A DNA stretch of 64,000 nt from Treponema sp. Lineage in GTDB: Bacteria; Spirochaetota; Spirochaetia; Treponematales; Breznakiellaceae. The stretch lies in the NCBI GenBank assembly GCA_031265435.1, contig JAISCR010000033.1:1-64000 (forward strand), given 5' to 3'. A program made the position numbers and the translations under genes. Positions within the stretch are counted from its first letter, which is position 1, and every line of letters begins with the position of its first letter. Shown one piece after another: positions 1 through 64,000 of the stretch. The notes below the pieces were generated by a model. That model ran no database searches. It had not been told where the DNA came from and was given only the letters and a program-made list of their open reading frames with translations.

Positions 1-304
1 TTGATGAGGAGGAGAGCGTCCTGTAGGTTTCTGACATTCCGGCCAGCTCCTTCCGCAGCTCCCTCAACAAGTTCTCTTGCTCGTCTATTAACTGCTCTCT
101 CTCGTTCAAGGTTAGACTCAAGTCCTCTAATTGTGTTGTCAGCGCTTCGCTCGTGTTCAGCGTATCGGCTATCAAGCTCTCCAATTTTTCCAGATTGCTG
201 TCTATAGACGAAAAGTCCGGCGAGGATTCCTGAGCACAGAGCCCCCAGGAGGAAAGCAATAACAGGAGCGCGAAAACGGCGGACAAGGGGAAGGAGTGCC
301 TCAT
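1..304 (-). CDS. Secreted coiled-coil protein, partial (C-terminus beyond left edge)
   Basis: Hand translation of the minus strand from ATG at 304: MRHSFPLSAVFALLLLLSSWGLCAQESSPDFSSIDSNLEKLESLIADTLNTSEALTTQLEDLSLTLNEREQLIDEQENLLRELRKELAGMSETYRTLSSSS; signal peptide then heptad-like sequence; open to the edge. Confidence 0.75.
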   Translation of the reverse strand, partial: MRHSFPLSAVFALLLLLSSWGLCAQESSPDFSSIDSNLEKLESLIADTLNTSEALTTQLEDLSLTLNEREQLIDEQENLLRELRKELAGMSETYRTLSSSS

Positions 305-390
305 ACAAGGGAGACCTCCGGCGGCTTGCTATTTTGGTACGCTGCGGATAGTGGTGTTTTGGGTAAATCTAATAAAGTTATACTATATCT

Positions 391-404
391 GGGGGGGGGG
401 GGGG
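391..404. repeat. Poly-G(14) homopolymer tract (poly-C on minus strand)
   Basis: 14 consecutive G directly read at 391-404, about 90 bp upstream of the minus-strand start at 304. Confidence 0.95.
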
Positions 405-488
405 TAAGTTCTTGCTATATAAGGAGCCAAGTAGCTTCATAACATTTGTATACCACAGTCCCGGGGAAATGTCAAGGGGGGAATTTTG

Positions 489-670
489 CAGGGCATCGGC
501 GTTTATTTTTATCTTTCGGGAAACTGCCGGGCTTTGGAAGAATTTTTTTACCGCGAGGTCGAAGAAGTCAAATAAGTATAAGAAGGAAGAAGGAAAAAAG
601 AGGAGCTTCATACTCCGCATGATGAACTTTTTCGACTTTTTCGACTTCGAGGTGAATTTTTTCTTCAAAG
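489..670. repeat. Family-1 palindromic intergenic repeat, copy A
   Basis: Left arm ggaagaatttttttaccgcgaggtcgaagaagtcaaataagt pairs imperfectly with right arm aactttttcgactttttcgacttcgaggtgaattttttcttc; matches copies at 17.7, 40.4 and 47.1 kb. Confidence 0.8.
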
Positions 671-802
671 TATACCGCATTAAGGGGAAAACCACGAAAG
701 CCGCCTGGTCGGGCTATATTTCCCTCTTTTTCGCCTCATTCAAAAATAACCACGGACGGATACTGACCATCACGGACAAATTCGCGGAAATCCGGGTGAA
801 AT

Positions 803-1033
803 TCATAAAACGGCGGTTATTTTTTCCCGTACCAGATCGCCAATGATTTCCGATGGGGAGAGGTGCTTGATCTCCGCCTGGGAACGGATATAATTCGCCA
901 CCACCGGATCAAGGGCGTTTAACAGGTTCCGCTGTTTTGTAAAAAACCCGCCTTCTCCCACCCTGATTTTCGGAGTTGTCCGGGTCAGGAGTTCATCCAG
1001 CGCGTCAGCTTCTTCATCGGTCATAGTTGCCAT
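803..1033 (-). CDS. Small conserved hypothetical (antitoxin-like)
   Basis: MATMTDEEADALDELLTRTTPKIRVGEGGFFTKQRNLLNALDPVVANYIRSQAEIKHLSPSEIIGDLVREKITAVL; small, charged, single-domain; the longer ORF start is unlikely. Confidence 0.6.
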   Translation of the reverse strand: MATMTDEEADALDELLTRTTPKIRVGEGGFFTKQRNLLNALDPVVANYIRSQAEIKHLSPSEIIGDLVREKITAVL

Positions 1034-1178
1034 GTTTAAATGCCGCCGGGTTGAATACGATATTGGCAGACATAATGCCAGTATACTACTCACCGCAGGA
1101 AACGCAATGGGGTACTTGACCTTTTTGGCGCCAGGTATCATACTTCTATCATCAAATCAACACTAAGGAGACGCCGAA

Positions 1179-1268
1179 GTGCCCTGCGGAAGAAAACGCA
1201 AATTGCGCAAAATTGCGACCCACAAGCGTAAGAAAAAGCTGCGGAAGAACAGACACAAGAACAAATAG
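1179..1268 (+). CDS. 29-aa AURKAIP1/COX24 (mS38/bS22-like) small ribosomal protein
   Basis: GTG start with SD aaggag; MPCGRKRKLRKIATHKRKKKLRKNRHKNK then TAG; absent from the supplied ORF track. Confidence 0.8.
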   Translation: MPCGRKRKLRKIATHKRKKKLRKNRHKNK

Positions 1269-1290
1269 GCCTCCTCTATCTGTTAGCATA

Positions 1291-3195
1291 ATGAAAGAAA
1301 AAGCGTCCCTGCTGCCCCGGATTCACAATCCCCAGGACATAAAAAATCTGTCTTTCGGCGAATTGGAACTCCTGGCTGAGGAAATCCGGGCCGAAATCGT
1401 CTCAACGGTGAGCAAGACCGGGGGGCATTTGGCCTCCAATCTGGGGGTGGTGGAACTCAGTATTGCCCTGCACCGGGTCTTTTCTTCACCGGAAGACAAG
1501 ATCGTCTGGGATGTGGGGCATCAGTGCTATGCCCATAAACTCCTCACCGGCCGTTATGAGGCTTTTTCGGGTCTCCGCAAGCGGGGGGGTATATCCGGTT
1601 TTCCGAAACGGGCCGAAAGTGTCCACGATGTATTTGATACGGGTCACGCTTCCACCTCAATCTCTGCCGCTTTGGGGCTTTTGGCCGCCGAAAGGCTCAG
1701 GGGAGGCCGGGGGAATGCGGTGGCGGTTATCGGGGACGGAGCGCTTACCGGCGGTCTGGCTTACGAGGCTCTCTCCCACGCGGGCCAGCTGGGGCTTCCC
1801 CTGGTGGTGGTGCTCAACGACAACAAGATGTCGATCAGTCCCAATGTAGGCGGGCTTTCAAAGTATCTGAGCCGTCTCTCCATGAAGGCAAAATATCAGC
1901 TTTTCCGCCGTACTTTCGATTCCACTGTCAAAAAGATCCCCTATATCGGGGGAACTCTCTTCGACTGGGTTGTCCGGCTCAAGCGGGCGGTAAAGGCGGT
2001 TTTCTATACCGACAACTTCTTCGTGGATCTGGGTTTTGAGTATGCCGGGCCCATCGACGGTCATAATATTCAGTACCTTACCGACGTGTTTGAGGATGTG
2101 CGCAAGCTCGGGCGGCCGGTGGTGATCCATGTGATTACCCGGAAAGGCAAGGGCTACCACCGGGCGGAACAGGACCCGGGTCTCTGGCACGGGGTGGGGG
2201 CCTTCTCTCCCTCGGAGGGGCTTCCTGATGTGCCTTCTCCCCAGAGTGAGGCAAAAGATGGGGAAAACCGTCCTTTATTCACCGAAGCCTTCAGCAAGGC
2301 TCTCCTCAATCTGGGCAAAAATGATGAAAGGCTTGTTACGGTTACCGCCGCCATGGAGAAGGGTACGGGACTTTCCGCGTTCAGGGAGGCTTTTCCGGGC
2401 CGTTTCTTCGATGTGGGAATAGCCGAAGCCCATGGGGTATGCTTTGCGGCTGGGCTTGCGGTACAGGGCATGCGTCCGGTTACGGCCTTTTATTCAAGCT
2501 TCATCCAGCGGGCCGTCGACCAGGTGATCCATGATGTATGTCTCCAGAATCTGCCGGTGATCTTTGCCCTGGATCGTTCAGGCTTTGTTCCCGAAGACGG
2601 GGAAACCCACCAGGGACTCTACGATATTGCCCTGTTCCGCGCCGCGCCGGGTATGAGTATCCTTGCTCCCGCGGGGGAAAAGGAACTTGCCTCTATGCTG
2701 GCCTGGGCCCTGCGGCAGGAAGGCCCGGTGATGATCCGCTACCCCAAGTGCCGCTGTCCTCCGGAAATTCCGGCTTTTTCTGAAGAACTCAAGCCGGGAA
2801 GGGGGGTCTTTGTCCGCCGGGCGCGGGGGGCCGGGGTGCTGATCGCCTTCACCGGCGGGCTTTACCGGGAAGTTATCGACGCCGCGGAAAGGCTTGAAAG
2901 AGAGGGGATTGAAACGGATCTCTACAACCTCCGTTTTATAAAACCTCTGGATGAAGACTATCTTGCCTTCCTCTTTGATTCCCATGAAGTGACACTTATT
3001 GCCGAGGAAGGCATCCGGGAGGGCGGTTTCGGTGAGTACGCCGCAGCCCTGGCCCGGGATCGGAACTGCCGCGGAAAGATCAAGTTCCTTGCCGTCGAAG
3101 AGGTCCTTGATACCCTGGGAACACGGCAGGAATTGCTTGCGGCAAACGGTCTGGACGGCCCTTCCCTTGCCAAAACGGTGTCGGCCGCCGTTTAA
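1291..3195 (+). CDS. dxs: 1-deoxy-D-xylulose-5-phosphate synthase
   Basis: Transketolase-like sequence with VWDVGHQCYAHKLLTGR, AVIGDGALTGGLAYEAL, GIAEAHGV; ATG at 1291 preferred over 1213. Confidence 0.95.
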   Translation: MKEKASLLPRIHNPQDIKNLSFGELELLAEEIRAEIVSTVSKTGGHLASNLGVVELSIALHRVFSSPEDKIVWDVGHQCYAHKLLTGRYEAFSGLRKRGGISGFPKRAESVHDVFDTGHASTSISAALGLLAAERLRGGRGNAVAVIGDGALTGGLAYEALSHAGQLGLPLVVVLNDNKMSISPNVGGLSKYLSRLSMKAKYQLFRRTFDSTVKKIPYIGGTLFDWVVRLKRAVKAVFYTDNFFVDLGFEYAGPIDGHNIQYLTDVFEDVRKLGRPVVIHVITRKGKGYHRAEQDPGLWHGVGAFSPSEGLPDVPSPQSEAKDGENRPLFTEAFSKALLNLGKNDERLVTVTAAMEKGTGLSAFREAFPGRFFDVGIAEAHGVCFAAGLAVQGMRPVTAFYSSFIQRAVDQVIHDVCLQNLPVIFALDRSGFVPEDGETHQGLYDIALFRAAPGMSILAPAGEKELASMLAWALRQEGPVMIRYPKCRCPPEIPAFSEELKPGRGVFVRRARGAGVLIAFTGGLYREVIDAAERLEREGIETDLYNLRFIKPLDEDYLAFLFDSHEVTLIAEEGIREGGFGEYAAALARDRNCRGKIKFLAVEEVLDTLGTRQELLAANGLDGPSLAKTVSAAV

Positions 3196-3269
3196 CCATA
3201 CTGCCGCTAACCCATACTGCTTGCGAAAAGGGGCAATATTGTCTATTCTGGTATAAGGGGTGTTCAGGC

Positions 3270-4106
3270 GTGGAGTGGTTTCAGCGGCTATCCGCCATCT
3301 ATGACTTTGTCCGTCCGGTACTGGATGTGGCAATTCTCGCTTTTTTATTCTACAAAGCCTATGAACTCATGGCAAAAACCCAGGCGGTGCAGTTGATAAA
3401 AGGCGCCGGTTTTCTTGCCCTGATCTACGGCATTGCAACGATGCTCAATCTCACTACCCTTAAATGGATACTTACCGTTCTGGCTCCGGGACTCTTTGTG
3501 GCGGTGGCCATTGTGTTTCAGCCGGAACTGCGGAAGATCATCATTCGCCTCGGGCAGGGGGATTTTTTCAGGCCGGATCAGAAGCCCCGCATCGGTCAGC
3601 TTGAAGTGGTGGTAACCGCCGCGGAGATTCTCTCCCGGCAGAAACGCGGCATGCTGGTGGTGTTTCCCCGGAGGGTCAATATCAGGCACATCATTGATAC
3701 GGGAACACGGCTCAATGCCGATCTTTCTTCCAGTCTTATTGTAACGGTTTTTGAATTCGACACTCCTCTTCACGACGGCGCAATGATCATCCAGAACAGC
3801 AGAATCGCTGCCGCGGGATGTTTTCTTCCTCTTTCGGAACAGCAGGACATACGCAAGAGTTTCGGCACCCGCCACCGGGCAAGTCTGGGAATGTCGGAAC
3901 AGAGTGACGCAGTAATACTGGTGGTGTCCGAGGAAAGCGGAGCCATCTCCCTGGCATACGAATCCAAGCTTTACTACGATCTGAGTCCCCTCGAAGTAAC
4001 CATAAAACTTAAAGAGCTGCTCAATCAGGGAGGGCGGAAAGCAGACAGCGCTATTGTTCCCGAAGGTACCATTGCCGCCGCGGGAGGGGGGATGGACGGC
4101 CTGTGA
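3270..4106 (+). CDS. cdaA: Diadenylate cyclase (c-di-AMP synthase), CdaA type
   Basis: N-terminal TM segments plus DAC domain with DGAMIIQ and GTRHRASLG motifs. Confidence 0.93.
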   Translation: MEWFQRLSAIYDFVRPVLDVAILAFLFYKAYELMAKTQAVQLIKGAGFLALIYGIATMLNLTTLKWILTVLAPGLFVAVAIVFQPELRKIIIRLGQGDFFRPDQKPRIGQLEVVVTAAEILSRQKRGMLVVFPRRVNIRHIIDTGTRLNADLSSSLIVTVFEFDTPLHDGAMIIQNSRIAAAGCFLPLSEQQDIRKSFGTRHRASLGMSEQSDAVILVVSEESGAISLAYESKLYYDLSPLEVTIKLKELLNQGGRKADSAIVPEGTIAAAGGGMDGL

Positions 4107-5077
4107 TGAAGCTGTCAAAACTTTCCGGATTTTTGATCCGTTCGGCAGAAAACTGGCCGGTAAAAGTCCTTTCAATCGTACTGGCATTGATTCTCTTTGT
4201 CTTTCACCGGATGAGTACTCTGGAAGACCGTTTCTTTTCCGTTCCCCTGAATGTAGAGGTGGATCAGAATCTGCTTCCCTCAAGTTCCTATACCCGCATG
4301 ATCCGGGTGACTCTCCGGGGAGAGGCCAACAGTATCTATCCCATTCTTGAGGATGACATTAAAGCTTATATCGATCTGAAAAAATACACCCGCCCCGGTT
4401 CTTACCGGGCTACCGTACAGGTACGCAAGGAAGGGACTGCGCTGGGGATAGAACCCCTGCAGATTTCCTGCGATCCCATGGAAATATCGCTTGAACTGGA
4501 TCAGAGAATAAGCAAGTATGTGCCGCTTATTCCCAGTCTCAATGGCAATCCCGTTCCGGGCTATGAGCTGGTTTCCTATACCCTCTCTCCCACTCAGGTA
4601 GTGGTGGACGGCCCCCTCACTCTTTTGGGGGGGCTTTCCGAGCTTAATACCGACTTTATCGATCTGGACGGAAGGAGCGAGGATTTTTCCGTCGATGTCG
4701 GTATTCTTAACCGCGATCCGCTTCTCACGATCCGGGGGAACGGCACGACCAGCTTCCGCGCCTATATCCGCAAGCCTGTGCCGGTACGGAACGTCAATAA
4801 TATTTCCATATCCCTTACCAATCTGGATCCCCGCTTTACGGCGGAAATTCAGCCTGAAACAGGAACGGCGCGGGTAGAAGGAGATCAGTTCCTTCTTGAT
4901 GCCTTTACGCCTTCTCCGTTTTTTATGAGTATTGATTGTTCCGGCATAAACGCGGAGGGAGACTATACGCTTCCTGTAGTGATTACCGGTACTCCCGGTC
5001 TTGAGATTGTCAGAATGGAGCCGGAGAACGCGGTTGTGAGTATCCGTCTGCAGGACCCGCGGAACGGGAATAACTAG
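4103..5077 (+). CDS. cdaR: YbbR-domain protein (CdaR-like)
   Basis: Single TM then YbbR-type repeats; overlaps the cdaA stop by 4 nt. Confidence 0.85.
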   Translation: MMKLSKLSGFLIRSAENWPVKVLSIVLALILFVFHRMSTLEDRFFSVPLNVEVDQNLLPSSSYTRMIRVTLRGEANSIYPILEDDIKAYIDLKKYTRPGSYRATVQVRKEGTALGIEPLQISCDPMEISLELDQRISKYVPLIPSLNGNPVPGYELVSYTLSPTQVVVDGPLTLLGGLSELNTDFIDLDGRSEDFSVDVGILNRDPLLTIRGNGTTSFRAYIRKPVPVRNVNNISISLTNLDPRFTAEIQPETGTARVEGDQFLLDAFTPSPFFMSIDCSGINAEGDYTLPVVITGTPGLEIVRMEPENAVVSIRLQDPRNGNN

Positions 5078-5085
5078 GGAAGGCC

Positions 5086-5466
5086 ATGATTGTCGGTATA
5101 GGAATCGATATGGTTCGTATAGACCGTTTGCGGCGCTGGGTAGACATGCCGGGACTTCTCGAGCGGTATTTTCATTCCGATGAACTCGTATCGGTCATGT
5201 CAAAAGGTTCCGGAAAAGCGTCTTCCCTGGCGGCCCGTTTTGCCGCAAAGGAAGCCTTTGGTAAGGCACTCGGGACGGGGCTTCTCGGCATCGTACTCAA
5301 GGATATCATGGTGCTTAACAGGAATAACGGCAGACCGGAAATAAAAGTATTCGGGACGGCGCTTAAAGCCCTGCGGGAAAGCGGCGCTTCCAGGGTGCAT
5401 GTTTCCCTTGCCCACGAACATGACAACGCCGTTGCCATGGTAATTTTGGAGGATGCCGGTGACTGA
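5086..5466 (+). CDS. acpS: Holo-[acyl-carrier-protein] synthase
   Basis: MIVGIGIDMVRIDRL and RFAAKEAFGKALGTG signature. Confidence 0.95.
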   Translation: MIVGIGIDMVRIDRLRRWVDMPGLLERYFHSDELVSVMSKGSGKASSLAARFAAKEAFGKALGTGLLGIVLKDIMVLNRNNGRPEIKVFGTALKALRESGASRVHVSLAHEHDNAVAMVILEDAGD

Positions 5467-6316
5467 AGAACGGGAACTTAAAGTATCCTTTCTTTCAAAA
5501 AAAGAATACACGTGTCCTGTCTGCGGGGAGAGTTTTCACAGGGAAGAACTGCTCTCCGGCAGCGGAAGGCTCATCGCCGGAGCGCTGACGGATGAACTGC
5601 ACCGGCTCTATGAGCCTTCACTCAAATACGGGGAAGTGTATCCCCTGGCCTACCAGATCGTCGTATGTCCCGAATGCTGGTTTGCCGCCATGGATGCCGA
5701 TTTTGAAAACCTTCCCGCCGCGGACAAGGACAGGGCCATGGAAGACGGGGAAAAGCGCAGGGCGGAAACGGAACTCATCTTTCCCGGCATTGATTTTCAT
5801 GAAAACCGGGGCCTGGCGGAAGGGGCCGCCTCTCACTATTTGGCACTCCGCTGTTACGATTTCTACGACAAGGATGTTTCCCCTACCATCAAACAGGGAA
5901 TTTCCGCCTTAAGGACTGCCTGGCTTCTTGATGATCTTGACAGGAAATTTCCCGGCCAGCATTACGACTGGCTGGCGGTGTTGTTCCGCAAAAAAGCGCA
6001 GTATTCCTACAACGAGGCGATAAACCGTGAGCAGTCGGGAAAGGAAACTCTCTCCGGCATCAAGATAATGGGGCCCGACACGGACAAAAACTACAGTTAC
6101 GAAGGGGTACTGTATCTTTGCGCCTATCTGAGTTACAAGTACGGGGCCCATGCAAATCCTGAGCAGCGAAAAACATCACTGGAAGATGCCCGCAGAACCA
6201 TTGCAAAGATATTCGGTATGGGCCGTTCCTCAAAGGACAAGCCGGGCCCCCTCCTGGAACATTCCCGCGAAATTTACGATGCCATCAACAAAGAATTAAG
6301 CGAAAGCGATCAATAG
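5453..6316 (+). CDS. DUF2225 family protein
   Basis: CPVCGESF and CPECWFAAMDADF Cys motifs typical of DUF2225. Confidence 0.8.
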   Translation: MPVTEERELKVSFLSKKEYTCPVCGESFHREELLSGSGRLIAGALTDELHRLYEPSLKYGEVYPLAYQIVVCPECWFAAMDADFENLPAADKDRAMEDGEKRRAETELIFPGIDFHENRGLAEGAASHYLALRCYDFYDKDVSPTIKQGISALRTAWLLDDLDRKFPGQHYDWLAVLFRKKAQYSYNEAINREQSGKETLSGIKIMGPDTDKNYSYEGVLYLCAYLSYKYGAHANPEQRKTSLEDARRTIAKIFGMGRSSKDKPGPLLEHSREIYDAINKELSESDQ

Positions 6317-6321
6317 GCACT

Positions 6322-7068
6322 ATGCGCAACATCAGGCTCCTGATTGCCTATGACGGTACCGGGTTTTCAGGATGGGAAAAGCAGAAAGAGAGGAGAACCG
6401 TTCAGGGGGAAATGGAAAAGGCCCTGGAGAAGATCTGCAAGGTTCCTGTCAGGGTCACAGGTTCCGGCAGGACCGATGCGGGGGTGCATGCCGCAGGACA
6501 GGTCGCCAACTTTTATTCACCGGTCGAAAACATGGAGGCGTCCCGCTATGTACCGGCCCTGAACGGCCTCCTTCCGCAGGATCTCCGCGTCATGGAAGCC
6601 TCGGAAGCTTCTCCGGATTTTCATGCGCGTTTTGACGCGAAGATGCGGACGTACCGTTACAGCTTTATCTGCGGAAGGCCCGCTCTTCCCCAGGAGGCCC
6701 GTTATGCGCTACAGTTATGGCGGCAGCCCCGGCCGGCTCTCCTCAACGCGTATTGCCGTTCCCTTCTCGGGGAACGGGACTGCACGATTTTTTCAAGCCC
6801 CCGGGATCAGAGCAAGTCCCGAACACGTTATATTTTTCAGGCCTGTTTTTTTATCAGCGCCGGCGCCCTTGTTTTCGAGATCGGCGCAAACGCCTTTCTC
6901 TGGAAGATGGTGCGTTCAATCGGAGGAACCCTGCTTGACTGTGAACAGAAGGATATTTCCGAAAAAGATTTCAAGACCCTTGTTGAATCGGGGGATCGCC
7001 GCCGGGCCGGAGTAACACTGCCGGCAAAAGGATTATGTTTATGGAAAATCGATTACTACAGAAATTAA
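6322..7068 (+). CDS. truA: tRNA pseudouridine(38-40) synthase
   Basis: GTGFSGWEKQ and GSGRTDAGVHAAGQVANF catalytic motif. Confidence 0.95.
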   Translation: MRNIRLLIAYDGTGFSGWEKQKERRTVQGEMEKALEKICKVPVRVTGSGRTDAGVHAAGQVANFYSPVENMEASRYVPALNGLLPQDLRVMEASEASPDFHARFDAKMRTYRYSFICGRPALPQEARYALQLWRQPRPALLNAYCRSLLGERDCTIFSSPRDQSKSRTRYIFQACFFISAGALVFEIGANAFLWKMVRSIGGTLLDCEQKDISEKDFKTLVESGDRRRAGVTLPAKGLCLWKIDYYRN

Positions 7069-8024
7069 ACCCGTACCGGGGAGGCAGAAACAAATTTTTG
7101 TACAGGGCGCTGTTTTTCTCCGCTGCTGTCTCTGCGCTTTTTTCCTGCGGGCCCAGGGGGTCAAAGGATGCAGTATCCGTACCGGCAGAATCACTGCCGG
7201 CAGCAGTCATGCTGACGGATGTTTCCGGAAAACCCTATGAAGGAAAGCTGCCTGCGGAGCGGATCATAAGCCTTGTGCCCGCGGTAACGGAGATACTCTT
7301 TGCCGTTGGGGCCGGGGACAGAGTGGTTGCGGTTACCGAATACTGCAACTATCCTCCGGAGGCTCTTGAAAAGCCCAAAGCCGGAGGTTTTTCGGGAGCT
7401 TCGGTGAGTGTCGAAACCGTTACCGCGCTTAAGCCGGATCTGGTTCTCCTTTCGGGCGACATGCATGCCCGTATCCGCGGCATGCTGGAGGAACTTTCCA
7501 TCCCCTGTTTTGCGGTGGAGCCGCGTAATTTTGAAGAGGCCTACGCCGCCATTGAAACAATAGGAAGGCTTTCAGGCTGTGTTGAAGGGGCGGAAAACGT
7601 GATAGAGGAAATGAAAGGCAAAATCGCCCTTGCCGCGGAAAAAAGCCCGGACGGCAAAAAGCCGAAAGTCTATTGGGAGCTTTCCGCGGATCCCATGATG
7701 AGCACAGGGGGAGGGACTTTTATCAACGAGGCCATTGAAAAGGCGGGGGGAGTAAACATTTTCGGCGATCTTACCCAAAGCTGGCCCCAGGTAAGCGCGG
7801 AAGCGGTGTTGGACAGACAGCCCGACTGGATCTTCACCGGAGACGACCCCTACATGAAAACAGATATTTCAATCTTTGCCTCCCGTCCCGGCTGGAACAG
7901 TATTCCTGCCGTCAGGAACGGATGCGTTGCCGCGGTAAATTCGGACAGCCTTTACCGTTACGGCCCGCGCCTTGCCGACGCGGTGCTGGAAATTTCTTCC
8001 CTTCTCTTTGGGAAGGATAAATGA
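7041..8024 (+). CDS. BtuF/FecB-type ABC substrate-binding lipoprotein (probable cobalamin)
   Basis: Lipobox-like ALFSCG; PAERIISLVPAVTEILFAVGAGDRVVAVTEYCNYPPEA helical-backbone metal receptor fold. Confidence 0.82.
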   Translation: MENRLLQKLNPYRGGRNKFLYRALFFSAAVSALFSCGPRGSKDAVSVPAESLPAAVMLTDVSGKPYEGKLPAERIISLVPAVTEILFAVGAGDRVVAVTEYCNYPPEALEKPKAGGFSGASVSVETVTALKPDLVLLSGDMHARIRGMLEELSIPCFAVEPRNFEEAYAAIETIGRLSGCVEGAENVIEEMKGKIALAAEKSPDGKKPKVYWELSADPMMSTGGGTFINEAIEKAGGVNIFGDLTQSWPQVSAEAVLDRQPDWIFTGDDPYMKTDISIFASRPGWNSIPAVRNGCVAAVNSDSLYRYGPRLADAVLEISSLLFGKDK

Positions 8025-8704
8025 TACTGAATCTTGAAGGCGTGGAAGCGCTTATCTTTGATCTTGACGGTACACTTATCGACTCAATGGGCGTATGGAA
8101 AAAGATAGATGAAGATTTTCTTTTGAAGCGGGACATTCTCATCCCCGGCGGCTACAAGGATGCTGTAGCGGCCTTGAGTTTTGTTGAAGCCGCCCGGTAC
8201 ACCAAAGACTATTTTTCCCTGAATGACAGTACCGATGCCATAATACGTGAATGGATGGACATGGCGCGGCATGAATACGCAAACAGTATTCCTCTCAAGC
8301 CCGGCGCCGCCGAATTTCTTGAAGCGTTGCGGAAGCGGGGAATAAAGCTGGGAATTGCCACAGGTTCTTCAGAGCTTCTCTACGAGGCGGTACTCAGGCG
8401 GCACAATATCAGGGATTATTTTCAGGCGATCTGTTCTACAGACGGCGGGAGCCGGGGCAAGTCTTTCCCCGATGTGTTTCTCCGTGCCGCCGGGATCCTT
8501 TCGGCAAGGCCCGAAGCATGCCTTGTCTTTGAGGACATCCCCGAAGCCGCGCGGGCCGCCGGAAAGGCCGGGATGAAGCTTGTCGGTGTGCTGGATCGCT
8601 TTTCCCGCGGCAGATGGAAGGAACTTGAGGAGCTTTCAATCGCTGTAATTAAGGACTACCGGGAGATCAGCATACCCCGCCTCGGAATGGTTAATCCTGA
8701 ATGA
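8021..8704 (+). CDS. HAD-superfamily phosphatase (beta-phosphoglucomutase-like)
   Basis: IFDLDGTLIDSMGVW, GIATGSS, VFEDIPEAARAAGKAGM. Confidence 0.88.
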   Translation: MILNLEGVEALIFDLDGTLIDSMGVWKKIDEDFLLKRDILIPGGYKDAVAALSFVEAARYTKDYFSLNDSTDAIIREWMDMARHEYANSIPLKPGAAEFLEALRKRGIKLGIATGSSELLYEAVLRRHNIRDYFQAICSTDGGSRGKSFPDVFLRAAGILSARPEACLVFEDIPEAARAAGKAGMKLVGVLDRFSRGRWKELEELSIAVIKDYREISIPRLGMVNPE

Positions 8705-8761
8705 CTCTAAACACAGAGCGGAGAATCCAAGAAAAAGATGATTAAACTACTCTATTTCGGC

Positions 8762-9547
8762 TCAGGCTTTCTTCCTGAAGCGGGCCACATACATGGGGCC
8801 CATGCCGGATGTGTCCGGCAGAATCATGCGGCCCAGGGGGCCCGCCTCTCCTTCGGGGAAACCGGGAAGATCCGGTTCAACAGTATCACCGTACTTTTTT
8901 AGAAGTCTCCCGGCAACTCCTTCGTTTTCTTCGGGATTCAGGGCGCAGGTTGAGTAGACCAGGGAACCTCCCTTTTCCAGCAGCAGAAAACATGAGGAAA
9001 GCAGGGCCCACTGGCGCTGTGCAAGAAAACGCGGACGGCCCGGTTTCCAGGCCATATATGCCTTTTGATCCTTGAGCACATGCTCCTCGCTTGAACAGGG
9101 TGCGTCAAGCAGTATAGCGCAGAAGCGGCCCTGCTCCGATTTACGTCCCCCCTGGGCAGCGGCGTCAAAACCGGAAACCCGTATCCGGCTTCTTGTTTCC
9201 GGGAACAGGTGCCTGTCAAGAACTTCCGAAAGGCGGCGCCTTCTTTCCGCGGAGAGTTCGTTGCACAGAAGCCGCGGGCCGCTTTCCGGGCAGTCGTTTT
9301 TCAAACGGCTTGCGATGACAAGACTCTTGCCGCCGGGAGCCGCGCAGGCATCCAGTATCAGCCCTTCGGCGTCAAGACGCAGAGATTCTGCCGCCAGTAC
9401 GGAAGCCCTGTTCAGGCGGTAGGGGAGGGCGAGTCCTTCGGCGTAGGGGAAAGCGGTAACACTGTCAAGGAGACTCTCTCTCAATTTTTTCCAGCGGCCG
9501 CCGTAGATATTCCGATACCAGGCTTCAAAATCCTCATTCACCGTCAT
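8762..9547 (-). CDS. NOL1/NOP2/Sun-family RNA (C5-cytosine) methyltransferase
   Basis: DACAAPGGKSLVIA, DAPCSSEEHVLKD, YSTCALNPEENEGV; start at MTVNEDFEAW. Confidence 0.88.
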   Translation of the reverse strand: MTVNEDFEAWYRNIYGGRWKKLRESLLDSVTAFPYAEGLALPYRLNRASVLAAESLRLDAEGLILDACAAPGGKSLVIASRLKNDCPESGPRLLCNELSAERRRRLSEVLDRHLFPETRSRIRVSGFDAAAQGGRKSEQGRFCAILLDAPCSSEEHVLKDQKAYMAWKPGRPRFLAQRQWALLSSCFLLLEKGGSLVYSTCALNPEENEGVAGRLLKKYGDTVEPDLPGFPEGEAGPLGRMILPDTSGMGPMYVARFRKKA

Positions 9548-10650
9548 GAAGGCTTGAGAACAGGAACCACGGGAGAGGTAAGCTCTATGGCGGCAGGGAA
9601 ATCTTCTTTGGTGAGAAGCGCCGTTTCTCCGTCCATCTGGGCCAGAATCGGATGTTCGCCGCGGAATTCCATGCATGCGGCGCTGAGGAGGATTGATTCC
9701 CTGCAGCGGATATGCTCACCGGTTTTGAAAAGGCCCTTGAGGGCAACTTTACGGAGCAGAGGCATCTGCTTTACCGCGCAGACATTCCTGTCGTCGGGGA
9801 GAATTCTGTTGTGGGAACCATAGGTTCTGTGTCCCGAAGCCCCCACGGCCAGGAGCAGCACTTTTTCCCGGAAGTTCTGTATCTCTCTTCCCTTTTCATC
9901 AAGGGCCCGCACATCCATATAGTCTACCCGGTAGATCCTGTCATAGAACAGGGCGGCAATATCGACCCAGAGCTTGTATGAATCTCCGGGGAATTTTCCC
10001 TTCATCTTGTTGGTCATGTGGGTAACAAAGGCGTCAAGACCCACCGAAAGGATATTGAAGGCAAGGAAGGGGCCTTTGGATGTTGCGGTGCGGAGTCTCA
10101 ACGCCCGCGCCCGGTCAATTCTGACAGGTTCGACGAGGAGATCCAGGGCATCCGCCAATTCAGCCGCGTCGGCCCCGTCATTCCCCGTGCCCATGGGAAG
10201 CCTCAGGACAACGCAGTGGGAAAGCGTTTCCGGCTTGGCGTGGAAGAGGCCGGTAAGCACTTCAAGACTCGTGCCGTCCCCTCCCGCGGTAATGATGAGG
10301 TGAAAGGGATGCAGCCCCGTTACGGCTTTTTCCCCGGCCTCAATTTCATCGATAAGGGCGGCGGCGATCTTCGAAGCGTGTCCCGGGCCCGTGGTGAGTA
10401 TCAGTCCGGGGGCAGGGCCGCCCTTTTCCTTTGAACAAATGGAAGGTCCCGCCTGCCTTGCGGGAAGAGAGGCCGCCTTTGCCCTGTAAAGCTTCAGGGT
10501 TTCCTCGTGGCGCCGCCACCGCTTCTGTATGACGAATCCTCCGGCTTTTGGGTTGGTAATGATCGTAAAACGGAGAACCCTTCCCGGCGCAACGAGACAA
10601 TGCCCGCAAATTTCCGCCATGGAAGCAGCGAAAAATTCAATGTCCATCAT
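9544..10650 (-). CDS. Diacylglycerol-kinase-family lipid kinase-like protein
   Basis: FTIITNPKAGG, ITAGGDGTSLEVLTGL, LPMGTGNDGADAAEL. Confidence 0.8.
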   Translation of the reverse strand: MMDIEFFAASMAEICGHCLVAPGRVLRFTIITNPKAGGFVIQKRWRRHEETLKLYRAKAASLPARQAGPSICSKEKGGPAPGLILTTGPGHASKIAAALIDEIEAGEKAVTGLHPFHLIITAGGDGTSLEVLTGLFHAKPETLSHCVVLRLPMGTGNDGADAAELADALDLLVEPVRIDRARALRLRTATSKGPFLAFNILSVGLDAFVTHMTNKMKGKFPGDSYKLWVDIAALFYDRIYRVDYMDVRALDEKGREIQNFREKVLLLAVGASGHRTYGSHNRILPDDRNVCAVKQMPLLRKVALKGLFKTGEHIRCRESILLSAACMEFRGEHPILAQMDGETALLTKEDFPAAIELTSPVVPVLKPS

Positions 10651-10734
10651 AATATATACAGAATACCTCCGCTTTGATTAATTTACAATGCGGATTTATG
10701 TGGATTTAGCCTTTGCGGATCAAACCCTTTCAGA

Positions 10735-11391
10735 TTAAATCCCGTGGATTGAATCTTCCAGGTTGTACACGTCTTCCACGCCGTCCACCAGAATGGCGCC
10801 CATGCCGGCTTCAAGCGATGGAACCAAATCAATATCGTAACGGTCGCCTATCGAAACGCAGGAAGCCGCTTCGGTTTTGAGTATTTCGGCAGCCTTGAGG
10901 TAGAGGCTCTTGTGGGGCTTGGGGATACCCAGGGTATCGAGGCCCACAATGCGGGAACAGGGAAAGAATTCCGCGGTTCCCAGGATGCCGAAAGTCCTCA
11001 GCGCAATGGACACGGTATTGTTTGTTACCACGGCCAGTTTATAGGAACGGGCCAGCCTTTCCAGGGTTTCCCGAAGGCGGGGATCTGGTTTGAGATACAG
11101 TTCCGGTTTGTAATCTTCTTCCCGCCAGCGGATGTTTTCCGCCATGCCGACCCCGTAGTCCAGGATCACCTTGCTCAGGGATATCGTCTCCCCGCCGTGT
11201 TTCTGTGCCCATTCGGAACGGTAGACATCGGTTTCCCCCTTCATCTCCTCAAAAGTCTTCCCGTATCGCGCGGCAAGCCTCACCAAAAGGGTGTCCACCT
11301 GACTTTGGGCATAGACCGGGTGGGAGTAGAGAGTCATGTCCATATCAAAGAGAAGAGCCTTGGGCTTTTCCGGCAGACGGTAGATCTTCAT
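10735..11391 (-). CDS. HAD-superfamily hydrolase (pyrimidine 5'-nucleotidase-like)
   Basis: LLFDMDMTLYSHP, VVTNNT, SIGDRYDIDLVPSLEAGM. Confidence 0.82.
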   Translation of the reverse strand: MKIYRLPEKPKALLFDMDMTLYSHPVYAQSQVDTLLVRLAARYGKTFEEMKGETDVYRSEWAQKHGGETISLSKVILDYGVGMAENIRWREEDYKPELYLKPDPRLRETLERLARSYKLAVVTNNTVSIALRTFGILGTAEFFPCSRIVGLDTLGIPKPHKSLYLKAAEILKTEAASCVSIGDRYDIDLVPSLEAGMGAILVDGVEDVYNLEDSIHGI

Positions 11392-12731
11392 TCCGTTTCT
11401 GTATCGAAAAGACTGTTTTGCAGGGGCAGGGGAGGCCGGGAATCGGCCAGGAGTTTCGTGATGATCTCCCGGTTATCCAGCAGGGAGGAAATCGACTGGT
11501 TCTGATGAAGCCGGGAAATAGTCTGGGCAAAGAGCCTCGAAATATCCACACTGATATACCACTCTTTTGTGAGCACCTCTTCCTGGTAGATCGCATTGGT
11601 ACCGATGATCCGGTAGAAAAGCCCCTCCCGGTATGCCGCATCAAAGTACTTGATCGCGTCCCCGGAAAAGAGAGGAAGACTGATTGCCGCAATTACCTTG
11701 CCCGCTCCGCTTTCCTTGAGCATCTTCATGCCCTTGAGGAGGGTGCCGCCGGTACCCAGCATATCGTCGGCCATGAAGACTGTTTTTCCCCGTACATCCC
11801 CCAGAAGTTTAAGCTCCGTAATATTGCTCTCCTGCGCGTTCCTGCTGAGCTTGGAGTAATCCCGTTCCTTGTAGAGAAGGTTGAGGGGCTTTTTGAGGGC
11901 ATTGGCATAGAATTTATTCCGGTCTACCGCCCCGGTATCGGGGGAAACCACGACAAAATCATCGTTGAGAATGCCGTCCATCATGGAAAGGCAGCGGATT
12001 GTCTGGTAGCTGGCATGGAGGTTTTCGAGCCGCATACGGTTGAAGGAAAGCACGATGTCCCTGGAATGAATGTCCATGGTGATGATGTGATTCACCCCGA
12101 GGCTTTCAAGAATCTTTCCCACCCGGCTGGCGGTGAGACCCTCCCGTCCCTTGGCCTTGTGCTGCCGGGCATAGGGATAGGTGGGGAGCACCAGGGTGAT
12201 ATGCTCGGCCCCCGCGTGTTTGGCCGCGTCCACGGTCACAAAAATGGTCATGAGATGGTCATTAACCGAGAGGGCGCGCTTGTCATCCCCTCCGGAAAAA
12301 TTCACTGGATAGCGGTTCTCCACATCCTGGACGATATAAATGTCTCTTCCCCGGATCGATTCGAGGATCTCCGCCTTTATCTCTCCGTTGGGGAAGTGGG
12401 TAAACCGCGCCGGAACCTTGAAGTCGGGAGTACGGCATTTACCCTTGTCCTGGCCGCTATGAAGGGAATGGGAAATTACATCATTGACAAAATTGATACG
12501 GCTTCCCGCCGTTTCCAGATCCAAACAATAACGCCTTGCCAGGGCTACGGCCTGTTTTTTGAAGCTGCGGCGGTACATCTTTTTGAGATGGTTTATCATC
12601 TCGTCCGCAAAGACTTCGCCGCCGGGACATGCAAGAACCGCCAGATTTGCCGACATAGTTTGTTCCATGGATATCTGATCCTGCCACGGAATGCCCCTGT
12701 GGGTCAATATATCGCATTTTACTTTCCGCAA
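11388..12731 (-). CDS. prs: Ribose-phosphate pyrophosphokinase
   Basis: RGRDIYIVQDVENRY, LVLPTYPYARQHKAKGREGLTASRVGKILESLGVNHIITMDIHSRDI, FMADDMLGTGGTL PRPP loop; start may be MEQTMSANLAV. Confidence 0.92.
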   Translation of the reverse strand: MRKVKCDILTHRGIPWQDQISMEQTMSANLAVLACPGGEVFADEMINHLKKMYRRSFKKQAVALARRYCLDLETAGSRINFVNDVISHSLHSGQDKGKCRTPDFKVPARFTHFPNGEIKAEILESIRGRDIYIVQDVENRYPVNFSGGDDKRALSVNDHLMTIFVTVDAAKHAGAEHITLVLPTYPYARQHKAKGREGLTASRVGKILESLGVNHIITMDIHSRDIVLSFNRMRLENLHASYQTIRCLSMMDGILNDDFVVVSPDTGAVDRNKFYANALKKPLNLLYKERDYSKLSRNAQESNITELKLLGDVRGKTVFMADDMLGTGGTLLKGMKMLKESGAGKVIAAISLPLFSGDAIKYFDAAYREGLFYRIIGTNAIYQEEVLTKEWYISVDISRLFAQTISRLHQNQSISSLLDNREIITKLLADSRPPLPLQNSLFDTETE

Positions 12732-12749
12732 TCCGCGGCGATTCGGGCC

Positions 12750-13964
12750 TCAGTTCTCCAGAATGGTGATCTCCACCCTCCTGTTGCGGGAACGGTTCTG
12801 CTCCGTATCGTTGTCCGCAACCGGCCTTTCCGCCCCGTAGCCCCTGACAACAACTCTGTCCGCCCCGCGGACTTTTTTACCGATAAGGTACTCCGCCACC
12901 GCCGCGGCCCGTTCCCGGGAAAGTCTGTTCCGGCCTTCGGCAGTACCGGCCAGAGCCGTGTGTCCGGCAATCAGTATATCCCGTTCCGGATAATGCAGCA
13001 GAATCTCTGCGATCCTGTCAAGTTTTGATTTTTCCTGCCGCGGTAATACTGCCGAATCCGCCTGGAACTGTACGTTTTCAAGGCTGATCGTTATCCCTTC
13101 ATCATCCACCCTGACCGAGGCGTCGGGAATATTAAGGCTGTTGATTTCCTCGGCTATACGGCCGGCTACCCGGTTCTTATCCATGTCTTCCGATTCCAGA
13201 AGCCTCGCCTCGGCAGTGCCCCGGTACTCTACGATTCGCCCGGTAGAAAGTTCAAAGATCATTCTGAAACTTTCGGTATAGGCCGCGGCCTGACCCATCT
13301 CCCTGTCCCAGTAGACTATCTGATCCGAAGCGCCCATGATCCTCGAAGGCCATACCCTTCCCCGTACTGCCGGAGGTTCACTCAGGATCCGGTAGGAAAC
13401 GGAAAAAGCCGGGTAGTTCCCGCCTTCCCATTCGCGTTCGCCCAGATACGTGTAGTTCGCGTTAAAAGGGATACGGTAGGGCTCCTCTATGCCGAAACTG
13501 TCCCGAAAATCGTGCATCTCATGGCCTTCGGCAGTCCAGGTTTCGCCGGGTTTAAGATCCCCGCCCGGGAAAACCGGCACATTACGCACCACCGGCATAT
13601 AGTATTTTTTTTCAATATCAATATAGCCCATGGCATCCCGGATAAAGACCGAATCATACTCCCTTGACCACTGGAAACTCCTCGCGTTCCCCGCGTTTTC
13701 CACGGTCCTTTCGGAAGTCTGGAACACCGCCTCATGCCGGCCCCTGCCGTCTATGGCTCCCGTAACCTTTACCGCAATACGATTGAGTATCTCCGATCTG
13801 TGGTTGAGCCTGTAGTCCAGGTATACATCCTCTTTTACGGTTGAAAGAATACGGTATGTGTCCCCCTCCCGGTATCTATAGGCAAATTCTTCGGCGCCGC
13901 CGGGAAGGGTAAGGCCGAAAAGGATACAAGGCCAAAGAAAGCAGCAGATCCATTTTTTTCTCAT
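12750..13964 (-). CDS. OmpA-family C-terminal domain protein, secreted
   Basis: Signal peptide MRKKWICCFLWPCILFGLTLPGGA; C-terminal ILIAGHTALAGTAEGRNRLSRERAAAVAEYLI and NRSRNRRVEITI. Confidence 0.88.
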   Translation of the reverse strand: MRKKWICCFLWPCILFGLTLPGGAEEFAYRYREGDTYRILSTVKEDVYLDYRLNHRSEILNRIAVKVTGAIDGRGRHEAVFQTSERTVENAGNARSFQWSREYDSVFIRDAMGYIDIEKKYYMPVVRNVPVFPGGDLKPGETWTAEGHEMHDFRDSFGIEEPYRIPFNANYTYLGEREWEGGNYPAFSVSYRILSEPPAVRGRVWPSRIMGASDQIVYWDREMGQAAAYTESFRMIFELSTGRIVEYRGTAEARLLESEDMDKNRVAGRIAEEINSLNIPDASVRVDDEGITISLENVQFQADSAVLPRQEKSKLDRIAEILLHYPERDILIAGHTALAGTAEGRNRLSRERAAAVAEYLIGKKVRGADRVVVRGYGAERPVADNDTEQNRSRNRRVEITILEN

Positions 13965-14048
13965 ACAACCTCCACGGTAATGCCCATGTCCTCCATTATT
14001 TTCACCCATGAGTCTTCAATATTACTATCGGTAATTACCGTATAATGT

Positions 14049-14077
14049 TTGACTTCCCGCGGGGCCGGTGTTATTGT
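14049..14077 (+). promoter_or_regulatory. Sigma70-like promoter for deoC-udp (TTGACT-17-TATTGT)
   Basis: TTGACT 14049-14054, 17-nt spacer, TATTGT 14072-14077. Confidence 0.6.
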
Positions 14078-14089
14078 AGTAACAAATAA

Positions 14090-14105
14090 TGTGATTATAC
14101 TCACA
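14090..14105. promoter_or_regulatory. CRP/FNR-type palindrome TGTGA-N6-TCACA
   Basis: tgtgattatactcaca between the -10 and the deoC start. Confidence 0.55.
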
Positions 14106-14124
14106 ATTGAGAGGGCTTATATTC

Positions 14125-14775
14125 ATGGATAAAGAAAAACTCTGGTCTTGCATCGATCATACTCTCCTCAAGCCGACAGCCGGCTGGGAGGCAGTTCGGA
14201 CTCTTTGTGATGAAGCCGAGCGTTACCACGCCGCTTCGGTATGCATCCCCCCGGTTTTCGTCGAAAAAGTCAAGAAGGCATACGGAAACCGCATAAGGAT
14301 CTGTACCGTAATCGGTTTTCCCCTGGGCTACAATACCACCGCGATAAAAGTTGCCGAATTGCGGGAAGCCGTTGATAATGGCGCCGATGAATTGGACATG
14401 GTGATCAACCTGGGGCTTGCTGTGTCCGGGGACTTCAGGGGAGTTACCGCGGAGATTAAGGCCCTCAGGGACGCTTCCTCCGGCAAGATCCTCAAGGTGA
14501 TCATAGAGACCTGTTACCTTTCACAAGAACAGAAGATCGATCTGTGCGCCTCTGTAGGGGAGGCGGGGGCAGACTATATCAAGACTTCCACTGGTTTTGG
14601 CCCGGCGGGGGCCAGCCTTGAAGATGTGGAACTCTTTGTAAAACATATCCGTCCCGGCATCAAGATAAAAGCTGCCGGTGGTATCTCCACCCTGGAAGAT
14701 CTGGAAGCCTATATCAAAGCAGGCTGCAGCAGAATCGGTACCAGCAGGGGAGTACACATTTTAGGAGGAGTATGA
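14125..14775 (+). CDS. deoC: Deoxyribose-phosphate aldolase
   Basis: CIDHTLLKP, VIGFPLGYN, DYIKTSTGF, KAAGGIS. Confidence 0.95.
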   Translation: MDKEKLWSCIDHTLLKPTAGWEAVRTLCDEAERYHAASVCIPPVFVEKVKKAYGNRIRICTVIGFPLGYNTTAIKVAELREAVDNGADELDMVINLGLAVSGDFRGVTAEIKALRDASSGKILKVIIETCYLSQEQKIDLCASVGEAGADYIKTSTGFGPAGASLEDVELFVKHIRPGIKIKAAGGISTLEDLEAYIKAGCSRIGTSRGVHILGGV

Positions 14776-15518
14776 TGGCGCTCGATCTTACCGTAGAAGG
14801 AAAACAGTATCACATTCGCTGCAGGGAAGGGGATGTAGGACGCTATGTGCTTCTGCCCGGCGATCCTTTCCGCACGGATCTGATCGCATCGTTTCTGGAT
14901 GACGCGAAGCTTGTGGCCCACAACCGGGAACACAAGACATGGACAGGTTACCTTGACGGAGAGAAGGTTTCGGTTACCTCTACCGGCATGGGCTGCCCTT
15001 CCACCGCCATTGCCCTGGAAGAACTGATTAAAATCGGGGCGGATACCTTTATCCGCATCGGGACTGCGGGACGGGTTTGCGACGCGTCCTGCGATGAAAC
15101 CCTGGACGGAGTGATCTGTAACGCGGCTGTCCGGGACGAAGGCACCACGATTCACTATATCCCCATCGAGTATCCGGCCATAGCGGATCGCCATGTGGTG
15201 GCCGCCCTGGCGGATGCCGCACAGGCCAGAGGGCTCAACTATATAGAAGGCATCTCCCAATCCAAGGATTCTTTCTACGGCCAGCATGAACCTGACAGCA
15301 TGCCTGCCGCCGCCCGGCTGCATGAACGCTGGGAAGCATGGCGGAGGGGAAATGTGATGTGCTCCGAAATGGAGACGGCGGCGCTTTTTGTTATTTCCAG
15401 TATCCGTTCAAAGCGCGCCTCCGCGATCATGTCCTTCAAGAAGATGGAGGATACTATCCAGGTAGCCTGCGATGCCGTCAGGTTATTAATCAAACAGGAC
15501 GGGGTAAAAATAGTATAG
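14772..15518 (+). CDS. udp: Uridine phosphorylase
   Basis: YVLLPGDPFRTDLIASFLDDAKLVAHNREHKTWTGYLDG; SEMETAALF. Confidence 0.92.
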   Translation: MMALDLTVEGKQYHIRCREGDVGRYVLLPGDPFRTDLIASFLDDAKLVAHNREHKTWTGYLDGEKVSVTSTGMGCPSTAIALEELIKIGADTFIRIGTAGRVCDASCDETLDGVICNAAVRDEGTTIHYIPIEYPAIADRHVVAALADAAQARGLNYIEGISQSKDSFYGQHEPDSMPAAARLHERWEAWRRGNVMCSEMETAALFVISSIRSKRASAIMSFKKMEDTIQVACDAVRLLIKQDGVKIV

Positions 15519-15523
15519 TTCAA

Positions 15524-15552
15524 TTGACTTTTTTGTGTATTCGGAGTATAAG
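15524..15552 (+). promoter_or_regulatory. Promoter for tRNA (TTGACT-17-TATAAG)
   Basis: TTGACT 15524-15529 and TATAAG 15547-15552, 40 nt upstream of the tRNA. Confidence 0.65.
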
Positions 15553-15591
15553 TATTTTCACCGCAGGGAGAACTTCGTCTGCGGCATTTCA

Positions 15592-15665
15592 GGGCCTATA
15601 GCTCAGTTGGTTAGAGCTGCGGACTCATAATCCGTCGGTCCCAGGTTCAAGTCCTGGTGGGCCCA
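15592..15665 (+). tRNA. tRNA with CAT anticodon (elongator Met, or Ile2)
   Basis: Cloverleaf GGGCCTA...GCTC..GAGC...GCGGA CTCATAA TCCGT...CCAGG TTCAAGT CCTGG...TGGGCCC-A; CCA not encoded. Confidence 0.93.
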
Positions 15666-15830
15666 TTGTAAATGCTTATATTGCAAGGATTTATACATAA
15701 GCATTTTATAAAAACCCAAGGACTGCATGGCATCGTGCGTTTATTTTTTTCCAGTAGTATGGAGGAATTGTCATGCCCAAACCTCTGAAACCGTTCGTTA
15801 TTCATATTATAATACATAGTTCCCCAGTGT

Positions 15831-16994
15831 ATGTTCGATGGATGTAATCTTGAGACCTTAGGAGGAATGGTCATTGTAGATCAGACTGCCGGATTGACCG
15901 GTGTAGAAGCAATACTCGGGAGTATCGGAAAAACCGATCTGACGGAAGAAGATGCCTTCCGGATTGTAGCGGCGCTTAAGGCCAGGGGCTTCCCGGTTGA
16001 AGCCAGGCCGAAAGACAGCATTGAGGCTCTTCCTCTGGAAGCCTTTTTACAGAATTTCTGGGACTACAAAAATTCTCCTTATGTCCGGGACAAACTTACT
16101 CACGGCTACCGCATCGGCAAACGTCATTGCCATGAGAGCATAAAAAGAGTACATTATTATGTAACGCCGTCCTTTGAAGGCTGGAACGTCGGAGATATTA
16201 CCCGCGATGTCCTCAAGGAATTTGCCAATATCCTTGCCGATGTGGGCCTGCGGCCGAACAGCATTCAGCAGATAATGCATACCATTACTACACCCCTCAA
16301 GTGGGCGCATCAGGAAGGGAAGCTTGCCTTTAATCCCTGCGCCGGGATGCTCAAGTTTCATGGAACGGAAAAGAAAAGGGGGGTGTTGACGCCCCAGGAA
16401 GCGGAGAAAATTTTTTCTGTTTCCTGGAAAGACAAACGGGTATACGCGGGAAATCTGCTGGCCATTACTACAGGGCTGCGGGCAGGAGAGGTTCTGGCAT
16501 TGCGGAAGAGGGACATCGGCGCTACCGAAAATTTTCTCTATATCCGTCATTCCTGGAGCCGCATTGACGGTCTCAAGACGCCGAAAAACGGAGAGAGCCG
16601 GAAGGTGCCTCTGCTCCCCGAGGTGAGAGAAAAACTGTTTGAGCTTATTAAAGATAACCCCCACCGCACGGATAATCCTTTTGTATTCTATGGGCCTCTC
16701 CAGGACAAACCCATGGCCGAAGAACTGTTCCTCAAGGGGCTAAAAAAAGTCTGCAGGGACTACGGCATTGACGCCGCCGCCCGGAATATCGTTTTTCACA
16801 GCCACCGGCACTACTATGCCGCCCGGATGGTTGACCGCATGGCGCCCGATCAGGTGATCCGGATCACCGGACACAAGAGTATGGCCGTGTTTGAAAAGTA
16901 TGCGGATCATATCATTCAGGAGAACCTCGAAGCCGCGGGAGAAGTTACCGCCGAGGTATTCGGGAATATTCTGCAGTTTAAGCAGGGGGCATAA
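15831..16994 (+). CDS. Tyrosine recombinase / phage-type integrase
   Basis: TTGLRAGEVLALR, HSHRHYYAARMV, GHKSMAVFEKYADH (R...HxxR...Y); start may be 15867. Confidence 0.88.
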   Translation: MFDGCNLETLGGMVIVDQTAGLTGVEAILGSIGKTDLTEEDAFRIVAALKARGFPVEARPKDSIEALPLEAFLQNFWDYKNSPYVRDKLTHGYRIGKRHCHESIKRVHYYVTPSFEGWNVGDITRDVLKEFANILADVGLRPNSIQQIMHTITTPLKWAHQEGKLAFNPCAGMLKFHGTEKKRGVLTPQEAEKIFSVSWKDKRVYAGNLLAITTGLRAGEVLALRKRDIGATENFLYIRHSWSRIDGLKTPKNGESRKVPLLPEVREKLFELIKDNPHRTDNPFVFYGPLQDKPMAEELFLKGLKKVCRDYGIDAAARNIVFHSHRHYYAARMVDRMAPDQVIRITGHKSMAVFEKYADHIIQENLEAAGEVTAEVFGNILQFKQGA

Positions 16995-17132
16995 AAATAC
17001 ATGCGGAATTCCTTGCTCAAAATGAGGCCATGGGGTATACTAAAAACATATACGACTTCACTCTCCGGCTCCCGGCCGGGGGAAACAGATTTGTCTGAAA
17101 CGGTGCGTAAATGCGTTTTATAAGGTGGATGT

Positions 17133-17657
17133 ATGGACAGAAATGCCATTTTGAATGCCATGGAAAGAAAGGCAAAAAAGATCTTTGATGAAAATGAGGG
17201 CTATATCCAGAACGGCAGGCGGGGAGTCCTGGTGGCTCAGATCAGAGATGAGAAGAACAGCGAACAGTGGGACGCTACCCAGCGTAGTTTTGGCATTATA
17301 TACCGGGATTACAACTATGAAGACGAACTGGTGATAAATAACGGAACCAATTTTGACGCGCTGGTTCACGGAAAGATCGCCTTTTCCCGCAGAACAGACA
17401 AAAATTCAGGTACCAACTACTACCAGGTTCTCGGTTATGAATCGTTCTGGAGGGGCTCGGTGATAAGCGACGACGGGAACTGTATCTGCGCCTTTGCCGG
17501 TTTCTCCGGCAAGGATGACCAGATTATCGCCCAGGCGGGGATCAATTGCTATGAATCCCTCAAACGGACCGGAAAGAGCCTTGAAGACGATGCCGCCTCC
17601 CGGGACGAAGATGCCGGAGATGAAGAAGACGGCGAAGAAACCGAAGAAGAGGAATAG
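17133..17657 (+). CDS. Hypothetical protein with acidic C-terminal tail
   Basis: ORF with SD-like aaggtgg; C-terminus DEDAGDEEDGEETEEEE. Confidence 0.6.
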   Translation: MDRNAILNAMERKAKKIFDENEGYIQNGRRGVLVAQIRDEKNSEQWDATQRSFGIIYRDYNYEDELVINNGTNFDALVHGKIAFSRRTDKNSGTNYYQVLGYESFWRGSVISDDGNCICAFAGFSGKDDQIIAQAGINCYESLKRTGKSLEDDAASRDEDAGDEEDGEETEEEE

Positions 17658-17689
17658 GGAATATTTCTGCTACAGCAATTCTCCATTTA

Positions 17690-17835
17690 AAATAACCACG
17701 AACTACTCGAACGAAAGAGAAAGAGATTACCACAAAAAGTCGAAGAAGTCGAAGAAGTTTTTTAAGAGGAAATCGTTCTTTTCCCTTTACTTTTTCGACT
17801 GATGCGACCTTGTGGTTAAAAATTCTTTTTTCCGA
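17690..17835. repeat. Family-1 palindromic intergenic repeat, copy B
   Basis: gattaccacaaaaagtcgaagaagtcgaagaag ... tttttcgactgatgcgaccttgtggttaaaaattctttttt, between convergent 3' ends. Confidence 0.75.
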
Positions 17836-17863
17836 CAAACAAAGGAGAGGTTTCCTATAACAA

Positions 17864-18913
17864 CTACAGGACAGGCCGGCTGTTCTCTATGAATGTCAGC
17901 GCCATGTCCATAGCGTCAAGCATGCTTTCCTCGCCGGCCTGATTCTTTCCTGCAATGTCAAAGGCCGTCCCGTGATCCACCGATGTCCGTATGATGGGAA
18001 GTCCTATGGTGGCGTTGACTCCCCTTATCCGGGAAAGGGCTCCCGCATTCATGTCGAATCCCAGCATCTTGAGGGGAATGTGCCCCTGATCGTGGTACAT
18101 GGCGACGACCACGTCGAAGAAGCCGCCCAGGGCTTTGACAAACACCGTGTCGGGGGGAAGGGGCCCCTCCGCGTCAAGGCCCTCGATCCGTGCCGCCGCG
18201 ATGGCGGGAATAATTGCCCGCGCCTCCTCGTCCCCGAACAGGCCATTTTCCGACGCATGGGGATTGAGGCCGGCAACGCCTATGCGCCGTTCCGTCTTTC
18301 CCATGAGCCTCGCCGCGCGATCGGCAAACCGTATCGTATCAAGCACGCGATCCTTCGTAACAAGATCACAGGCGCCGCGCAGTGAAACATGGGTAGTAAC
18401 ATGGATAACGTTAAGGCTGCCCCGCGTTCCCCGCGCGGAAAGAAACATGCGGTACCGTTCCGCGCCGGTATAGTGGGCGAAAATTTCGGTATGTCCGGAA
18501 AAACGATGCCCCGCGAGATTCACCGCCTCCTTGCTGATAGGGCCCGTAACCACACCGGACGTATGGCCGGCCATCGCGCCGACTATGGCGGCAACCACAT
18601 ACCGAAACGACGCTTCCCCCGGCACGGCGTTCACCCGGCCGTACTCGTAGTCTCCCTTTTTAAGGATTCCCGTGTCTACATACTCAACGAAGCCCTTCTC
18701 TCCCACCGCCTCCCGGGGATCGGTCACCGCGCGCAGAGTCAAGGCTCCTCCCGTCAGGGCAAGAGCGTCTTCCAGGACGACCCTGTCGCAGTACACCACC
18801 GGCACGGCCCGTTCGCGGATCTCCGGATTCAAAAGAGCCTTGACGGTGATCTCGGGACCTATGCCTGCGGGATCTCCCGGACTGATTCCCAGGATGGGCC
18901 GCTCCCTTACCAT
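17864..18913 (-). CDS. PdxA2-type 4-phospho-D-threonate/erythronate dehydrogenase
   Basis: ILGISPGDPAGIGPEI, GPISKEAVNLAGHRFSGHTE, GLNPHASENGLFGDEE; divergent from a DUF1537 kinase. Confidence 0.87.
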   Translation of the reverse strand: MVRERPILGISPGDPAGIGPEITVKALLNPEIRERAVPVVYCDRVVLEDALALTGGALTLRAVTDPREAVGEKGFVEYVDTGILKKGDYEYGRVNAVPGEASFRYVVAAIVGAMAGHTSGVVTGPISKEAVNLAGHRFSGHTEIFAHYTGAERYRMFLSARGTRGSLNVIHVTTHVSLRGACDLVTKDRVLDTIRFADRAARLMGKTERRIGVAGLNPHASENGLFGDEEARAIIPAIAAARIEGLDAEGPLPPDTVFVKALGGFFDVVVAMYHDQGHIPLKMLGFDMNAGALSRIRGVNATIGLPIIRTSVDHGTAFDIAGKNQAGEESMLDAMDMALTFIENSRPVL

Positions 18914-18974
18914 ATATTCTCCTTCCCTCTCTACAGGATGACATCAAAACCCCCGTTCATGCAATAATGAGATC

Positions 18975-20210
18975 ATGCATACGCTGCTGATCCTTGCCGA
19001 TGATCTGACCGGCGCCCTCGATACCGCGGTTCAGGCGGCGGAAAAGGGTATACCCGTCCGTGTGTACCGATCGCCGGAATCCGCCCGCGCGCTCCCTCCG
19101 GCGGGAACCGGCGTCCTCGCGATCAATACGGCTACCCGCCACCTCGGGCCCGAAGACTCAAGGGCCGTCGTCGACATGTGCCTTGACCGGTGGAAAGACA
19201 TTCCCTTCGTGTATAAAAAAACGGATTCGGCGCTGCGGGGCAACATAGGCGCCGAACTGGAAGCGCTGCTGCGGCGCCGGGGAGGGCCCCTTCCCTTCAT
19301 CCCCGCGTGGCCCGATATGGGACGAACCACAGAAGGCGGGCATCAGTATATTAACGGCATCCCTCTGGAAGAAAGCGACATGGCCCGTGACGCCCTCAAT
19401 CCGCTGCGGCACGGCTTCATCCCGGAGATCATCGCGGAACAGTCAACCCTGCCCGTATCGCTTGTGCCGGCCCCCCTTCCCGAACCGCCGCGGATCGGGC
19501 CCGGCACCTGGTCCGGCGACCACGTCGTGATTTTCGACGCCCGTACCGGGGAAGACCTCCATGCCGCGGCAGCCTTCCTCATGGAAAGAAAGCTCCTCGG
19601 CGCAAGCGCCGGATGCGCCGGTTTCGCGGAAGCCCTCATGGCCGCTCTCCCCTTCCACGGGACAAAAACCGCCGGGCGCCCGGAGCGTTTCCCGAAACGG
19701 CCCCTGCTCATCGTGTCGGGTTCGCGGCACGCTGCCTCGGTCGCGCAGATCCGCGCCGCCATGGCGAAAGGCGTTCCCGGCGTCATGGCCGGCGGGAAAG
19801 ATCGGGCCGGACTTCGGGAGGACATCCGCCGCTGCGCCGGCTTCATCAGGGAACAGGGCGTCTCCATAGCGGGTACGCGGCTCTCCATGACGGAGGCCGG
19901 CTCCCGGAACGGGGAAGACGGGACGGCCGCGGAACACGCCGCGACATCCCTCGCGGCCTTCGTGAGGGGCGTCATGGAAGAGACAGGCCCCCTGCACCTT
20001 GCCGTATTCGGCGGGGATACCCTCCTCCGCGTCATGGAGGCGCTGGCATACGAGTACCTTGTCCCGCAGGAATCATTACAGCGCGGCGTTGCCGTTTCCG
20101 TGGCCGTGGGACGCTCCGGACGCGCCCACATCGTTACCAAAGCCGGCGCCTTTGGCGAGAGGGATCTCATACAAAACATACGCGGCTATGTTGCCTCGCG
20201 GGAAGCGTGA
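18975..20210 (+). CDS. Four-carbon acid sugar kinase (DUF1537, DtnK/OtnK-like)
   Basis: LLILADDLTGALDTAVQAAEKG, YKKTDSALRGNIGAELEA, LLIVSGSRHAASVAQI. Confidence 0.9.
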   Translation: MHTLLILADDLTGALDTAVQAAEKGIPVRVYRSPESARALPPAGTGVLAINTATRHLGPEDSRAVVDMCLDRWKDIPFVYKKTDSALRGNIGAELEALLRRRGGPLPFIPAWPDMGRTTEGGHQYINGIPLEESDMARDALNPLRHGFIPEIIAEQSTLPVSLVPAPLPEPPRIGPGTWSGDHVVIFDARTGEDLHAAAAFLMERKLLGASAGCAGFAEALMAALPFHGTKTAGRPERFPKRPLLIVSGSRHAASVAQIRAAMAKGVPGVMAGGKDRAGLREDIRRCAGFIREQGVSIAGTRLSMTEAGSRNGEDGTAAEHAATSLAAFVRGVMEETGPLHLAVFGGDTLLRVMEALAYEYLVPQESLQRGVAVSVAVGRSGRAHIVTKAGAFGERDLIQNIRGYVASREA

Positions 20211-20220
20211 AGGACAAACG

Positions 20221-20268
20221 CTAGAGTTTGTCTATAATGTAGATACATTTAGACAGACTCTAAACAGT
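20221..20268. repeat. Family-2 palindrome, copy 1
   Basis: ctagagtttgtctataatgtagatacatttagacagactctaaacag; near-perfect palindrome that supplies the lacI-family stop codon. Confidence 0.75.
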
Positions 20269-21297
20269 TGAGCCGCCGATAATATGGTGTTCCAAAAATT
20301 TTATTTTTTCCGGTTTTTTGTTATTCATGAGATCTACGAGATTATCAACCGCGGTTATCGCAACCGATTCAACGGCATTTGAAACAGTCGAAAGCTGGGG
20401 AGATATGAATTCGAGAATATGAATGTTATCAAAACCCATTATTCCGACATCGTCAGGTACACGGATACCCCATTCGTTCAAATGTTTCATAATGGTCAGT
20501 GCGTAGATATCTCCCGAACAAAAAACGGCGGTTCTTTGTCTCTTGTTTGATAATTGAGGCTGTTCCAAAGTGTCAAATTTTGAATCGGCAGCGGCGGATT
20601 TTAATTCATTTTTTAATATATTGATATAATCCATGCCCGTGATAAGTACCGATTCTATAGTGCTTTCCATATTTATGCGTTCCTGAAAACCGGCTGCCCG
20701 CTGTTCGTGGGAATACAGATTTTTTGAATCACGGTAAACCAGGGGTGGGCAGACAAAAATAATGCGGCTGTACGCTTTTTTGAGGAGCATGTCGACAGCT
20801 TCGTAAGCCGCCTGTTTTTCATTAATGCCGATAAAAGGAATTTGAGATGAAATAAAATTTCCTATAACGACTACAGGAATTGGAAGTGACAATATGTACT
20901 TTTCAAATTCGGGGCCCTTGTTCACCGGGCACAGTATTATCCCGTCTACTCTGCGATCTACCATACTATCAATGATATGTATTTCTTTTTCCCGATCTTC
21001 TTCCTGAAGGTTGATGTTGACATAGTAGCCTTTTTCATAGGCACGGTTCTCTATGCTGTTGAGCATTTCCGCAAAATAATAATTGCGGATATCAAAAACG
21101 ACTACCCCTATATGCATTGTCTTGCCTGTGATCAGGCTGCGGGCCAAAAGGTCGGGACGGTATCCTCTCTCCCGGGCTACAGTGAGAATTTTTGCCTTGG
21201 TATCGGGATTGATTCTGCCTCTTCCCTTTAAGGCCCTGTCCACTGTTGTGCGGGAAACCTCACAGATTTTAGCGATTTCTTTTGTAGTGATTCCCAT
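20260..21297 (-). CDS. LacI-family transcriptional regulator
   Basis: N-terminal HTH MGITTKEIAKICEVSRTTVDRALKGRGRI and periplasmic-binding-like domain. Confidence 0.93.
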   Translation of the reverse strand: MGITTKEIAKICEVSRTTVDRALKGRGRINPDTKAKILTVARERGYRPDLLARSLITGKTMHIGVVVFDIRNYYFAEMLNSIENRAYEKGYYVNINLQEEDREKEIHIIDSMVDRRVDGIILCPVNKGPEFEKYILSLPIPVVVIGNFISSQIPFIGINEKQAAYEAVDMLLKKAYSRIIFVCPPLVYRDSKNLYSHEQRAAGFQERINMESTIESVLITGMDYINILKNELKSAAADSKFDTLEQPQLSNKRQRTAVFCSGDIYALTIMKHLNEWGIRVPDDVGIMGFDNIHILEFISPQLSTVSNAVESVAITAVDNLVDLMNNKKPEKIKFLEHHIIGGSTV

Positions 21298-21308
21298 AAA
21301 TTGATGCT

Positions 21309-21404
21309 TCTTTAGATAGAGTCTGTCTATAATGTGGACACATCATAGACGACCGCCTTATAAAAAGTTCATTTCCATGAAATAACCGGCTTTATGGACA
21401 GGCA
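21309..21404. repeat. Family-2 palindrome copy 2 plus inverted CTGTCCATAAAGCCGG-type end
   Basis: tagagtctgtctataatgtggacacatcatagacgacc ... aaccggctttatggacaggcac; right end matches 36520-36541 in inverse orientation. Confidence 0.6.
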
Positions 21405-21570
21405 CCAGATAAAGTGAGTTTTTATTCTGACATTATTTTGAAAAATGTCAAAATATGCGGCATTATGGGCCGATTCAAAACTCAGGTTATTTTCGGAACA
21501 GGATCTCAGTATAAAAAAATCAGGAAATCGTATCAAGTCTGAAAAAAGTTACGAATTTTTCAAATTTTAC

Positions 21571-21599
21571 TTGACAAGTGAGAAATGAAGAGCTAATAT
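21571..21599 (+). promoter_or_regulatory. Sigma70 promoter TTGACA-17-TAATAT
   Basis: Exact -35, 17-nt spacer, near-consensus -10. Confidence 0.82.
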
Positions 21600-21603
21600 G
21601 ATG

Positions 21604-21623
21604 TTGCGTACACGAGTACGCAA
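21604..21623. promoter_or_regulatory. LacI-type operator palindrome
   Basis: TTGCGTACAC GAGTACGCAA (9/10 symmetric, central CG) at the predicted transcription start. Confidence 0.75.
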
Positions 21624-21644
21624 ATTTATCAATGGAGAGGAAAA

Positions 21645-22898
21645 ATGAAAAAGACAATTCTCGTTCTGTTATGCGTTTTGGTTCTGCTTGCGCCGGTTTT
21701 TGCGGGCGGCAGTAAGGACAAGGCGCCGGCTTCGGCGGGAAAGCAGACACTTGTCTTCTGGAACGTATTCACCGGCTCCGATGGGGAAATACTCCGGGAA
21801 ATCTGTGAAAGGTTCAACAAGACTAACGCCCAGGGTATAACGATTCAGGTGGATATTATGCCTAACGATCAGCTGCAGCAGAAACTGCCTGCCGCCATAG
21901 CCACCAATACGGCTCCTGATATGGTTTTGTTCGGCATAGAGTACCTCGCGCCCTATGTAAACAGCGGTTCACTCGAGGACATCAGCGATTTCTGGCCGGT
22001 CATGGGAGTCGATAAGGCCAATTATCTTGACAGCGTTGTAAAATTGTCGCAGGTTGACGGAAAATTGTACGGTGTTCCCATGCAGTACAATGTGCAGTAT
22101 CTCTACTGGAACAAGGATCTTTTCAGGGCCGCAGGGCTCAATCCTGATAAAGCTCCCGCTACTTTGGCGGAACTTTCCGAATATGCCGTCAAGTTGACTA
22201 ATCCTTCAAAGAATCAGTTTGGCCTTGCCCTTCCTGTGGGGGTTTCGTATCCGCATCTTCTGTGGGCAAACGGCGGAGACATAAACGATCCCGCGAGGAG
22301 CGTCAATCTTCTCTCTTCGCCTGAAAACCTCGCGACACTTAAATGGCTGCAGGATCTTACGGTAAACAAAAAAGTAACTCCGATTAATGTCACCGGCCCC
22401 GAAGCCGACATGATGCTGCAGAACGGACAGGTAGCAATGTATATGAGCGGGCCATGGCAGATAAACGGACTGCGGAATCAGGGAGTCAACTTCGGCGTAG
22501 GTTCTGTTCCCGCCGGCAGTTCAGGTTCATTCTCCCCCGCGGGCGGCTGTTCATACATGATACCCAAGGGAACTTCGGCGGAAAAGAAGGCGGCTGTGTA
22601 TGCCTTTATGAAATACTGGCTCTCCGATGACATTCTTAAGGAATGGTCTCTGCGTAACGGGTTTCCGGTCTGGTCAAAGTCATTGCAGACCCGTAGCGAT
22701 ATTCAGAATGACAAAGTGCTTTTCGACATATCAAAGGCAACGGAGATTGGCAGGAGCTATAATTTGGGATATGCCCTCGCAAGCCAAATTGACAGGGATG
22801 CTATAGTCCCCATGTTTGACAGCGTTATTGACGGTTCCGTTTCGCCAGAATCGGCGCTGAAAACCGCGTCCGATAAACTGGATACAATTTTAAAATAG
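21645..22898 (+). CDS. ABC transporter sugar-binding protein (family 1)
   Basis: Signal peptide, ...PVFAGGSKDK, LVFWNVFTGSDGEILREICERFNK. Confidence 0.92.
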   Translation: MKKTILVLLCVLVLLAPVFAGGSKDKAPASAGKQTLVFWNVFTGSDGEILREICERFNKTNAQGITIQVDIMPNDQLQQKLPAAIATNTAPDMVLFGIEYLAPYVNSGSLEDISDFWPVMGVDKANYLDSVVKLSQVDGKLYGVPMQYNVQYLYWNKDLFRAAGLNPDKAPATLAELSEYAVKLTNPSKNQFGLALPVGVSYPHLLWANGGDINDPARSVNLLSSPENLATLKWLQDLTVNKKVTPINVTGPEADMMLQNGQVAMYMSGPWQINGLRNQGVNFGVGSVPAGSSGSFSPAGGCSYMIPKGTSAEKKAAVYAFMKYWLSDDILKEWSLRNGFPVWSKSLQTRSDIQNDKVLFDISKATEIGRSYNLGYALASQIDRDAIVPMFDSVIDGSVSPESALKTASDKLDTILK

Positions 22899-22915
22899 AC
22901 TTTTCAGGCGGCGGT

Positions 22916-23794
22916 ATGAAAACACAGAAAACAGCATACATTTTTATACTGCCGTCTATGCTGATCCTGTCGGTATTTGTTTTTGTTCCGCTTGCGTCCT
23001 CCCTTTGTATCAGTCTTCTCAATATAGACATCTTTATGCAGGATATTTCCTTTGCCGGGTTCAGGAATTTCAGACATATATTTTCCGACGAAAGAATAAA
23101 AAACGCCACCTGGAATACGCTGTATTTTACCGTGATGGAAGTACCTTTGCAGATCGTTGCATCTCTTGTTATTGCTTCCGCTTTGGCAAAAAATACGTTT
23201 TTATGCAAGGCCCTCAGGGGGATTTACTATATACCCTTTGTCTGTTCAATGACGGCTATAGGCATTATTTGGTCCATGCTGCTTGACCCCAATATGGGAT
23301 TACTGCCTTACTGGCTGCGTTTTAGCGGTTTACCCGCGGTTTCTTTTCTTAAAGACCCCAATCTTGCAATGCCTACGGTAGCGCTGATTACCGCGTGGAA
23401 AGGTTTTGGTTATACGGTAACGCTGCTTTCCGCGGCTATTCTTATGGTGCCGGTTTCGCTTTACGAAGCCGCCGGTATAGACGGCGCCGGATTTATCGGT
23501 AAATTTTTGCATATAACCATCCCCGGTATTAAAACCGCCATAGGATTTTGTATTGTGACGAATATAATAAGCAGCCTGCAGGTCTTTGACCAGACTTATG
23601 TCATGACCAAAGGCGGCCCCTCCTTCCGTACCGAAACACTGGTACAATACATATATGACCGCGGATTCCAGACTGCTCCCTACGATCTTGGCTATGCCTC
23701 GGCCATTTCCCTCTATCTTTTTGTAATTGTTGCCATAATTACTTTTCTACTTCGCAGGTTTGTTATCAATGAACACAGAGAAGAGAAAATATGA
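22916..23794 (+). CDS. Sugar ABC transporter permease (MalF-like)
   Basis: Six-TM protein; EAAGIDGAGFIGKFLHITIPGI EAA loop. Confidence 0.92.
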   Translation: MKTQKTAYIFILPSMLILSVFVFVPLASSLCISLLNIDIFMQDISFAGFRNFRHIFSDERIKNATWNTLYFTVMEVPLQIVASLVIASALAKNTFLCKALRGIYYIPFVCSMTAIGIIWSMLLDPNMGLLPYWLRFSGLPAVSFLKDPNLAMPTVALITAWKGFGYTVTLLSAAILMVPVSLYEAAGIDGAGFIGKFLHITIPGIKTAIGFCIVTNIISSLQVFDQTYVMTKGGPSFRTETLVQYIYDRGFQTAPYDLGYASAISLYLFVIVAIITFLLRRFVINEHREEKI

Positions 23795-24618
23795 TTAAAA
23801 CCAGGCCGTTCGGGGAAATTATTAAAAATGTTTTTCTTTTTGGCATAGCGATAATAGTATTGTTCCCTTTTATATGGCTTTTCGTATCCTCTTTCAAGAC
23901 CGATAAAAATGTTATCGCTTACCCACCGGCGTTTTTTCCGGACCTTTGGACACTAACACAGTACATGAATGTCGGCAGGAACATACCGATTTTTTCCCTT
24001 ACAAAGAATACCGTTGTTTTTGCGGGAGGTGTTACTCTAATCAGCCTTTTGTTTGATTCCATGGCTGGATATGCATTCGCGAGATTATATTTTAAGGGGA
24101 AAAACATCATCTTTTCGATAATACTCTTAACAATGATGGTTCCTTTCCAGATTGTCATGACGCCTTTGTATATTGAAATTCACAAGTTTGGGCTTTTGAA
24201 TACCTACGCGGGGTTAATACTGCCAAGGGCAACAAGCGCCTTTGGCATTTACCTTATGCGTTCTTTCTTTTCGGGACTGCCGAAATCTCTTGAGGAATCG
24301 GGGCGAATTGACGGGATGAGTGAATTTAGAATTTACCGTTCCATTATGCTGCCGCTCTGTAAACCGGCACTCCTGTCGCTGGGGATATTTCATTTTATGA
24401 ACAACTGGAACGATCTTCTGTATCCCCTGATGCTGACCAGCACCGCAAACATGAGAACTTTGTCATCAGGGCTTGCGATATTGGTCGGCAACAAGGTTAT
24501 TAAATACGGGCCCACTCTCGCGGTCGCCATGATCTCATTGACACCCCTGCTGGTTTTATATATTATTGGACAGAAATATTTTAGTGAAGGTTTGGCTTTT
24601 ACAGGACAAAAAGATTGA
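23791..24618 (+). CDS. Sugar ABC transporter permease (MalG-like)
   Basis: EESGRIDGMSEFRIYRSIMLPLCKPAL EAA loop. Confidence 0.92.
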   Translation: MIKTRPFGEIIKNVFLFGIAIIVLFPFIWLFVSSFKTDKNVIAYPPAFFPDLWTLTQYMNVGRNIPIFSLTKNTVVFAGGVTLISLLFDSMAGYAFARLYFKGKNIIFSIILLTMMVPFQIVMTPLYIEIHKFGLLNTYAGLILPRATSAFGIYLMRSFFSGLPKSLEESGRIDGMSEFRIYRSIMLPLCKPALLSLGIFHFMNNWNDLLYPLMLTSTANMRTLSSGLAILVGNKVIKYGPTLAVAMISLTPLLVLYIIGQKYFSEGLAFTGQKD

Positions 24619-24637
24619 TTCGCAGGCAGGGACATTC

Positions 24638-26164
24638 GTGAAAAAAGCGCGGCTATTATGCAACAGATATTACAATATTGGCAGGATTGACAAGAGGCTT
24701 TATGGTTCTTTTGTTGAACACATGGGCAGGGTTATTTATACGGGTATCTATGAGCCCGGACATCCTCAATCCGGTTCAAACGGGTTTAGAACCGATGTAT
24801 TAAAATTGATAAAAGATATGGGTGTTAGCTGTGTGCGGTATCCGGGAGGTAATTTTGTATCGGCTTATGACTGGCTTGACGGCGTTGGACCACAAGAAAA
24901 ACGTGAGCCTCGTCTGGATCCGGCATGGCGTTCCGTTGAAACAAATCAATTCGGTACAAACGAATTTATGGAATGGTCCGCGGCCGCGGAGGCGCTGCCG
25001 ATTTTTACCGTAAATCTCGGAACCAGGGGTATCGAAGACGCCGCGTCCTGGCTTGAATATTGTAACCATGAAGGCGGCGGCCGTTATGGCAACTTACGGA
25101 AGTCTCATGGTTATCAAAAGCCTTATAATATTAAAACATGGTGTCTGGGAAATGAGATGGACGGCGGCTGGCAGATTGGCCACAAAACCGCTCTTGAATA
25201 CGGTAACCTTGCCCGTGAGACCGCAAAGATCATGAAACTGATAGACCCAACCATTGAGTTGATCGCCAGTGGAAGCTCAAAATCGGGTATGGAAACATTC
25301 CCCGATTGGGAACTGGAGATTCTGGATCGTTTATACGACCTCGTGGATTACATAGGGTTTCATCAATACTACGGAGGACAGGAAAAAGGTACGCCTTTCT
25401 TTTTGGCCCAATCGCTGGATATGGAAGAATACATTACTATTGCAAGGGCAGCCATCACGATTGCCAAAAAGAAAAAACATTCTGCCAAAACTATGAATAT
25501 AAGTTTTGACGAATGGGGTGTTTGGAGTATGGATTCCGCGTTCGTAGAATCACAGGTTCATGAAAAGCCGTGGCAGACAGCGCCGCACATAAGCGAACAA
25601 ATTTATACCATGGAAGATACCCTTCTTTTTGCAAGTATGTTCATGGTGCTGCTTAAAAACGCCGATATTATCAAAATCGGCTGTCAGTCATTGCTGACCA
25701 ATGTCAGTTCCTGTATCATGACGGTTCCCGGAGGGGAATCCTGGGTGCAGCCCATTTATTATCCTTTTTCCCACATGGCGAAATACGGCAGGGGAGTTGT
25801 ACTTAAATCGGTTTTAAAGAGTCCGCTTTATGAGTGCGAAGGATTCGGCAGTGTCCCCTATTTGGATCATGCCGCCGTCTATAATGATATTGATAACGAG
25901 GTCGTGATCTTTGCGGTAAACCGGAGCGAAGAGGAATTGACGCTTGAATTGGATTTGGAAAATTTTGGAATTGAAGAAAGGATTTTAGAGCATACCGTAT
26001 TACGAAATGCCGACAAAAAAGCTACAAACCTGCAAAATCACAATCTTCTCAAGCCGGAAATCGTTGATGATATACAAAAATCGGATAAAGGGATAGAAAC
26101 CGCCGTCAGCCCTCTTTCATGGAATGTTATACGCATCGGTGTAAATCACCACCGTCCGGTTTAA
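24638..26164 (+). CDS. GH51 alpha-L-arabinofuranosidase
   Basis: LYGSFVEHMGRVIYTGIYEPGHP, VRYPGGNFVSAYDWLDGVG, WCLGNEMDGGWQIGH, SFDEWGVW; GTG start at 24638. Confidence 0.93.
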   Translation: MKKARLLCNRYYNIGRIDKRLYGSFVEHMGRVIYTGIYEPGHPQSGSNGFRTDVLKLIKDMGVSCVRYPGGNFVSAYDWLDGVGPQEKREPRLDPAWRSVETNQFGTNEFMEWSAAAEALPIFTVNLGTRGIEDAASWLEYCNHEGGGRYGNLRKSHGYQKPYNIKTWCLGNEMDGGWQIGHKTALEYGNLARETAKIMKLIDPTIELIASGSSKSGMETFPDWELEILDRLYDLVDYIGFHQYYGGQEKGTPFFLAQSLDMEEYITIARAAITIAKKKKHSAKTMNISFDEWGVWSMDSAFVESQVHEKPWQTAPHISEQIYTMEDTLLFASMFMVLLKNADIIKIGCQSLLTNVSSCIMTVPGGESWVQPIYYPFSHMAKYGRGVVLKSVLKSPLYECEGFGSVPYLDHAAVYNDIDNEVVIFAVNRSEEELTLELDLENFGIEERILEHTVLRNADKKATNLQNHNLLKPEIVDDIQKSDKGIETAVSPLSWNVIRIGVNHHRPV

Positions 26165-26214
26165 GCGCGGCGGACAGGGCAGGAACTTATACCCGCTCCA
26201 TTCGCTCTTCTTTC

Positions 26215-26946
26215 CTAAAACGCCCAGTCCGTATCCACTTCAAAGATCCTGCGGAGTGTTTCACCCTGCAGTACTTCTTCCGCGTCTCCAAGCGCGGCTA
26301 TACTTCCCCTGTCAATCAGGCAGATCCGGCCGGCGTAGCGCCTTGCAAGCCTCAGGTCGTGGAGGCTCAGGACAGCGCTCTTTCCCCTGCGGCAGAGTTC
26401 CTGTACCAGTTCCAGGGCCATGATCTGGTATTTGGGATCGAGGTTGTTGACCGGTTCATCCATAAGCAGTATCTGTGCGCCCTGGGCAATAGAACGGGCT
26501 ATAAGTATCCGCTGATACTCACCGCCTGAAAGTTCGGTAACGGGCCTGTCCTCATAGCCTTCCAGGGCGGCAAGCAGGATGGCTTCTTTTACTGCCGGAT
26601 CTTCTCCCCTGTTTCCGGCATCCAAAAAAGACCGCCGGGAAAAGCGGCCCTGTTCAACGGTTTCCCTGACGGTAAAGGCCCAGCGGGGCGCCGAATTCTG
26701 AAAGAGCATACTTATCCGTCTGGCCCGTTCCCGGAGCTTCAATGCGGCGCAGTCCTTTCCGTCAAGGAGTACCCTGCCCGAGAGAGGCTTTACAATCCCC
26801 GCGATTGTTTTAAGAAGGGTGGTTTTGCCGCCGCCGTTAGGCCCTGCCAGCACAAGCAGTTCCCCTGAGTCAACAGAAAAACTGATGTCTCTTATTATTT
26901 TTTTGCCGCGAAAACCGGCGCTGAGTTCTTCCAGCTTCAGCTTCAT
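26215..26946 (-). CDS. Cobalamin/metal-chelate ABC transporter ATPase (BtuD/FecE)
   Basis: GPNGGGKTTLLKTIAG, LSGGEYQRILIARSIAQ, LLMDEPVNNLD. Confidence 0.92.
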   Translation of the reverse strand: MKLKLEELSAGFRGKKIIRDISFSVDSGELLVLAGPNGGGKTTLLKTIAGIVKPLSGRVLLDGKDCAALKLRERARRISMLFQNSAPRWAFTVRETVEQGRFSRRSFLDAGNRGEDPAVKEAILLAALEGYEDRPVTELSGGEYQRILIARSIAQGAQILLMDEPVNNLDPKYQIMALELVQELCRRGKSAVLSLHDLRLARRYAGRICLIDRGSIAALGDAEEVLQGETLRRIFEVDTDWAF

Positions 26947-27959
26947 GATATTCCCCCGCTCTTGTTGTAACGGCAGAGGAGCCAGAGGAAGAAGGGGGCG
27001 CCCAAAAGGGAAGTAATGATGCCCAGGGGCAATTCCATGCTCCCGAAGGAACGGGCGGCCATATCCGCCAATAGCAGTAACAGTGCGCCCGTAACGGCCG
27101 AAAGAGGGAGAAGCCTCCGGTGAACCGGACCTGAAAAAATTCTGGCTATGTGGGGGGCAATAAGACCGACAAAACCGATGATCCCCGCGGAGGCAACCGC
27201 CGCTCCCGCGGCAAGGGAGGCTCCCAGGGCGGTGATAAACCTGATCCTTCTCACCGCGACTCCCAGGCTTTCCGCCTCTTCCTCACCCTGAAGGACAAGA
27301 TCCAGAGCGGGGCCGCAGAAGACAATGCAGAGACTTCCCGCCGCCATGGCGGCAAGCTGTACCGGCAGATTTTTCCAGGTGCTTCCGTTGAGGCTTCCCA
27401 GGAGCCAGTAGTAAACCTGATAGAGATCCCGGTCGCGTATGACCAGTATCAGGGAAAGCAGGGCGGAGAAGAAGGAACTCAGGGCGGTTCCGGCAAGGAG
27501 CAGCGTTACTGCGGATGAACAGCCCCTGCTCCGGGAAAGGGCAAAGGCCAGAAAAACTGCCAGAAGACTTCCCGCAAAGGCGCAGAGGGTAACGGCGCCC
27601 GCGCCGGCGAAGGGAAGCCGACGTGCGAAACCGAAACTTATCGCCGCGCCCGCGCCGAGGGCCGCTCCGGATGAACTCCCGATAACAAAAGGGTCTGCCA
27701 GAGGGTTTGCGAATATCCCCTGAAAGGCCGCCCCGGCAATGGCAAGGGCCGCGCCTATAGCCATCGCAAGAATTATCCTGGGGAGTCTTATTTCAAACAG
27801 GATGACGGAAGCGGTCCCGGCCTCCGCGGTATTTCCCTTCAGCGCGGCAAGAATATCATTCATGCTCAATTGAACCGAGCCTGAAAAAAGGCTCAGGAAA
27901 AAACAGGGTACGAGAAGGAGAGAAAGCAAAACCATGAGCAGGGTAAAGGATTTCTTCAT
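26943..27959 (-). CDS. FecCD/BtuC-family ABC permease
   Basis: RLPRIILAMAIGAALAIAGAAFQGIFANPLADPFVIGSSSGAALGA. Confidence 0.92.
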   Translation of the reverse strand: MKKSFTLLMVLLSLLLVPCFFLSLFSGSVQLSMNDILAALKGNTAEAGTASVILFEIRLPRIILAMAIGAALAIAGAAFQGIFANPLADPFVIGSSSGAALGAGAAISFGFARRLPFAGAGAVTLCAFAGSLLAVFLAFALSRSRGCSSAVTLLLAGTALSSFFSALLSLILVIRDRDLYQVYYWLLGSLNGSTWKNLPVQLAAMAAGSLCIVFCGPALDLVLQGEEEAESLGVAVRRIRFITALGASLAAGAAVASAGIIGFVGLIAPHIARIFSGPVHRRLLPLSAVTGALLLLLADMAARSFGSMELPLGIITSLLGAPFFLWLLCRYNKSGGIS

Positions 27960-27975
27960 GGCCGGTATAGTCCCT

Positions 27976-30006
27976 TCATTCATCTGCCTTCTCTGTGGGA
28001 ATATCAAAATTCATCTTCAATCCCAATGTTAATGTAAAACCCGGCATGGGGTAACCGTCGAACGACTCATAGGATGTATTGAGGATATTACGGCCCGCGG
28101 CAAAAACAGTAAAACTACCGCCGAGCTTTTGATTCACCGTAATATTCATAAGGAAATACGGATCCAGTTTAGTTATATTTCCCGTATCCGCAAAGCGGAG
28201 AGTTTCATAATGGCCGGAGATAAAGAGCGATCCTGTTTTCCAGGGGATGTCCAGGGACGCTCCGATGGTATGCATGGGCATATAGGGAATCCGTTTTCCT
28301 GAGTCCCAGGTATATCCGTAACTTAAAAGATAACTGTTCAGAAATTGATAGGACAGAGAGAGAACAGGCTTCTCCACCGGCCCCGGGGAAAAGGGGATAA
28401 CAAAGCGCAGCCGCGAGTCCCAACCGAAGAAAACAGCTTCCCCCACATTTTGGGGCTTCCAGTTTCCGTCTGAAGATCCGTACCAGTGAATGGAATCGCG
28501 CGTCCATTGGGTAAACACGGTGCTTTCAAGGCCGGCCCATTCAACAGGCTGCCAGGAGAGACCCAGATCCGTTCCCCAGCCGTCTTCAGGCTTCAAGTCC
28601 GGGTTGCCGGCGGCGCCGCCCCCCGACCAGTAGAGATCCTCCAGATCCGGATTTTTGAAACTGCGGAAATAATTGTTTTTGAAGCTGAGGGAATCCGAGG
28701 CAAGCCAAAGGAAGCCGAGCTTTGGTACGGGAACTACGGGTTCCGCCGCAGTACCGCTGAAGACTGTCTTTAACGAAGGAATGATGAGGATTTTTTTAAG
28801 CGGCCGGTATTCGGCGCCAAGATACATGCCGCCGTCATGACGGTCGTGCCCGCCCACTTCCGTGGAATCCAGATTGGTATAACGGTAGTCCCCTCCGAAC
28901 CTGAACATAAGTTTTTCAAAGCCGTACCAGGTCCAGCGGTTTACCGCCATAAGACTCCGTTGTTTGTGCCGGGAAATTTTGCCGCCGGGAGGCCCGTAGT
29001 CCATGGTTTGCAGTATATGGCTTAGCGACGCTTCGGCGGCAAGATCGTCACGGAAAAAGCGGGGCATGTCGAGTATGATGTTCTGCCGGGTGGAAAAATC
29101 AAGCTGCCTCCCCGCTATCCAGGATGTTCCCGATGTGGGGACATTCTTGTCTCCGTAGTAGACATCCCCGCCGGCGATAAGTTTGGTATAGTCCTGTACA
29201 TGAGCGACAATGGAGGCAGAGGCCCCCATATCCCGGATTTCATTTTTTTCTTTTCGCAGGGTTTTCCCGTAATCGTCCTGATACAGAAAATGATTGTCTG
29301 CCCGGTTAAAGAACCCGTTTGCCGTTACGGAAAATTTTTCCGTCCCATAGCCAACGGAAGCCGCCGCGTTTTGCGCGTCAAACAGATCCTTCCATTCGGG
29401 ATCTTTGTCTTCTCCGGATGCCCTGTCATAGTATTTCCCCGGCAGGGCGGCGGTATTCGAAAGGGAAGTTCCGATGCGTAAACCCGCTTTCTGTTCCTTG
29501 ACAGTGATTATGTTGATGACGCCGCCCAGCGCTCCCGACACGTTGTACTTGCTGTCCGAACCGCCGTAGATGACTTCGATCCGTTCTACCGCGTTAAGAT
29601 CGATCACGCTAATATCAAATTCCCCGGACATGGGAGAATTGGCGGGAACTCCGTCTATGAGAAAGGCGATCCGTTCCGAATCAAAACCCCTCATGCTGAT
29701 GTCGGTCTGGTTACCGTAGGGGCCGTACCGGGTAATACTCATGTCCAGCGCCGGCTGCAGGAGGCTTGCCAGATCCGGAGCGTGGAACTTTTCAATATCC
29801 TCTCTGTTAAGCGCCTTCATCTGCTGGGTGGTTTCCGTACTGCCGACAACGGTGAGACCTTCGCTTTCAATGAAGAGGAGATCCTCATCAGAAAATTCTT
29901 CTTCCCCGGTGTCTGAAATTTCCTGGGAATGCAGGGGAAGGAAAATACAAAGACTCAGCATAAGAGCCGGAAGCAGTCTCCCGGCCTTTGGGGAACTTGT
30001 AAACAT
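27976..30006 (-). CDS. TonB-dependent outer-membrane receptor (BtuB-like)
   Basis: Plug domain ISMRGFDSERIAFLIDGVPANSP...IDLNAVERIEVIYGGSDSKYNVSGALGGVINIIT; beta-barrel C-terminus. Confidence 0.88.
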   Translation of the reverse strand: MFTSSPKAGRLLPALMLSLCIFLPLHSQEISDTGEEEFSDEDLLFIESEGLTVVGSTETTQQMKALNREDIEKFHAPDLASLLQPALDMSITRYGPYGNQTDISMRGFDSERIAFLIDGVPANSPMSGEFDISVIDLNAVERIEVIYGGSDSKYNVSGALGGVINIITVKEQKAGLRIGTSLSNTAALPGKYYDRASGEDKDPEWKDLFDAQNAAASVGYGTEKFSVTANGFFNRADNHFLYQDDYGKTLRKEKNEIRDMGASASIVAHVQDYTKLIAGGDVYYGDKNVPTSGTSWIAGRQLDFSTRQNIILDMPRFFRDDLAAEASLSHILQTMDYGPPGGKISRHKQRSLMAVNRWTWYGFEKLMFRFGGDYRYTNLDSTEVGGHDRHDGGMYLGAEYRPLKKILIIPSLKTVFSGTAAEPVVPVPKLGFLWLASDSLSFKNNYFRSFKNPDLEDLYWSGGGAAGNPDLKPEDGWGTDLGLSWQPVEWAGLESTVFTQWTRDSIHWYGSSDGNWKPQNVGEAVFFGWDSRLRFVIPFSPGPVEKPVLSLSYQFLNSYLLSYGYTWDSGKRIPYMPMHTIGASLDIPWKTGSLFISGHYETLRFADTGNITKLDPYFLMNITVNQKLGGSFTVFAAGRNILNTSYESFDGYPMPGFTLTLGLKMNFDIPTEKADE

Positions 30007-31092
30007 TTATGGAGCAACTTTTGAATAAGTTCCGTAAAAACTCATAAAAGTACTTGCCGCATCTTGTGTAAATTTATTTTTTGCCTCGTCCAGCGTAGCA
30101 GTCTCCGGCGCCGCCAAATGTCCGCTTTTCGAAGCATCGGTAGCGTTTCCCATTTGTACTGAACCGGCTGACAAGCTTTTATAATAGACTCCCTGGAAAT
30201 AACCGGGCGGATCAAAAGGTCCGGCGATTATATTAAAGTTTTCATCATAATCATTATATGTTGGCTTTCCCTCTTCCGTATATTCAATAATAATGACCCT
30301 GGAAGCCGCATTGAAATTATTGATATACCGGATTGTACCGCTTATCTTACCGCCATAACCATCATCATAGGAAAGCATTGTACCGGTTATTGTATAACTG
30401 TCATCATATATTGATGTCCATGTTCCCAGAAGAGATTCAATGCTGGATGAGCCTTCAAATTTAATAGCCGCGGGAGTTCCGGTTTTCGGATCGCTGGCCT
30501 CATTTACCTGGGGCGCTCCGATTACCTTTAACCATACATTGTAGCTTGTACCGTTTGAGAGTCCTGTAATGGTCAGGGGGGAGGCGCTTGCGGTTTCTTT
30601 GGCCGTTGTATCGGTCAGGGTTTCGCTTGTGCTGCCGTAATACACTTCATAGGAGCCTGCCCCGCTTACCGCGGTCCAGCTTACGATGAGCAGACTGTCT
30701 CCGGTTGTTATCCTGCTGATTACCGGTTTGCCGGTCGGGACGCCGCTTTTCGGTTCGCTGGCATTGCCGGCGCCCGCCGCGTTTTTTGCCCTGACCCATA
30801 CATTGTATGCAGTACCGTTTGTGAGGGCGGTAATGGCCGCGGTGGCAGCAATAATGTCTTTCTGTACAGGATCTGCGGGTATGGCGCTGCCTTCGCCGCA
30901 ATACAGGTCATAGGAATCCGCCCCCTCAACCGCGGCCCAGTTTACCGTAAGCTGTTCGTTTCCCGGTGTTATTCCGCTGATTGAAGGCGTGCCGGGGATA
31001 GTTATATTGTCTGTTAATCCGGGACAAGCGGTACATACCAGAGCCGCAATACTCAGTCCCGTCAGTACCACCCGTAAATTTTTTCCGCGCAT
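30007..31092 (-). CDS. Lipoprotein with two fibronectin type III domains
   Basis: MRGKNLRVVLTGLSIAALVCTACPG lipobox; two ...LTVNWAAVEGADSYDLYCG / LIVSWTAVSGAGSYEVYYG repeats; the longer ORF start (31308) runs through the riboswitch. Confidence 0.82.
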   Translation of the reverse strand: MRGKNLRVVLTGLSIAALVCTACPGLTDNITIPGTPSISGITPGNEQLTVNWAAVEGADSYDLYCGEGSAIPADPVQKDIIAATAAITALTNGTAYNVWVRAKNAAGAGNASEPKSGVPTGKPVISRITTGDSLLIVSWTAVSGAGSYEVYYGSTSETLTDTTAKETASASPLTITGLSNGTSYNVWLKVIGAPQVNEASDPKTGTPAAIKFEGSSSIESLLGTWTSIYDDSYTITGTMLSYDDGYGGKISGTIRYINNFNAASRVIIIEYTEEGKPTYNDYDENFNIIAGPFDPPGYFQGVYYKSLSAGSVQMGNATDASKSGHLAAPETATLDEAKNKFTQDAASTFMSFYGTYSKVAP

Positions 31093-31154
31093 GATTCCTC
31101 CAGGCTCAATCCTCGAAGCCAGAAAAATAGATGAAGACCCCCATAGGTCTTTTG

Positions 31155-31340
31155 TATACCAAGGTTTCCTGGCTTCCGGATAAACGGTTCTGCCGGCCTT
31201 CCCGGCGGGTTTATCCCGGCCAGTGGCCTTCGCGGCAAATTCGCCGTTCCAGGCAGGCGCCTGAAACATCCGGTTACAGTTACGGGTTAGCGGAGGATTC
31301 CCGGTCAAAGACCGGCCACCTCACTTCCCTTGAAATATAC
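31155..31340 (-). ncRNA. Cobalamin (AdoCbl) riboswitch
   Basis: Minus strand AAGGGAAGTGAGGTGGCC...CGCTAACCCGTAACTGTAACCGG...AAGGCCACTGGCC...GAAGCCAGGAAACCTTGG, characteristic B12 conserved boxes. Confidence 0.9.
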
Positions 31341-31453
31341 AATCGTATCATAGAGCCTGTTCTTGTCATAGAGCCTGTTCCGAAACCTCACCTTGTTTTG
31401 AAACAGCCCCGCTTCTCAGTCTAAACAGATTGAAAACATACCCGCCTGCCCTG

Positions 31454-33562
31454 TCACCGCTCCTCCGCGCCTTCGGTCTCACTCATTACCGTGATGGACT
31501 GCATGGATGTTTCAAGATCCCGGGTTTTGTCCATCATATCATGGTAACCTGTTTTTATCGCCTCCGCGTTTTCCCGCAGGAGGACAAGGGCGGTGGTGAT
31601 CTCCCGGCTTCCTATGGACAGTTCTCCCAGGCTGTTGATAAGTTCCGTCATGGTATTGGCAAAACTGTTTATCTCTTCGGCCATGGTACCGATCAGGGTG
31701 TCTGTCGCGCCAGAGCGGGCAGTGGTTGTTTTTATGCCTTCAATGACGTTCGTTAAGGTATTGGCGATATTCCTGGAATTTTCTCGTGTTGTTTCGGAAA
31801 GACGGCGGATTTCGCCGGCTACCACCGCGAAGCCCCTGCCCGCGTCTCCGGCATGGGCCGCCTCAATAGCGGCGTTCATGGACAGGAGGTTGGTATTGGC
31901 GGCAATACCGCCTATCACCTTTATGGTAGAACCGACCCCTTCAACGCCTCTGGAAATGGCTCCCACCGCTTCAATGGTTTCGTGCATGGAAGAGCGGCCC
32001 TGTTCCACATTGTTCACCAGATCCTCAATGGCTGCCTGCTTCTTTTGGGCCACGCTGGCGGTATTGTTGATGGTAGCCACCATCTGTTCAATAGCGGCGG
32101 AAGATTCTTCAATAGCGGAGGCCTGCCGCATGATCTGATCGTTGAGATTTTCGATGAGGCCGTTGATACCCTTCATGAAGTCGAGGGATTGTTCAACATG
32201 GCTGCCAAGATTTTGGTTCAGGGTATCAATGGTTTTCCGGTCTTTCTCGATGAGGGAAAGATTGTAGTGGTGGCAGTTTTCCGGCCGGTTAAGGCCGTTG
32301 AAAACGGCGATTGCCATGCCCCGGCAGCTTCCGTATCCGCAGGTGTTACAGTCATATATATCCTCTTCGCCGTATTTCCGTAAGTCTTTATAAACCTCCG
32401 CCAGTTGATCGGCGTCCGGTATTTTTACGGCATAGTTTTTGGAAAGGTCCCGGTAAGAACGCTTATAAAGGTCTTTTTCCCAATAACGGGAAAGTACATT
32501 AAAAACCTTTTTTTGATTTTTCATTGTGGATTTTGATCCACCGTATTTCGCCTCTACTTCGGCGCGGCGTTTCCATATAGGGGCTTCCAGTTTGTCCATG
32601 GGGGTTTCACTGTTCCTGGTGCCTGTTCCTCCGTTGCAGCCTTTTTCACAGTTAAGGCAGTCCACCAGGAGGGGCAGTTCCCCGTTTTTACCGCCCCCGG
32701 AGCTTATGGTTTTCGCCGTGTCCGCCAGATAGGGGTAAATGGCGTGGATACCCTCAATCTTCCGGGTTACCCTGCCGATGCCGGGGCTGTACCGTTCCGC
32801 GGTAATGAGGAGTCCTCCGGGCATGGAAAAGGTTACCGCCCGTTCCGCCGGCGGATTGTCGTATTCCAGAGCCTTAAACGAGGCAAGGTTCACCTTCTGC
32901 CGCTCCAGGTATTCATACAAAGCCGCGAAAGTAACGTTGTAGTCCCCCAGGCCCGTTTCATCAAATTCCCGCCGCTTGGCGATACAGGGAGAGAGAACGG
33001 CGATTTTGTAATCCCTGTATTGGGGATGGTACTTCCGGATCATTTTGATGATATGCAGCATGGGACTATCCGCCGGGGCAAGATAGGGAATCAGCTCGGG
33101 GTGATAAATTTCAATATAGGTTACAATGGCCGGGCACGGCTGGGCTATGCAAAAGGACGGTTTCTTTTCTTTTATGTACTTCACATAGGAAAAGACAGTA
33201 AGTTCCGCGCCGAAGCTCACGTCAAAGGCCGCCTCCACTCCCCGCGATTTCAGATACCCGTTCAGGTTGAGGTAAAGGCCCGGAAAATTGGAAGCCGCCG
33301 CGGGGGCAACAATGGCGATAACCTTTTCCTTTTTGTCCAGAGCGCCGAAAAACGCGGCCGAATCATCCACAATAAGCCGCGCGTGGTGGGTACAGGCGTG
33401 GATACAGTTTCCGCAGCCTATGCACAGATCATGGTTGACGGTTAGTTTTTCCCCGGCGCCATTGTTGCAGTATTTTACCGGGCAGGCCGCGATACAGGCA
33501 TGGCAGTTAACACATTTTTCCTCATCAACCCTGATGACCGGCGCCAATGCGTTTGTCTTCAT
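31454..33562 (-). CDS. [FeFe]-hydrogenase-like sensor fused to methyl-accepting chemotaxis domain
   Basis: 2x[4Fe-4S] ferredoxin motifs; H-cluster-like IAQPCPAI, LSPCIAKR, DCLNCEKGCNGGTG; CNTCGYGSCRGMAIAVFNGLNRPENC; MCP tip AIEAAHAGDAGRGFAVVAGEIRRLSETT. Confidence 0.9.
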   Translation of the reverse strand: MKTNALAPVIRVDEEKCVNCHACIAACPVKYCNNGAGEKLTVNHDLCIGCGNCIHACTHHARLIVDDSAAFFGALDKKEKVIAIVAPAAASNFPGLYLNLNGYLKSRGVEAAFDVSFGAELTVFSYVKYIKEKKPSFCIAQPCPAIVTYIEIYHPELIPYLAPADSPMLHIIKMIRKYHPQYRDYKIAVLSPCIAKRREFDETGLGDYNVTFAALYEYLERQKVNLASFKALEYDNPPAERAVTFSMPGGLLITAERYSPGIGRVTRKIEGIHAIYPYLADTAKTISSGGGKNGELPLLVDCLNCEKGCNGGTGTRNSETPMDKLEAPIWKRRAEVEAKYGGSKSTMKNQKKVFNVLSRYWEKDLYKRSYRDLSKNYAVKIPDADQLAEVYKDLRKYGEEDIYDCNTCGYGSCRGMAIAVFNGLNRPENCHHYNLSLIEKDRKTIDTLNQNLGSHVEQSLDFMKGINGLIENLNDQIMRQASAIEESSAAIEQMVATINNTASVAQKKQAAIEDLVNNVEQGRSSMHETIEAVGAISRGVEGVGSTIKVIGGIAANTNLLSMNAAIEAAHAGDAGRGFAVVAGEIRRLSETTRENSRNIANTLTNVIEGIKTTTARSGATDTLIGTMAEEINSFANTMTELINSLGELSIGSREITTALVLLRENAEAIKTGYHDMMDKTRDLETSMQSITVMSETEGAEER

Positions 33563-33574
33563 AAACCACCTCCT

Positions 33575-33617
33575 AAGGTCTGTCTATAATGTGTCTACAT
33601 TTTAGACAGAATCTAAA
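33575..33617. repeat. Family-2 palindrome, copy 3
   Basis: aggtctgtctataatgtgtctacattttagacagaatct immediately 5' of the SD of the 33562 minus-strand gene. Confidence 0.7.
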
Positions 33618-33719
33618 TATCACAATTTTATAATATCTTTTATGTGAGCCTTTACCAAGACCCCGGCTCCTCAATACAGTTTTCCTCTTTTCTCTCCGGC
33701 CTGTTTTTGGTATTATCCT

Positions 33720-35882
33720 GTGATGTCAAAATTGGATATAGAAACGGAGCTTAACGGCCCCCAGATCGAGGCGGTCAGGGCGATTGAAGGGCCGGTATTG
33801 ATCATCGCCGGAGCAGGTTCGGGGAAAACCAGGGTAATAACCTTCCGTATCGCCCACATGCTGGAAAAAGGCATTCCCCAGTCATCAATTCTTGCCCTTA
33901 CCTTTACCAACAAGGCGGCCAGGGAGATGGAAAGCAGGGTAAAGGAACTGACGGGCCGCAAACTTACCCAGCTTACGGTACATACTTTCCATGCCTTCGG
34001 CCTCAAGATACTCCGGGAAGAGATTGAGATTCTCGGTTACCGGAAAAATTTTTCGATCTACGATGAATCGGACAAGATACAGCTGATCAAAGACTCTCTG
34101 CGCGACTGCAGGATTTCCCCGGAAGGCGTTGACCTTTATAAACTTTCCCAGATCTTCTCGAACATCAAGGAAGGCCGTCTCCGCTGGAGCAATACAAGCG
34201 GTACTGTTCCTGTGGCGGATTCTGTCTGGGAGCCTGTGTACCGTGAATATCAGGACAGTTTGAAAATTTTCAATGCCCTTGACTTTGACGATCTTATTAT
34301 CATTCCCATCATGCTTTTTGAAGAACATGGGGAGATACTGCGGAAGTACCGGCAGCGTTACCGTTACATCATGGTTGATGAATTTCAGGATACCAGCGGA
34401 ACCCAGTACCGCATGATGAAGCTCCTCGCGGATAACAATATCTGTGTTGTCGGGGATGATGATCAGTCCATATATTCCTGGCGGGGCGCCAGCTATGAAA
34501 ACATCATGAATTTTGAAAAGGACTTTCCCGGCGCCCTGGAGATAAAGCTGGAGCAGAATTACCGTTCCACTACCACGATCCTTGAGGCGGCAAACGGTGT
34601 CATTGCCAACAATACCAACCGCAAGGAAAAAAAGCTCTGGTCGGGAAACGACGGGGGAAACGCTATAGAACTCATGACGCCGGAGAATGAAACCGAAGAG
34701 GCAAGTATCATTGCCGGGGAGATTCGCACATTGAAGCTGCAGGAGAATCTCCGTTACAGCGACTTTGGAGTGCTTCTGCGCACCAATTCCCTCATGAGAA
34801 CCATTGAAGAAGCCTTTCTTGCCGAGGATATTCCCTACAAGGTTTCAGGCGGCACAAGTTTTTTTCAGTGGAAGGAGATAAAGGATATTCTCTCCTATCT
34901 GCGGGTCATCGCAAACCCCGATGACGATGTGAACCTTCTGCGGATCATCAACACTCCCCGCAGGGGCATAGGCAAGGCAAGCGTAGAACGGATTTCCGCC
35001 CTGGCAAAGAAAAACCATTCGAGTATATGGGATGCGATGGTTCGTGTCCGTCACGCGGTCAATGCCGGGGAAGGACAGGAACTTTTTCAGGGTGAAGATC
35101 TGCCCGAACGGAGCGCGGAAAGCGGCAAACATGATATCGGGGACTTTGTGAGTCTTATTGAATTCTACCGTGACGAGATTCTCGGCCGCCGCAGCCCCTT
35201 GAATGAAAAATGGACTCTCTCAAAGAAGGTTCACTCACTCATCGACAAGATCAATTACTGGGGTCATCTCCTCAGCGAGTACAGCAAGAATGAAAAGGTG
35301 GCCCGCTGGAAATATACCAACCTCGAATACCTTATTCAGCTTATCGAACGCTGGGAACAGAATCCGGATAACCTTGATCCCGGTCTCTATGCCTACCTTA
35401 ACCGCATAAGCCTTATCACCAGGGATGACGGTGAAACTGAAAATTCGGGCAAGGTAAACCTCATGACCATCCACGCGGCCAAGGGTCTTGAGTTCCCTGT
35501 TGTTTTCATTGCCGGAGCGGAACAGGGGATCATTCCCCATGAGCGGAGCCTTGAAAGTCCGGCCGAAAACGGGAAAGCGGGGGATCATTCCCCTCCTGAA
35601 GACGGAGAAGAAAACAGGGAAGTGAATCCCCTGGAAGAGGAACGGAGGCTCTTCTACGTTGCCATTACCAGGGCACGGGACAAACTCTTCATATCAAGCT
35701 GCCGCCGCCGGCGCAGGCTCCGGGATGTCGTTGACTGTGTTCCTTCGCCCTTCATCGCCGAAATTCCCGAAGGCCTGGTCACGGAGCATCAGGAGGAGAA
35801 GGTTGTGGACAATCCCGAGACCGCGCAGAACTACTTTGCCCTGCTCCGCCGGCGCCTCGCGGAAACAGCCGGGGACTGTTAA
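33720..35882 (+). CDS. UvrD/PcrA-family ATP-dependent DNA helicase
   Basis: LNGPQIEAVRAIEGPVLIIAGAGSGKTRV, VDEFQDT, VGDDDQSIYSWRGA, MTIHAAKGLEFPVVF. Confidence 0.95.
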   Translation: MMSKLDIETELNGPQIEAVRAIEGPVLIIAGAGSGKTRVITFRIAHMLEKGIPQSSILALTFTNKAAREMESRVKELTGRKLTQLTVHTFHAFGLKILREEIEILGYRKNFSIYDESDKIQLIKDSLRDCRISPEGVDLYKLSQIFSNIKEGRLRWSNTSGTVPVADSVWEPVYREYQDSLKIFNALDFDDLIIIPIMLFEEHGEILRKYRQRYRYIMVDEFQDTSGTQYRMMKLLADNNICVVGDDDQSIYSWRGASYENIMNFEKDFPGALEIKLEQNYRSTTTILEAANGVIANNTNRKEKKLWSGNDGGNAIELMTPENETEEASIIAGEIRTLKLQENLRYSDFGVLLRTNSLMRTIEEAFLAEDIPYKVSGGTSFFQWKEIKDILSYLRVIANPDDDVNLLRIINTPRRGIGKASVERISALAKKNHSSIWDAMVRVRHAVNAGEGQELFQGEDLPERSAESGKHDIGDFVSLIEFYRDEILGRRSPLNEKWTLSKKVHSLIDKINYWGHLLSEYSKNEKVARWKYTNLEYLIQLIERWEQNPDNLDPGLYAYLNRISLITRDDGETENSGKVNLMTIHAAKGLEFPVVFIAGAEQGIIPHERSLESPAENGKAGDHSPPEDGEENREVNPLEEERRLFYVAITRARDKLFISSCRRRRRLRDVVDCVPSPFIAEIPEGLVTEHQEEKVVDNPETAQNYFALLRRRLAETAGDC

Positions 35883-36007
35883 GCCGTCTCCCGATCCGTG
35901 GCCGTAATGCCTCATTGAAAATTCTCGTCCCCGGCAGCCGCGATGCCTCAAAACAAAACCCGGCCGAAAAGTTTGACAAAGGCTCCATATTTTACTATAT
36001 TGAAAGA

Positions 36008-36385
36008 ATGACACAATCCCTTGAAGATTACCTTGAAATGGTGAGTTTTCTTTCCGACGAAGGGGAAGTCCGGGTAACGGATATTGCCGGAAGACTCAAG
36101 GTGTCAAAGCCTTCGGTGCTGAGCGCCCTCAAGATTTTGGAAGAACAGGGCTGCCTGGAACACCAGCGCTACCGGGGAGTGAGACTTACTGCCAAGGGGG
36201 CTGTTCAGGCGGCGGGGATTCGGGAACGGCATGATTTTCTCACGGACTTCCTCCGGGATACTCTTGGGGTGAGCCCCGAAACAGCCGAGAAAGATGCCTG
36301 CAAAATGGAACACATGCTCTCCGAAGAAACCTTTACCAAGATGAAAAAATTTTTCCGCAAGAACACCAAAGAAAAAGCAAAATAA
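36008..36385 (+). CDS. DtxR/MntR-family metal-responsive regulator
   Basis: MTQSLEDYLEMVSFLSDEGEVRVTDIAGRLKVSKPSVLSALKILEEQG. Confidence 0.9.
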   Translation: MTQSLEDYLEMVSFLSDEGEVRVTDIAGRLKVSKPSVLSALKILEEQGCLEHQRYRGVRLTAKGAVQAAGIRERHDFLTDFLRDTLGVSPETAEKDACKMEHMLSEETFTKMKKFFRKNTKEKAK

Positions 36386-36409
36386 CCTTCTTCCTCAGTA
36401 TTTTCCTTT

Positions 36410-36484
36410 ATGCACAAGCCGCCTCCGGCGGCGTATATAACCAGCTTCCTTACGCTCGCGGCCGAAAGGCCGCATGCACAAGCC
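36410..36484. repeat. Family-3 repeat (64-bp unit plus partial next unit)
   Basis: atgcacaagccgcctccggcggcg...cttccttacgctcgcggccgaaaggccgc then atgcacaagcc; matches 40265-40390. Confidence 0.8.
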
Positions 36485-36555
36485 TTATGTTGATTCACCT
36501 CAAGATTTTAGTTATAGTGTCTGTCCATAAAGCCGGTTTTTCAGAGGGGTAGACT

Positions 36556-38916
36556 ATGATAGATATAATAAAGCACGGCGTTTACTATGTAAATGACAGC
36601 GAATTTGTTGATTCACTGCCCGGAAAAGAGGGGCCGGAGAGTGAAAACGAAGGCCGAAAGGGTAGTATGGCCTGCAGAATCATGGCCGCACATCAGTGCG
36701 GGGGGGATGTTTTCAAAAAACCGGCCTTCAAATTCGATTCCCTGGTCTCCCACGACATCACTTTCGTCAATATCATCCAGACCGCAAAGGTTTCCGGGCT
36801 GGAAAAGTTCCCTGTTCCCTATGTGCTGACCAACTGCCACAATTCACTCTGCGCCGTCGGCGGAACGATCAACGAGGACGATCATGTCTTCGGGCTTTCC
36901 GCGGCAAAAAAATACGGCGGCATCTATGTGCCTCCCCATCTGGCGGTGATCCATTCCTATATACGGGAAGCCCGGGCCGGCTGCGGCAGGATGATCCTGG
37001 GAAGCGACAGCCACACCCGTTACGGGGCCCTGGGTACTATGGGAGTAGGGGAGGGCGGCGGCGAACTTGTCAAGCAGCTCCTGGAGCAGAGTTACGAGAC
37101 CTCTTATCCCAGGGTCATCGCGGTGTATCTTTCCGGAAAACCCCGGCACGGAGTGGGGCCCCAGGACATTGCCCTTGCCCTGATTGGGGCCGTTTTTAAG
37201 GACGGTTTTGTCAAAAATGCCGTTCTTGAGTTTGTAGGGCCCGGGATAAGGGATCTGCCCATGGATTTCAGGACAGGTATCGATGTAATGACCACCGAAA
37301 CCACCTGCTGGTCTTCCATCTGGGAAACCGATGAAAGGGTGAAGGATTTTTTAAGCCTCCATGGCCGGCCCGGTGATTATGAAAAATGTACTCCCGGCCC
37401 TCTGGTCTGGTACGACGGCCTCATAAAAATCGACCTTTCCACGATTAAACCGATGATCGCCCTGCCTTTCCACCCCAGCAATGCTTGCGAAATCGATGAA
37501 TTCCTTGCAAACACGGAGGATATTCTGGATAAGGTTGAAAGAGAAGCCCTGGAAACGCTGGAAAATTCCAAAACACCCCTCAAACTCAGGCAAAAAATTG
37601 AGGGAAAGGGCCGTTTTCGCACTGATCAGGGTATAATCGCAGGCTGCGCGGGCGGTACTTTTGACAATATCATGACAGCCACGGCAATATTGAAGGCCGG
37701 TGGAGACAGAAGTTCCCGGCCCGGCGCTTTTTCCCTGTCGGTGTATCCCGGCTCCCAGCCTGTGATGCTGGAACTTGCCAAAAACGGCGCGCTTGCGGAG
37801 CTTATTTCCCGCGGAGTCGTGGTACGCAGCGCTTTCTGCGGCCCCTGTTTCGGCGCGGGGGATGTGCCTTCCAACGGGGGTTTCTCCGTGAGGCATACTA
37901 CCCGGAACTTCCCTAACCGGGAAGGTTCCAAACCGGATAAGGCTCAGATAGCCTCGGTAGCCCTCATGGACGCCCGCAGCGTTGCCGCTACCGCGGGGAA
38001 TGGAGGCATACTCCGCTCGGCGGAAAACGTCGATTATGAGGAAAAGGAATATACCTATCACTATGACGAGTCTCCCTACCGGGAGCGGGTCTATAATGGC
38101 TGGCGGAAGGCAGAGCCCTCGGTAGAACTGGTCTACGGCCCCAACATTACCGACTGGCCGGACATGGAAGAGCTGGGAGAGAACCTCCTCATCAAAATCG
38201 TAAGCTTTATAACAGATCCGGTTACCACCACCGATGAACTCATCCCCTCCGGAGAGACCTCGTCTTTCCGTTCCAATCCCCAGGGGCTCTCCGAGTATAC
38301 CCTTTCCCGCAAAGATCCCGCATACGTGGGCAGGGCCAGGGAGCTAAAGTCCGCCGCCTCCGCTTTTAAAGAAGGGGGAGAGGCAGCCGCGGTGAGGGTC
38401 CTTCCGGAACTGGAAACGGTTTTCAAAAGGCTTTCCGGCCTCGAAGAACTGAAAAAAACAGGGGAGCCTGCCTCCCTTCAACTGGGCTCCGCCATCTACG
38501 CCAGAAAACCCGGCGACGGCAGCGCCAGGGAACAAGCTGCAAGCTGTCAGCGGGTGCTGGGCGCGGCCGCCAACTTTGCGGCGGAGTATGCCACCAAACG
38601 TTACCGGAGCAACCTGATAAACTGGGGCATCATACCCTTCATCGTCGAAGGGGAGCCTCCCTTTGAAAACGGCGACTGGCTCTTCATTCCCCGCGTTACA
38701 CGTATCCTCAAAAACCACGGAGAAAAACTTGAAGTGTTTGTAATCGGCGTACAGGGCGTTACATCTTTCCCGCTTGCCTCTCCGGAACTAAACGAAGGAG
38801 AAGCCCTGCTCCTTGGCTCAGGCTCCCTCATCAATCTTAACCGCAGGAATCTTGCCGGGCTTAAAAATTCAATCGAACATGAAACAAAGTTTCACGCGGC
38901 AAGGGAAAGGTCATAG
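36556..38916 (+). CDS. Aconitase-superfamily hydratase, YbhJ-like
   Basis: LTNCHNSLCAVGGTINEDDH, GSDSHTRYGALGTMGVGEGG, AFCGPCFGAGD. Confidence 0.85.
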   Translation: MIDIIKHGVYYVNDSEFVDSLPGKEGPESENEGRKGSMACRIMAAHQCGGDVFKKPAFKFDSLVSHDITFVNIIQTAKVSGLEKFPVPYVLTNCHNSLCAVGGTINEDDHVFGLSAAKKYGGIYVPPHLAVIHSYIREARAGCGRMILGSDSHTRYGALGTMGVGEGGGELVKQLLEQSYETSYPRVIAVYLSGKPRHGVGPQDIALALIGAVFKDGFVKNAVLEFVGPGIRDLPMDFRTGIDVMTTETTCWSSIWETDERVKDFLSLHGRPGDYEKCTPGPLVWYDGLIKIDLSTIKPMIALPFHPSNACEIDEFLANTEDILDKVEREALETLENSKTPLKLRQKIEGKGRFRTDQGIIAGCAGGTFDNIMTATAILKAGGDRSSRPGAFSLSVYPGSQPVMLELAKNGALAELISRGVVVRSAFCGPCFGAGDVPSNGGFSVRHTTRNFPNREGSKPDKAQIASVALMDARSVAATAGNGGILRSAENVDYEEKEYTYHYDESPYRERVYNGWRKAEPSVELVYGPNITDWPDMEELGENLLIKIVSFITDPVTTTDELIPSGETSSFRSNPQGLSEYTLSRKDPAYVGRARELKSAASAFKEGGEAAAVRVLPELETVFKRLSGLEELKKTGEPASLQLGSAIYARKPGDGSAREQAASCQRVLGAAANFAAEYATKRYRSNLINWGIIPFIVEGEPPFENGDWLFIPRVTRILKNHGEKLEVFVIGVQGVTSFPLASPELNEGEALLLGSGSLINLNRRNLAGLKNSIEHETKFHAARERS

Positions 38917-39914
38917 TGGCAATCCCCGAAAAAGTTCCCATACGGGTGCGGATAGGGCGGACTGTTTCAAAAACCCTGTTTCAGTTTCTCAAATTCCTTC
39001 CCCTGCTCATATTGAGCATCTTTCCTGTTTCCTTCGTGCTGATGATTCTCGGCGCCTCGGGTTTTCTGGAGGCGGTCTCCCGGCCCCTCGGCAGAGTCAG
39101 TGTTTTTTTCGGATTCCGGGGGGAGGCTCTCATAGCCTTCGGCTGTTCCATTCTGGGGAATCCCTACATGGCCCTTACCTGCATCGAAGTGATGAATTTT
39201 TCCGCCCGCGAACTGGTGATCCTTGCGATGATGTGCCTTACCGCCCACAGTCTCATTGCCGAAAGCGGATACATGCGCAGAACAGGTTCTTCATTTTCAA
39301 AACTGCTCTTCCTCCGTCTCTTCTGGGCGCTGGCCTCAGGTCTCTTTCTTGGCTTCATTCTTCCCGGTAGGGGAATCATGGAAACCGGCGGACAAAGCTC
39401 CGTTCTGCCGGATCTCGAATCCCTCAAGGCCTTTTTTGAGAGTGAAAAACTCAATCCCCTCATCATGCCCTGGCTTGGCGCTACCTTCATCTTCATGGTA
39501 AGAACGGCGCTGATTGTACTGGGCTCCTATTTTCTGCAGCATATCCTGCTGGAATTCGGGCTCCTGCACCTTGCAAGCCGGCTCATCACCCCCTTCATGC
39601 CCATCCTGGGCCTTCCCTCGCATGCCGCGTATCCATTGATTACCGGTTTTTCTTTCGGCATCCAGGAAGAGTATTCTGTAATACGGGAAGCCTTTGAAAG
39701 CGCGTCCCTCAGCGAAAAGGAAGCCGATCTCCTCAATCATCATATTGCCATAGACCATTCATGGATCACCGCTACCTGCCTCTTCGCCGCCACAGGAATT
39801 TCCACCGTCTGGCTCCTCCTCCCCCGGATCCTCCTGGCCATTCTCGTGGTGTGGATTGAAAAACTCCGCCGTTTTCTTTTCCGGCGTTCATTCAGGGTAC
39901 ACATCGGGGAGTAG
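38916..39914 (+). CDS. Nucleoside-recognition (Gate) domain membrane protein, YjiH-like
   Basis: Multi-TM; GASGFLEAVSRPLGRV, FGFRGEALIAFGCSILGNPYMALTC. Confidence 0.7.
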   Translation: MAIPEKVPIRVRIGRTVSKTLFQFLKFLPLLILSIFPVSFVLMILGASGFLEAVSRPLGRVSVFFGFRGEALIAFGCSILGNPYMALTCIEVMNFSARELVILAMMCLTAHSLIAESGYMRRTGSSFSKLLFLRLFWALASGLFLGFILPGRGIMETGGQSSVLPDLESLKAFFESEKLNPLIMPWLGATFIFMVRTALIVLGSYFLQHILLEFGLLHLASRLITPFMPILGLPSHAAYPLITGFSFGIQEEYSVIREAFESASLSEKEADLLNHHIAIDHSWITATCLFAATGISTVWLLLPRILLAILVVWIEKLRRFLFRRSFRVHIGE

Positions 39915-39969
39915 GGAGATCAGGAGCCGCGCCCGAATAAAATACCATGTATTTTATTTACACGTGTCC

Positions 39970-40266
39970 TCAATCTTTCTGCGCTTCTCTTAGAATTCTC
40001 TCAAAAGCCGAATTTGATTTTTTCAATTCACGTGAACCTCTGGTGATCTTGCAGAGGGAAATTCCCAGATCCTTTGCGATTTTCCGCTGGGGGATCTTCT
40101 GTTTCAGGGATTTGACGAGGGCCCAGCGGGCGGCAATATCGGCGATTTCCGCGGGGGTCAGGAGACAACGGAGAAAGGATTCAATAAGTTCCGAATCGTT
40201 CAGCCTCGACAGAGTCCGGGAGAGTTCGTCAATGTTTTCTACCACCCGCGGGTCATCAGTTTCCAT
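39970..40266 (-). CDS. TrpR/YerC-family DNA-binding protein
   Basis: LRCLLTPAEIADIAARWALVKSLKQKIPQRKIAKDLGISLCKITRGSREL. Confidence 0.88.
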   Translation of the reverse strand: METDDPRVVENIDELSRTLSRLNDSELIESFLRCLLTPAEIADIAARWALVKSLKQKIPQRKIAKDLGISLCKITRGSRELKKSNSAFERILREAQKD

Positions 40267-40390
40267 GCACAAGCCGCCTCCTGGCGGCGCCGTACCATAA
40301 TTTCCTTATGCTCGTGGCCCGAAGGGACCCATGCACAAGCCGCCTCCTGGCGGTGTCTGTCGTACTATCACTTTCCTTAGTGTTCGTACA
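40265..40390. repeat. Family-3 tandem repeat (66-bp unit, about 2 copies)
   Basis: atgcacaagccgcctcctggcgg at 40265 and 40331; first unit overlaps the TrpR-family ATG. Confidence 0.85.
40306..40332 (-). other. Candidate 8-codon upstream ORF (MGPFGPRA*)
   Basis: ATGGGTCCCTTCGGGCCACGAGCATAA preceded by AGGAGGCGGCTTGTGC, a duplicated SD-ATG cassette within the family-3 repeat. Confidence 0.35.
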
Positions 40391-40407
40391 CGATTGTAAC
40401 AGTGGAT

Positions 40408-40527
40408 ACATGAAGAATTTTATAAACCGCGAAGTCAAAGAAGTCGAATAAGTTTTTAAGAGACCCCCCCTCTTTCTCTTTCCTTCTTCGACTTTTTCGA
40501 CCTTGCGGTAAAATATTCTTCTTCCGG
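40408..40527. repeat. Family-1 palindromic intergenic repeat, copy C
   Basis: gaagaattttataaaccgcgaagtcaaagaagtcgaataag...cttcttcgactttttcgaccttgcggtaaaatattcttc. Confidence 0.85.
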
Positions 40528-40567
40528 TCTTGAGTCCACTACCCACAGTTTGAAAGATGTCAAGACA

Positions 40568-41221
40568 CTAGTTCAGGAAGGCTGAAATTTCTCCGGGGCT
40601 GTCGACGATCAGCGCGGCTCCCGCCTCTTTCAGCACGGATACGGGACGGAAGCCCCAACTAACTCCGAGGGGGAAACAGGCGGCGTTCCGCGCGGTTTCC
40701 ATGTCTACCTCGGAATCTCCCACAAAGATCGTGTCCCTAGGAGTCTTGTCAAGCTGCACAAGGATCTCCCAGACCGCCGCGGGATCGGGCTTGCGGGCCA
40801 TGTCCTGTCTTTCACCCTGAACAAGGTCAAAACTCCCCGCCGGAAAGAGTCCGTGTACCACAATCCGGGCTACCGGATCAGGCTTGTTGCTGATGACGGC
40901 GGTTTTAAATTTTTTGCCTCTCAGTTCCGCAATCAGTTCCGGGATGCCGGGGTAGGCCCTGGTGTGAACCAGCGGTTTTTCCGCATAGAAACGGGCCGCG
41001 TCCGCGGCTACGGCGGCGGCAATCTCCTCGGTTACGGTTTCCTCCGGCAGCGCGTCAAAGGCCAGCTTTTTAATTCCGTAGCCCACGATTCCCGGATACA
41101 TCTCCGGCGGCCGCCGCGGAAAACCGTGCAGTTCCAGCGCCCTGTTCATTGACGCTGCAATATCGGCAATGGTATCCGCCAGAGTACCGTCTAAATCAAA
41201 GATCGCACAGCTATATTTCAC
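40568..41221 (-). CDS. Phosphoglycolate-phosphatase-like HAD hydrolase
   Basis: AIFDLDGTLADTIADIAASMNRAL, VISNKPDPVARI, FVGDSEVDMETARNA. Confidence 0.88.
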   Translation of the reverse strand: MKYSCAIFDLDGTLADTIADIAASMNRALELHGFPRRPPEMYPGIVGYGIKKLAFDALPEETVTEEIAAAVAADAARFYAEKPLVHTRAYPGIPELIAELRGKKFKTAVISNKPDPVARIVVHGLFPAGSFDLVQGERQDMARKPDPAAVWEILVQLDKTPRDTIFVGDSEVDMETARNAACFPLGVSWGFRPVSVLKEAGAALIVDSPGEISAFLN

Positions 41222-41226
41222 CGGTA

Positions 41227-41802
41227 TCAGCCGTCATCCCCGAAAACCGCTTCCAGGTTTACATCAAAACCGGGGAAAATATCTACCGGGACGGTATCTT
41301 TGGATTCGTAAGTCCGGGTAACAATTTGCCCGTCCTTAAAACGGTAGACGGTAAGACTCTTGTTTTCAGGGTTGATCACCCAGTATTCTCTGATACCCGC
41401 CTGCCGGTAAAGCTTGAACTTCCGTTCCATTTCGAAGGCGCTGTTTGAGGGGGAAAGGATCTCCACCGCCAGATCCGGGGCCCCGCGGCAGCCTTCGCTT
41501 CCCAGTTTTTTTTCATCGCAGATAACCAAAATATCCGGCTGGACAACAGTATCATCACTTTCATCTTCTTCGTAAAAAAGCCGCACATCATAAGGAGCGG
41601 AAAATACTCTACAGGGTTTGCCGTACAGATAATTGGCAATCTGCCGGAACAGTTCCCCGCTGATACTCTGGTGATATGTATTCGGCCCCGACATGGCATA
41701 GGCTGTACCATAAATGAGTTCGTAGCGTTCCCCTTCGGCAAGCTCCCATGCCTTGTAGTCGGCATAGGTAAACAATCGTTCTTCTTTTAGCACGGCGCCC
41801 AT
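41227..41802 (-). CDS. Uma2-family (DUF820) PD-(D/E)XK endonuclease-like protein
   Basis: YELIYGTAYAMSGPNTYHQSISGEL, VVQPDILVICDEKK, GAPDLAVEILSPSN. Confidence 0.9.
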   Translation of the reverse strand: MGAVLKEERLFTYADYKAWELAEGERYELIYGTAYAMSGPNTYHQSISGELFRQIANYLYGKPCRVFSAPYDVRLFYEEDESDDTVVQPDILVICDEKKLGSEGCRGAPDLAVEILSPSNSAFEMERKFKLYRQAGIREYWVINPENKSLTVYRFKDGQIVTRTYESKDTVPVDIFPGFDVNLEAVFGDDG

Positions 41803-41991
41803 AACAACCTCCCGGGTTCCCTCAGTGTCCAGTATAGGATATAGGATGAAAAAATGCCAGTATTTCCCCTTCAATCTATTCCCCTTCAATCGGGGCGTTG
41901 ATATTCCCCGGCCTTTCGGTCAGTATAATTACCGTAAGATGAGCGGAAAGGGAGACGCTTTTCTTGATACCTCCCGCGTAAGGAATTGCCG

Positions 41992-42969
41992 ATGGACAAG
42001 GTTTTGGAAGAACTGGGCAAGATTGGTATTGTACCGGTAATCAAAATTGACGATGTGGAAAAGGCTGTTCCCCTGGCACAGGCGCTGAAAGCCGGGGGAA
42101 TTCCCTGCGCGGAACTTACCTTTCGTACTGCCCAGGGAGAAGAGTCCATACGGAGGATTGCCGCCGCTGTACCCGGAATACTCCTGGGAGCGGGAACGGT
42201 TTTAAGTCCCTGCCAGGTGGACAGGGCCCTTGATGCGGGCGCACAATTTATCGTGAGCCCCGGTTTTAATCCCAGGGTAGTGTCCCATTGCAGGGAGAAG
42301 GGTATCCCCATTACACCGGGATGTTCCAATCCTTCGGACATTGAACAGGCCCTTGAAGCGGGCCTTGAAGTGGTAAAATTCTTTCCCGCCGAACAGAGCG
42401 GCGGTCTCGATTATATCAAGGCTGTTTCGGCTCCCTATCCTTCTCTGCGTTTCATGCCTACGGGGGGGATCAATGCCTCCAATATCGGTGTGTACAGCGC
42501 CTGCGAAAAGATACACGCGTGCGGCGGCTCCTGGATGGTAAAGGATGAATTTATCAACGCGGGGGATTTCGACAGAATCACTGCGCTTTCGCGGGAGGCG
42601 GTATCGGCGATGCTGGGCTTCCGTGTTGTTCACTTTGGGGTAAATTCAGGAGACGCCGTTTCCGCAGGGAAGGCCGCGGGGTTTTTCAGCGACATATTCG
42701 GTTTTGCGTCAAAGGACGGCGGCTCTTCGGTCTTTGCGGGGAACGCCATTGAAATAATGAAGATCGAGGACCCCAGGGGGAAGCACGGCCACATCGGCAT
42801 CGGTACAAACAGTGTCGGCAAGGCCGCTGCCTTCCTGGAACGCCGGGGTATTGCCCTTGACCGGGACAATGCCAAAAAAGACGCTAAAGGCAGGATCACG
42901 CTCCTCTACCTCCGGGAAGAGATTGCGGGCTTTGCCATTCACATTGAAGCCTCTCCTCATGCAGGCTGA
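41992..42969 (+). CDS. KDPG/KHG aldolase with C-terminal glyoxalase-like (VOC) domain
   Basis: CAELTFRTAQGEESIRRIAA, LLGAGTVLSPCQVDRALDAGAQFIVSPGFNP, VKFFPAEQSGG, PTGGI; C-terminal VOC-like half. Confidence 0.9.
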   Translation: MDKVLEELGKIGIVPVIKIDDVEKAVPLAQALKAGGIPCAELTFRTAQGEESIRRIAAAVPGILLGAGTVLSPCQVDRALDAGAQFIVSPGFNPRVVSHCREKGIPITPGCSNPSDIEQALEAGLEVVKFFPAEQSGGLDYIKAVSAPYPSLRFMPTGGINASNIGVYSACEKIHACGGSWMVKDEFINAGDFDRITALSREAVSAMLGFRVVHFGVNSGDAVSAGKAAGFFSDIFGFASKDGGSSVFAGNAIEIMKIEDPRGKHGHIGIGTNSVGKAAAFLERRGIALDRDNAKKDAKGRITLLYLREEIAGFAIHIEASPHAG

Positions 42970-43835
42970 ATTTTTCCACCCCGCAGGAGCATGACGTCTC
43001 CAAAGCCAAAGCGTTTTGCCGCCTTATCGGCGATACGTTTCAGCGGGAGCGGGGCAATTCCCGCGGCGAGTCCTCCCCAGGTAACACGTTTCTCAATGAC
43101 AAAACCATATTTCTCAAGAAGCCGGGAAAGTGTCCTGAGCGAAAAAAGGTAGAGATGATCAAAAATAGCGCTGCGCCAGTGTCCCCGGAAAAGCCGCGCC
43201 TGGAAACCCGCGATATTGGGAGTCGTTATGTAGATGCGTCCTTCACAGCCAAGCATCCGGTACGCTTCGGACACAAAGAGTGCGGGATCATTTAAGTGCT
43301 CTATGAGATGAGAGGCCAGAAGCACATCAAAACTGCCGTCCGGAAAACCGCATTTCTCAAGCGGCGTACCGCAGACATCAAGTCCCCGTTTTTCCCGCGC
43401 GTATTCCGCGGAAGGGGAAATTTCCACCCCGGTACAGTTCCAGCCCCGCTTCCGTAATTTTTCAAGCAGTGTTCCTGTTGCGCAGCCGATGTCTATAACA
43501 CGCGGATCATTACTGTTTTTCAGGAGTTCCTTTTCAAGGGTAAAAAAACCGGCGTCCGCAAGGGCGAGTTCCTGCAGGCGCAGAAAATTTGCTTCATTGT
43601 TTAGTTCGTAGGAAAGATAATCATTGCCGTGGGCCTCTCCGTAACGGGCGGCAATTTCCGAGGGAAAAGGCTGCGGGTTGATCTGCACAAGGCCGCAGTT
43701 TCCGCATCGTACATAGAAAAAGTCTCCGCATTTCAGCGCGGGCTTAAAAACATTTTCCCCGCATAAAGCGCAGGGAATCTGCCGCCGTCTTTCGTTTTCA
43801 ACGGGAGTAGACCAGGTCTTGACGGTCTTTCTCAC
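42957..43835 (-). CDS. Class I SAM-dependent methyltransferase with N-terminal Cys motifs
   Basis: CALCGENVF...CGNCGLVQINPQP; VIDIGCATGTLLEKLRKRG; ASHLIEHLNDP. Confidence 0.85.
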   Translation of the reverse strand: MRKTVKTWSTPVENERRRQIPCALCGENVFKPALKCGDFFYVRCGNCGLVQINPQPFPSEIAARYGEAHGNDYLSYELNNEANFLRLQELALADAGFFTLEKELLKNSNDPRVIDIGCATGTLLEKLRKRGWNCTGVEISPSAEYAREKRGLDVCGTPLEKCGFPDGSFDVLLASHLIEHLNDPALFVSEAYRMLGCEGRIYITTPNIAGFQARLFRGHWRSAIFDHLYLFSLRTLSRLLEKYGFVIEKRVTWGGLAAGIAPLPLKRIADKAAKRFGFGDVMLLRGGKIQPA

Positions 43836-43859
43836 TCCCCGCTCTCCGGAAGGCGCATC

Positions 43860-44735
43860 TTACTCAACCTGCAGACGGTACAGTGTACTCCGGTTGTTGC
43901 CCGCAATGTCCCCGGCAATCACTTCCAGGGTAGCCTGTCCCCGCGTAAGCCACACTTCTCCTACCTCGTAACGGGGGAAAGGCGCATAGATCTGTTTTAC
44001 CGGAGTAAGTCCGTTCCGGTACATAAGCTGTACACCGTCCCGGACAGATACCGTTTCAAACAGAAGGGAACCTGCCTCCGTCCCGTTAAAGGAGCAGATA
44101 ATCCTGTGGGGCGCAAGGGAAAATTCATTCGTATTGCCCAGGGCATCGGCGGCAGCCACCGCAATGGTATACCTCCCCTGGCTTAGAGTCCGCACCTGCG
44201 CAAGATCGACTCCTGCCCCCCGCTCTCCGGTAAGCCGTATGGATTGTATCACCGGCGCCTGTGTATCTTCCATGGGTGAAATAATCATCGAAGGATTCAC
44301 CCAGCGTCTCTCCCGCCGGTCAAAGAGCGAAAAGAAAAACCCCGAAACGGCGGCCCAGCCGGATTTGCCGGAAACCGCAATGGGCGTTCCCCGCGAGACG
44401 GTATCGCTTATATGGTAGGAGCGGGAATCATCATAGCGGCTGTAGATGCTGATTATGCCATCCCCGTGATCCAGGGCGGTCCATGCCCCCAGGGGGGAAG
44501 GCAGCCGGGAAGCGGTATCGCCCTTGCGCCGGGTAAAGAGCAGTTCCCCGTTATCCGCGGCCTGTATAAATCCCGAGCCCCTAAAGGCCGTGCCCAATAC
44601 CGGTTCTCCCCGGTTATTCCATCCAAAGTTATGTACCAGTTCCGCATCCTGAGAAGGCCAGTCCATGGCATTCAGGGCTCCGCAGAACAGAATCACCGCG
44701 CCGCACAGAAACACTGTTTTTTTCATTATCTTCAC
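43860..44735 (-). CDS. Secreted protein with degenerate LytM/M23-like domain
   Basis: Signal peptide; LDHGDGIISIYSRYDD...VSRGTPIAVSGKSGW...FSLFDRRERRWVNPSMI, an M23-like layout lacking the metal-binding His/Asp. Confidence 0.6.
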   Translation of the reverse strand: MKIMKKTVFLCGAVILFCGALNAMDWPSQDAELVHNFGWNNRGEPVLGTAFRGSGFIQAADNGELLFTRRKGDTASRLPSPLGAWTALDHGDGIISIYSRYDDSRSYHISDTVSRGTPIAVSGKSGWAAVSGFFFSLFDRRERRWVNPSMIISPMEDTQAPVIQSIRLTGERGAGVDLAQVRTLSQGRYTIAVAAADALGNTNEFSLAPHRIICSFNGTEAGSLLFETVSVRDGVQLMYRNGLTPVKQIYAPFPRYEVGEVWLTRGQATLEVIAGDIAGNNRSTLYRLQVE

Positions 44736-44751
44736 ATCCCCTGTACAAACA

Positions 44752-45855
44752 CTATTTACTGCTTATCCGGAAGGCTGCCAGCGTATGGCCGCCTCCTATG
44801 TAGAGCATGGAGCCGGATCTTCCCAGAAAGACATCTTCGGTTTTGAAAGGAGCTTCAATAATAATTCTGCCGGGCATTTTGATTGCCACAAGATTTTTCT
44901 CTTTTCCCTGCCGGGCGGTAATAATAAAGAAAAGCCCGTCATGACCGGAAGTGTCCATTGCGACAATATCCCCTTCCAGGGGGAGGAATATCCGTTCCCG
45001 CCTGCTTATTTCGTAAATACCGATTCCTTTTTCCTGTTCATGAACAATTTTACTGTCGTTATCGATAAAGGAAATGTAGACAGCCCGCCTGAAACCGTCG
45101 GTGAGGAATTCATGATACACGACCCGGTAATCGGCTCCCGCCCCGTCGCCGTAACGGTCCAGCACCAAAAAACGCTGATCATCGATCCCCGAAATAATTC
45201 CCAGACGGTTTCCGTCCCTGGACATGGTACAGCCGAGAATCAGGGAAAGCCGGGAACCGCCGGGCTCAAAGTAGAAGATCCGTTTTCCTTCGGAATCCAG
45301 AACTTCCACCACCCCGTCGAGGGAGCCGGTCAACACCAATCCCGCGGCGGCGTCAATGCAGGTAAGCGGAGAGGCAAAATCGTAAGTCCAGAGAGTTTCC
45401 CCCTGTTCATCCAGGGCGCTCAGGGTATTCTGTTCATGCCCGATGAGAAAGATTCTTCCGTCAAGAAACAGCGGATAACCCCGGTTCTGTTCGATATCAA
45501 TGAGTTTTTCCCCATGAGGCCCCAGCACCTCGATAGAGGAAGGTTCCGCATCATACTGGGCCCACCTGTCCCGGGAAAGGGAAACAGAACCTTCAAGAGG
45601 GAGGTTCAGGACAAAACGGCCTTCCGCATCGGCATAGCCGAACCTGTCCCCCAGGCGGAAAGGGATAAGCGTCCCGTCGGAGGAATTTTCCGAAAGATTT
45701 CCCCCCAGGCTGATGGGAAACCCGGATTCAAGGGAGGAAAGCCAGCGGGGAAGCAGAATCGTCTCAACCGGTATGGGGCGGGCGGCAACAAAAAAGTACA
45801 CAACGAAGAGAATCAGCCCCAGAAAAATCCAGTATTTTTTTCTTTCCTTTACCAC
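44752..45855 (-). CDS. Membrane-anchored beta-propeller-like (WD40/PQQ-like) protein
   Basis: N-terminal TM IFLGLILFVVYFFVA; repeated GxxxxxxLDxxGxxxW-type blades. Confidence 0.6.
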   Translation of the reverse strand: MVKERKKYWIFLGLILFVVYFFVAARPIPVETILLPRWLSSLESGFPISLGGNLSENSSDGTLIPFRLGDRFGYADAEGRFVLNLPLEGSVSLSRDRWAQYDAEPSSIEVLGPHGEKLIDIEQNRGYPLFLDGRIFLIGHEQNTLSALDEQGETLWTYDFASPLTCIDAAAGLVLTGSLDGVVEVLDSEGKRIFYFEPGGSRLSLILGCTMSRDGNRLGIISGIDDQRFLVLDRYGDGAGADYRVVYHEFLTDGFRRAVYISFIDNDSKIVHEQEKGIGIYEISRRERIFLPLEGDIVAMDTSGHDGLFFIITARQGKEKNLVAIKMPGRIIIEAPFKTEDVFLGRSGSMLYIGGGHTLAAFRISSK

Positions 45856-45887
45856 AAAAATCTCCAGATATGGTATTATGATAGCTT

Positions 45888-46295
45888 ATGAACGAAATTT
45901 CAATGGACGACCTCTTCAGAGAGGCCAAAGATGCGGCTCTTAAGGCCTATGCGCCCTATTCGCGGTTCCGGGTCGGCGCGGCTCTTCTTACGGAAGACGG
46001 TTCCGTGATCACCGGATGTAATGTAGAAAACGTTTCCTTCGGCCTGACCATCTGTGCGGAAAGAAGCGCCGTTGTCCGGGCGGTGAGCATGGGTTACAGG
46101 GCCTTCAGGGCCGCGGCAATAGTCGGGCTTGATTCGAAGAACCCCGTCGCGCCCTGCGGCGCCTGCAGGCAGGTACTTGCGGAATTCATGCCTCCCGCCG
46201 CACCTGTCCGCTTCGGAAGTTCCGGGCCTGCCCTGGTGGATACCACGATTGGAGATCTCCTGCCCGCCAATAATCCCCTTGAACTGCCGGAATAG
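45888..46295 (+). CDS. cdd: Cytidine deaminase
   Basis: YAPYSRFRVGAALLTEDG, TICAERSAVVRAVS, PCGACRQVLAEF. Confidence 0.95.
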   Translation: MNEISMDDLFREAKDAALKAYAPYSRFRVGAALLTEDGSVITGCNVENVSFGLTICAERSAVVRAVSMGYRAFRAAAIVGLDSKNPVAPCGACRQVLAEFMPPAAPVRFGSSGPALVDTTIGDLLPANNPLELPE

Positions 46296-46400
46296 GCCGA
46301 ATACGGATTTCCCCCTGCAGTATGTGCATGCAGGGTCGTTTAGGCCGTTTTGGGTTTTTGTTCCGGTTTGTTGACATTTTTTGACATTTGTTACAGAATT

Positions 46401-47054
46401 ATGCTGATGATTGATGATGATATTCTGACAATCGAAGAAGTTGCCAAATACCTGCGGGTTTCGGAACGTACCGTGTATGACTGGGCCCAAAAGGGCGAGA
46501 TACCTTCCGGCAAGATCGGTACGGTGTGGCGTTTCAAAAAATCGGACATCGAAAAATGGGTCGATGACCGGCTTTCCGGCCACAGGTTCGATACCCAGCC
46601 GGCGGCAGTCCATCTGGACAGCATCATCTCGCCGGACAGAATCCTCTTTCTTGACTATTCACATAAACGGGACGCGCTTCTTGCCCTGGCGGATAACCTT
46701 GCCCTTGCGCCCCAGGTAAAGAACCGTCAGGAATTGGGCCAGGAAATTCTCAAACGGGATGAACTGATGAGCACAGCCATAGGGCGGGGAATCGCCATTC
46801 CCCATGTCAGACTCGCTTCGGTAACAGACCTTGTGGTGTCGGTCGGGATAAGCCATACGCTCATTTCGGATTTCAGCACCCTGGATGATGAACCGGTACG
46901 GCTTATCTTCATGATAGCGGCCGCCTTTAACCAGCATACCTACTATCTGCAGACCCTTTCCTTCTTCAGCGCCAGACTGAAAAACCGGGAACTGCGGGAC
47001 TCCCTCTTAAAGGCTCAGTCAACCCGGGAAGTCTATGACTTGCTGACAGAATAA
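46401..47054 (+). CDS. HTH (excisionase/MerR-type)-PTS EIIA(Ntr/Fru) fusion
   Basis: ILTIEEVAKYLRVSERTVYDWAQKGEIPSGKIGTVWRFKKSDIEKWV then EIIA motif AIGRGIAIPHVRL. Confidence 0.88.
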   Translation: MLMIDDDILTIEEVAKYLRVSERTVYDWAQKGEIPSGKIGTVWRFKKSDIEKWVDDRLSGHRFDTQPAAVHLDSIISPDRILFLDYSHKRDALLALADNLALAPQVKNRQELGQEILKRDELMSTAIGRGIAIPHVRLASVTDLVVSVGISHTLISDFSTLDDEPVRLIFMIAAAFNQHTYYLQTLSFFSARLKNRELRDSLLKAQSTREVYDLLTE

Positions 47055-47058
47055 AACC

Positions 47059-47190
47059 CAGGGCAAGGTCATTTACTTTCATGTTCCGGGAAACTACCAC
47101 GTTTTGGAAGAAATTTTAACCGCTACGTCGAAAAAGTCGAATAAGTTCCGGTACAAGGCCTCGTTTTCTCCTATTTTTTCGATTTTAGCC
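47059..47190. repeat. Family-1 palindromic intergenic repeat, copy D
   Basis: cagggcaaggtcatttactttcatgttccgggaaactaccacgttttggaagaaattttaaccgctacgtcgaaaaagtcgaataag aligns ungapped with copy A from 489. Confidence 0.8.
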
Positions 47191-47790
47191 CTCCAGCGGC
47201 ACGAAACCCTCAGGCGATTCAAGGAGGCTTACCTGCTCGCCGTTCAGCTCATGTACAAAAAGACCGCTTTTCTGTGCACAGGCCCGTACTTCGGGGCTTA
47301 CCACCCCACCGGCTATTGCGCCAAGAAGTTTTTTCCCGCTTATTTCTCTTATCGTGTATTCCCGCATCAGCTCCATGCGTTTAAGGTGATGCTCTACATC
47401 CTCTTTGTCGGGTTCACGTTTCACCTCCACCGCCATTGCCCAGTCATCATCGGAAAGCAGAATGTCGATTTCGGTAAGCGGTATTTTATTTTTATCCAGC
47501 AGTTTGATACGTTGGAAAATCCGGTTGAAGTTGTAGGCGGGAAACTTCTCCCAGAGCCTTCCCGCCATAAGGGTTTCGATAAGCTCCCCCAGGGATCGGT
47601 TCATGCCGCCCATGTTTTTCGACAATTTCCTAATCTCCTGGGACGTTTTCCTAACCTCCCGGGCCGTTTCCTTAACCTCCCGGGCCGTTTCCTGAATCTG
47701 CTTGTCTGTTTCCTTGAACTTCTTGTCCGTTTCCTGAAACATTGCCCAGACGTCTTTAAAGGTCAGTCCCTTCGCCGGTGTTCCTGCCAT
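47185..47790 (-). CDS. Coiled-coil protein with C-terminal PD-(D/E)XK-like domain (DUF3782-like)
   Basis: FKETDKQIQETAREVKETAREVRKTSQEIRKLSKN repeats; LTEIDILLSDDDWAMAVEVKREPDKEDVEHHLKRM. Confidence 0.75.
   Translation of the reverse strand: MAGTPAKGLTFKDVWAMFQETDKKFKETDKQIQETAREVKETAREVRKTSQEIRKLSKNMGGMNRSLGELIETLMAGRLWEKFPAYNFNRIFQRIKLLDKNKIPLTEIDILLSDDDWAMAVEVKREPDKEDVEHHLKRMELMREYTIREISGKKLLGAIAGGVVSPEVRACAQKSGLFVHELNGEQVSLLESPEGFVPLEG
47628..47738. repeat. 21-bp in-frame tandem repeats (about 5 units) in a coiled-coil CDS
   Basis: cctaacctcccgggccgtttcc-type units encode 7-residue repeats (ETAREVK). Confidence 0.8.
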
Positions 47791-47874
47791 AGTTTACTCC
47801 TACCCAAATATACCCTTTCTCCCCAAAATCGTCAAACATTGGCGGCTCATTTCCGAAAGCCGGATAAGTCCCCC

Positions 47875-49128
47875 TCACTCAAACATGACCGCCAGCCACT
47901 GCGCTATATCGCTCTGTTCCCGGGCTATCATGCCTATGGACACATGGGTAGTGGTCTCCGCAACCATATAGTTCTTTCCGCCGGGGAAACGCGCGCCTGA
48001 GCCTTTCAGGTCCGCAAGGCCCATGGCATGGCTGTAATCACGGGAAACCATGACCCCTGAGGGTATACAGCCCTGGGCCATTATGATTGACCAGAGCATG
48101 GCCCTGCTGTCGCAGTCGCCCCGGCCTTCCTGAATGGCGGTTACCAGATTCACAAAATCGCTGCCCATAAGATCCCGTTCATAGATAAAACTCTGTACCC
48201 ATTCCAGGGCAAGGCCGGCAAATGCCCGGTTTTGTATATCAATATCATCATCCCCGGCCGGGTCTGTTTCGGGGGAACCTGTATTCCACAAACGTTCAAG
48301 CTGAAAGGACGCGTCGATGAGCCGTTCCCATGAATCACGGTAGATTGCCCTGTAGAAACGGATCCAGGCTTCCTGCCACCGGCCGGACGCGGCATAGCGT
48401 TTCAGAACCGCGAATTCCCGGTCTACCAGAGACTGAGACGCCTCCGCGTCGTTTTCCCCGAACTGCGCGTCCAGATACGTTCCCGCAATGGCCTTCATAA
48501 CCTTTTTACCGCGGGGATAACTAAAGTCGCTCACCGGGCCGGGGTAGCGCCTCTCCGTAGCGGAGGGGGAGAGGGAATCCAGAACGGAAAGTTTGAGGAG
48601 TTCAAGGCTGTCGTCCCCCTCATGTCCGTAGGAAAGGGCGAGAAGCAGGGGCGGACTGCCGGAAGCGGCCCTCTCCGTTTCAGGCTTTGCCATCTCTATC
48701 GAAAGCCCCCAGCCCGTCTTGCGGCTGTTTTTGTCCGCGTTATCCGTAAAGTCAAGCTGCATCATCACCGCTTTTTTTCCGTGGTAATCAAACGAAGCGT
48801 TTTCACCCCTGTTTCCCAGACGCCTGCCCGCATCGGAAGCCGCCTCTTCAACCGAAGCATAATTTCCCTGGTATACTGCCAAGTCAAAGACAAGACCCGT
48901 TTCCGATGTAAAGGAAAAACGGTTTTTCCCGTCTCCTCCCGAATGCCGGTAATCCGGAGGCAGGTCAATTCTGAATCCCCAGGTGGGAGAATTCAGGGGT
49001 TCTGCAAAGAGAGGTAAGATGTTTATAATAAATATGAACGAGAGCAGGACTTTTGTTGTCTTCATAGTTTGATTTTCGGTAAAAAAAGGCCCCGGGGAAA
49101 GAAGAAGGGAAAGATAGATATAAAACAT
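47875..49128 (-). CDS. Secreted transglutaminase-like (Cys protease fold) protein
   Basis: Signal peptide in N-terminal region; EGRGDCDSRAMLWSIIMAQGC...SRDYSHAMGLADL...MVAETTT. Confidence 0.6.
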   Translation of the reverse strand: MFYIYLSLLLSPGPFFTENQTMKTTKVLLSFIFIINILPLFAEPLNSPTWGFRIDLPPDYRHSGGDGKNRFSFTSETGLVFDLAVYQGNYASVEEAASDAGRRLGNRGENASFDYHGKKAVMMQLDFTDNADKNSRKTGWGLSIEMAKPETERAASGSPPLLLALSYGHEGDDSLELLKLSVLDSLSPSATERRYPGPVSDFSYPRGKKVMKAIAGTYLDAQFGENDAEASQSLVDREFAVLKRYAASGRWQEAWIRFYRAIYRDSWERLIDASFQLERLWNTGSPETDPAGDDDIDIQNRAFAGLALEWVQSFIYERDLMGSDFVNLVTAIQEGRGDCDSRAMLWSIIMAQGCIPSGVMVSRDYSHAMGLADLKGSGARFPGGKNYMVAETTTHVSIGMIAREQSDIAQWLAVMFE

Positions 49129-49802
49129 TGAAGAATCTGGAAATACTTTTTGAAAATGATCTCTGTCTCGTGCTCAATAAACCTGCCGGTCTCGCGGTTC
49201 AGGGCGGGGAGGGGATAAAAAATTCACTTGACCGTCTTCTTGAACAGGAATACGGCCGTCCCCTCAACCTGGTGCACCGGCTTGATAAGGATACCTCAGG
49301 TCTCATACTCGTGGCAAAAAACCGTGAAGCGGCCTCCCTCTTTGCCGGAATCTTTGCCGCGCGGAAAGAAAACGGCATGGTAAAGCGTTACCTTGCCTGC
49401 TGTGCGGGGAATCCCGGGGCGGAAAAGGGCGGCATTCGCCTGGATCTGGAAAATCGGGGCAAATCCAGGGCCTCGGAAACCTTTTTCAGACTGCGTGGCG
49501 GGGGCCTCTGTGCCGGTGAATCCTGCTCTCTCCTGGAACTGGAACTGAGCACCGGCAGGATACACCAGATCCGCCGCCATCTTGCAATGACGGGAACTCC
49601 GGTTCTGGGGGACGACAAGTACGGCAACTTCAGTCTGAACCGTTTTTTCCGTAAAGAAGCGGGCCTCAGACGTCTCCTCCTCCACGCCTCCCGCCTGATC
49701 TTCCCGCCCGCCCTGGCAGGTTTCGACCTCGATGTTTCCGCCCCCCTTCCTCCGTATTTTGAGGATTTTCTCCGTCATTGTGGTATACTTACACAGAGTT
49801 GA
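49128..49802 (+). CDS. RluA-family pseudouridine synthase
   Basis: VLNKPAGLAVQGG, LVHRLDKDTSGLILVAKN, LSTGRIHQIRRHLA. Confidence 0.92.
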   Translation: MKNLEILFENDLCLVLNKPAGLAVQGGEGIKNSLDRLLEQEYGRPLNLVHRLDKDTSGLILVAKNREAASLFAGIFAARKENGMVKRYLACCAGNPGAEKGGIRLDLENRGKSRASETFFRLRGGGLCAGESCSLLELELSTGRIHQIRRHLAMTGTPVLGDDKYGNFSLNRFFRKEAGLRRLLLHASRLIFPPALAGFDLDVSAPLPPYFEDFLRHCGILTQS

Positions 49803-49803
49803 G

Positions 49804-49834
49804 CCTGTTCCAAAAACGTGCGGTTTTTCGGAAC
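49804..49834. terminator. Hairpin GTTCCAAAAAC/GTTTTTCGGAAC, candidate terminator or dispersed repeat
   Basis: gagcctgttccaaaaacgtgcggtttttcggaac follows the rluA stop; GAGCCTGTTCC also occurs twice near 31355-31380. Confidence 0.5.
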
Positions 49835-49863
49835 ACGCCGATACAACTTGTAAGGAGGCGAAT

Positions 49864-50379
49864 ATGTACAAAGACGCGGCTAATCTCTTTGCCGGATACA
49901 ATAAGATGGTCAATGAAACTATGGACGGTATTATAAAAACCCTGAACCCGCAGGAATGGGATAGGGATCTGGGCGGCTATTTCAAGTCTGTCCGGGGTAT
50001 CTGTTCACATCTCTATATATGCGACTTCAACTGGCTCACGCGTTTCAGAAACTACCGGGATTTTTCAACCCTGAAAGGCCCTTTTTTTGACAAGCCCTAT
50101 TCCTTCTCGGAACTTCTCTTTGAAGATTCAGGCGAATACCTTTCCAAACGGCCGGAACTGGACGATAAGATCACCGCCTTTATTTCGGAACTGAACGATT
50201 CCGATATGGAAGGAATATTAAAGTATACCGATTCGGAAGGAGCGTCCTACGAACGTGTTCTCGGCGGCTGTGTGCTGCACTTTTTGAACCACGAAACCCA
50301 CCACCGGGGCGTAACGTCCCTGTATCTTGAAATGCTTGGCCGGAGAAACGATTTCTGTTCCCTGATCGATGTTTTTTAG
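49864..50379 (+). CDS. DinB-family protein
   Basis: HFLNHETHHRGVTSLYLEMLG; start MYKDAANLF with SD aaggagg. Confidence 0.8.
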   Translation: MYKDAANLFAGYNKMVNETMDGIIKTLNPQEWDRDLGGYFKSVRGICSHLYICDFNWLTRFRNYRDFSTLKGPFFDKPYSFSELLFEDSGEYLSKRPELDDKITAFISELNDSDMEGILKYTDSEGASYERVLGGCVLHFLNHETHHRGVTSLYLEMLGRRNDFCSLIDVF

Positions 50380-50382
50380 GGG

Positions 50383-51270
50383 CTAGAGAAAAATATGATT
50401 TAAGGCTGAAAGACCGGCGTCCAGGGCTTTTCTGAGGAACCGGTTGTTCTCTCCCAGGGTCTCCCGCCAGTTTTCCGCGCCGGTATACCAGAATTCTCCG
50501 ACAAAGAGGCGCACCCCCAGGCGGAGGGCGGTTGCAGCCGCCTCGGTAAAATCGACGTGTCCGGTTCCGTAGGGAACTTCCCGGTAGACGCCGGGCCTTG
50601 TTTCTTTGAGGTGCAGCGCCGCGATATGCCCGGCGCCCTGTTCCAGATCCGCGGATACCGGCGAACCGTAGAGCAGGGCGGCGTTGGTGATATTGCCGAT
50701 GTCCGGGTATACCTGCAGGTAGGGGGAGGGGAAACGCCTGACCCAGTACACGGCCTTTTCCACCGTATCCATAAAGGGAGTCTCCATGGTCTCGAAGGCC
50801 AGGATTACCCCTTCCCGGGCGGCCATAGCGGCGCAGAGTTCCAGGTTATCAGCAAAGGCCGTCCGGCTGTGTTCATCCGGAGGCTTGTAGTAGACATCGT
50901 AGCCTGCAATCTGGATGATCCGCGCCCCCAACCGGGCGGCCAGGGCGATTGCCTCCTCCATGATTGCCAGACTCTTCCGCTGAACCGCGGGATCCGGGTC
51001 ACCCAGGGGGAAACGGCGGTGGGCGCTGAGGCATATTGAGCGGATGGGGATCCCCTTTTCCGCCATGTCCCGGCGCAGGATCACCAACTCGTCTTCCTTC
51101 CAGCCAAGCCGGGCCAGCTTTTCGTCGCTTTCGTCTATCGAAAGTTCCAGGTAATCAAAACCGGCGTTTTTCGCCTCCCCCAATTTTTGTCTGAGGCTGA
51201 GGGTACCGGGCATGCTTTTCTCATACAGGCCCAGCAGGTAGGGGGGAACGATCCCCTGCCCGGGTTTCAT
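50383..51270 (-). CDS. L-xylulose-5-phosphate 3-epimerase (UlaE/SgbU-like)
   Basis: LLGLYEKSMPGTLSLRQKLGEAKNAGFDYLELSIDESDEKLARL; VYPDIGNITN. Confidence 0.88.
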   Translation of the reverse strand: MKPGQGIVPPYLLGLYEKSMPGTLSLRQKLGEAKNAGFDYLELSIDESDEKLARLGWKEDELVILRRDMAEKGIPIRSICLSAHRRFPLGDPDPAVQRKSLAIMEEAIALAARLGARIIQIAGYDVYYKPPDEHSRTAFADNLELCAAMAAREGVILAFETMETPFMDTVEKAVYWVRRFPSPYLQVYPDIGNITNAALLYGSPVSADLEQGAGHIAALHLKETRPGVYREVPYGTGHVDFTEAAATALRLGVRLFVGEFWYTGAENWRETLGENNRFLRKALDAGLSALNHIFL

Positions 51271-51297
51271 GGCCGCTCCTTTACAGACTTCACCGGC

Positions 51298-52821
51298 CTA
51301 TACCTCAAAACGGTTCCAGACCCTGTCCAGGGCTTCGCAGATCGCGGCGTATTTTTCGTATTTCTGCCGGTATACCGGAAAAAGATCCCGGTTCGGAAGA
51401 ACCGGCGGCGAAATCCGTACCATGGCCGCCGCGGCTTCCCGGTAGTCCCGGTAGATCCCCGCGGCAAGTGTCGCTGCCATGCCCGCGCCCAGGGCGCCCA
51501 ACTCCTTGACACCGGTGACGGTTTCCACGGGCAGTTCCAGCACATCCGCGAATATCTGAACCCAGAGGGCCGAATTCGCCGCTCCTCCCGCCAGCCGCAC
51601 GGCCCCGGGCGGCTTACGTACCGACAGCAGCTTATCGATATGACTTTTGGCGGAAAATGCCACCCCTTCGTATACCGCCCGGAGCAGGTGAAACTTGGTA
51701 TGAAAGCTGGTCAGCCCGATAAAGCTCCCCTTTGCCAGGGGATGCCGGTTTGAACCGTAGAGGAAGGGAAGAAAGTACACGTCGCAGTCCCCGGGCGGGA
51801 CCTCCGCGGCCCGTTTATCAAGGTAGGCATAGAGTTTTGTGCCTTCCGGAACCGCCTCGTTTTCGAAGCTGTTTTGGATAAGCCACTCCAGGTTGCCCGC
51901 GCCGGTGGCGCTGGATTCTTCCAGGAGATACCAGCCCGGAATGGCGTAGAGAGAATTCATGGCGATACAGGTTCCGGTGACCGGCGCGGAGGCGATAAAT
52001 TCGTTGATGCTCCAGGTTCCGGTGATGGTACAGAACTGTTCAGATTCGGTAATGGACATGGCGATGGCGCAGGCGTCGATGTCGAACATCCCCCCGGCCA
52101 CGGGTGTACCGGGCCCCAAGCCGGTGAGGCGGGCCGTTTCAGCGCTGACCGTGCCGCAGGTTTCACCGGAGTACCGAACCGGAGGGATCATGGCGGCGGC
52201 TTCCCCTATTCCAAAAGCCTCCAGCATGTCGGGGTCTATCCGGGTGTCCCGGAGGTTCATCAATCCCGAACCGGAGATATTGGTGGCCTCGCTCCACGCC
52301 TCCCCGGTAAGCCGGAAACGGATATAGTCGGTCACCGAGAAAACCCATTGGATTGAATCGTAGATCCGCCTTTCGTGTTCCTTCATCCAGGCCAGGAGGG
52401 AAACGGGCTGGCATGCCATGATCTGCTGGCAAAGCCGGGGATAGAGGCGATCAAAGATCCCCGTTTTTTTCCATTGTTCCGGGTACTGCCAGGCCCGGTT
52501 GTCGGTGGAGATAATGCCGTTACCGGCCGGTTTCCCGTTTTTGCCCCAGGCGTAGAGCCCCTTACCGTGGCCGCATACCCCGACCCCGGCTACAGCCCGG
52601 GAGTCTACACCGAAATCGGTTCTGCCCTTTGCCAGAACCTCCCGGATACAGGCGCAGTTCTGTTCCCAGAGTTCTTCCATGTCCCGTTCGGTATAACCCG
52701 GCCGGGGGCTAAGCACCACCGTCGGACGGGAGGCCACCGCCAGTTCCCTGCCGGTCTCCGTAAAGAGAGCCGCCTTGATAAGAGTCCCACCGTTATCGAT
52801 CCCAAGAACATACCGTTCCAT
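51298..52821 (-). CDS. FGGY-family carbohydrate kinase (L-xylulokinase-like)
   Basis: YVLGIDNGGTLIKAALF, GVGVCGHGKGLYAWG, ISTDNRAW, RLAGGAANSALWVQIFADVL. Confidence 0.88.
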   Translation of the reverse strand: MERYVLGIDNGGTLIKAALFTETGRELAVASRPTVVLSPRPGYTERDMEELWEQNCACIREVLAKGRTDFGVDSRAVAGVGVCGHGKGLYAWGKNGKPAGNGIISTDNRAWQYPEQWKKTGIFDRLYPRLCQQIMACQPVSLLAWMKEHERRIYDSIQWVFSVTDYIRFRLTGEAWSEATNISGSGLMNLRDTRIDPDMLEAFGIGEAAAMIPPVRYSGETCGTVSAETARLTGLGPGTPVAGGMFDIDACAIAMSITESEQFCTITGTWSINEFIASAPVTGTCIAMNSLYAIPGWYLLEESSATGAGNLEWLIQNSFENEAVPEGTKLYAYLDKRAAEVPPGDCDVYFLPFLYGSNRHPLAKGSFIGLTSFHTKFHLLRAVYEGVAFSAKSHIDKLLSVRKPPGAVRLAGGAANSALWVQIFADVLELPVETVTGVKELGALGAGMAATLAAGIYRDYREAAAAMVRISPPVLPNRDLFPVYRQKYEKYAAICEALDRVWNRFEV

Positions 52822-52855
52822 AGCCGCCTCCTTACAGTTTACAGTATAGGACTCC

Positions 52856-54076
52856 TCAGAAAGCAGCGTCTACCGGGACCGTTTTGGGCATATCAGGGTG
52901 ATTAGGCCCGAAGTGCTTCAGCATCACCAGGGATTCCACCGGACTGTGATTGGTAATGGCTACCCCCCTCTTTGCCGCCGGTTCGGACACAAAAAACTCA
53001 TCGGTACTCTGGGCGCCGAACCGCAGGAGAGTGGGCGCCTCGCAGATAAACCTGCCCAGGGTTCCCCTCCCCTGGATACAGATGAGCCCATAGGCGGCGC
53101 CGTCCCTGACGGTGACCTGCTGGCCCGGCTCAACGCTAAGCTCCTTGGCGCCGAAATACTCGTTGGCGTAGGAAACCCACTTCTCCGTGTGGGTCTTGCC
53201 GGAAAAAACGGTTACCGGAGGGCGGAAGTAGTGCTTCTTGTAGTTGGGATCGATGTTTTTCTCCCAGTCTAAAAGGCCGAAGATATAGTCGATATCGTCC
53301 TTTTTATCCGGGGGACATTCGGCTACGAGGAAGTCCCGGGGGTAGATCTCCCCGGACACCACATTCTCCTGGACGGAATTTACATCCGAATTCCACTGAG
53401 GCTCGTAGGTCAGAACCGACGCCGGGGCATGGATGACTCCCGCCGGAGTATACCAGCCCGTCCCCAACTCCACCCGGTAGGCCCTGGAGAGCTCGGTGAT
53501 CCGGGTATCCCCCTTATTGTAATCCCGGAGCCGCTGTTTTACCGCTTCCGGTTTTGTATCGGGATCAAAACCGAAATAGGTAGCGTTGAATTCCCCATTA
53601 TGGTTGTTCAACTGCTTGGGAAAGTAGTAGGATTCCGGCTTTCCCAGCTTACCGACCTTCTTCGCGTGCTCAAACATGAGGTGTACATGATGAAAGAGGG
53701 GATTGTTGAAGTCGAAAAACTTGGAGTACATGGGCCAGCCGCCGTACTTTTGCATCAGGTTTTCCCCGACAATACCGGCGCCCAGGGTATCTATCGCCTC
53801 TCTAAGGGTGAATTTCTCATCCGAGTCATAGCTCACCGCCACATAGCTCATCCCCTCGTCCGCGGCGGCCAAAGCCCCGTTTTGGGCCGCAATAGTTGAA
53901 GAAAACCACCGTTCCTTGATGGAACCCCGCTCCAAACCCAGAGCATAGTAGTCGTCGGGGTGCAGTTTCAGCCGCCTTCCGGCCTTACCAAAGGGCCTGG
54001 GGACAAATACCGGATTCAGGCGGAAGATACCTTCGCCGGATTCAAAGGTTTGCTCTATTAATGATCGATTGGACAT
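52856..54076 (-). CDS. Cupin-type sugar isomerase-like protein (unknown substrate)
   Basis: GTGWYTPAGVIHAPASVLTYEPQWNSDVNSVQE cupin-like metal site; operon with sugar kinase and epimerase; start at MSNRSLIEQ. Confidence 0.65.
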   Translation of the reverse strand: MSNRSLIEQTFESGEGIFRLNPVFVPRPFGKAGRRLKLHPDDYYALGLERGSIKERWFSSTIAAQNGALAAADEGMSYVAVSYDSDEKFTLREAIDTLGAGIVGENLMQKYGGWPMYSKFFDFNNPLFHHVHLMFEHAKKVGKLGKPESYYFPKQLNNHNGEFNATYFGFDPDTKPEAVKQRLRDYNKGDTRITELSRAYRVELGTGWYTPAGVIHAPASVLTYEPQWNSDVNSVQENVVSGEIYPRDFLVAECPPDKKDDIDYIFGLLDWEKNIDPNYKKHYFRPPVTVFSGKTHTEKWVSYANEYFGAKELSVEPGQQVTVRDGAAYGLICIQGRGTLGRFICEAPTLLRFGAQSTDEFFVSEPAAKRGVAITNHSPVESLVMLKHFGPNHPDMPKTVPVDAAF

Positions 54077-54104
54077 GGTATAGCTCCTTTTAAGACAATG
54101 CATC

Positions 54105-54118
54105 GAAAAACGTTTTTC
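54105..54118. promoter_or_regulatory. LacI-type operator GAAAAACGTTTTTC
   Basis: Perfect 14-bp palindrome with central CG, upstream of the 54076 minus-strand gene. Confidence 0.75.
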
Positions 54119-54155
54119 TTATTCAATTTCGAATTATAGATGTATAAAGATCTTT

Positions 54156-54698
54156 ATGTCAATTAATCGCATTGCGCGGGGTTGGTTGATTAAGATTCCT
54201 CGTCCTGAGTTTTTTGTGCTCTATAATGGTGTAAGACCCTGTCCGGACCAGCAAGTGCTGAAGCTTGCCGATGCTTTTGAGCGTCTGGGAGGTGAAATTA
54301 TTCTGCCTGATCTTGAGCTTAAGGTAAAGGTATACAATATCAATCCGGGGCATAACGAAGGGATAGTGAAGGGATGTGAAAAACTGGAAGGGTACAGCAC
54401 GTTTATTGCCCGGGTGAGGGAACATCAGAAGACAATGCCCCTGGAAGAGGCGATGAAACGGGCAATGGAGTACTGTATTAAGCACAACATATTGAGTAAA
54501 TTTCTATTAGAGCATGGTTCGGAGGTGATGAACATGTTATATACGGAATGGAATTGGGATGACGCCAAAGCGGTTTGGCAGGAGGAGGCTCGGGAGGAAA
54601 TATTGGAGCTTATCAATTCAGGTTATACGATAGAGGCCCTTAAAGAACGGCTAATGGGCAATAAAAGGGCCGAAAATGAAGGAGAAACCGGGTCGTAA
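54156..54698 (+). pseudogene. 5'-truncated Rpn-family/PD-(D/E)XK transposase-nuclease remnant
   Basis: PRPEFFVLYNGVRPCPDQQVLKLADAF ... LINSGYTIEALKERLM matches the C-terminal half of this family; N-terminal nuclease core missing. Confidence 0.65.
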
Positions 54699-54859
54699 AG
54701 CTGTTGTTCAAGAGAAATTCTGGTCAATATGTATGACTATTTTGATTCTCACCCACAGGCGGAGCGAGGTTCATACTCAGGGGCTTGCTTCTGGGTTCGT
54801 CGGTAAGTTTTTATACGACTGAAAAACAACAAAAATTCGTAAAATAATAAAAATTTCTG

Positions 54860-54888
54860 TTGACAGGTGAAATATTGCGTGTTATTGT
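54860..54888 (+). promoter_or_regulatory. Promoter TTGACA-17-TATTGT
   Basis: TTGACA 54860-54865, TATTGT 54883-54888. Confidence 0.7.
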
Positions 54889-54896
54889 TTTTTCAG

Positions 54897-54910
54897 AGAA
54901 ACGTTTTTCT
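54897..54910. promoter_or_regulatory. LacI-type operator AGAAACGTTTTTCT
   Basis: Near-palindrome sharing GAAACGTTTTTC with the site at 54105; lies at the predicted start site. Confidence 0.72.
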
Positions 54911-54971
54911 AATATATTTTTCAGGAAGGTTTTCTGCAGAGATCAATATATGTATATTGTGGAGGATATAG

Positions 54972-56693
54972 ATGAATGTAAATATCAACAATATACCCTT
55001 TAGTCGTTATGGTGCGTATGTAGCCTTAACCGCAGAGGAGGGGAGAAAAAGCCTTATTATACATAACGTTAGAAGCCGCCCATTTCAAGATCGGGCCCTT
55101 GAGATGTATATCCTCAAGGAAGGTCGTGCTGTAAATTATCAAATTGAAGCATTTCCTGAATATGTCCGGCTTATATCGCCTGAGGGAGAGGTCACGCTAT
55201 ACATAAGGGATGATGAAACCATAGCCTTTGATTCCCATGGTCTTAATTTATATTTTAAAGCCATGGATGATGCCTCGCCCGGAAGTTATGGCATTGAGGA
55301 TGGAGACCATGCTTTCCGTATTATAGAAACAGGAATAAGATTGCATATCTTGTTTGTGCTAGAGAAGGGGTCGGGCTCAATGACTGGTAGATATGTTAAT
55401 ACCGACGTTTGGCAATGGAATGGTGCTCCGGTCAATCACAAAAATGAATTTTCTGTAAGTTGTCAGGATGGACGTATTCTTGGCGCGGTTAAACTTTCAG
55501 CAGTTGAATCACCGTCGATACCCTTGCCCATTGAGACTCAAAAAGAAATAAGTGTAATAAAGGCTGAATGGGAGACATTTTTGGGGAAAATGCCTCCAAC
55601 TTCACATAAAACAGATGAAGAATTGGAATTTAATCTCGTCACGTGGTATAACTTGTGGTCCAGTTATGTTCATGCACGAGATATATACCGTAATGATGTT
55701 ATGGTAATGTCCAAAAAAACAATGACAGCGGTTTGGTCATGGGATCATTGTTTCAACGCCCTCGCTATGGCCGGTCTGGGCCCAAAAGAAGCTTTGGATC
55801 AGTTTATGGCACCGTTTTATTTACAGAATGAAAATGGTGCTCTCCCTGATCTGTTGAACCCAGGAATGGAATTACTCTGGAATTTTACAAAACCCCCGGT
55901 TCATGGATGGTGTTTTGGAAAGTTGATGGATAAATTTGAATACCCTAATGATATTCTCAAAACAGTATACGATGGCTTGGAAAAACAACTCAATTGGTGG
56001 TTTGTTTACAGGGATGAAGATCATAATGGGCTTCCCTGTTATGCACATGGAAACGATTCCGGATGGGACAATTCCTCACTTTTTGATAATGGTTATTATG
56101 TTACGGCACCTGATCTGTCGGCTTACATTTTCCTTCAAATGCGTACTCTTTCAAGGATAGCCGGAAAGCTGAAAATGTCTGGTGAAAAAACAGCATGGGA
56201 AGAGAAATCATCGGCCCTGTTGCAAAATCTGTTTAATCTATGTTGGAAGGAGGATCACTTTGTAGCTCTTCGCAGTCACGGAAGAGATTATGTTCCCTTT
56301 CCCTCAAGCCTTCAGACCCATCTCCCTGTTGTTCTTGGGGAATATCTTGGAGATGACAAAATGGCTGTTGAAGTTGCAGCCCTGAAGAACCGGTTCCTTA
56401 CCGAATATGGCCTTGCTACCGAGGCTCCTGATAGTCCCCGTTATGAAAGTGACGGTTATTGGCGAGGACCAATCTGGGCTCCGTCAACCTACATTATTGT
56501 TGATGGTTTAAGGCGAGGAGGTTATCCTGATTTTGCGGAAAGTCTAGCGCAGCGTTATATACATCTTTCGGCAAATGTTGCCAAGGGCAATTACGAAAAT
56601 TTTGATGCGTTGACCGGGAAGGGATTCCGTGCGCCCGGTTATACTTGGTCAGCCAGCGTATATATGTTATTAAAGTGGGAGTATCCACTTTGA
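54972..56693 (+). CDS. (alpha/alpha)6-barrel glycoside hydrolase (MGH1/GH63-like)
   Basis: WSWDHCFNALAMAGLGPKEALDQFMAPFY, ENGALPDLLNPG, YWRGPIWAPSTYIIVDGLRRGGY. Confidence 0.85.
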   Translation: MNVNINNIPFSRYGAYVALTAEEGRKSLIIHNVRSRPFQDRALEMYILKEGRAVNYQIEAFPEYVRLISPEGEVTLYIRDDETIAFDSHGLNLYFKAMDDASPGSYGIEDGDHAFRIIETGIRLHILFVLEKGSGSMTGRYVNTDVWQWNGAPVNHKNEFSVSCQDGRILGAVKLSAVESPSIPLPIETQKEISVIKAEWETFLGKMPPTSHKTDEELEFNLVTWYNLWSSYVHARDIYRNDVMVMSKKTMTAVWSWDHCFNALAMAGLGPKEALDQFMAPFYLQNENGALPDLLNPGMELLWNFTKPPVHGWCFGKLMDKFEYPNDILKTVYDGLEKQLNWWFVYRDEDHNGLPCYAHGNDSGWDNSSLFDNGYYVTAPDLSAYIFLQMRTLSRIAGKLKMSGEKTAWEEKSSALLQNLFNLCWKEDHFVALRSHGRDYVPFPSSLQTHLPVVLGEYLGDDKMAVEVAALKNRFLTEYGLATEAPDSPRYESDGYWRGPIWAPSTYIIVDGLRRGGYPDFAESLAQRYIHLSANVAKGNYENFDALTGKGFRAPGYTWSASVYMLLKWEYPL

Positions 56694-56743
56694 TCTATAA
56701 AAATATAGACATATGTCTGTATTATTAAGCTTGGGGGTAAATC

Positions 56744-58387
56744 ATGAGAAGATTTTTAGTTTCATCATTCATTTTCCTGTTTGTTACCGTCTTTGTGTTT
56801 TCGGGCGGCCAAAATCAATCACAGGCAAAAAGTTCGGCAGCCGTTGATTATGGAAAAAGAACATCAGGTCCAAATTACTGGATGGTAAAATACGATCAAC
56901 CGGTTACGCTTCACGTAGTAAATTACCCTGACGGTTCTGTTAATTTTCCTAGCGGTGACGATCCTTCAAAGAACGAATGGACAAGGATAATAAAAAGAGA
57001 CCTTAATATTGATATCGTTACAGATTGGATAAGTCCAACTACGGAATATACTACGAGATTAAATCTCGCCATTGCTTCCGGGCAACTTCCTGACGTGTTT
57101 GAAGCTAATGCTGTTCAATTCAGACAATTGGTTGATGCCAATGCAACCGCTGATATTACGGATTACATTGAGAATAATGCCTCTGATACTATAAAAAGTA
57201 TATTTGCATTTTCTCCCTCTATTCTTGATACTGCCAAAAGAAACGGAAGACTTGTCGGTATCCCCCAATTTGGATATGGGACCATAGATAAACCGATGAA
57301 TATCTGGCTCAGACATGATTGGAAAGAAGCGGCCAAAATATCCGTACCCAAAACTGTTTCGGAATTAGAAAATATTATGGCCGTTTTTATGAAAAATAAT
57401 CCCGGAACCTATGGGATGCCTTTGAATAAAAATCTTGATGAGTTATATTATATGGGCCCGTCTTTTGGTGTATATCCCAATACGTGGATTACCGCTACGG
57501 ATGGTTCCATTGTGCATGGCGGGATTCAGCCTGGAATGAAAGCTATTTTAACCACCTTCGCTGACTGGTATAGAAAGGGATATATTAAAAAGGATTTTAT
57601 GTCCATGGATTCCGATGCGGTAAGGCAAGATCTTATTTCAGGCAGGTTTGGCGTTCAAATCCTTGCAAATTGGTGGGGTTACGCAAATGGAACGGATATA
57701 GTTAATAACCTTGGAAAAGATGCTTATTTTGAGGCGTATGAGCTCCCCTCTGTTGATGGGAAGCCGCCTGTTCATCCTCTTCCATTCGATAATGGCGGTT
57801 ATAATGTCATAAATAAAAACTCCAAAAACATTGACGCCGCTGTCAAATGCACGAGTTATATTTTATATATAGCTCGTGACGCGATAACACAGAAAATCAT
57901 AACCTTCAAGGAGGCTGATGATATCTTGGTAAAAGCAGGACTTCATACCTTGAGGATGTTCAGGCTTAATAATCCGATTGACGAAATAAGCAACTATGAA
58001 GAGATTCAAAAGGCAGTAAAAACCGGTGATACTTCGGTATTTACAAATACAATGTCCTATACAAAATACATGTCTGCTCATGAGTGGGTTACAAAGGGTG
58101 ATGCGACCGGTGTGGGAAACTGGCTTCAAGGTTATGCGGATTTTTGCGCTTATAACTCAAATATAAAAGTGGTTAATGATAACCGTTTTATTTTGAACCG
58201 CTTAATGGGGCCTGTTCCTGAAGACGTTGCTGTATATGGAACTACATTGGACGATATGCTCAAGGAAGGTTTTATAAAGATTATCACTGGTGAAAGACCT
58301 GTGTCTTATTTTGATGAACTTGTAAATCAATGGAAAAATTCAGGGGGCGATGCTCAAACAAGAGCGATGAACAGAGAGTACAACTAA
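56744..58387 (+). CDS. Extracellular solute-binding protein (LplA-type)
   Basis: Signal peptide ...VFVFSGGQNQSQ; long CUT1-type SBP. Confidence 0.9.
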   Translation: MRRFLVSSFIFLFVTVFVFSGGQNQSQAKSSAAVDYGKRTSGPNYWMVKYDQPVTLHVVNYPDGSVNFPSGDDPSKNEWTRIIKRDLNIDIVTDWISPTTEYTTRLNLAIASGQLPDVFEANAVQFRQLVDANATADITDYIENNASDTIKSIFAFSPSILDTAKRNGRLVGIPQFGYGTIDKPMNIWLRHDWKEAAKISVPKTVSELENIMAVFMKNNPGTYGMPLNKNLDELYYMGPSFGVYPNTWITATDGSIVHGGIQPGMKAILTTFADWYRKGYIKKDFMSMDSDAVRQDLISGRFGVQILANWWGYANGTDIVNNLGKDAYFEAYELPSVDGKPPVHPLPFDNGGYNVINKNSKNIDAAVKCTSYILYIARDAITQKIITFKEADDILVKAGLHTLRMFRLNNPIDEISNYEEIQKAVKTGDTSVFTNTMSYTKYMSAHEWVTKGDATGVGNWLQGYADFCAYNSNIKVVNDNRFILNRLMGPVPEDVAVYGTTLDDMLKEGFIKIITGERPVSYFDELVNQWKNSGGDAQTRAMNREYN

Positions 58388-58449
58388 ATAGGACTATTAA
58401 CCGCCCATCTTTTAAGGGAGGTGGGTGGTCTGTCATTGGAAGGTTTATT

Positions 58450-59361
58450 ATGAAGAACAATTCTCTTTTTTCATTATCCGCCTTTAAACGAGAATGGTCT
58501 TACCACTTGTTACTTCTGCCATGTGTAATTGTTGTTTTTATTTTCTCATACATACCTGTGTATGGAGTGGTTATAGCCTTTCAAAAGTTCAATGTTGTCC
58601 GTGGGTTTTCTTCTCCATGGGCAGGCTTATATAATTTCAGACAAATATTTTCACAATTTCATTTTGTTGAAACGGTCTGGAATACTCTTTATATTGCTGT
58701 TATGAAAATTATTGGCGGCATCATTATTCCTGTATCATTTGCGTTACTTTTAAATGAAATCAGTTTTTTGCGATTTAAGAGAATATTCCAAACTCTTATT
58801 TATCTCCCCCATTTTTTGTCATGGGTAATAATGGCGGGTATATTAATAGACATACTTTCCCTGGATGGTATTGTTAATAGGGCTATACAGGCGATAGGTT
58901 TTGAACCCGTACAATTTTTGAGCAAACCGACAATATTCCCGTGGACTATGGTTGTGACTGATATATGGAAAAATTTCGGCTTTGGTACAGTCGTTTACCT
59001 GGCGGCTCTTACCGGTATTGATCCTGGTTTATATGAAGCCTCACTAGTGGATGGAGCTAACCGCTGGAAACAAACAATTTATATTACTCTTCCGATGATA
59101 ACCCCAACCATTGTTCTTATGAGCGTCCTTTCATTAGGCAGTGTACTGAATGCGGGATTTGATCAGATATATAATCTTTATTCACCAGCAGTTTATTCTA
59201 CTGGTGACATCATTGATACTTTCGTCTATCGTATGGGAATACAACAGGCACAGTATTCCATCGGCGCTGCCGTTGGACTTTTTAAGTCAGCTGTCTCCGC
59301 TATTCTGATAATCACTTCACAAGTTATGGCCGATAAACTGGCAGGATATAGAGTATTTTAG
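58450..59361 (+). CDS. ABC transporter permease (LplB-like)
   Basis: YHLLLLPCVIVVFIFSYIPVYGVVIAFQKFN; EASLVDGANRWKQTIYITLPMI. Confidence 0.92.
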   Translation: MKNNSLFSLSAFKREWSYHLLLLPCVIVVFIFSYIPVYGVVIAFQKFNVVRGFSSPWAGLYNFRQIFSQFHFVETVWNTLYIAVMKIIGGIIIPVSFALLLNEISFLRFKRIFQTLIYLPHFLSWVIMAGILIDILSLDGIVNRAIQAIGFEPVQFLSKPTIFPWTMVVTDIWKNFGFGTVVYLAALTGIDPGLYEASLVDGANRWKQTIYITLPMITPTIVLMSVLSLGSVLNAGFDQIYNLYSPAVYSTGDIIDTFVYRMGIQQAQYSIGAAVGLFKSAVSAILIITSQVMADKLAGYRVF

Positions 59362-59370
59362 GAGAAAAGG

Positions 59371-60261
59371 ATGATTAAATATATAAGTACATCCCGAAAA
59401 CTATTTTTGTTGTTTGATTATTTACTTTTGGTAAGTACTGGTTTTGTTTGTCTTTTACCTTTTATCAACCTTTTAGCAATTTCTTTTTCAGGAAGTGCTC
59501 CTGTCTCGGCTGGAAGGGTATTGTTTTGGCCTGTTGAATTTACTCTTTCATCTTATGAATTTGCGGTAAAAGGCGGAAAATTTTTTGTTGCTCTCTGGGT
59601 ATCAATTAAAAGGGTAATACTTGGAGTTAGTATTAATATAACAATGATGATATGTGCCGCATATCCTTTAGCAAAAAACAAAGAACATTTTCGATGGAGG
59701 AATATATACATGGTTTATTTTTTAGTTACTATAATAATAAGCGGTGGCTTGATCCCCCTGTATATTGTTGTAGTTAAACTAAAGTTGATAGATAGTTTAT
59801 GGGCCCTTGTATTACCAGGCGCATTACCGGTAGGCACAATGGTTATTCTTATGAATTTTATCAGACAGATGCCACAGGATATTGAAGAGGCTGCTATCAT
59901 AGATGGCGCCGGTGTCTTTTCACGCTTAATAAGGGTAATATTGCCGCTTCTAAAACCGGCTCTTGCTACCGTCGGCCTGTTTTGCATTGTAGGGCACTGG
60001 AACGATTGGTTTGGTGGTATTATATTTATGAACCGGCCTGAAAACTATCCTCTTCAAAGTTACCTGCAAACTCTGCTCACATCAATAGAGGAAATGATGC
60101 GATTTAGCGGTATTGATTATACACGCTTGCTCGGAATGATGAGCGCGCGAACCGGAAGAGCAGCCCAGTTATTCTTGGGTGCGGTTCCAATGATGGTGGT
60201 TTATCCTTTTCTTCAAAGATACTTCACCACTGGTCTTGTACTCGGGAGCGTGAAAGGATAA
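59371..60261 (+). CDS. ABC transporter permease (LplC/YtcP-like)
   Basis: EEAAIIDGAGVFSRLIRVILPLLKPALATV. Confidence 0.92.
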   Translation: MIKYISTSRKLFLLFDYLLLVSTGFVCLLPFINLLAISFSGSAPVSAGRVLFWPVEFTLSSYEFAVKGGKFFVALWVSIKRVILGVSINITMMICAAYPLAKNKEHFRWRNIYMVYFLVTIIISGGLIPLYIVVVKLKLIDSLWALVLPGALPVGTMVILMNFIRQMPQDIEEAAIIDGAGVFSRLIRVILPLLKPALATVGLFCIVGHWNDWFGGIIFMNRPENYPLQSYLQTLLTSIEEMMRFSGIDYTRLLGMMSARTGRAAQLFLGAVPMMVVYPFLQRYFTTGLVLGSVKG

Positions 60262-60265
60262 AACC

Positions 60266-61534
60266 ATGTCTGAAACAAAAACTATTTCTTGCCCTCCTAT
60301 TTCAAAGGTGGAAATTGCTCATTTAAGGGAATTGGCAAAAAAGCAATTGGAATATTCAAAATTACCCGTAATGGATGAGAGAAAGACATTATGGTATCTC
60401 CATAACAAAGTATCGGGAGTGCGGCCTATGGTTGTTATGGAAGAAGGTACATTTATCAATGACATATTGCCTAAACAATTCTGTTCTCATCCTGTGGCCG
60501 TAAGTATTGAACGACAAATCAATCAGGTAATCGCCGCTTATGAAATATTTGATGATGATAAAGTTGTACCTGATTTTTTTCCTGTGTATTTTGATATTGA
60601 TGTTGATTTTTTAGGATTAAAAATAAATTGCAGCTATGCTGATAATTCGGTCGGTTTTCATTTGAATCCAATATTTGAAACGATAGAGGAAGGATTGCCA
60701 ATTATCAAACCTTCTGTGTTTTTCTATAATAAGGAGAAAACCGAAGAATATGAGAATATTGTTTCTGACATTTTAGATGGCATTCTTCCTGTTGTATACA
60801 AAAACGGCTTTAATGTATGGTCTAATAATCCTCCTGCTATTCTTTTAAATATGATGGGTATGGAAAATATGTTTACAGCAATGATTTCTGAATCAGATAA
60901 ATTTAAATATGTCATTAAATTGATCACGGATGATATAAAAAGATGCTTGCGGTGGCAGGAAGAAAATAAACTTATAACAATCAATAATAACAACGATTAT
61001 ATGGGTTCGGGAAGTTACTGCTTTACCGATGAACTTCCTGCGTCATCGTATGCGGGTACTGTCCGTTCCATTGACACCTGGGGTTTTTTGTCAGGTCAAG
61101 AAGCTGTCGGAATATCACCAGAACATTTTCATGAATACTTTTATTCTTCCTTTGAGGAACTTTCAAAAGAATTTGGTCTCTTGTATTGGGGATGCTGTGA
61201 ACCAGTACACGGCATTTGGGATAAAAGTCTTTCACGTATTTCAAATTTACGAAAAATATCCATATCAAATTGGTGCGATGAAGGGGCTATGGCCGATCGG
61301 TTAACCGGGAAAAAAATCATCTATTCAAGGAAGCCTTCGCCAAATTTTACTGGAATAAAAGCTGAATTTGATGAAGAATTATTTACATCATATATAAAAC
61401 GAACCGCAGAGATTTGCAAAGGAAAATGCAAAACTGAGTTCATCTTTCGGGATATTTATTCACTGCATGGCAACATCGGAAAAACACGAAAAATAGTTGA
61501 TATAACGAGGCGTATTGCTGAAACAATGTATTGA
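60266..61534 (+). CDS. Uroporphyrinogen-decarboxylase-fold (URO-D-like) protein
   Basis: TIM-barrel-like; LLYWGCCEPVHGIWDKSLSRISNLRKISISNWCD typical of URO-D-like proteins in sugar operons. Confidence 0.7.
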   Translation: MSETKTISCPPISKVEIAHLRELAKKQLEYSKLPVMDERKTLWYLHNKVSGVRPMVVMEEGTFINDILPKQFCSHPVAVSIERQINQVIAAYEIFDDDKVVPDFFPVYFDIDVDFLGLKINCSYADNSVGFHLNPIFETIEEGLPIIKPSVFFYNKEKTEEYENIVSDILDGILPVVYKNGFNVWSNNPPAILLNMMGMENMFTAMISESDKFKYVIKLITDDIKRCLRWQEENKLITINNNNDYMGSGSYCFTDELPASSYAGTVRSIDTWGFLSGQEAVGISPEHFHEYFYSSFEELSKEFGLLYWGCCEPVHGIWDKSLSRISNLRKISISNWCDEGAMADRLTGKKIIYSRKPSPNFTGIKAEFDEELFTSYIKRTAEICKGKCKTEFIFRDIYSLHGNIGKTRKIVDITRRIAETMY

Positions 61535-61619
61535 TATTCCTTAATACGCTGATTCGTATCTGAATACTTGGGAGGAATCGACGGATCTAATAGTAAAAAT
61601 TTATGCTGGGGGATAATAT

Positions 61620-61850
61620 ATGAAGAGCCGCACAAGAATAATCAATACTGTTCTGATGAAAGATATCGACCGCCAGCCTTTGTCCTTTTATTTTGGTCCC
61701 TGGCCCGAAACTATTGACAGGTGGGAAAAAGAAGGACTTCCCAAGGGAAGCCGATGGGATGTAGATCTTGGTCTTGATCCCGGTATTCGTCATGTAGATG
61801 TTAATCTTTGTATCATCTTTACGTATGAGAATAGAAAAATACCGCAATAA
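61620..61850 (+). pseudogene. N-terminal fragment of a second URO-D-family protein
   Basis: MKSRTRIINTVLMKDIDRQPLSFYFGPWPETIDRWEKEGLPKGSRWDVDLGLDPGIRHVDVN then divergent tail and stop; only 76 aa. Confidence 0.65.
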
Positions 61851-61899
61851 ACAGATTGAGGATATTGCGTAATTTTATTATTTACGGAGGAAAATTACT

Positions 61900-63972
61900 A
61901 TGCTTAAACTGGAAACAACTTCACTGACGGTTGGGTTTGATGAATCAAACGGCTCTTTGGTTCAACTCTACTCAAAATTATCCTCCTGGCCGTTGATCGA
62001 CCGGGAACAGCTTGGGCTCTCATGGCGCCTTATGCTCCCTCTGGAAGGGCGGCGTAACAACAACGCCTGGGGGCATTTACAGCAAAAACCTGAATGCAGG
62101 CAGACAGATAAAAGTGTCTCTTTTGTTTGGAAAGGAATAACGTCAGAACACGGCGGGCGGCACAATATTACCATAACTACCCTGTGCGAGATAAAGAACG
62201 ATCAGGCGGTGTTTTCCATGAACATCGTTAATAACGATCTTGTCTATGTTGAAAATGTTTATTATCCGTATTTTGGCGACTTGAAACGGCCTGAAAGTTG
62301 CAAGAGTCTATCCTTGAGCCATGGTAATTATTCGGATATGGCTGAATATTCCCTGTATCCTACTTTTCCAAATACAAAAGGATACTATGGTGATGATTAT
62401 CCTACAATTATTACCGGTGGCGGTATGGCAACGGCTCCTATATATCCCTTTGCGTTAATAGCTGATGATAAGGGGAATGGTATATATATCGGAATAACGG
62501 AACGGCGTATTGAGGCTACCACATGGATGGCGGAACTGCATCCGGGATATTCGGAGAGCATCACCAGCCGGGTTCCCGATACGGATAAAATAGGTTCCTG
62601 GGATGTGTATACCCGGTTTGGGCCGGTTCATTTTCCCTATGTAGCGCCGGGATCAACTTTTAATTTGCTGCCCTTCAGTGTTGAGGCGTATAAGGGGGAC
62701 TGGAATTCAGGCCTGTCCTGTTATACCAGAATAAGTAAAGAATGGAACAAACTGCCCGGCGATATGCCCGAATGGGCCAAAAATCCCCACGCGTGGCTCC
62801 AGATCCATATTAACGCGCCGGACGACGAACTGCGGGTACGCTATACGGATCTGCCGAAAATCGGTGAAGACTGCGTAAAACACGGTATAAAGGCAATTCA
62901 GCTTGTGGGCTGGAATAATGGCGGTCAGGATCGGGGTAATCCCTACCACGATCCGGACCCGCGCCTGGGTACCTGGGAGGAACTGCGGGACGCCATCGCG
63001 AAGATCCACGCCATGGGAGTCAAGGTGGTGCTTTTTTCAAAATTTGTCTGGGCGGACCGGTCTCTGGAAAATTTTAAAACCGAATTTGAACCCCTTGCGA
63101 TAAAAGATCCTTATGGCGGTTATTATATGCATCCGGGCTATCAGTACCATACGGCTACCCAGCTCATGGATATCAATACCCGGCGTCTCATACCCATGTG
63201 TTTTGCCAGCAAGGAATATATCGAAATTTGCAAGAGGGAATTCAAAAAGGTGGTGGATCTTGGCGCCGCGGGGATGCTTTACGATGAATGTCTGCATCAT
63301 AGTCCCACGCTCTGCTGTTTTGATACCTCCCACGGACACCGCTATGGTGCGCCGACTTACAGTAATGACGAAGTATTGATCGGCGAGTTCCGCAAGGCCC
63401 TTAACGGAAAAGAGTTTCTCATTGCCGGAGAAGCAATTTACGATTTCCAGCACAATTACTACCACCTTTCGTACACCAGAACATGGAAGCCGGATCATAA
63501 ACCGACATCCCGGTTTATGCGTCCTCAGGGGGCAATTATGACTGCGGTGGTTGGCTTTAACGACAGGAACATGATCAATCAATGTCTGATGAACCGGTAC
63601 ATCATAAGCTATGAACCTTTCAATTTTAAAGGAATGCCGTCGGATTTTCCCGATACCACCGCCTATGGCGCGAAAATGGATGCTCTGCGTACTGAAATGC
63701 GGGAATATTTCTGGGATGGGGAATTCAGGGATAAGCTGGGAGGCAGCGTGAGCGTCTCAGACGAAACCGTCTATTCCACCTATTCGGTCTTCGCCGGGAC
63801 CAATGGGAAAACGGGAATGGTTATCTGCAACTATGAGGATAAGCCCGTGACCCTTACGCCGAAATTTGACTCAGGAGCGCCGGCAATGTACCGTTTGGTT
63901 GACGATACGGTTCCCCAAAATATAAGCGGCAGCATAACTATTCCGCCTCGATCCGCGGCGGCGGTGTTTTAG
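61900..63972 (+). CDS. DUF6259-type glycoside-hydrolase-like protein
   Basis: Beta-sandwich N-terminus then TIM barrel: AIQLVGWNNGGQDRGNPYHDPDPRLGTWEELRDAIAKIHAMGVKVVLFSKF, GAAGMLYDECLHHSP. Confidence 0.8.
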   Translation: MLKLETTSLTVGFDESNGSLVQLYSKLSSWPLIDREQLGLSWRLMLPLEGRRNNNAWGHLQQKPECRQTDKSVSFVWKGITSEHGGRHNITITTLCEIKNDQAVFSMNIVNNDLVYVENVYYPYFGDLKRPESCKSLSLSHGNYSDMAEYSLYPTFPNTKGYYGDDYPTIITGGGMATAPIYPFALIADDKGNGIYIGITERRIEATTWMAELHPGYSESITSRVPDTDKIGSWDVYTRFGPVHFPYVAPGSTFNLLPFSVEAYKGDWNSGLSCYTRISKEWNKLPGDMPEWAKNPHAWLQIHINAPDDELRVRYTDLPKIGEDCVKHGIKAIQLVGWNNGGQDRGNPYHDPDPRLGTWEELRDAIAKIHAMGVKVVLFSKFVWADRSLENFKTEFEPLAIKDPYGGYYMHPGYQYHTATQLMDINTRRLIPMCFASKEYIEICKREFKKVVDLGAAGMLYDECLHHSPTLCCFDTSHGHRYGAPTYSNDEVLIGEFRKALNGKEFLIAGEAIYDFQHNYYHLSYTRTWKPDHKPTSRFMRPQGAIMTAVVGFNDRNMINQCLMNRYIISYEPFNFKGMPSDFPDTTAYGAKMDALRTEMREYFWDGEFRDKLGGSVSVSDETVYSTYSVFAGTNGKTGMVICNYEDKPVTLTPKFDSGAPAMYRLVDDTVPQNISGSITIPPRSAAAVF

Positions 63973-63974
63973 TT

Positions 63975-64000
63975 TTACCAGTCCACGAGGATCCAGTCAT
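63975..64000 (-). CDS. C-terminal end of a minus-strand CDS (...DWILVDW*), continues past right edge
   Basis: Minus-strand reading GAC TGG ATC CTC GTG GAC TGG TAA at the window edge; too short to assign. Confidence 0.3.

Follow-up and report, generated by a model that had tools for sequence, protein, structure and literature searches.

The window, by which we mean the whole 64,000-nucleotide stretch of Treponema sp. DNA analysed here, carries on its minus strand a gene for a TrpR-family regulator (trpR) preceded by two units of a dispersed repeat. The features concerned are listed below, with the other copy in the window given last.

39970-40266, minus strand: coding sequence of the TrpR-family regulator (METDDPRVVENI...; PF01371, E=1.3e-19), start conserved in relatives
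40265-40333, plus strand: element unit 1, S-type, reverse to the gene (covariance model, 81.5 bits)
40273-40288, minus strand: Shine-Dalgarno (SD) hairpin of unit 1, stem GCCGCC/GGCGGC and loop AGGA, with stem covariation
40277-40282, minus strand: Shine-Dalgarno AGGAGG, 10 nt before the trpR ATG
40306-40332, minus strand: 8-codon upstream ORF (uORF) MGPFGPRA*, its stop overlapping an internal AAGGA (TAAGGA)
40331-40412, plus strand: element unit 2, degenerate beyond about 40354 (covariance model, 34.3 bits)
36410-36487, plus strand: one full unit and one partial unit, SD-type loop

The minus-strand leader reads GCCGCC-AGGA-GGCGGC-TTGTGC-ATG-GAA at 40288-40261, as given in a preliminary description of this DNA, with the SD (40282-40277) split between the loop (AGGA) and the 6-bp stem (GG), and with the trpR ATG (40266-40264) forming the edge of the repeat, common to the gene and the end of unit 1. 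The same description had noted a second unit, and this is indeed present: from 40331 it carries an identical SD hairpin, with AGGAGG at 40348-40343, and an ATG that opens MGPFGPRA* at 40332-40306. The two units stand in tandem with a period of 66 bp and one ATG in common. Tandem units precede trpR in two sister species too (L103, L107), the sister-species uORF reading MCPFGPRA*, and TrpR relatives in other genera begin at the same residue (M-xxx-DPRVxEN). Neither a sigma-70 promoter nor an intrinsic terminator was found at 40200-40620.

Repeats occupy approximately 300 bp between the phosphatase gene and trpR in the window (40267-40567); in relatives, trpR apparently lies within a few dozen bases after the phosphatase gene. 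Just upstream of the trpR leader, at 40415-40519, another dispersed palindrome (AACCGCGAAGTCGAAGAAGTCGAATAAGTT with its partner) folds into a long hairpin (-40.5 kcal/mol, z=-5.45); this repeat recurs at 549-661, 17730-17824 and 47103-47148. Rfam has no match over the trpR-leader element at E<=1, and its nearby matches are to miRNA models on the 40415-40519 hairpin, which look like spurious hairpin matches. The copy at 36410-36487 is located between two plus-strand genes, upstream of an aconitase-like gene, with no start codon.

A dispersed two-hairpin element

The repeat is an element of approximately 66 bp with two hairpins and the consensus ATGCACAAGCCGCC-loop-GGCGGCGCCGTAC..CTTCCTTACGCTCGTGGCCCGAAGGGACACATG. 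It is not a chance sequence, since the ATGCACAAGCCGCC core occurs 22 times with at most one mismatch in the 3.67-Mb genome, as against once for the reversed control, and since a covariance model built from nine copies finds 35 copies in this genome at a cut-off of E<=0.001. The same search finds 29, 67, 31 and 36 copies in four congeners, so that the five genomes of this genus (g1), all incomplete draft MAGs with ORF-based gene calls, hold 29-67 copies each. Exact matches are present in the Treponema MAGs Gsp477_bin163, Cd354_bin24 and Nm470_bin67, which from their bin names we take to be of termite-gut origin, and at least one match was found in 26 of 90 genomes drawn from the family. Two further genera (G033, L353-L364; G091, L365-L369) have subfamilies that lack an SD, with near-alike copies away from start codons, and these subfamilies are possibly recently active.

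Empty sites in sister species show that the element inserts. Such sites were found for nagZ, DUF58, queA, a helicase and hemW (the last in forward orientation). At nagZ the empty sequence acaataaaccc followed by ATG corresponds to a filled acaataaactc-ATG-TGTCCC..CTTGTGC-ATG, and within an ORF an empty GAGA-TATGCCTGC corresponds to GAGA-TATG-[element]-TATGCCTGC. Both junctions carry ATG, or minimally AT, and a target duplication and an element ending in AT would look alike. Inside ORFs the SD-less subtype forms in-frame inserts of 22 codons (filled in L027 and L297, with empty homologues in L304, L314 and L308). The ends (ATGCACAAG and GGGACACATG) have only CATG in common, so terminal inverted repeats are lacking, and there are two internal hairpins instead.

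Like bacterial MITEs (ERIC, BOX, RUP, Correia/NEMIS), the element is short, non-autonomous, dispersed in many copies, hairpin-forming and potentially able to alter the expression of neighbours, with empty sites in relatives, but it differs from them in having no long terminal inverted repeats. The known effects of MITEs are on promoters, RNA stability, sRNAs or peptide fusions; a review of MITEs makes no mention of Shine-Dalgarno, ribosome or start codon, and the expressed ORFs encoded by BOX are without good SDs (PMC3049150). The in-frame inserts in long ORFs, with an extra peptide that is tolerated and with empty homologues, resemble Rickettsia palindromic elements, which reviews describe as small mobile palindromes joined in frame to protein-coding genes (PMC10969869, PMC2229807). 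Those elements are described as 105-150 bp in size (PMC2229807), which sets them apart from the 66-bp Treponema element, and so does the Treponema subtype that lies in reverse at start codons with an SD in its loop and inserts at ATG. Hairpins near both ends and tandem arrays are reminiscent of REP/REPIN and of minimal elements of IS200/IS605 type. In contrast to those systems, a Y1 transposase was found in neither G001 nor G004, both incomplete genomes, and two others have only single remnants interrupted by an internal TGA (G000:C202:29851-30186, L023; G002:C72, L323), with just a fragment in G003. A Y1 transposase was rejected as mobiliser because it is not associated with the element across the five element-rich, incomplete genomes. 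No autonomous partner element was found in our searches, and we infer that mobility would be conferred in trans. The dispersed TAACTGA repeats of Beggiatoaceae likewise stand immediately before start codons (PMC4679880). They are, however, heptamers with little SD character, beside which SDs are rare, and they have not been shown to be mobile insertions (PMC4679880).

Start codons, loop type and the Shine-Dalgarno sequence

Placement was analysed for 102 flanked copies in g1, sampled from the top-scoring ones. The ATG at the left end, read on the reverse strand, is in frame with a gene in 44 of these, as against 4.2% of random CATs at the same loci. When each distinct locus is counted once, 21 of 22 have the neighbouring gene in frame 0 (P=1.4e-9). 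The preliminary description had made its case conditional on copies being enriched at start codons, and the enrichment is very strong. By peptide clustering, with nagZ counted twice, the 44 start copies represent 23 distinct genes, which include essential ones; secY, gyrA, dnaB, coaD, queA, surE, ispE, alanine racemase and trpR were recognised by sequence. It had also considered that true translation starts might lie farther downstream. This is not so, as SurE and CoaD align with solved structures from residue 1-2, and the SecY and TrpR starts agree with relatives. In 11 further copies, including those at mraZ, gatC and hemW, the gene ATG is at the right end; some of these carry GGAGGGACAC-ATG and others form in-frame N-terminal extensions.

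The loop sequence differs with this context. Of the 44 reverse start copies, 38 have an SD loop, giving AGGAGG, AAGGAG or a near match at a distance of 9-11 nt from the ATG, compared to 6 of 58 copies elsewhere, five of them within tandem arrays. A spacing of 10 nt is among the longer of the usual distances between SD and ATG. With copies regrouped by locus so that they were not counted as independent, SD loops are found at 18 of 20 start loci and 3 of 33 others (P=3.3e-9), counts that are low because automatic grouping merged some tandem loci. This association could in part reflect a founder effect of a subfamily. Four of the six start copies without an SD loop belong to one orthologous gene (the MEEYM group), in which another in-frame ATG, preceded by GGAGG, lies four codons farther on. 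Donation of a ribosome-binding site (RBS) has counting against it, besides the rather long spacing, macA (L126), where the element is at the start without an SD, and the 36410-36487 copy, the sole stand-alone SD loop away from a start codon. For the genome of the window, a search with the 16S 3' end pattern gave imperfect matches only, the 16S gene and its anti-SD not having been recovered intact. Copies without an SD have GAA, GGAA or similar loops and more often a unit length that is a multiple of three, and they lie mostly forward in open frames, adding peptides like HAQAAEGGAVQPTSLRSRPEGTH or MHKPPKAAPYNQLPYARGPKGHM.

A second genus (g64), which played no part in forming the hypothesis, gives the same picture: of 17 SD-loop copies, 16 have a boundary ATG from which the longest frame starts, as against 0 of 20 SD-less copies in three other genera. 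Frame length is the safer measure in g64 because the codon-score classification had been trained on the window. The proposal that a dispersed repeat donates the RBS thus extends beyond the window, to 23 genes in g1 with replication in g64, and is strongly supported by these comparisons.

The sites that received the element appear to have had no comparable signal. All 11 empty sites lack an SD, with duplex energies of -4.0 kcal/mol or weaker. At the native starts of nagZ, the helicase and gyrA (L264, L273, L134) a -10-like hexamer lies 6-8 nt ahead of the ATG, the distance being 6-7 nt for nagZ and the helicase, which suggests that such transcripts in g1 may be leaderless.

The stem of the SD hairpin is real as judged by its covariation: the second genus and related copies contain 16 double-changed cells, compared to a mean of 4.6 in shuffled alignments, with none of 500 shuffles as high. 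Pairing is 95% in that set and 86.7% in g1. In silico, the SD core (AGGA or AAGGA) is predicted to be unpaired in most copies, with only the last 1-2 G paired, and the sequestration of the SD in a stem that characterises an RNA thermometer is thus not predicted. Several copies have eroded. The dnaB and tim44 derivatives have lost the hairpin and now have the internal AAGGA near the ATG, ispE in G003 has lost the 5' arm and kept GAGG, and an eroded gyrA copy keeps its SD.

Competing explanations and significance

We favour the explanation, to which we assign a probability of roughly 0.8, that this is a mobile element inserting at ATG and that the loop SD of its S-type serves as the RBS of the gene. 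The non-autonomous two-hairpin element of approximately 66 bp inserts at ATG and is then flanked on either side by the target AT(G). Upon reverse insertion in a start codon the gene keeps an ATG and acquires the terminal hairpin of the element directly upstream, where the loop (AGGA or AAGG) and the first G or Gs of the stem form a strong SD approximately 10 nt before the ATG. The gene would then probably be translated from this repeat-borne, loop-exposed SD. Their role as the RBS of the gene would be the reason why S-type copies persist at start codons, and after fixation the hairpin could erode while selection presumably retained the SD. The sister subtype, whose 3-nt loop lacks an SD, survives mainly forward and in frame, inside ORFs or at N-termini.

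An alternative is pure survivorship, in which a selfish ATG-inserting element is found at starts only because the coding sequence stays intact there, with the SD loop incidental. The recreation of ATG at both ends by insertion and the largely in-frame position of non-start insertions in ORFs are consistent with this, but it does not explain the split in loop type, why reverse copies lacking an SD are almost absent from starts, or the retention of the SD in eroded copies, and we consider it unlikely. A vertically inherited leader, a conserved cis-element rather than a mobile one, would account for the secY, trpR, mraZ and gatC sites common to three to five species. It is contradicted by the clean empty sites in sister species, by the occurrence of both orientations, by insertions within ORFs and by tandem arrays, and is hardly tenable.

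The preliminary description went further and suggested a possible structurally gated switch, dependent on temperature, ribosome load or helicase; the dispersed copies would then form a translational regulon. Compensatory changes that keep the stem at start-codon copies, the pairing of one or two G at the end of the SD, and the tandem SD hairpins with a uORF before trpR in three species would be in line with such gating. However, this part of the proposal, though conceivable, is unsupported, because SD-less copies inside ORFs have the identical stem, the SD core is predicted to be unpaired and deletion derivatives dispense with the hairpin while keeping the SD. In addition, the genes served are functionally unrelated, and presence of the element differs between sister species. 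We therefore regard gating as doubtful, and the most plausible account of the stem, common as it is to SD-less copies, is that it belongs to the mobile element.

The leader ORF is likewise donated by the repeat, as had been proposed, but it appears to be incidental, being present in 31 of 44 start copies and in 26 of 52 copies elsewhere; it arises from the element's own sequence once the far ATG is present. The trpR uORF may be translated, since three species conserve it together with an upstream SD hairpin of its own. It is improbable that translation is coupled through it, such that a native start drives the 8-codon uORF and ribosomes arriving at its stop, TAAGGA, go on to reinitiate at the hairpin SD. 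The frequency of the uORF at starts and the 9-codon secY uORF, with a TAA or TGA stop in five species, would agree with coupling, as opposed to the frequent uORFs away from starts, the loss of the uORF in several genes and the distance of approximately 40 nt from its stop to the next ATG. Conservation of the uORF was rejected as proof of coupling because the difference between start copies and others is too small. The uORF thus seems mostly inherent to the element and selected weakly at best.

Mobile repeats have a known role as carriers of promoters, terminators and in-frame peptides. The repeat described here appears to supply the RBS itself, precisely at the start codon, in genes such as secY, gyrA, dnaB and coaD. 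No prior description of an RBS-donating repeat was found in a search of open-access literature. Sister species, with their empty, filled and eroded sites, offer natural before-and-after pairs for the evolution of translation initiation regions, and these pairs bear on how selfish DNA becomes indispensable. Whether the mobile element is specialised for docking at start codons, with one subtype's loop-exposed SD rewiring SD-less genes and the sister subtype built for in-frame read-through, is in our view evenly balanced. If true, SD-less genes, several apparently leaderless and some essential, would have been switched to SD-led initiation, and selfish DNA would be a genome-wide source of translation initiation regions.
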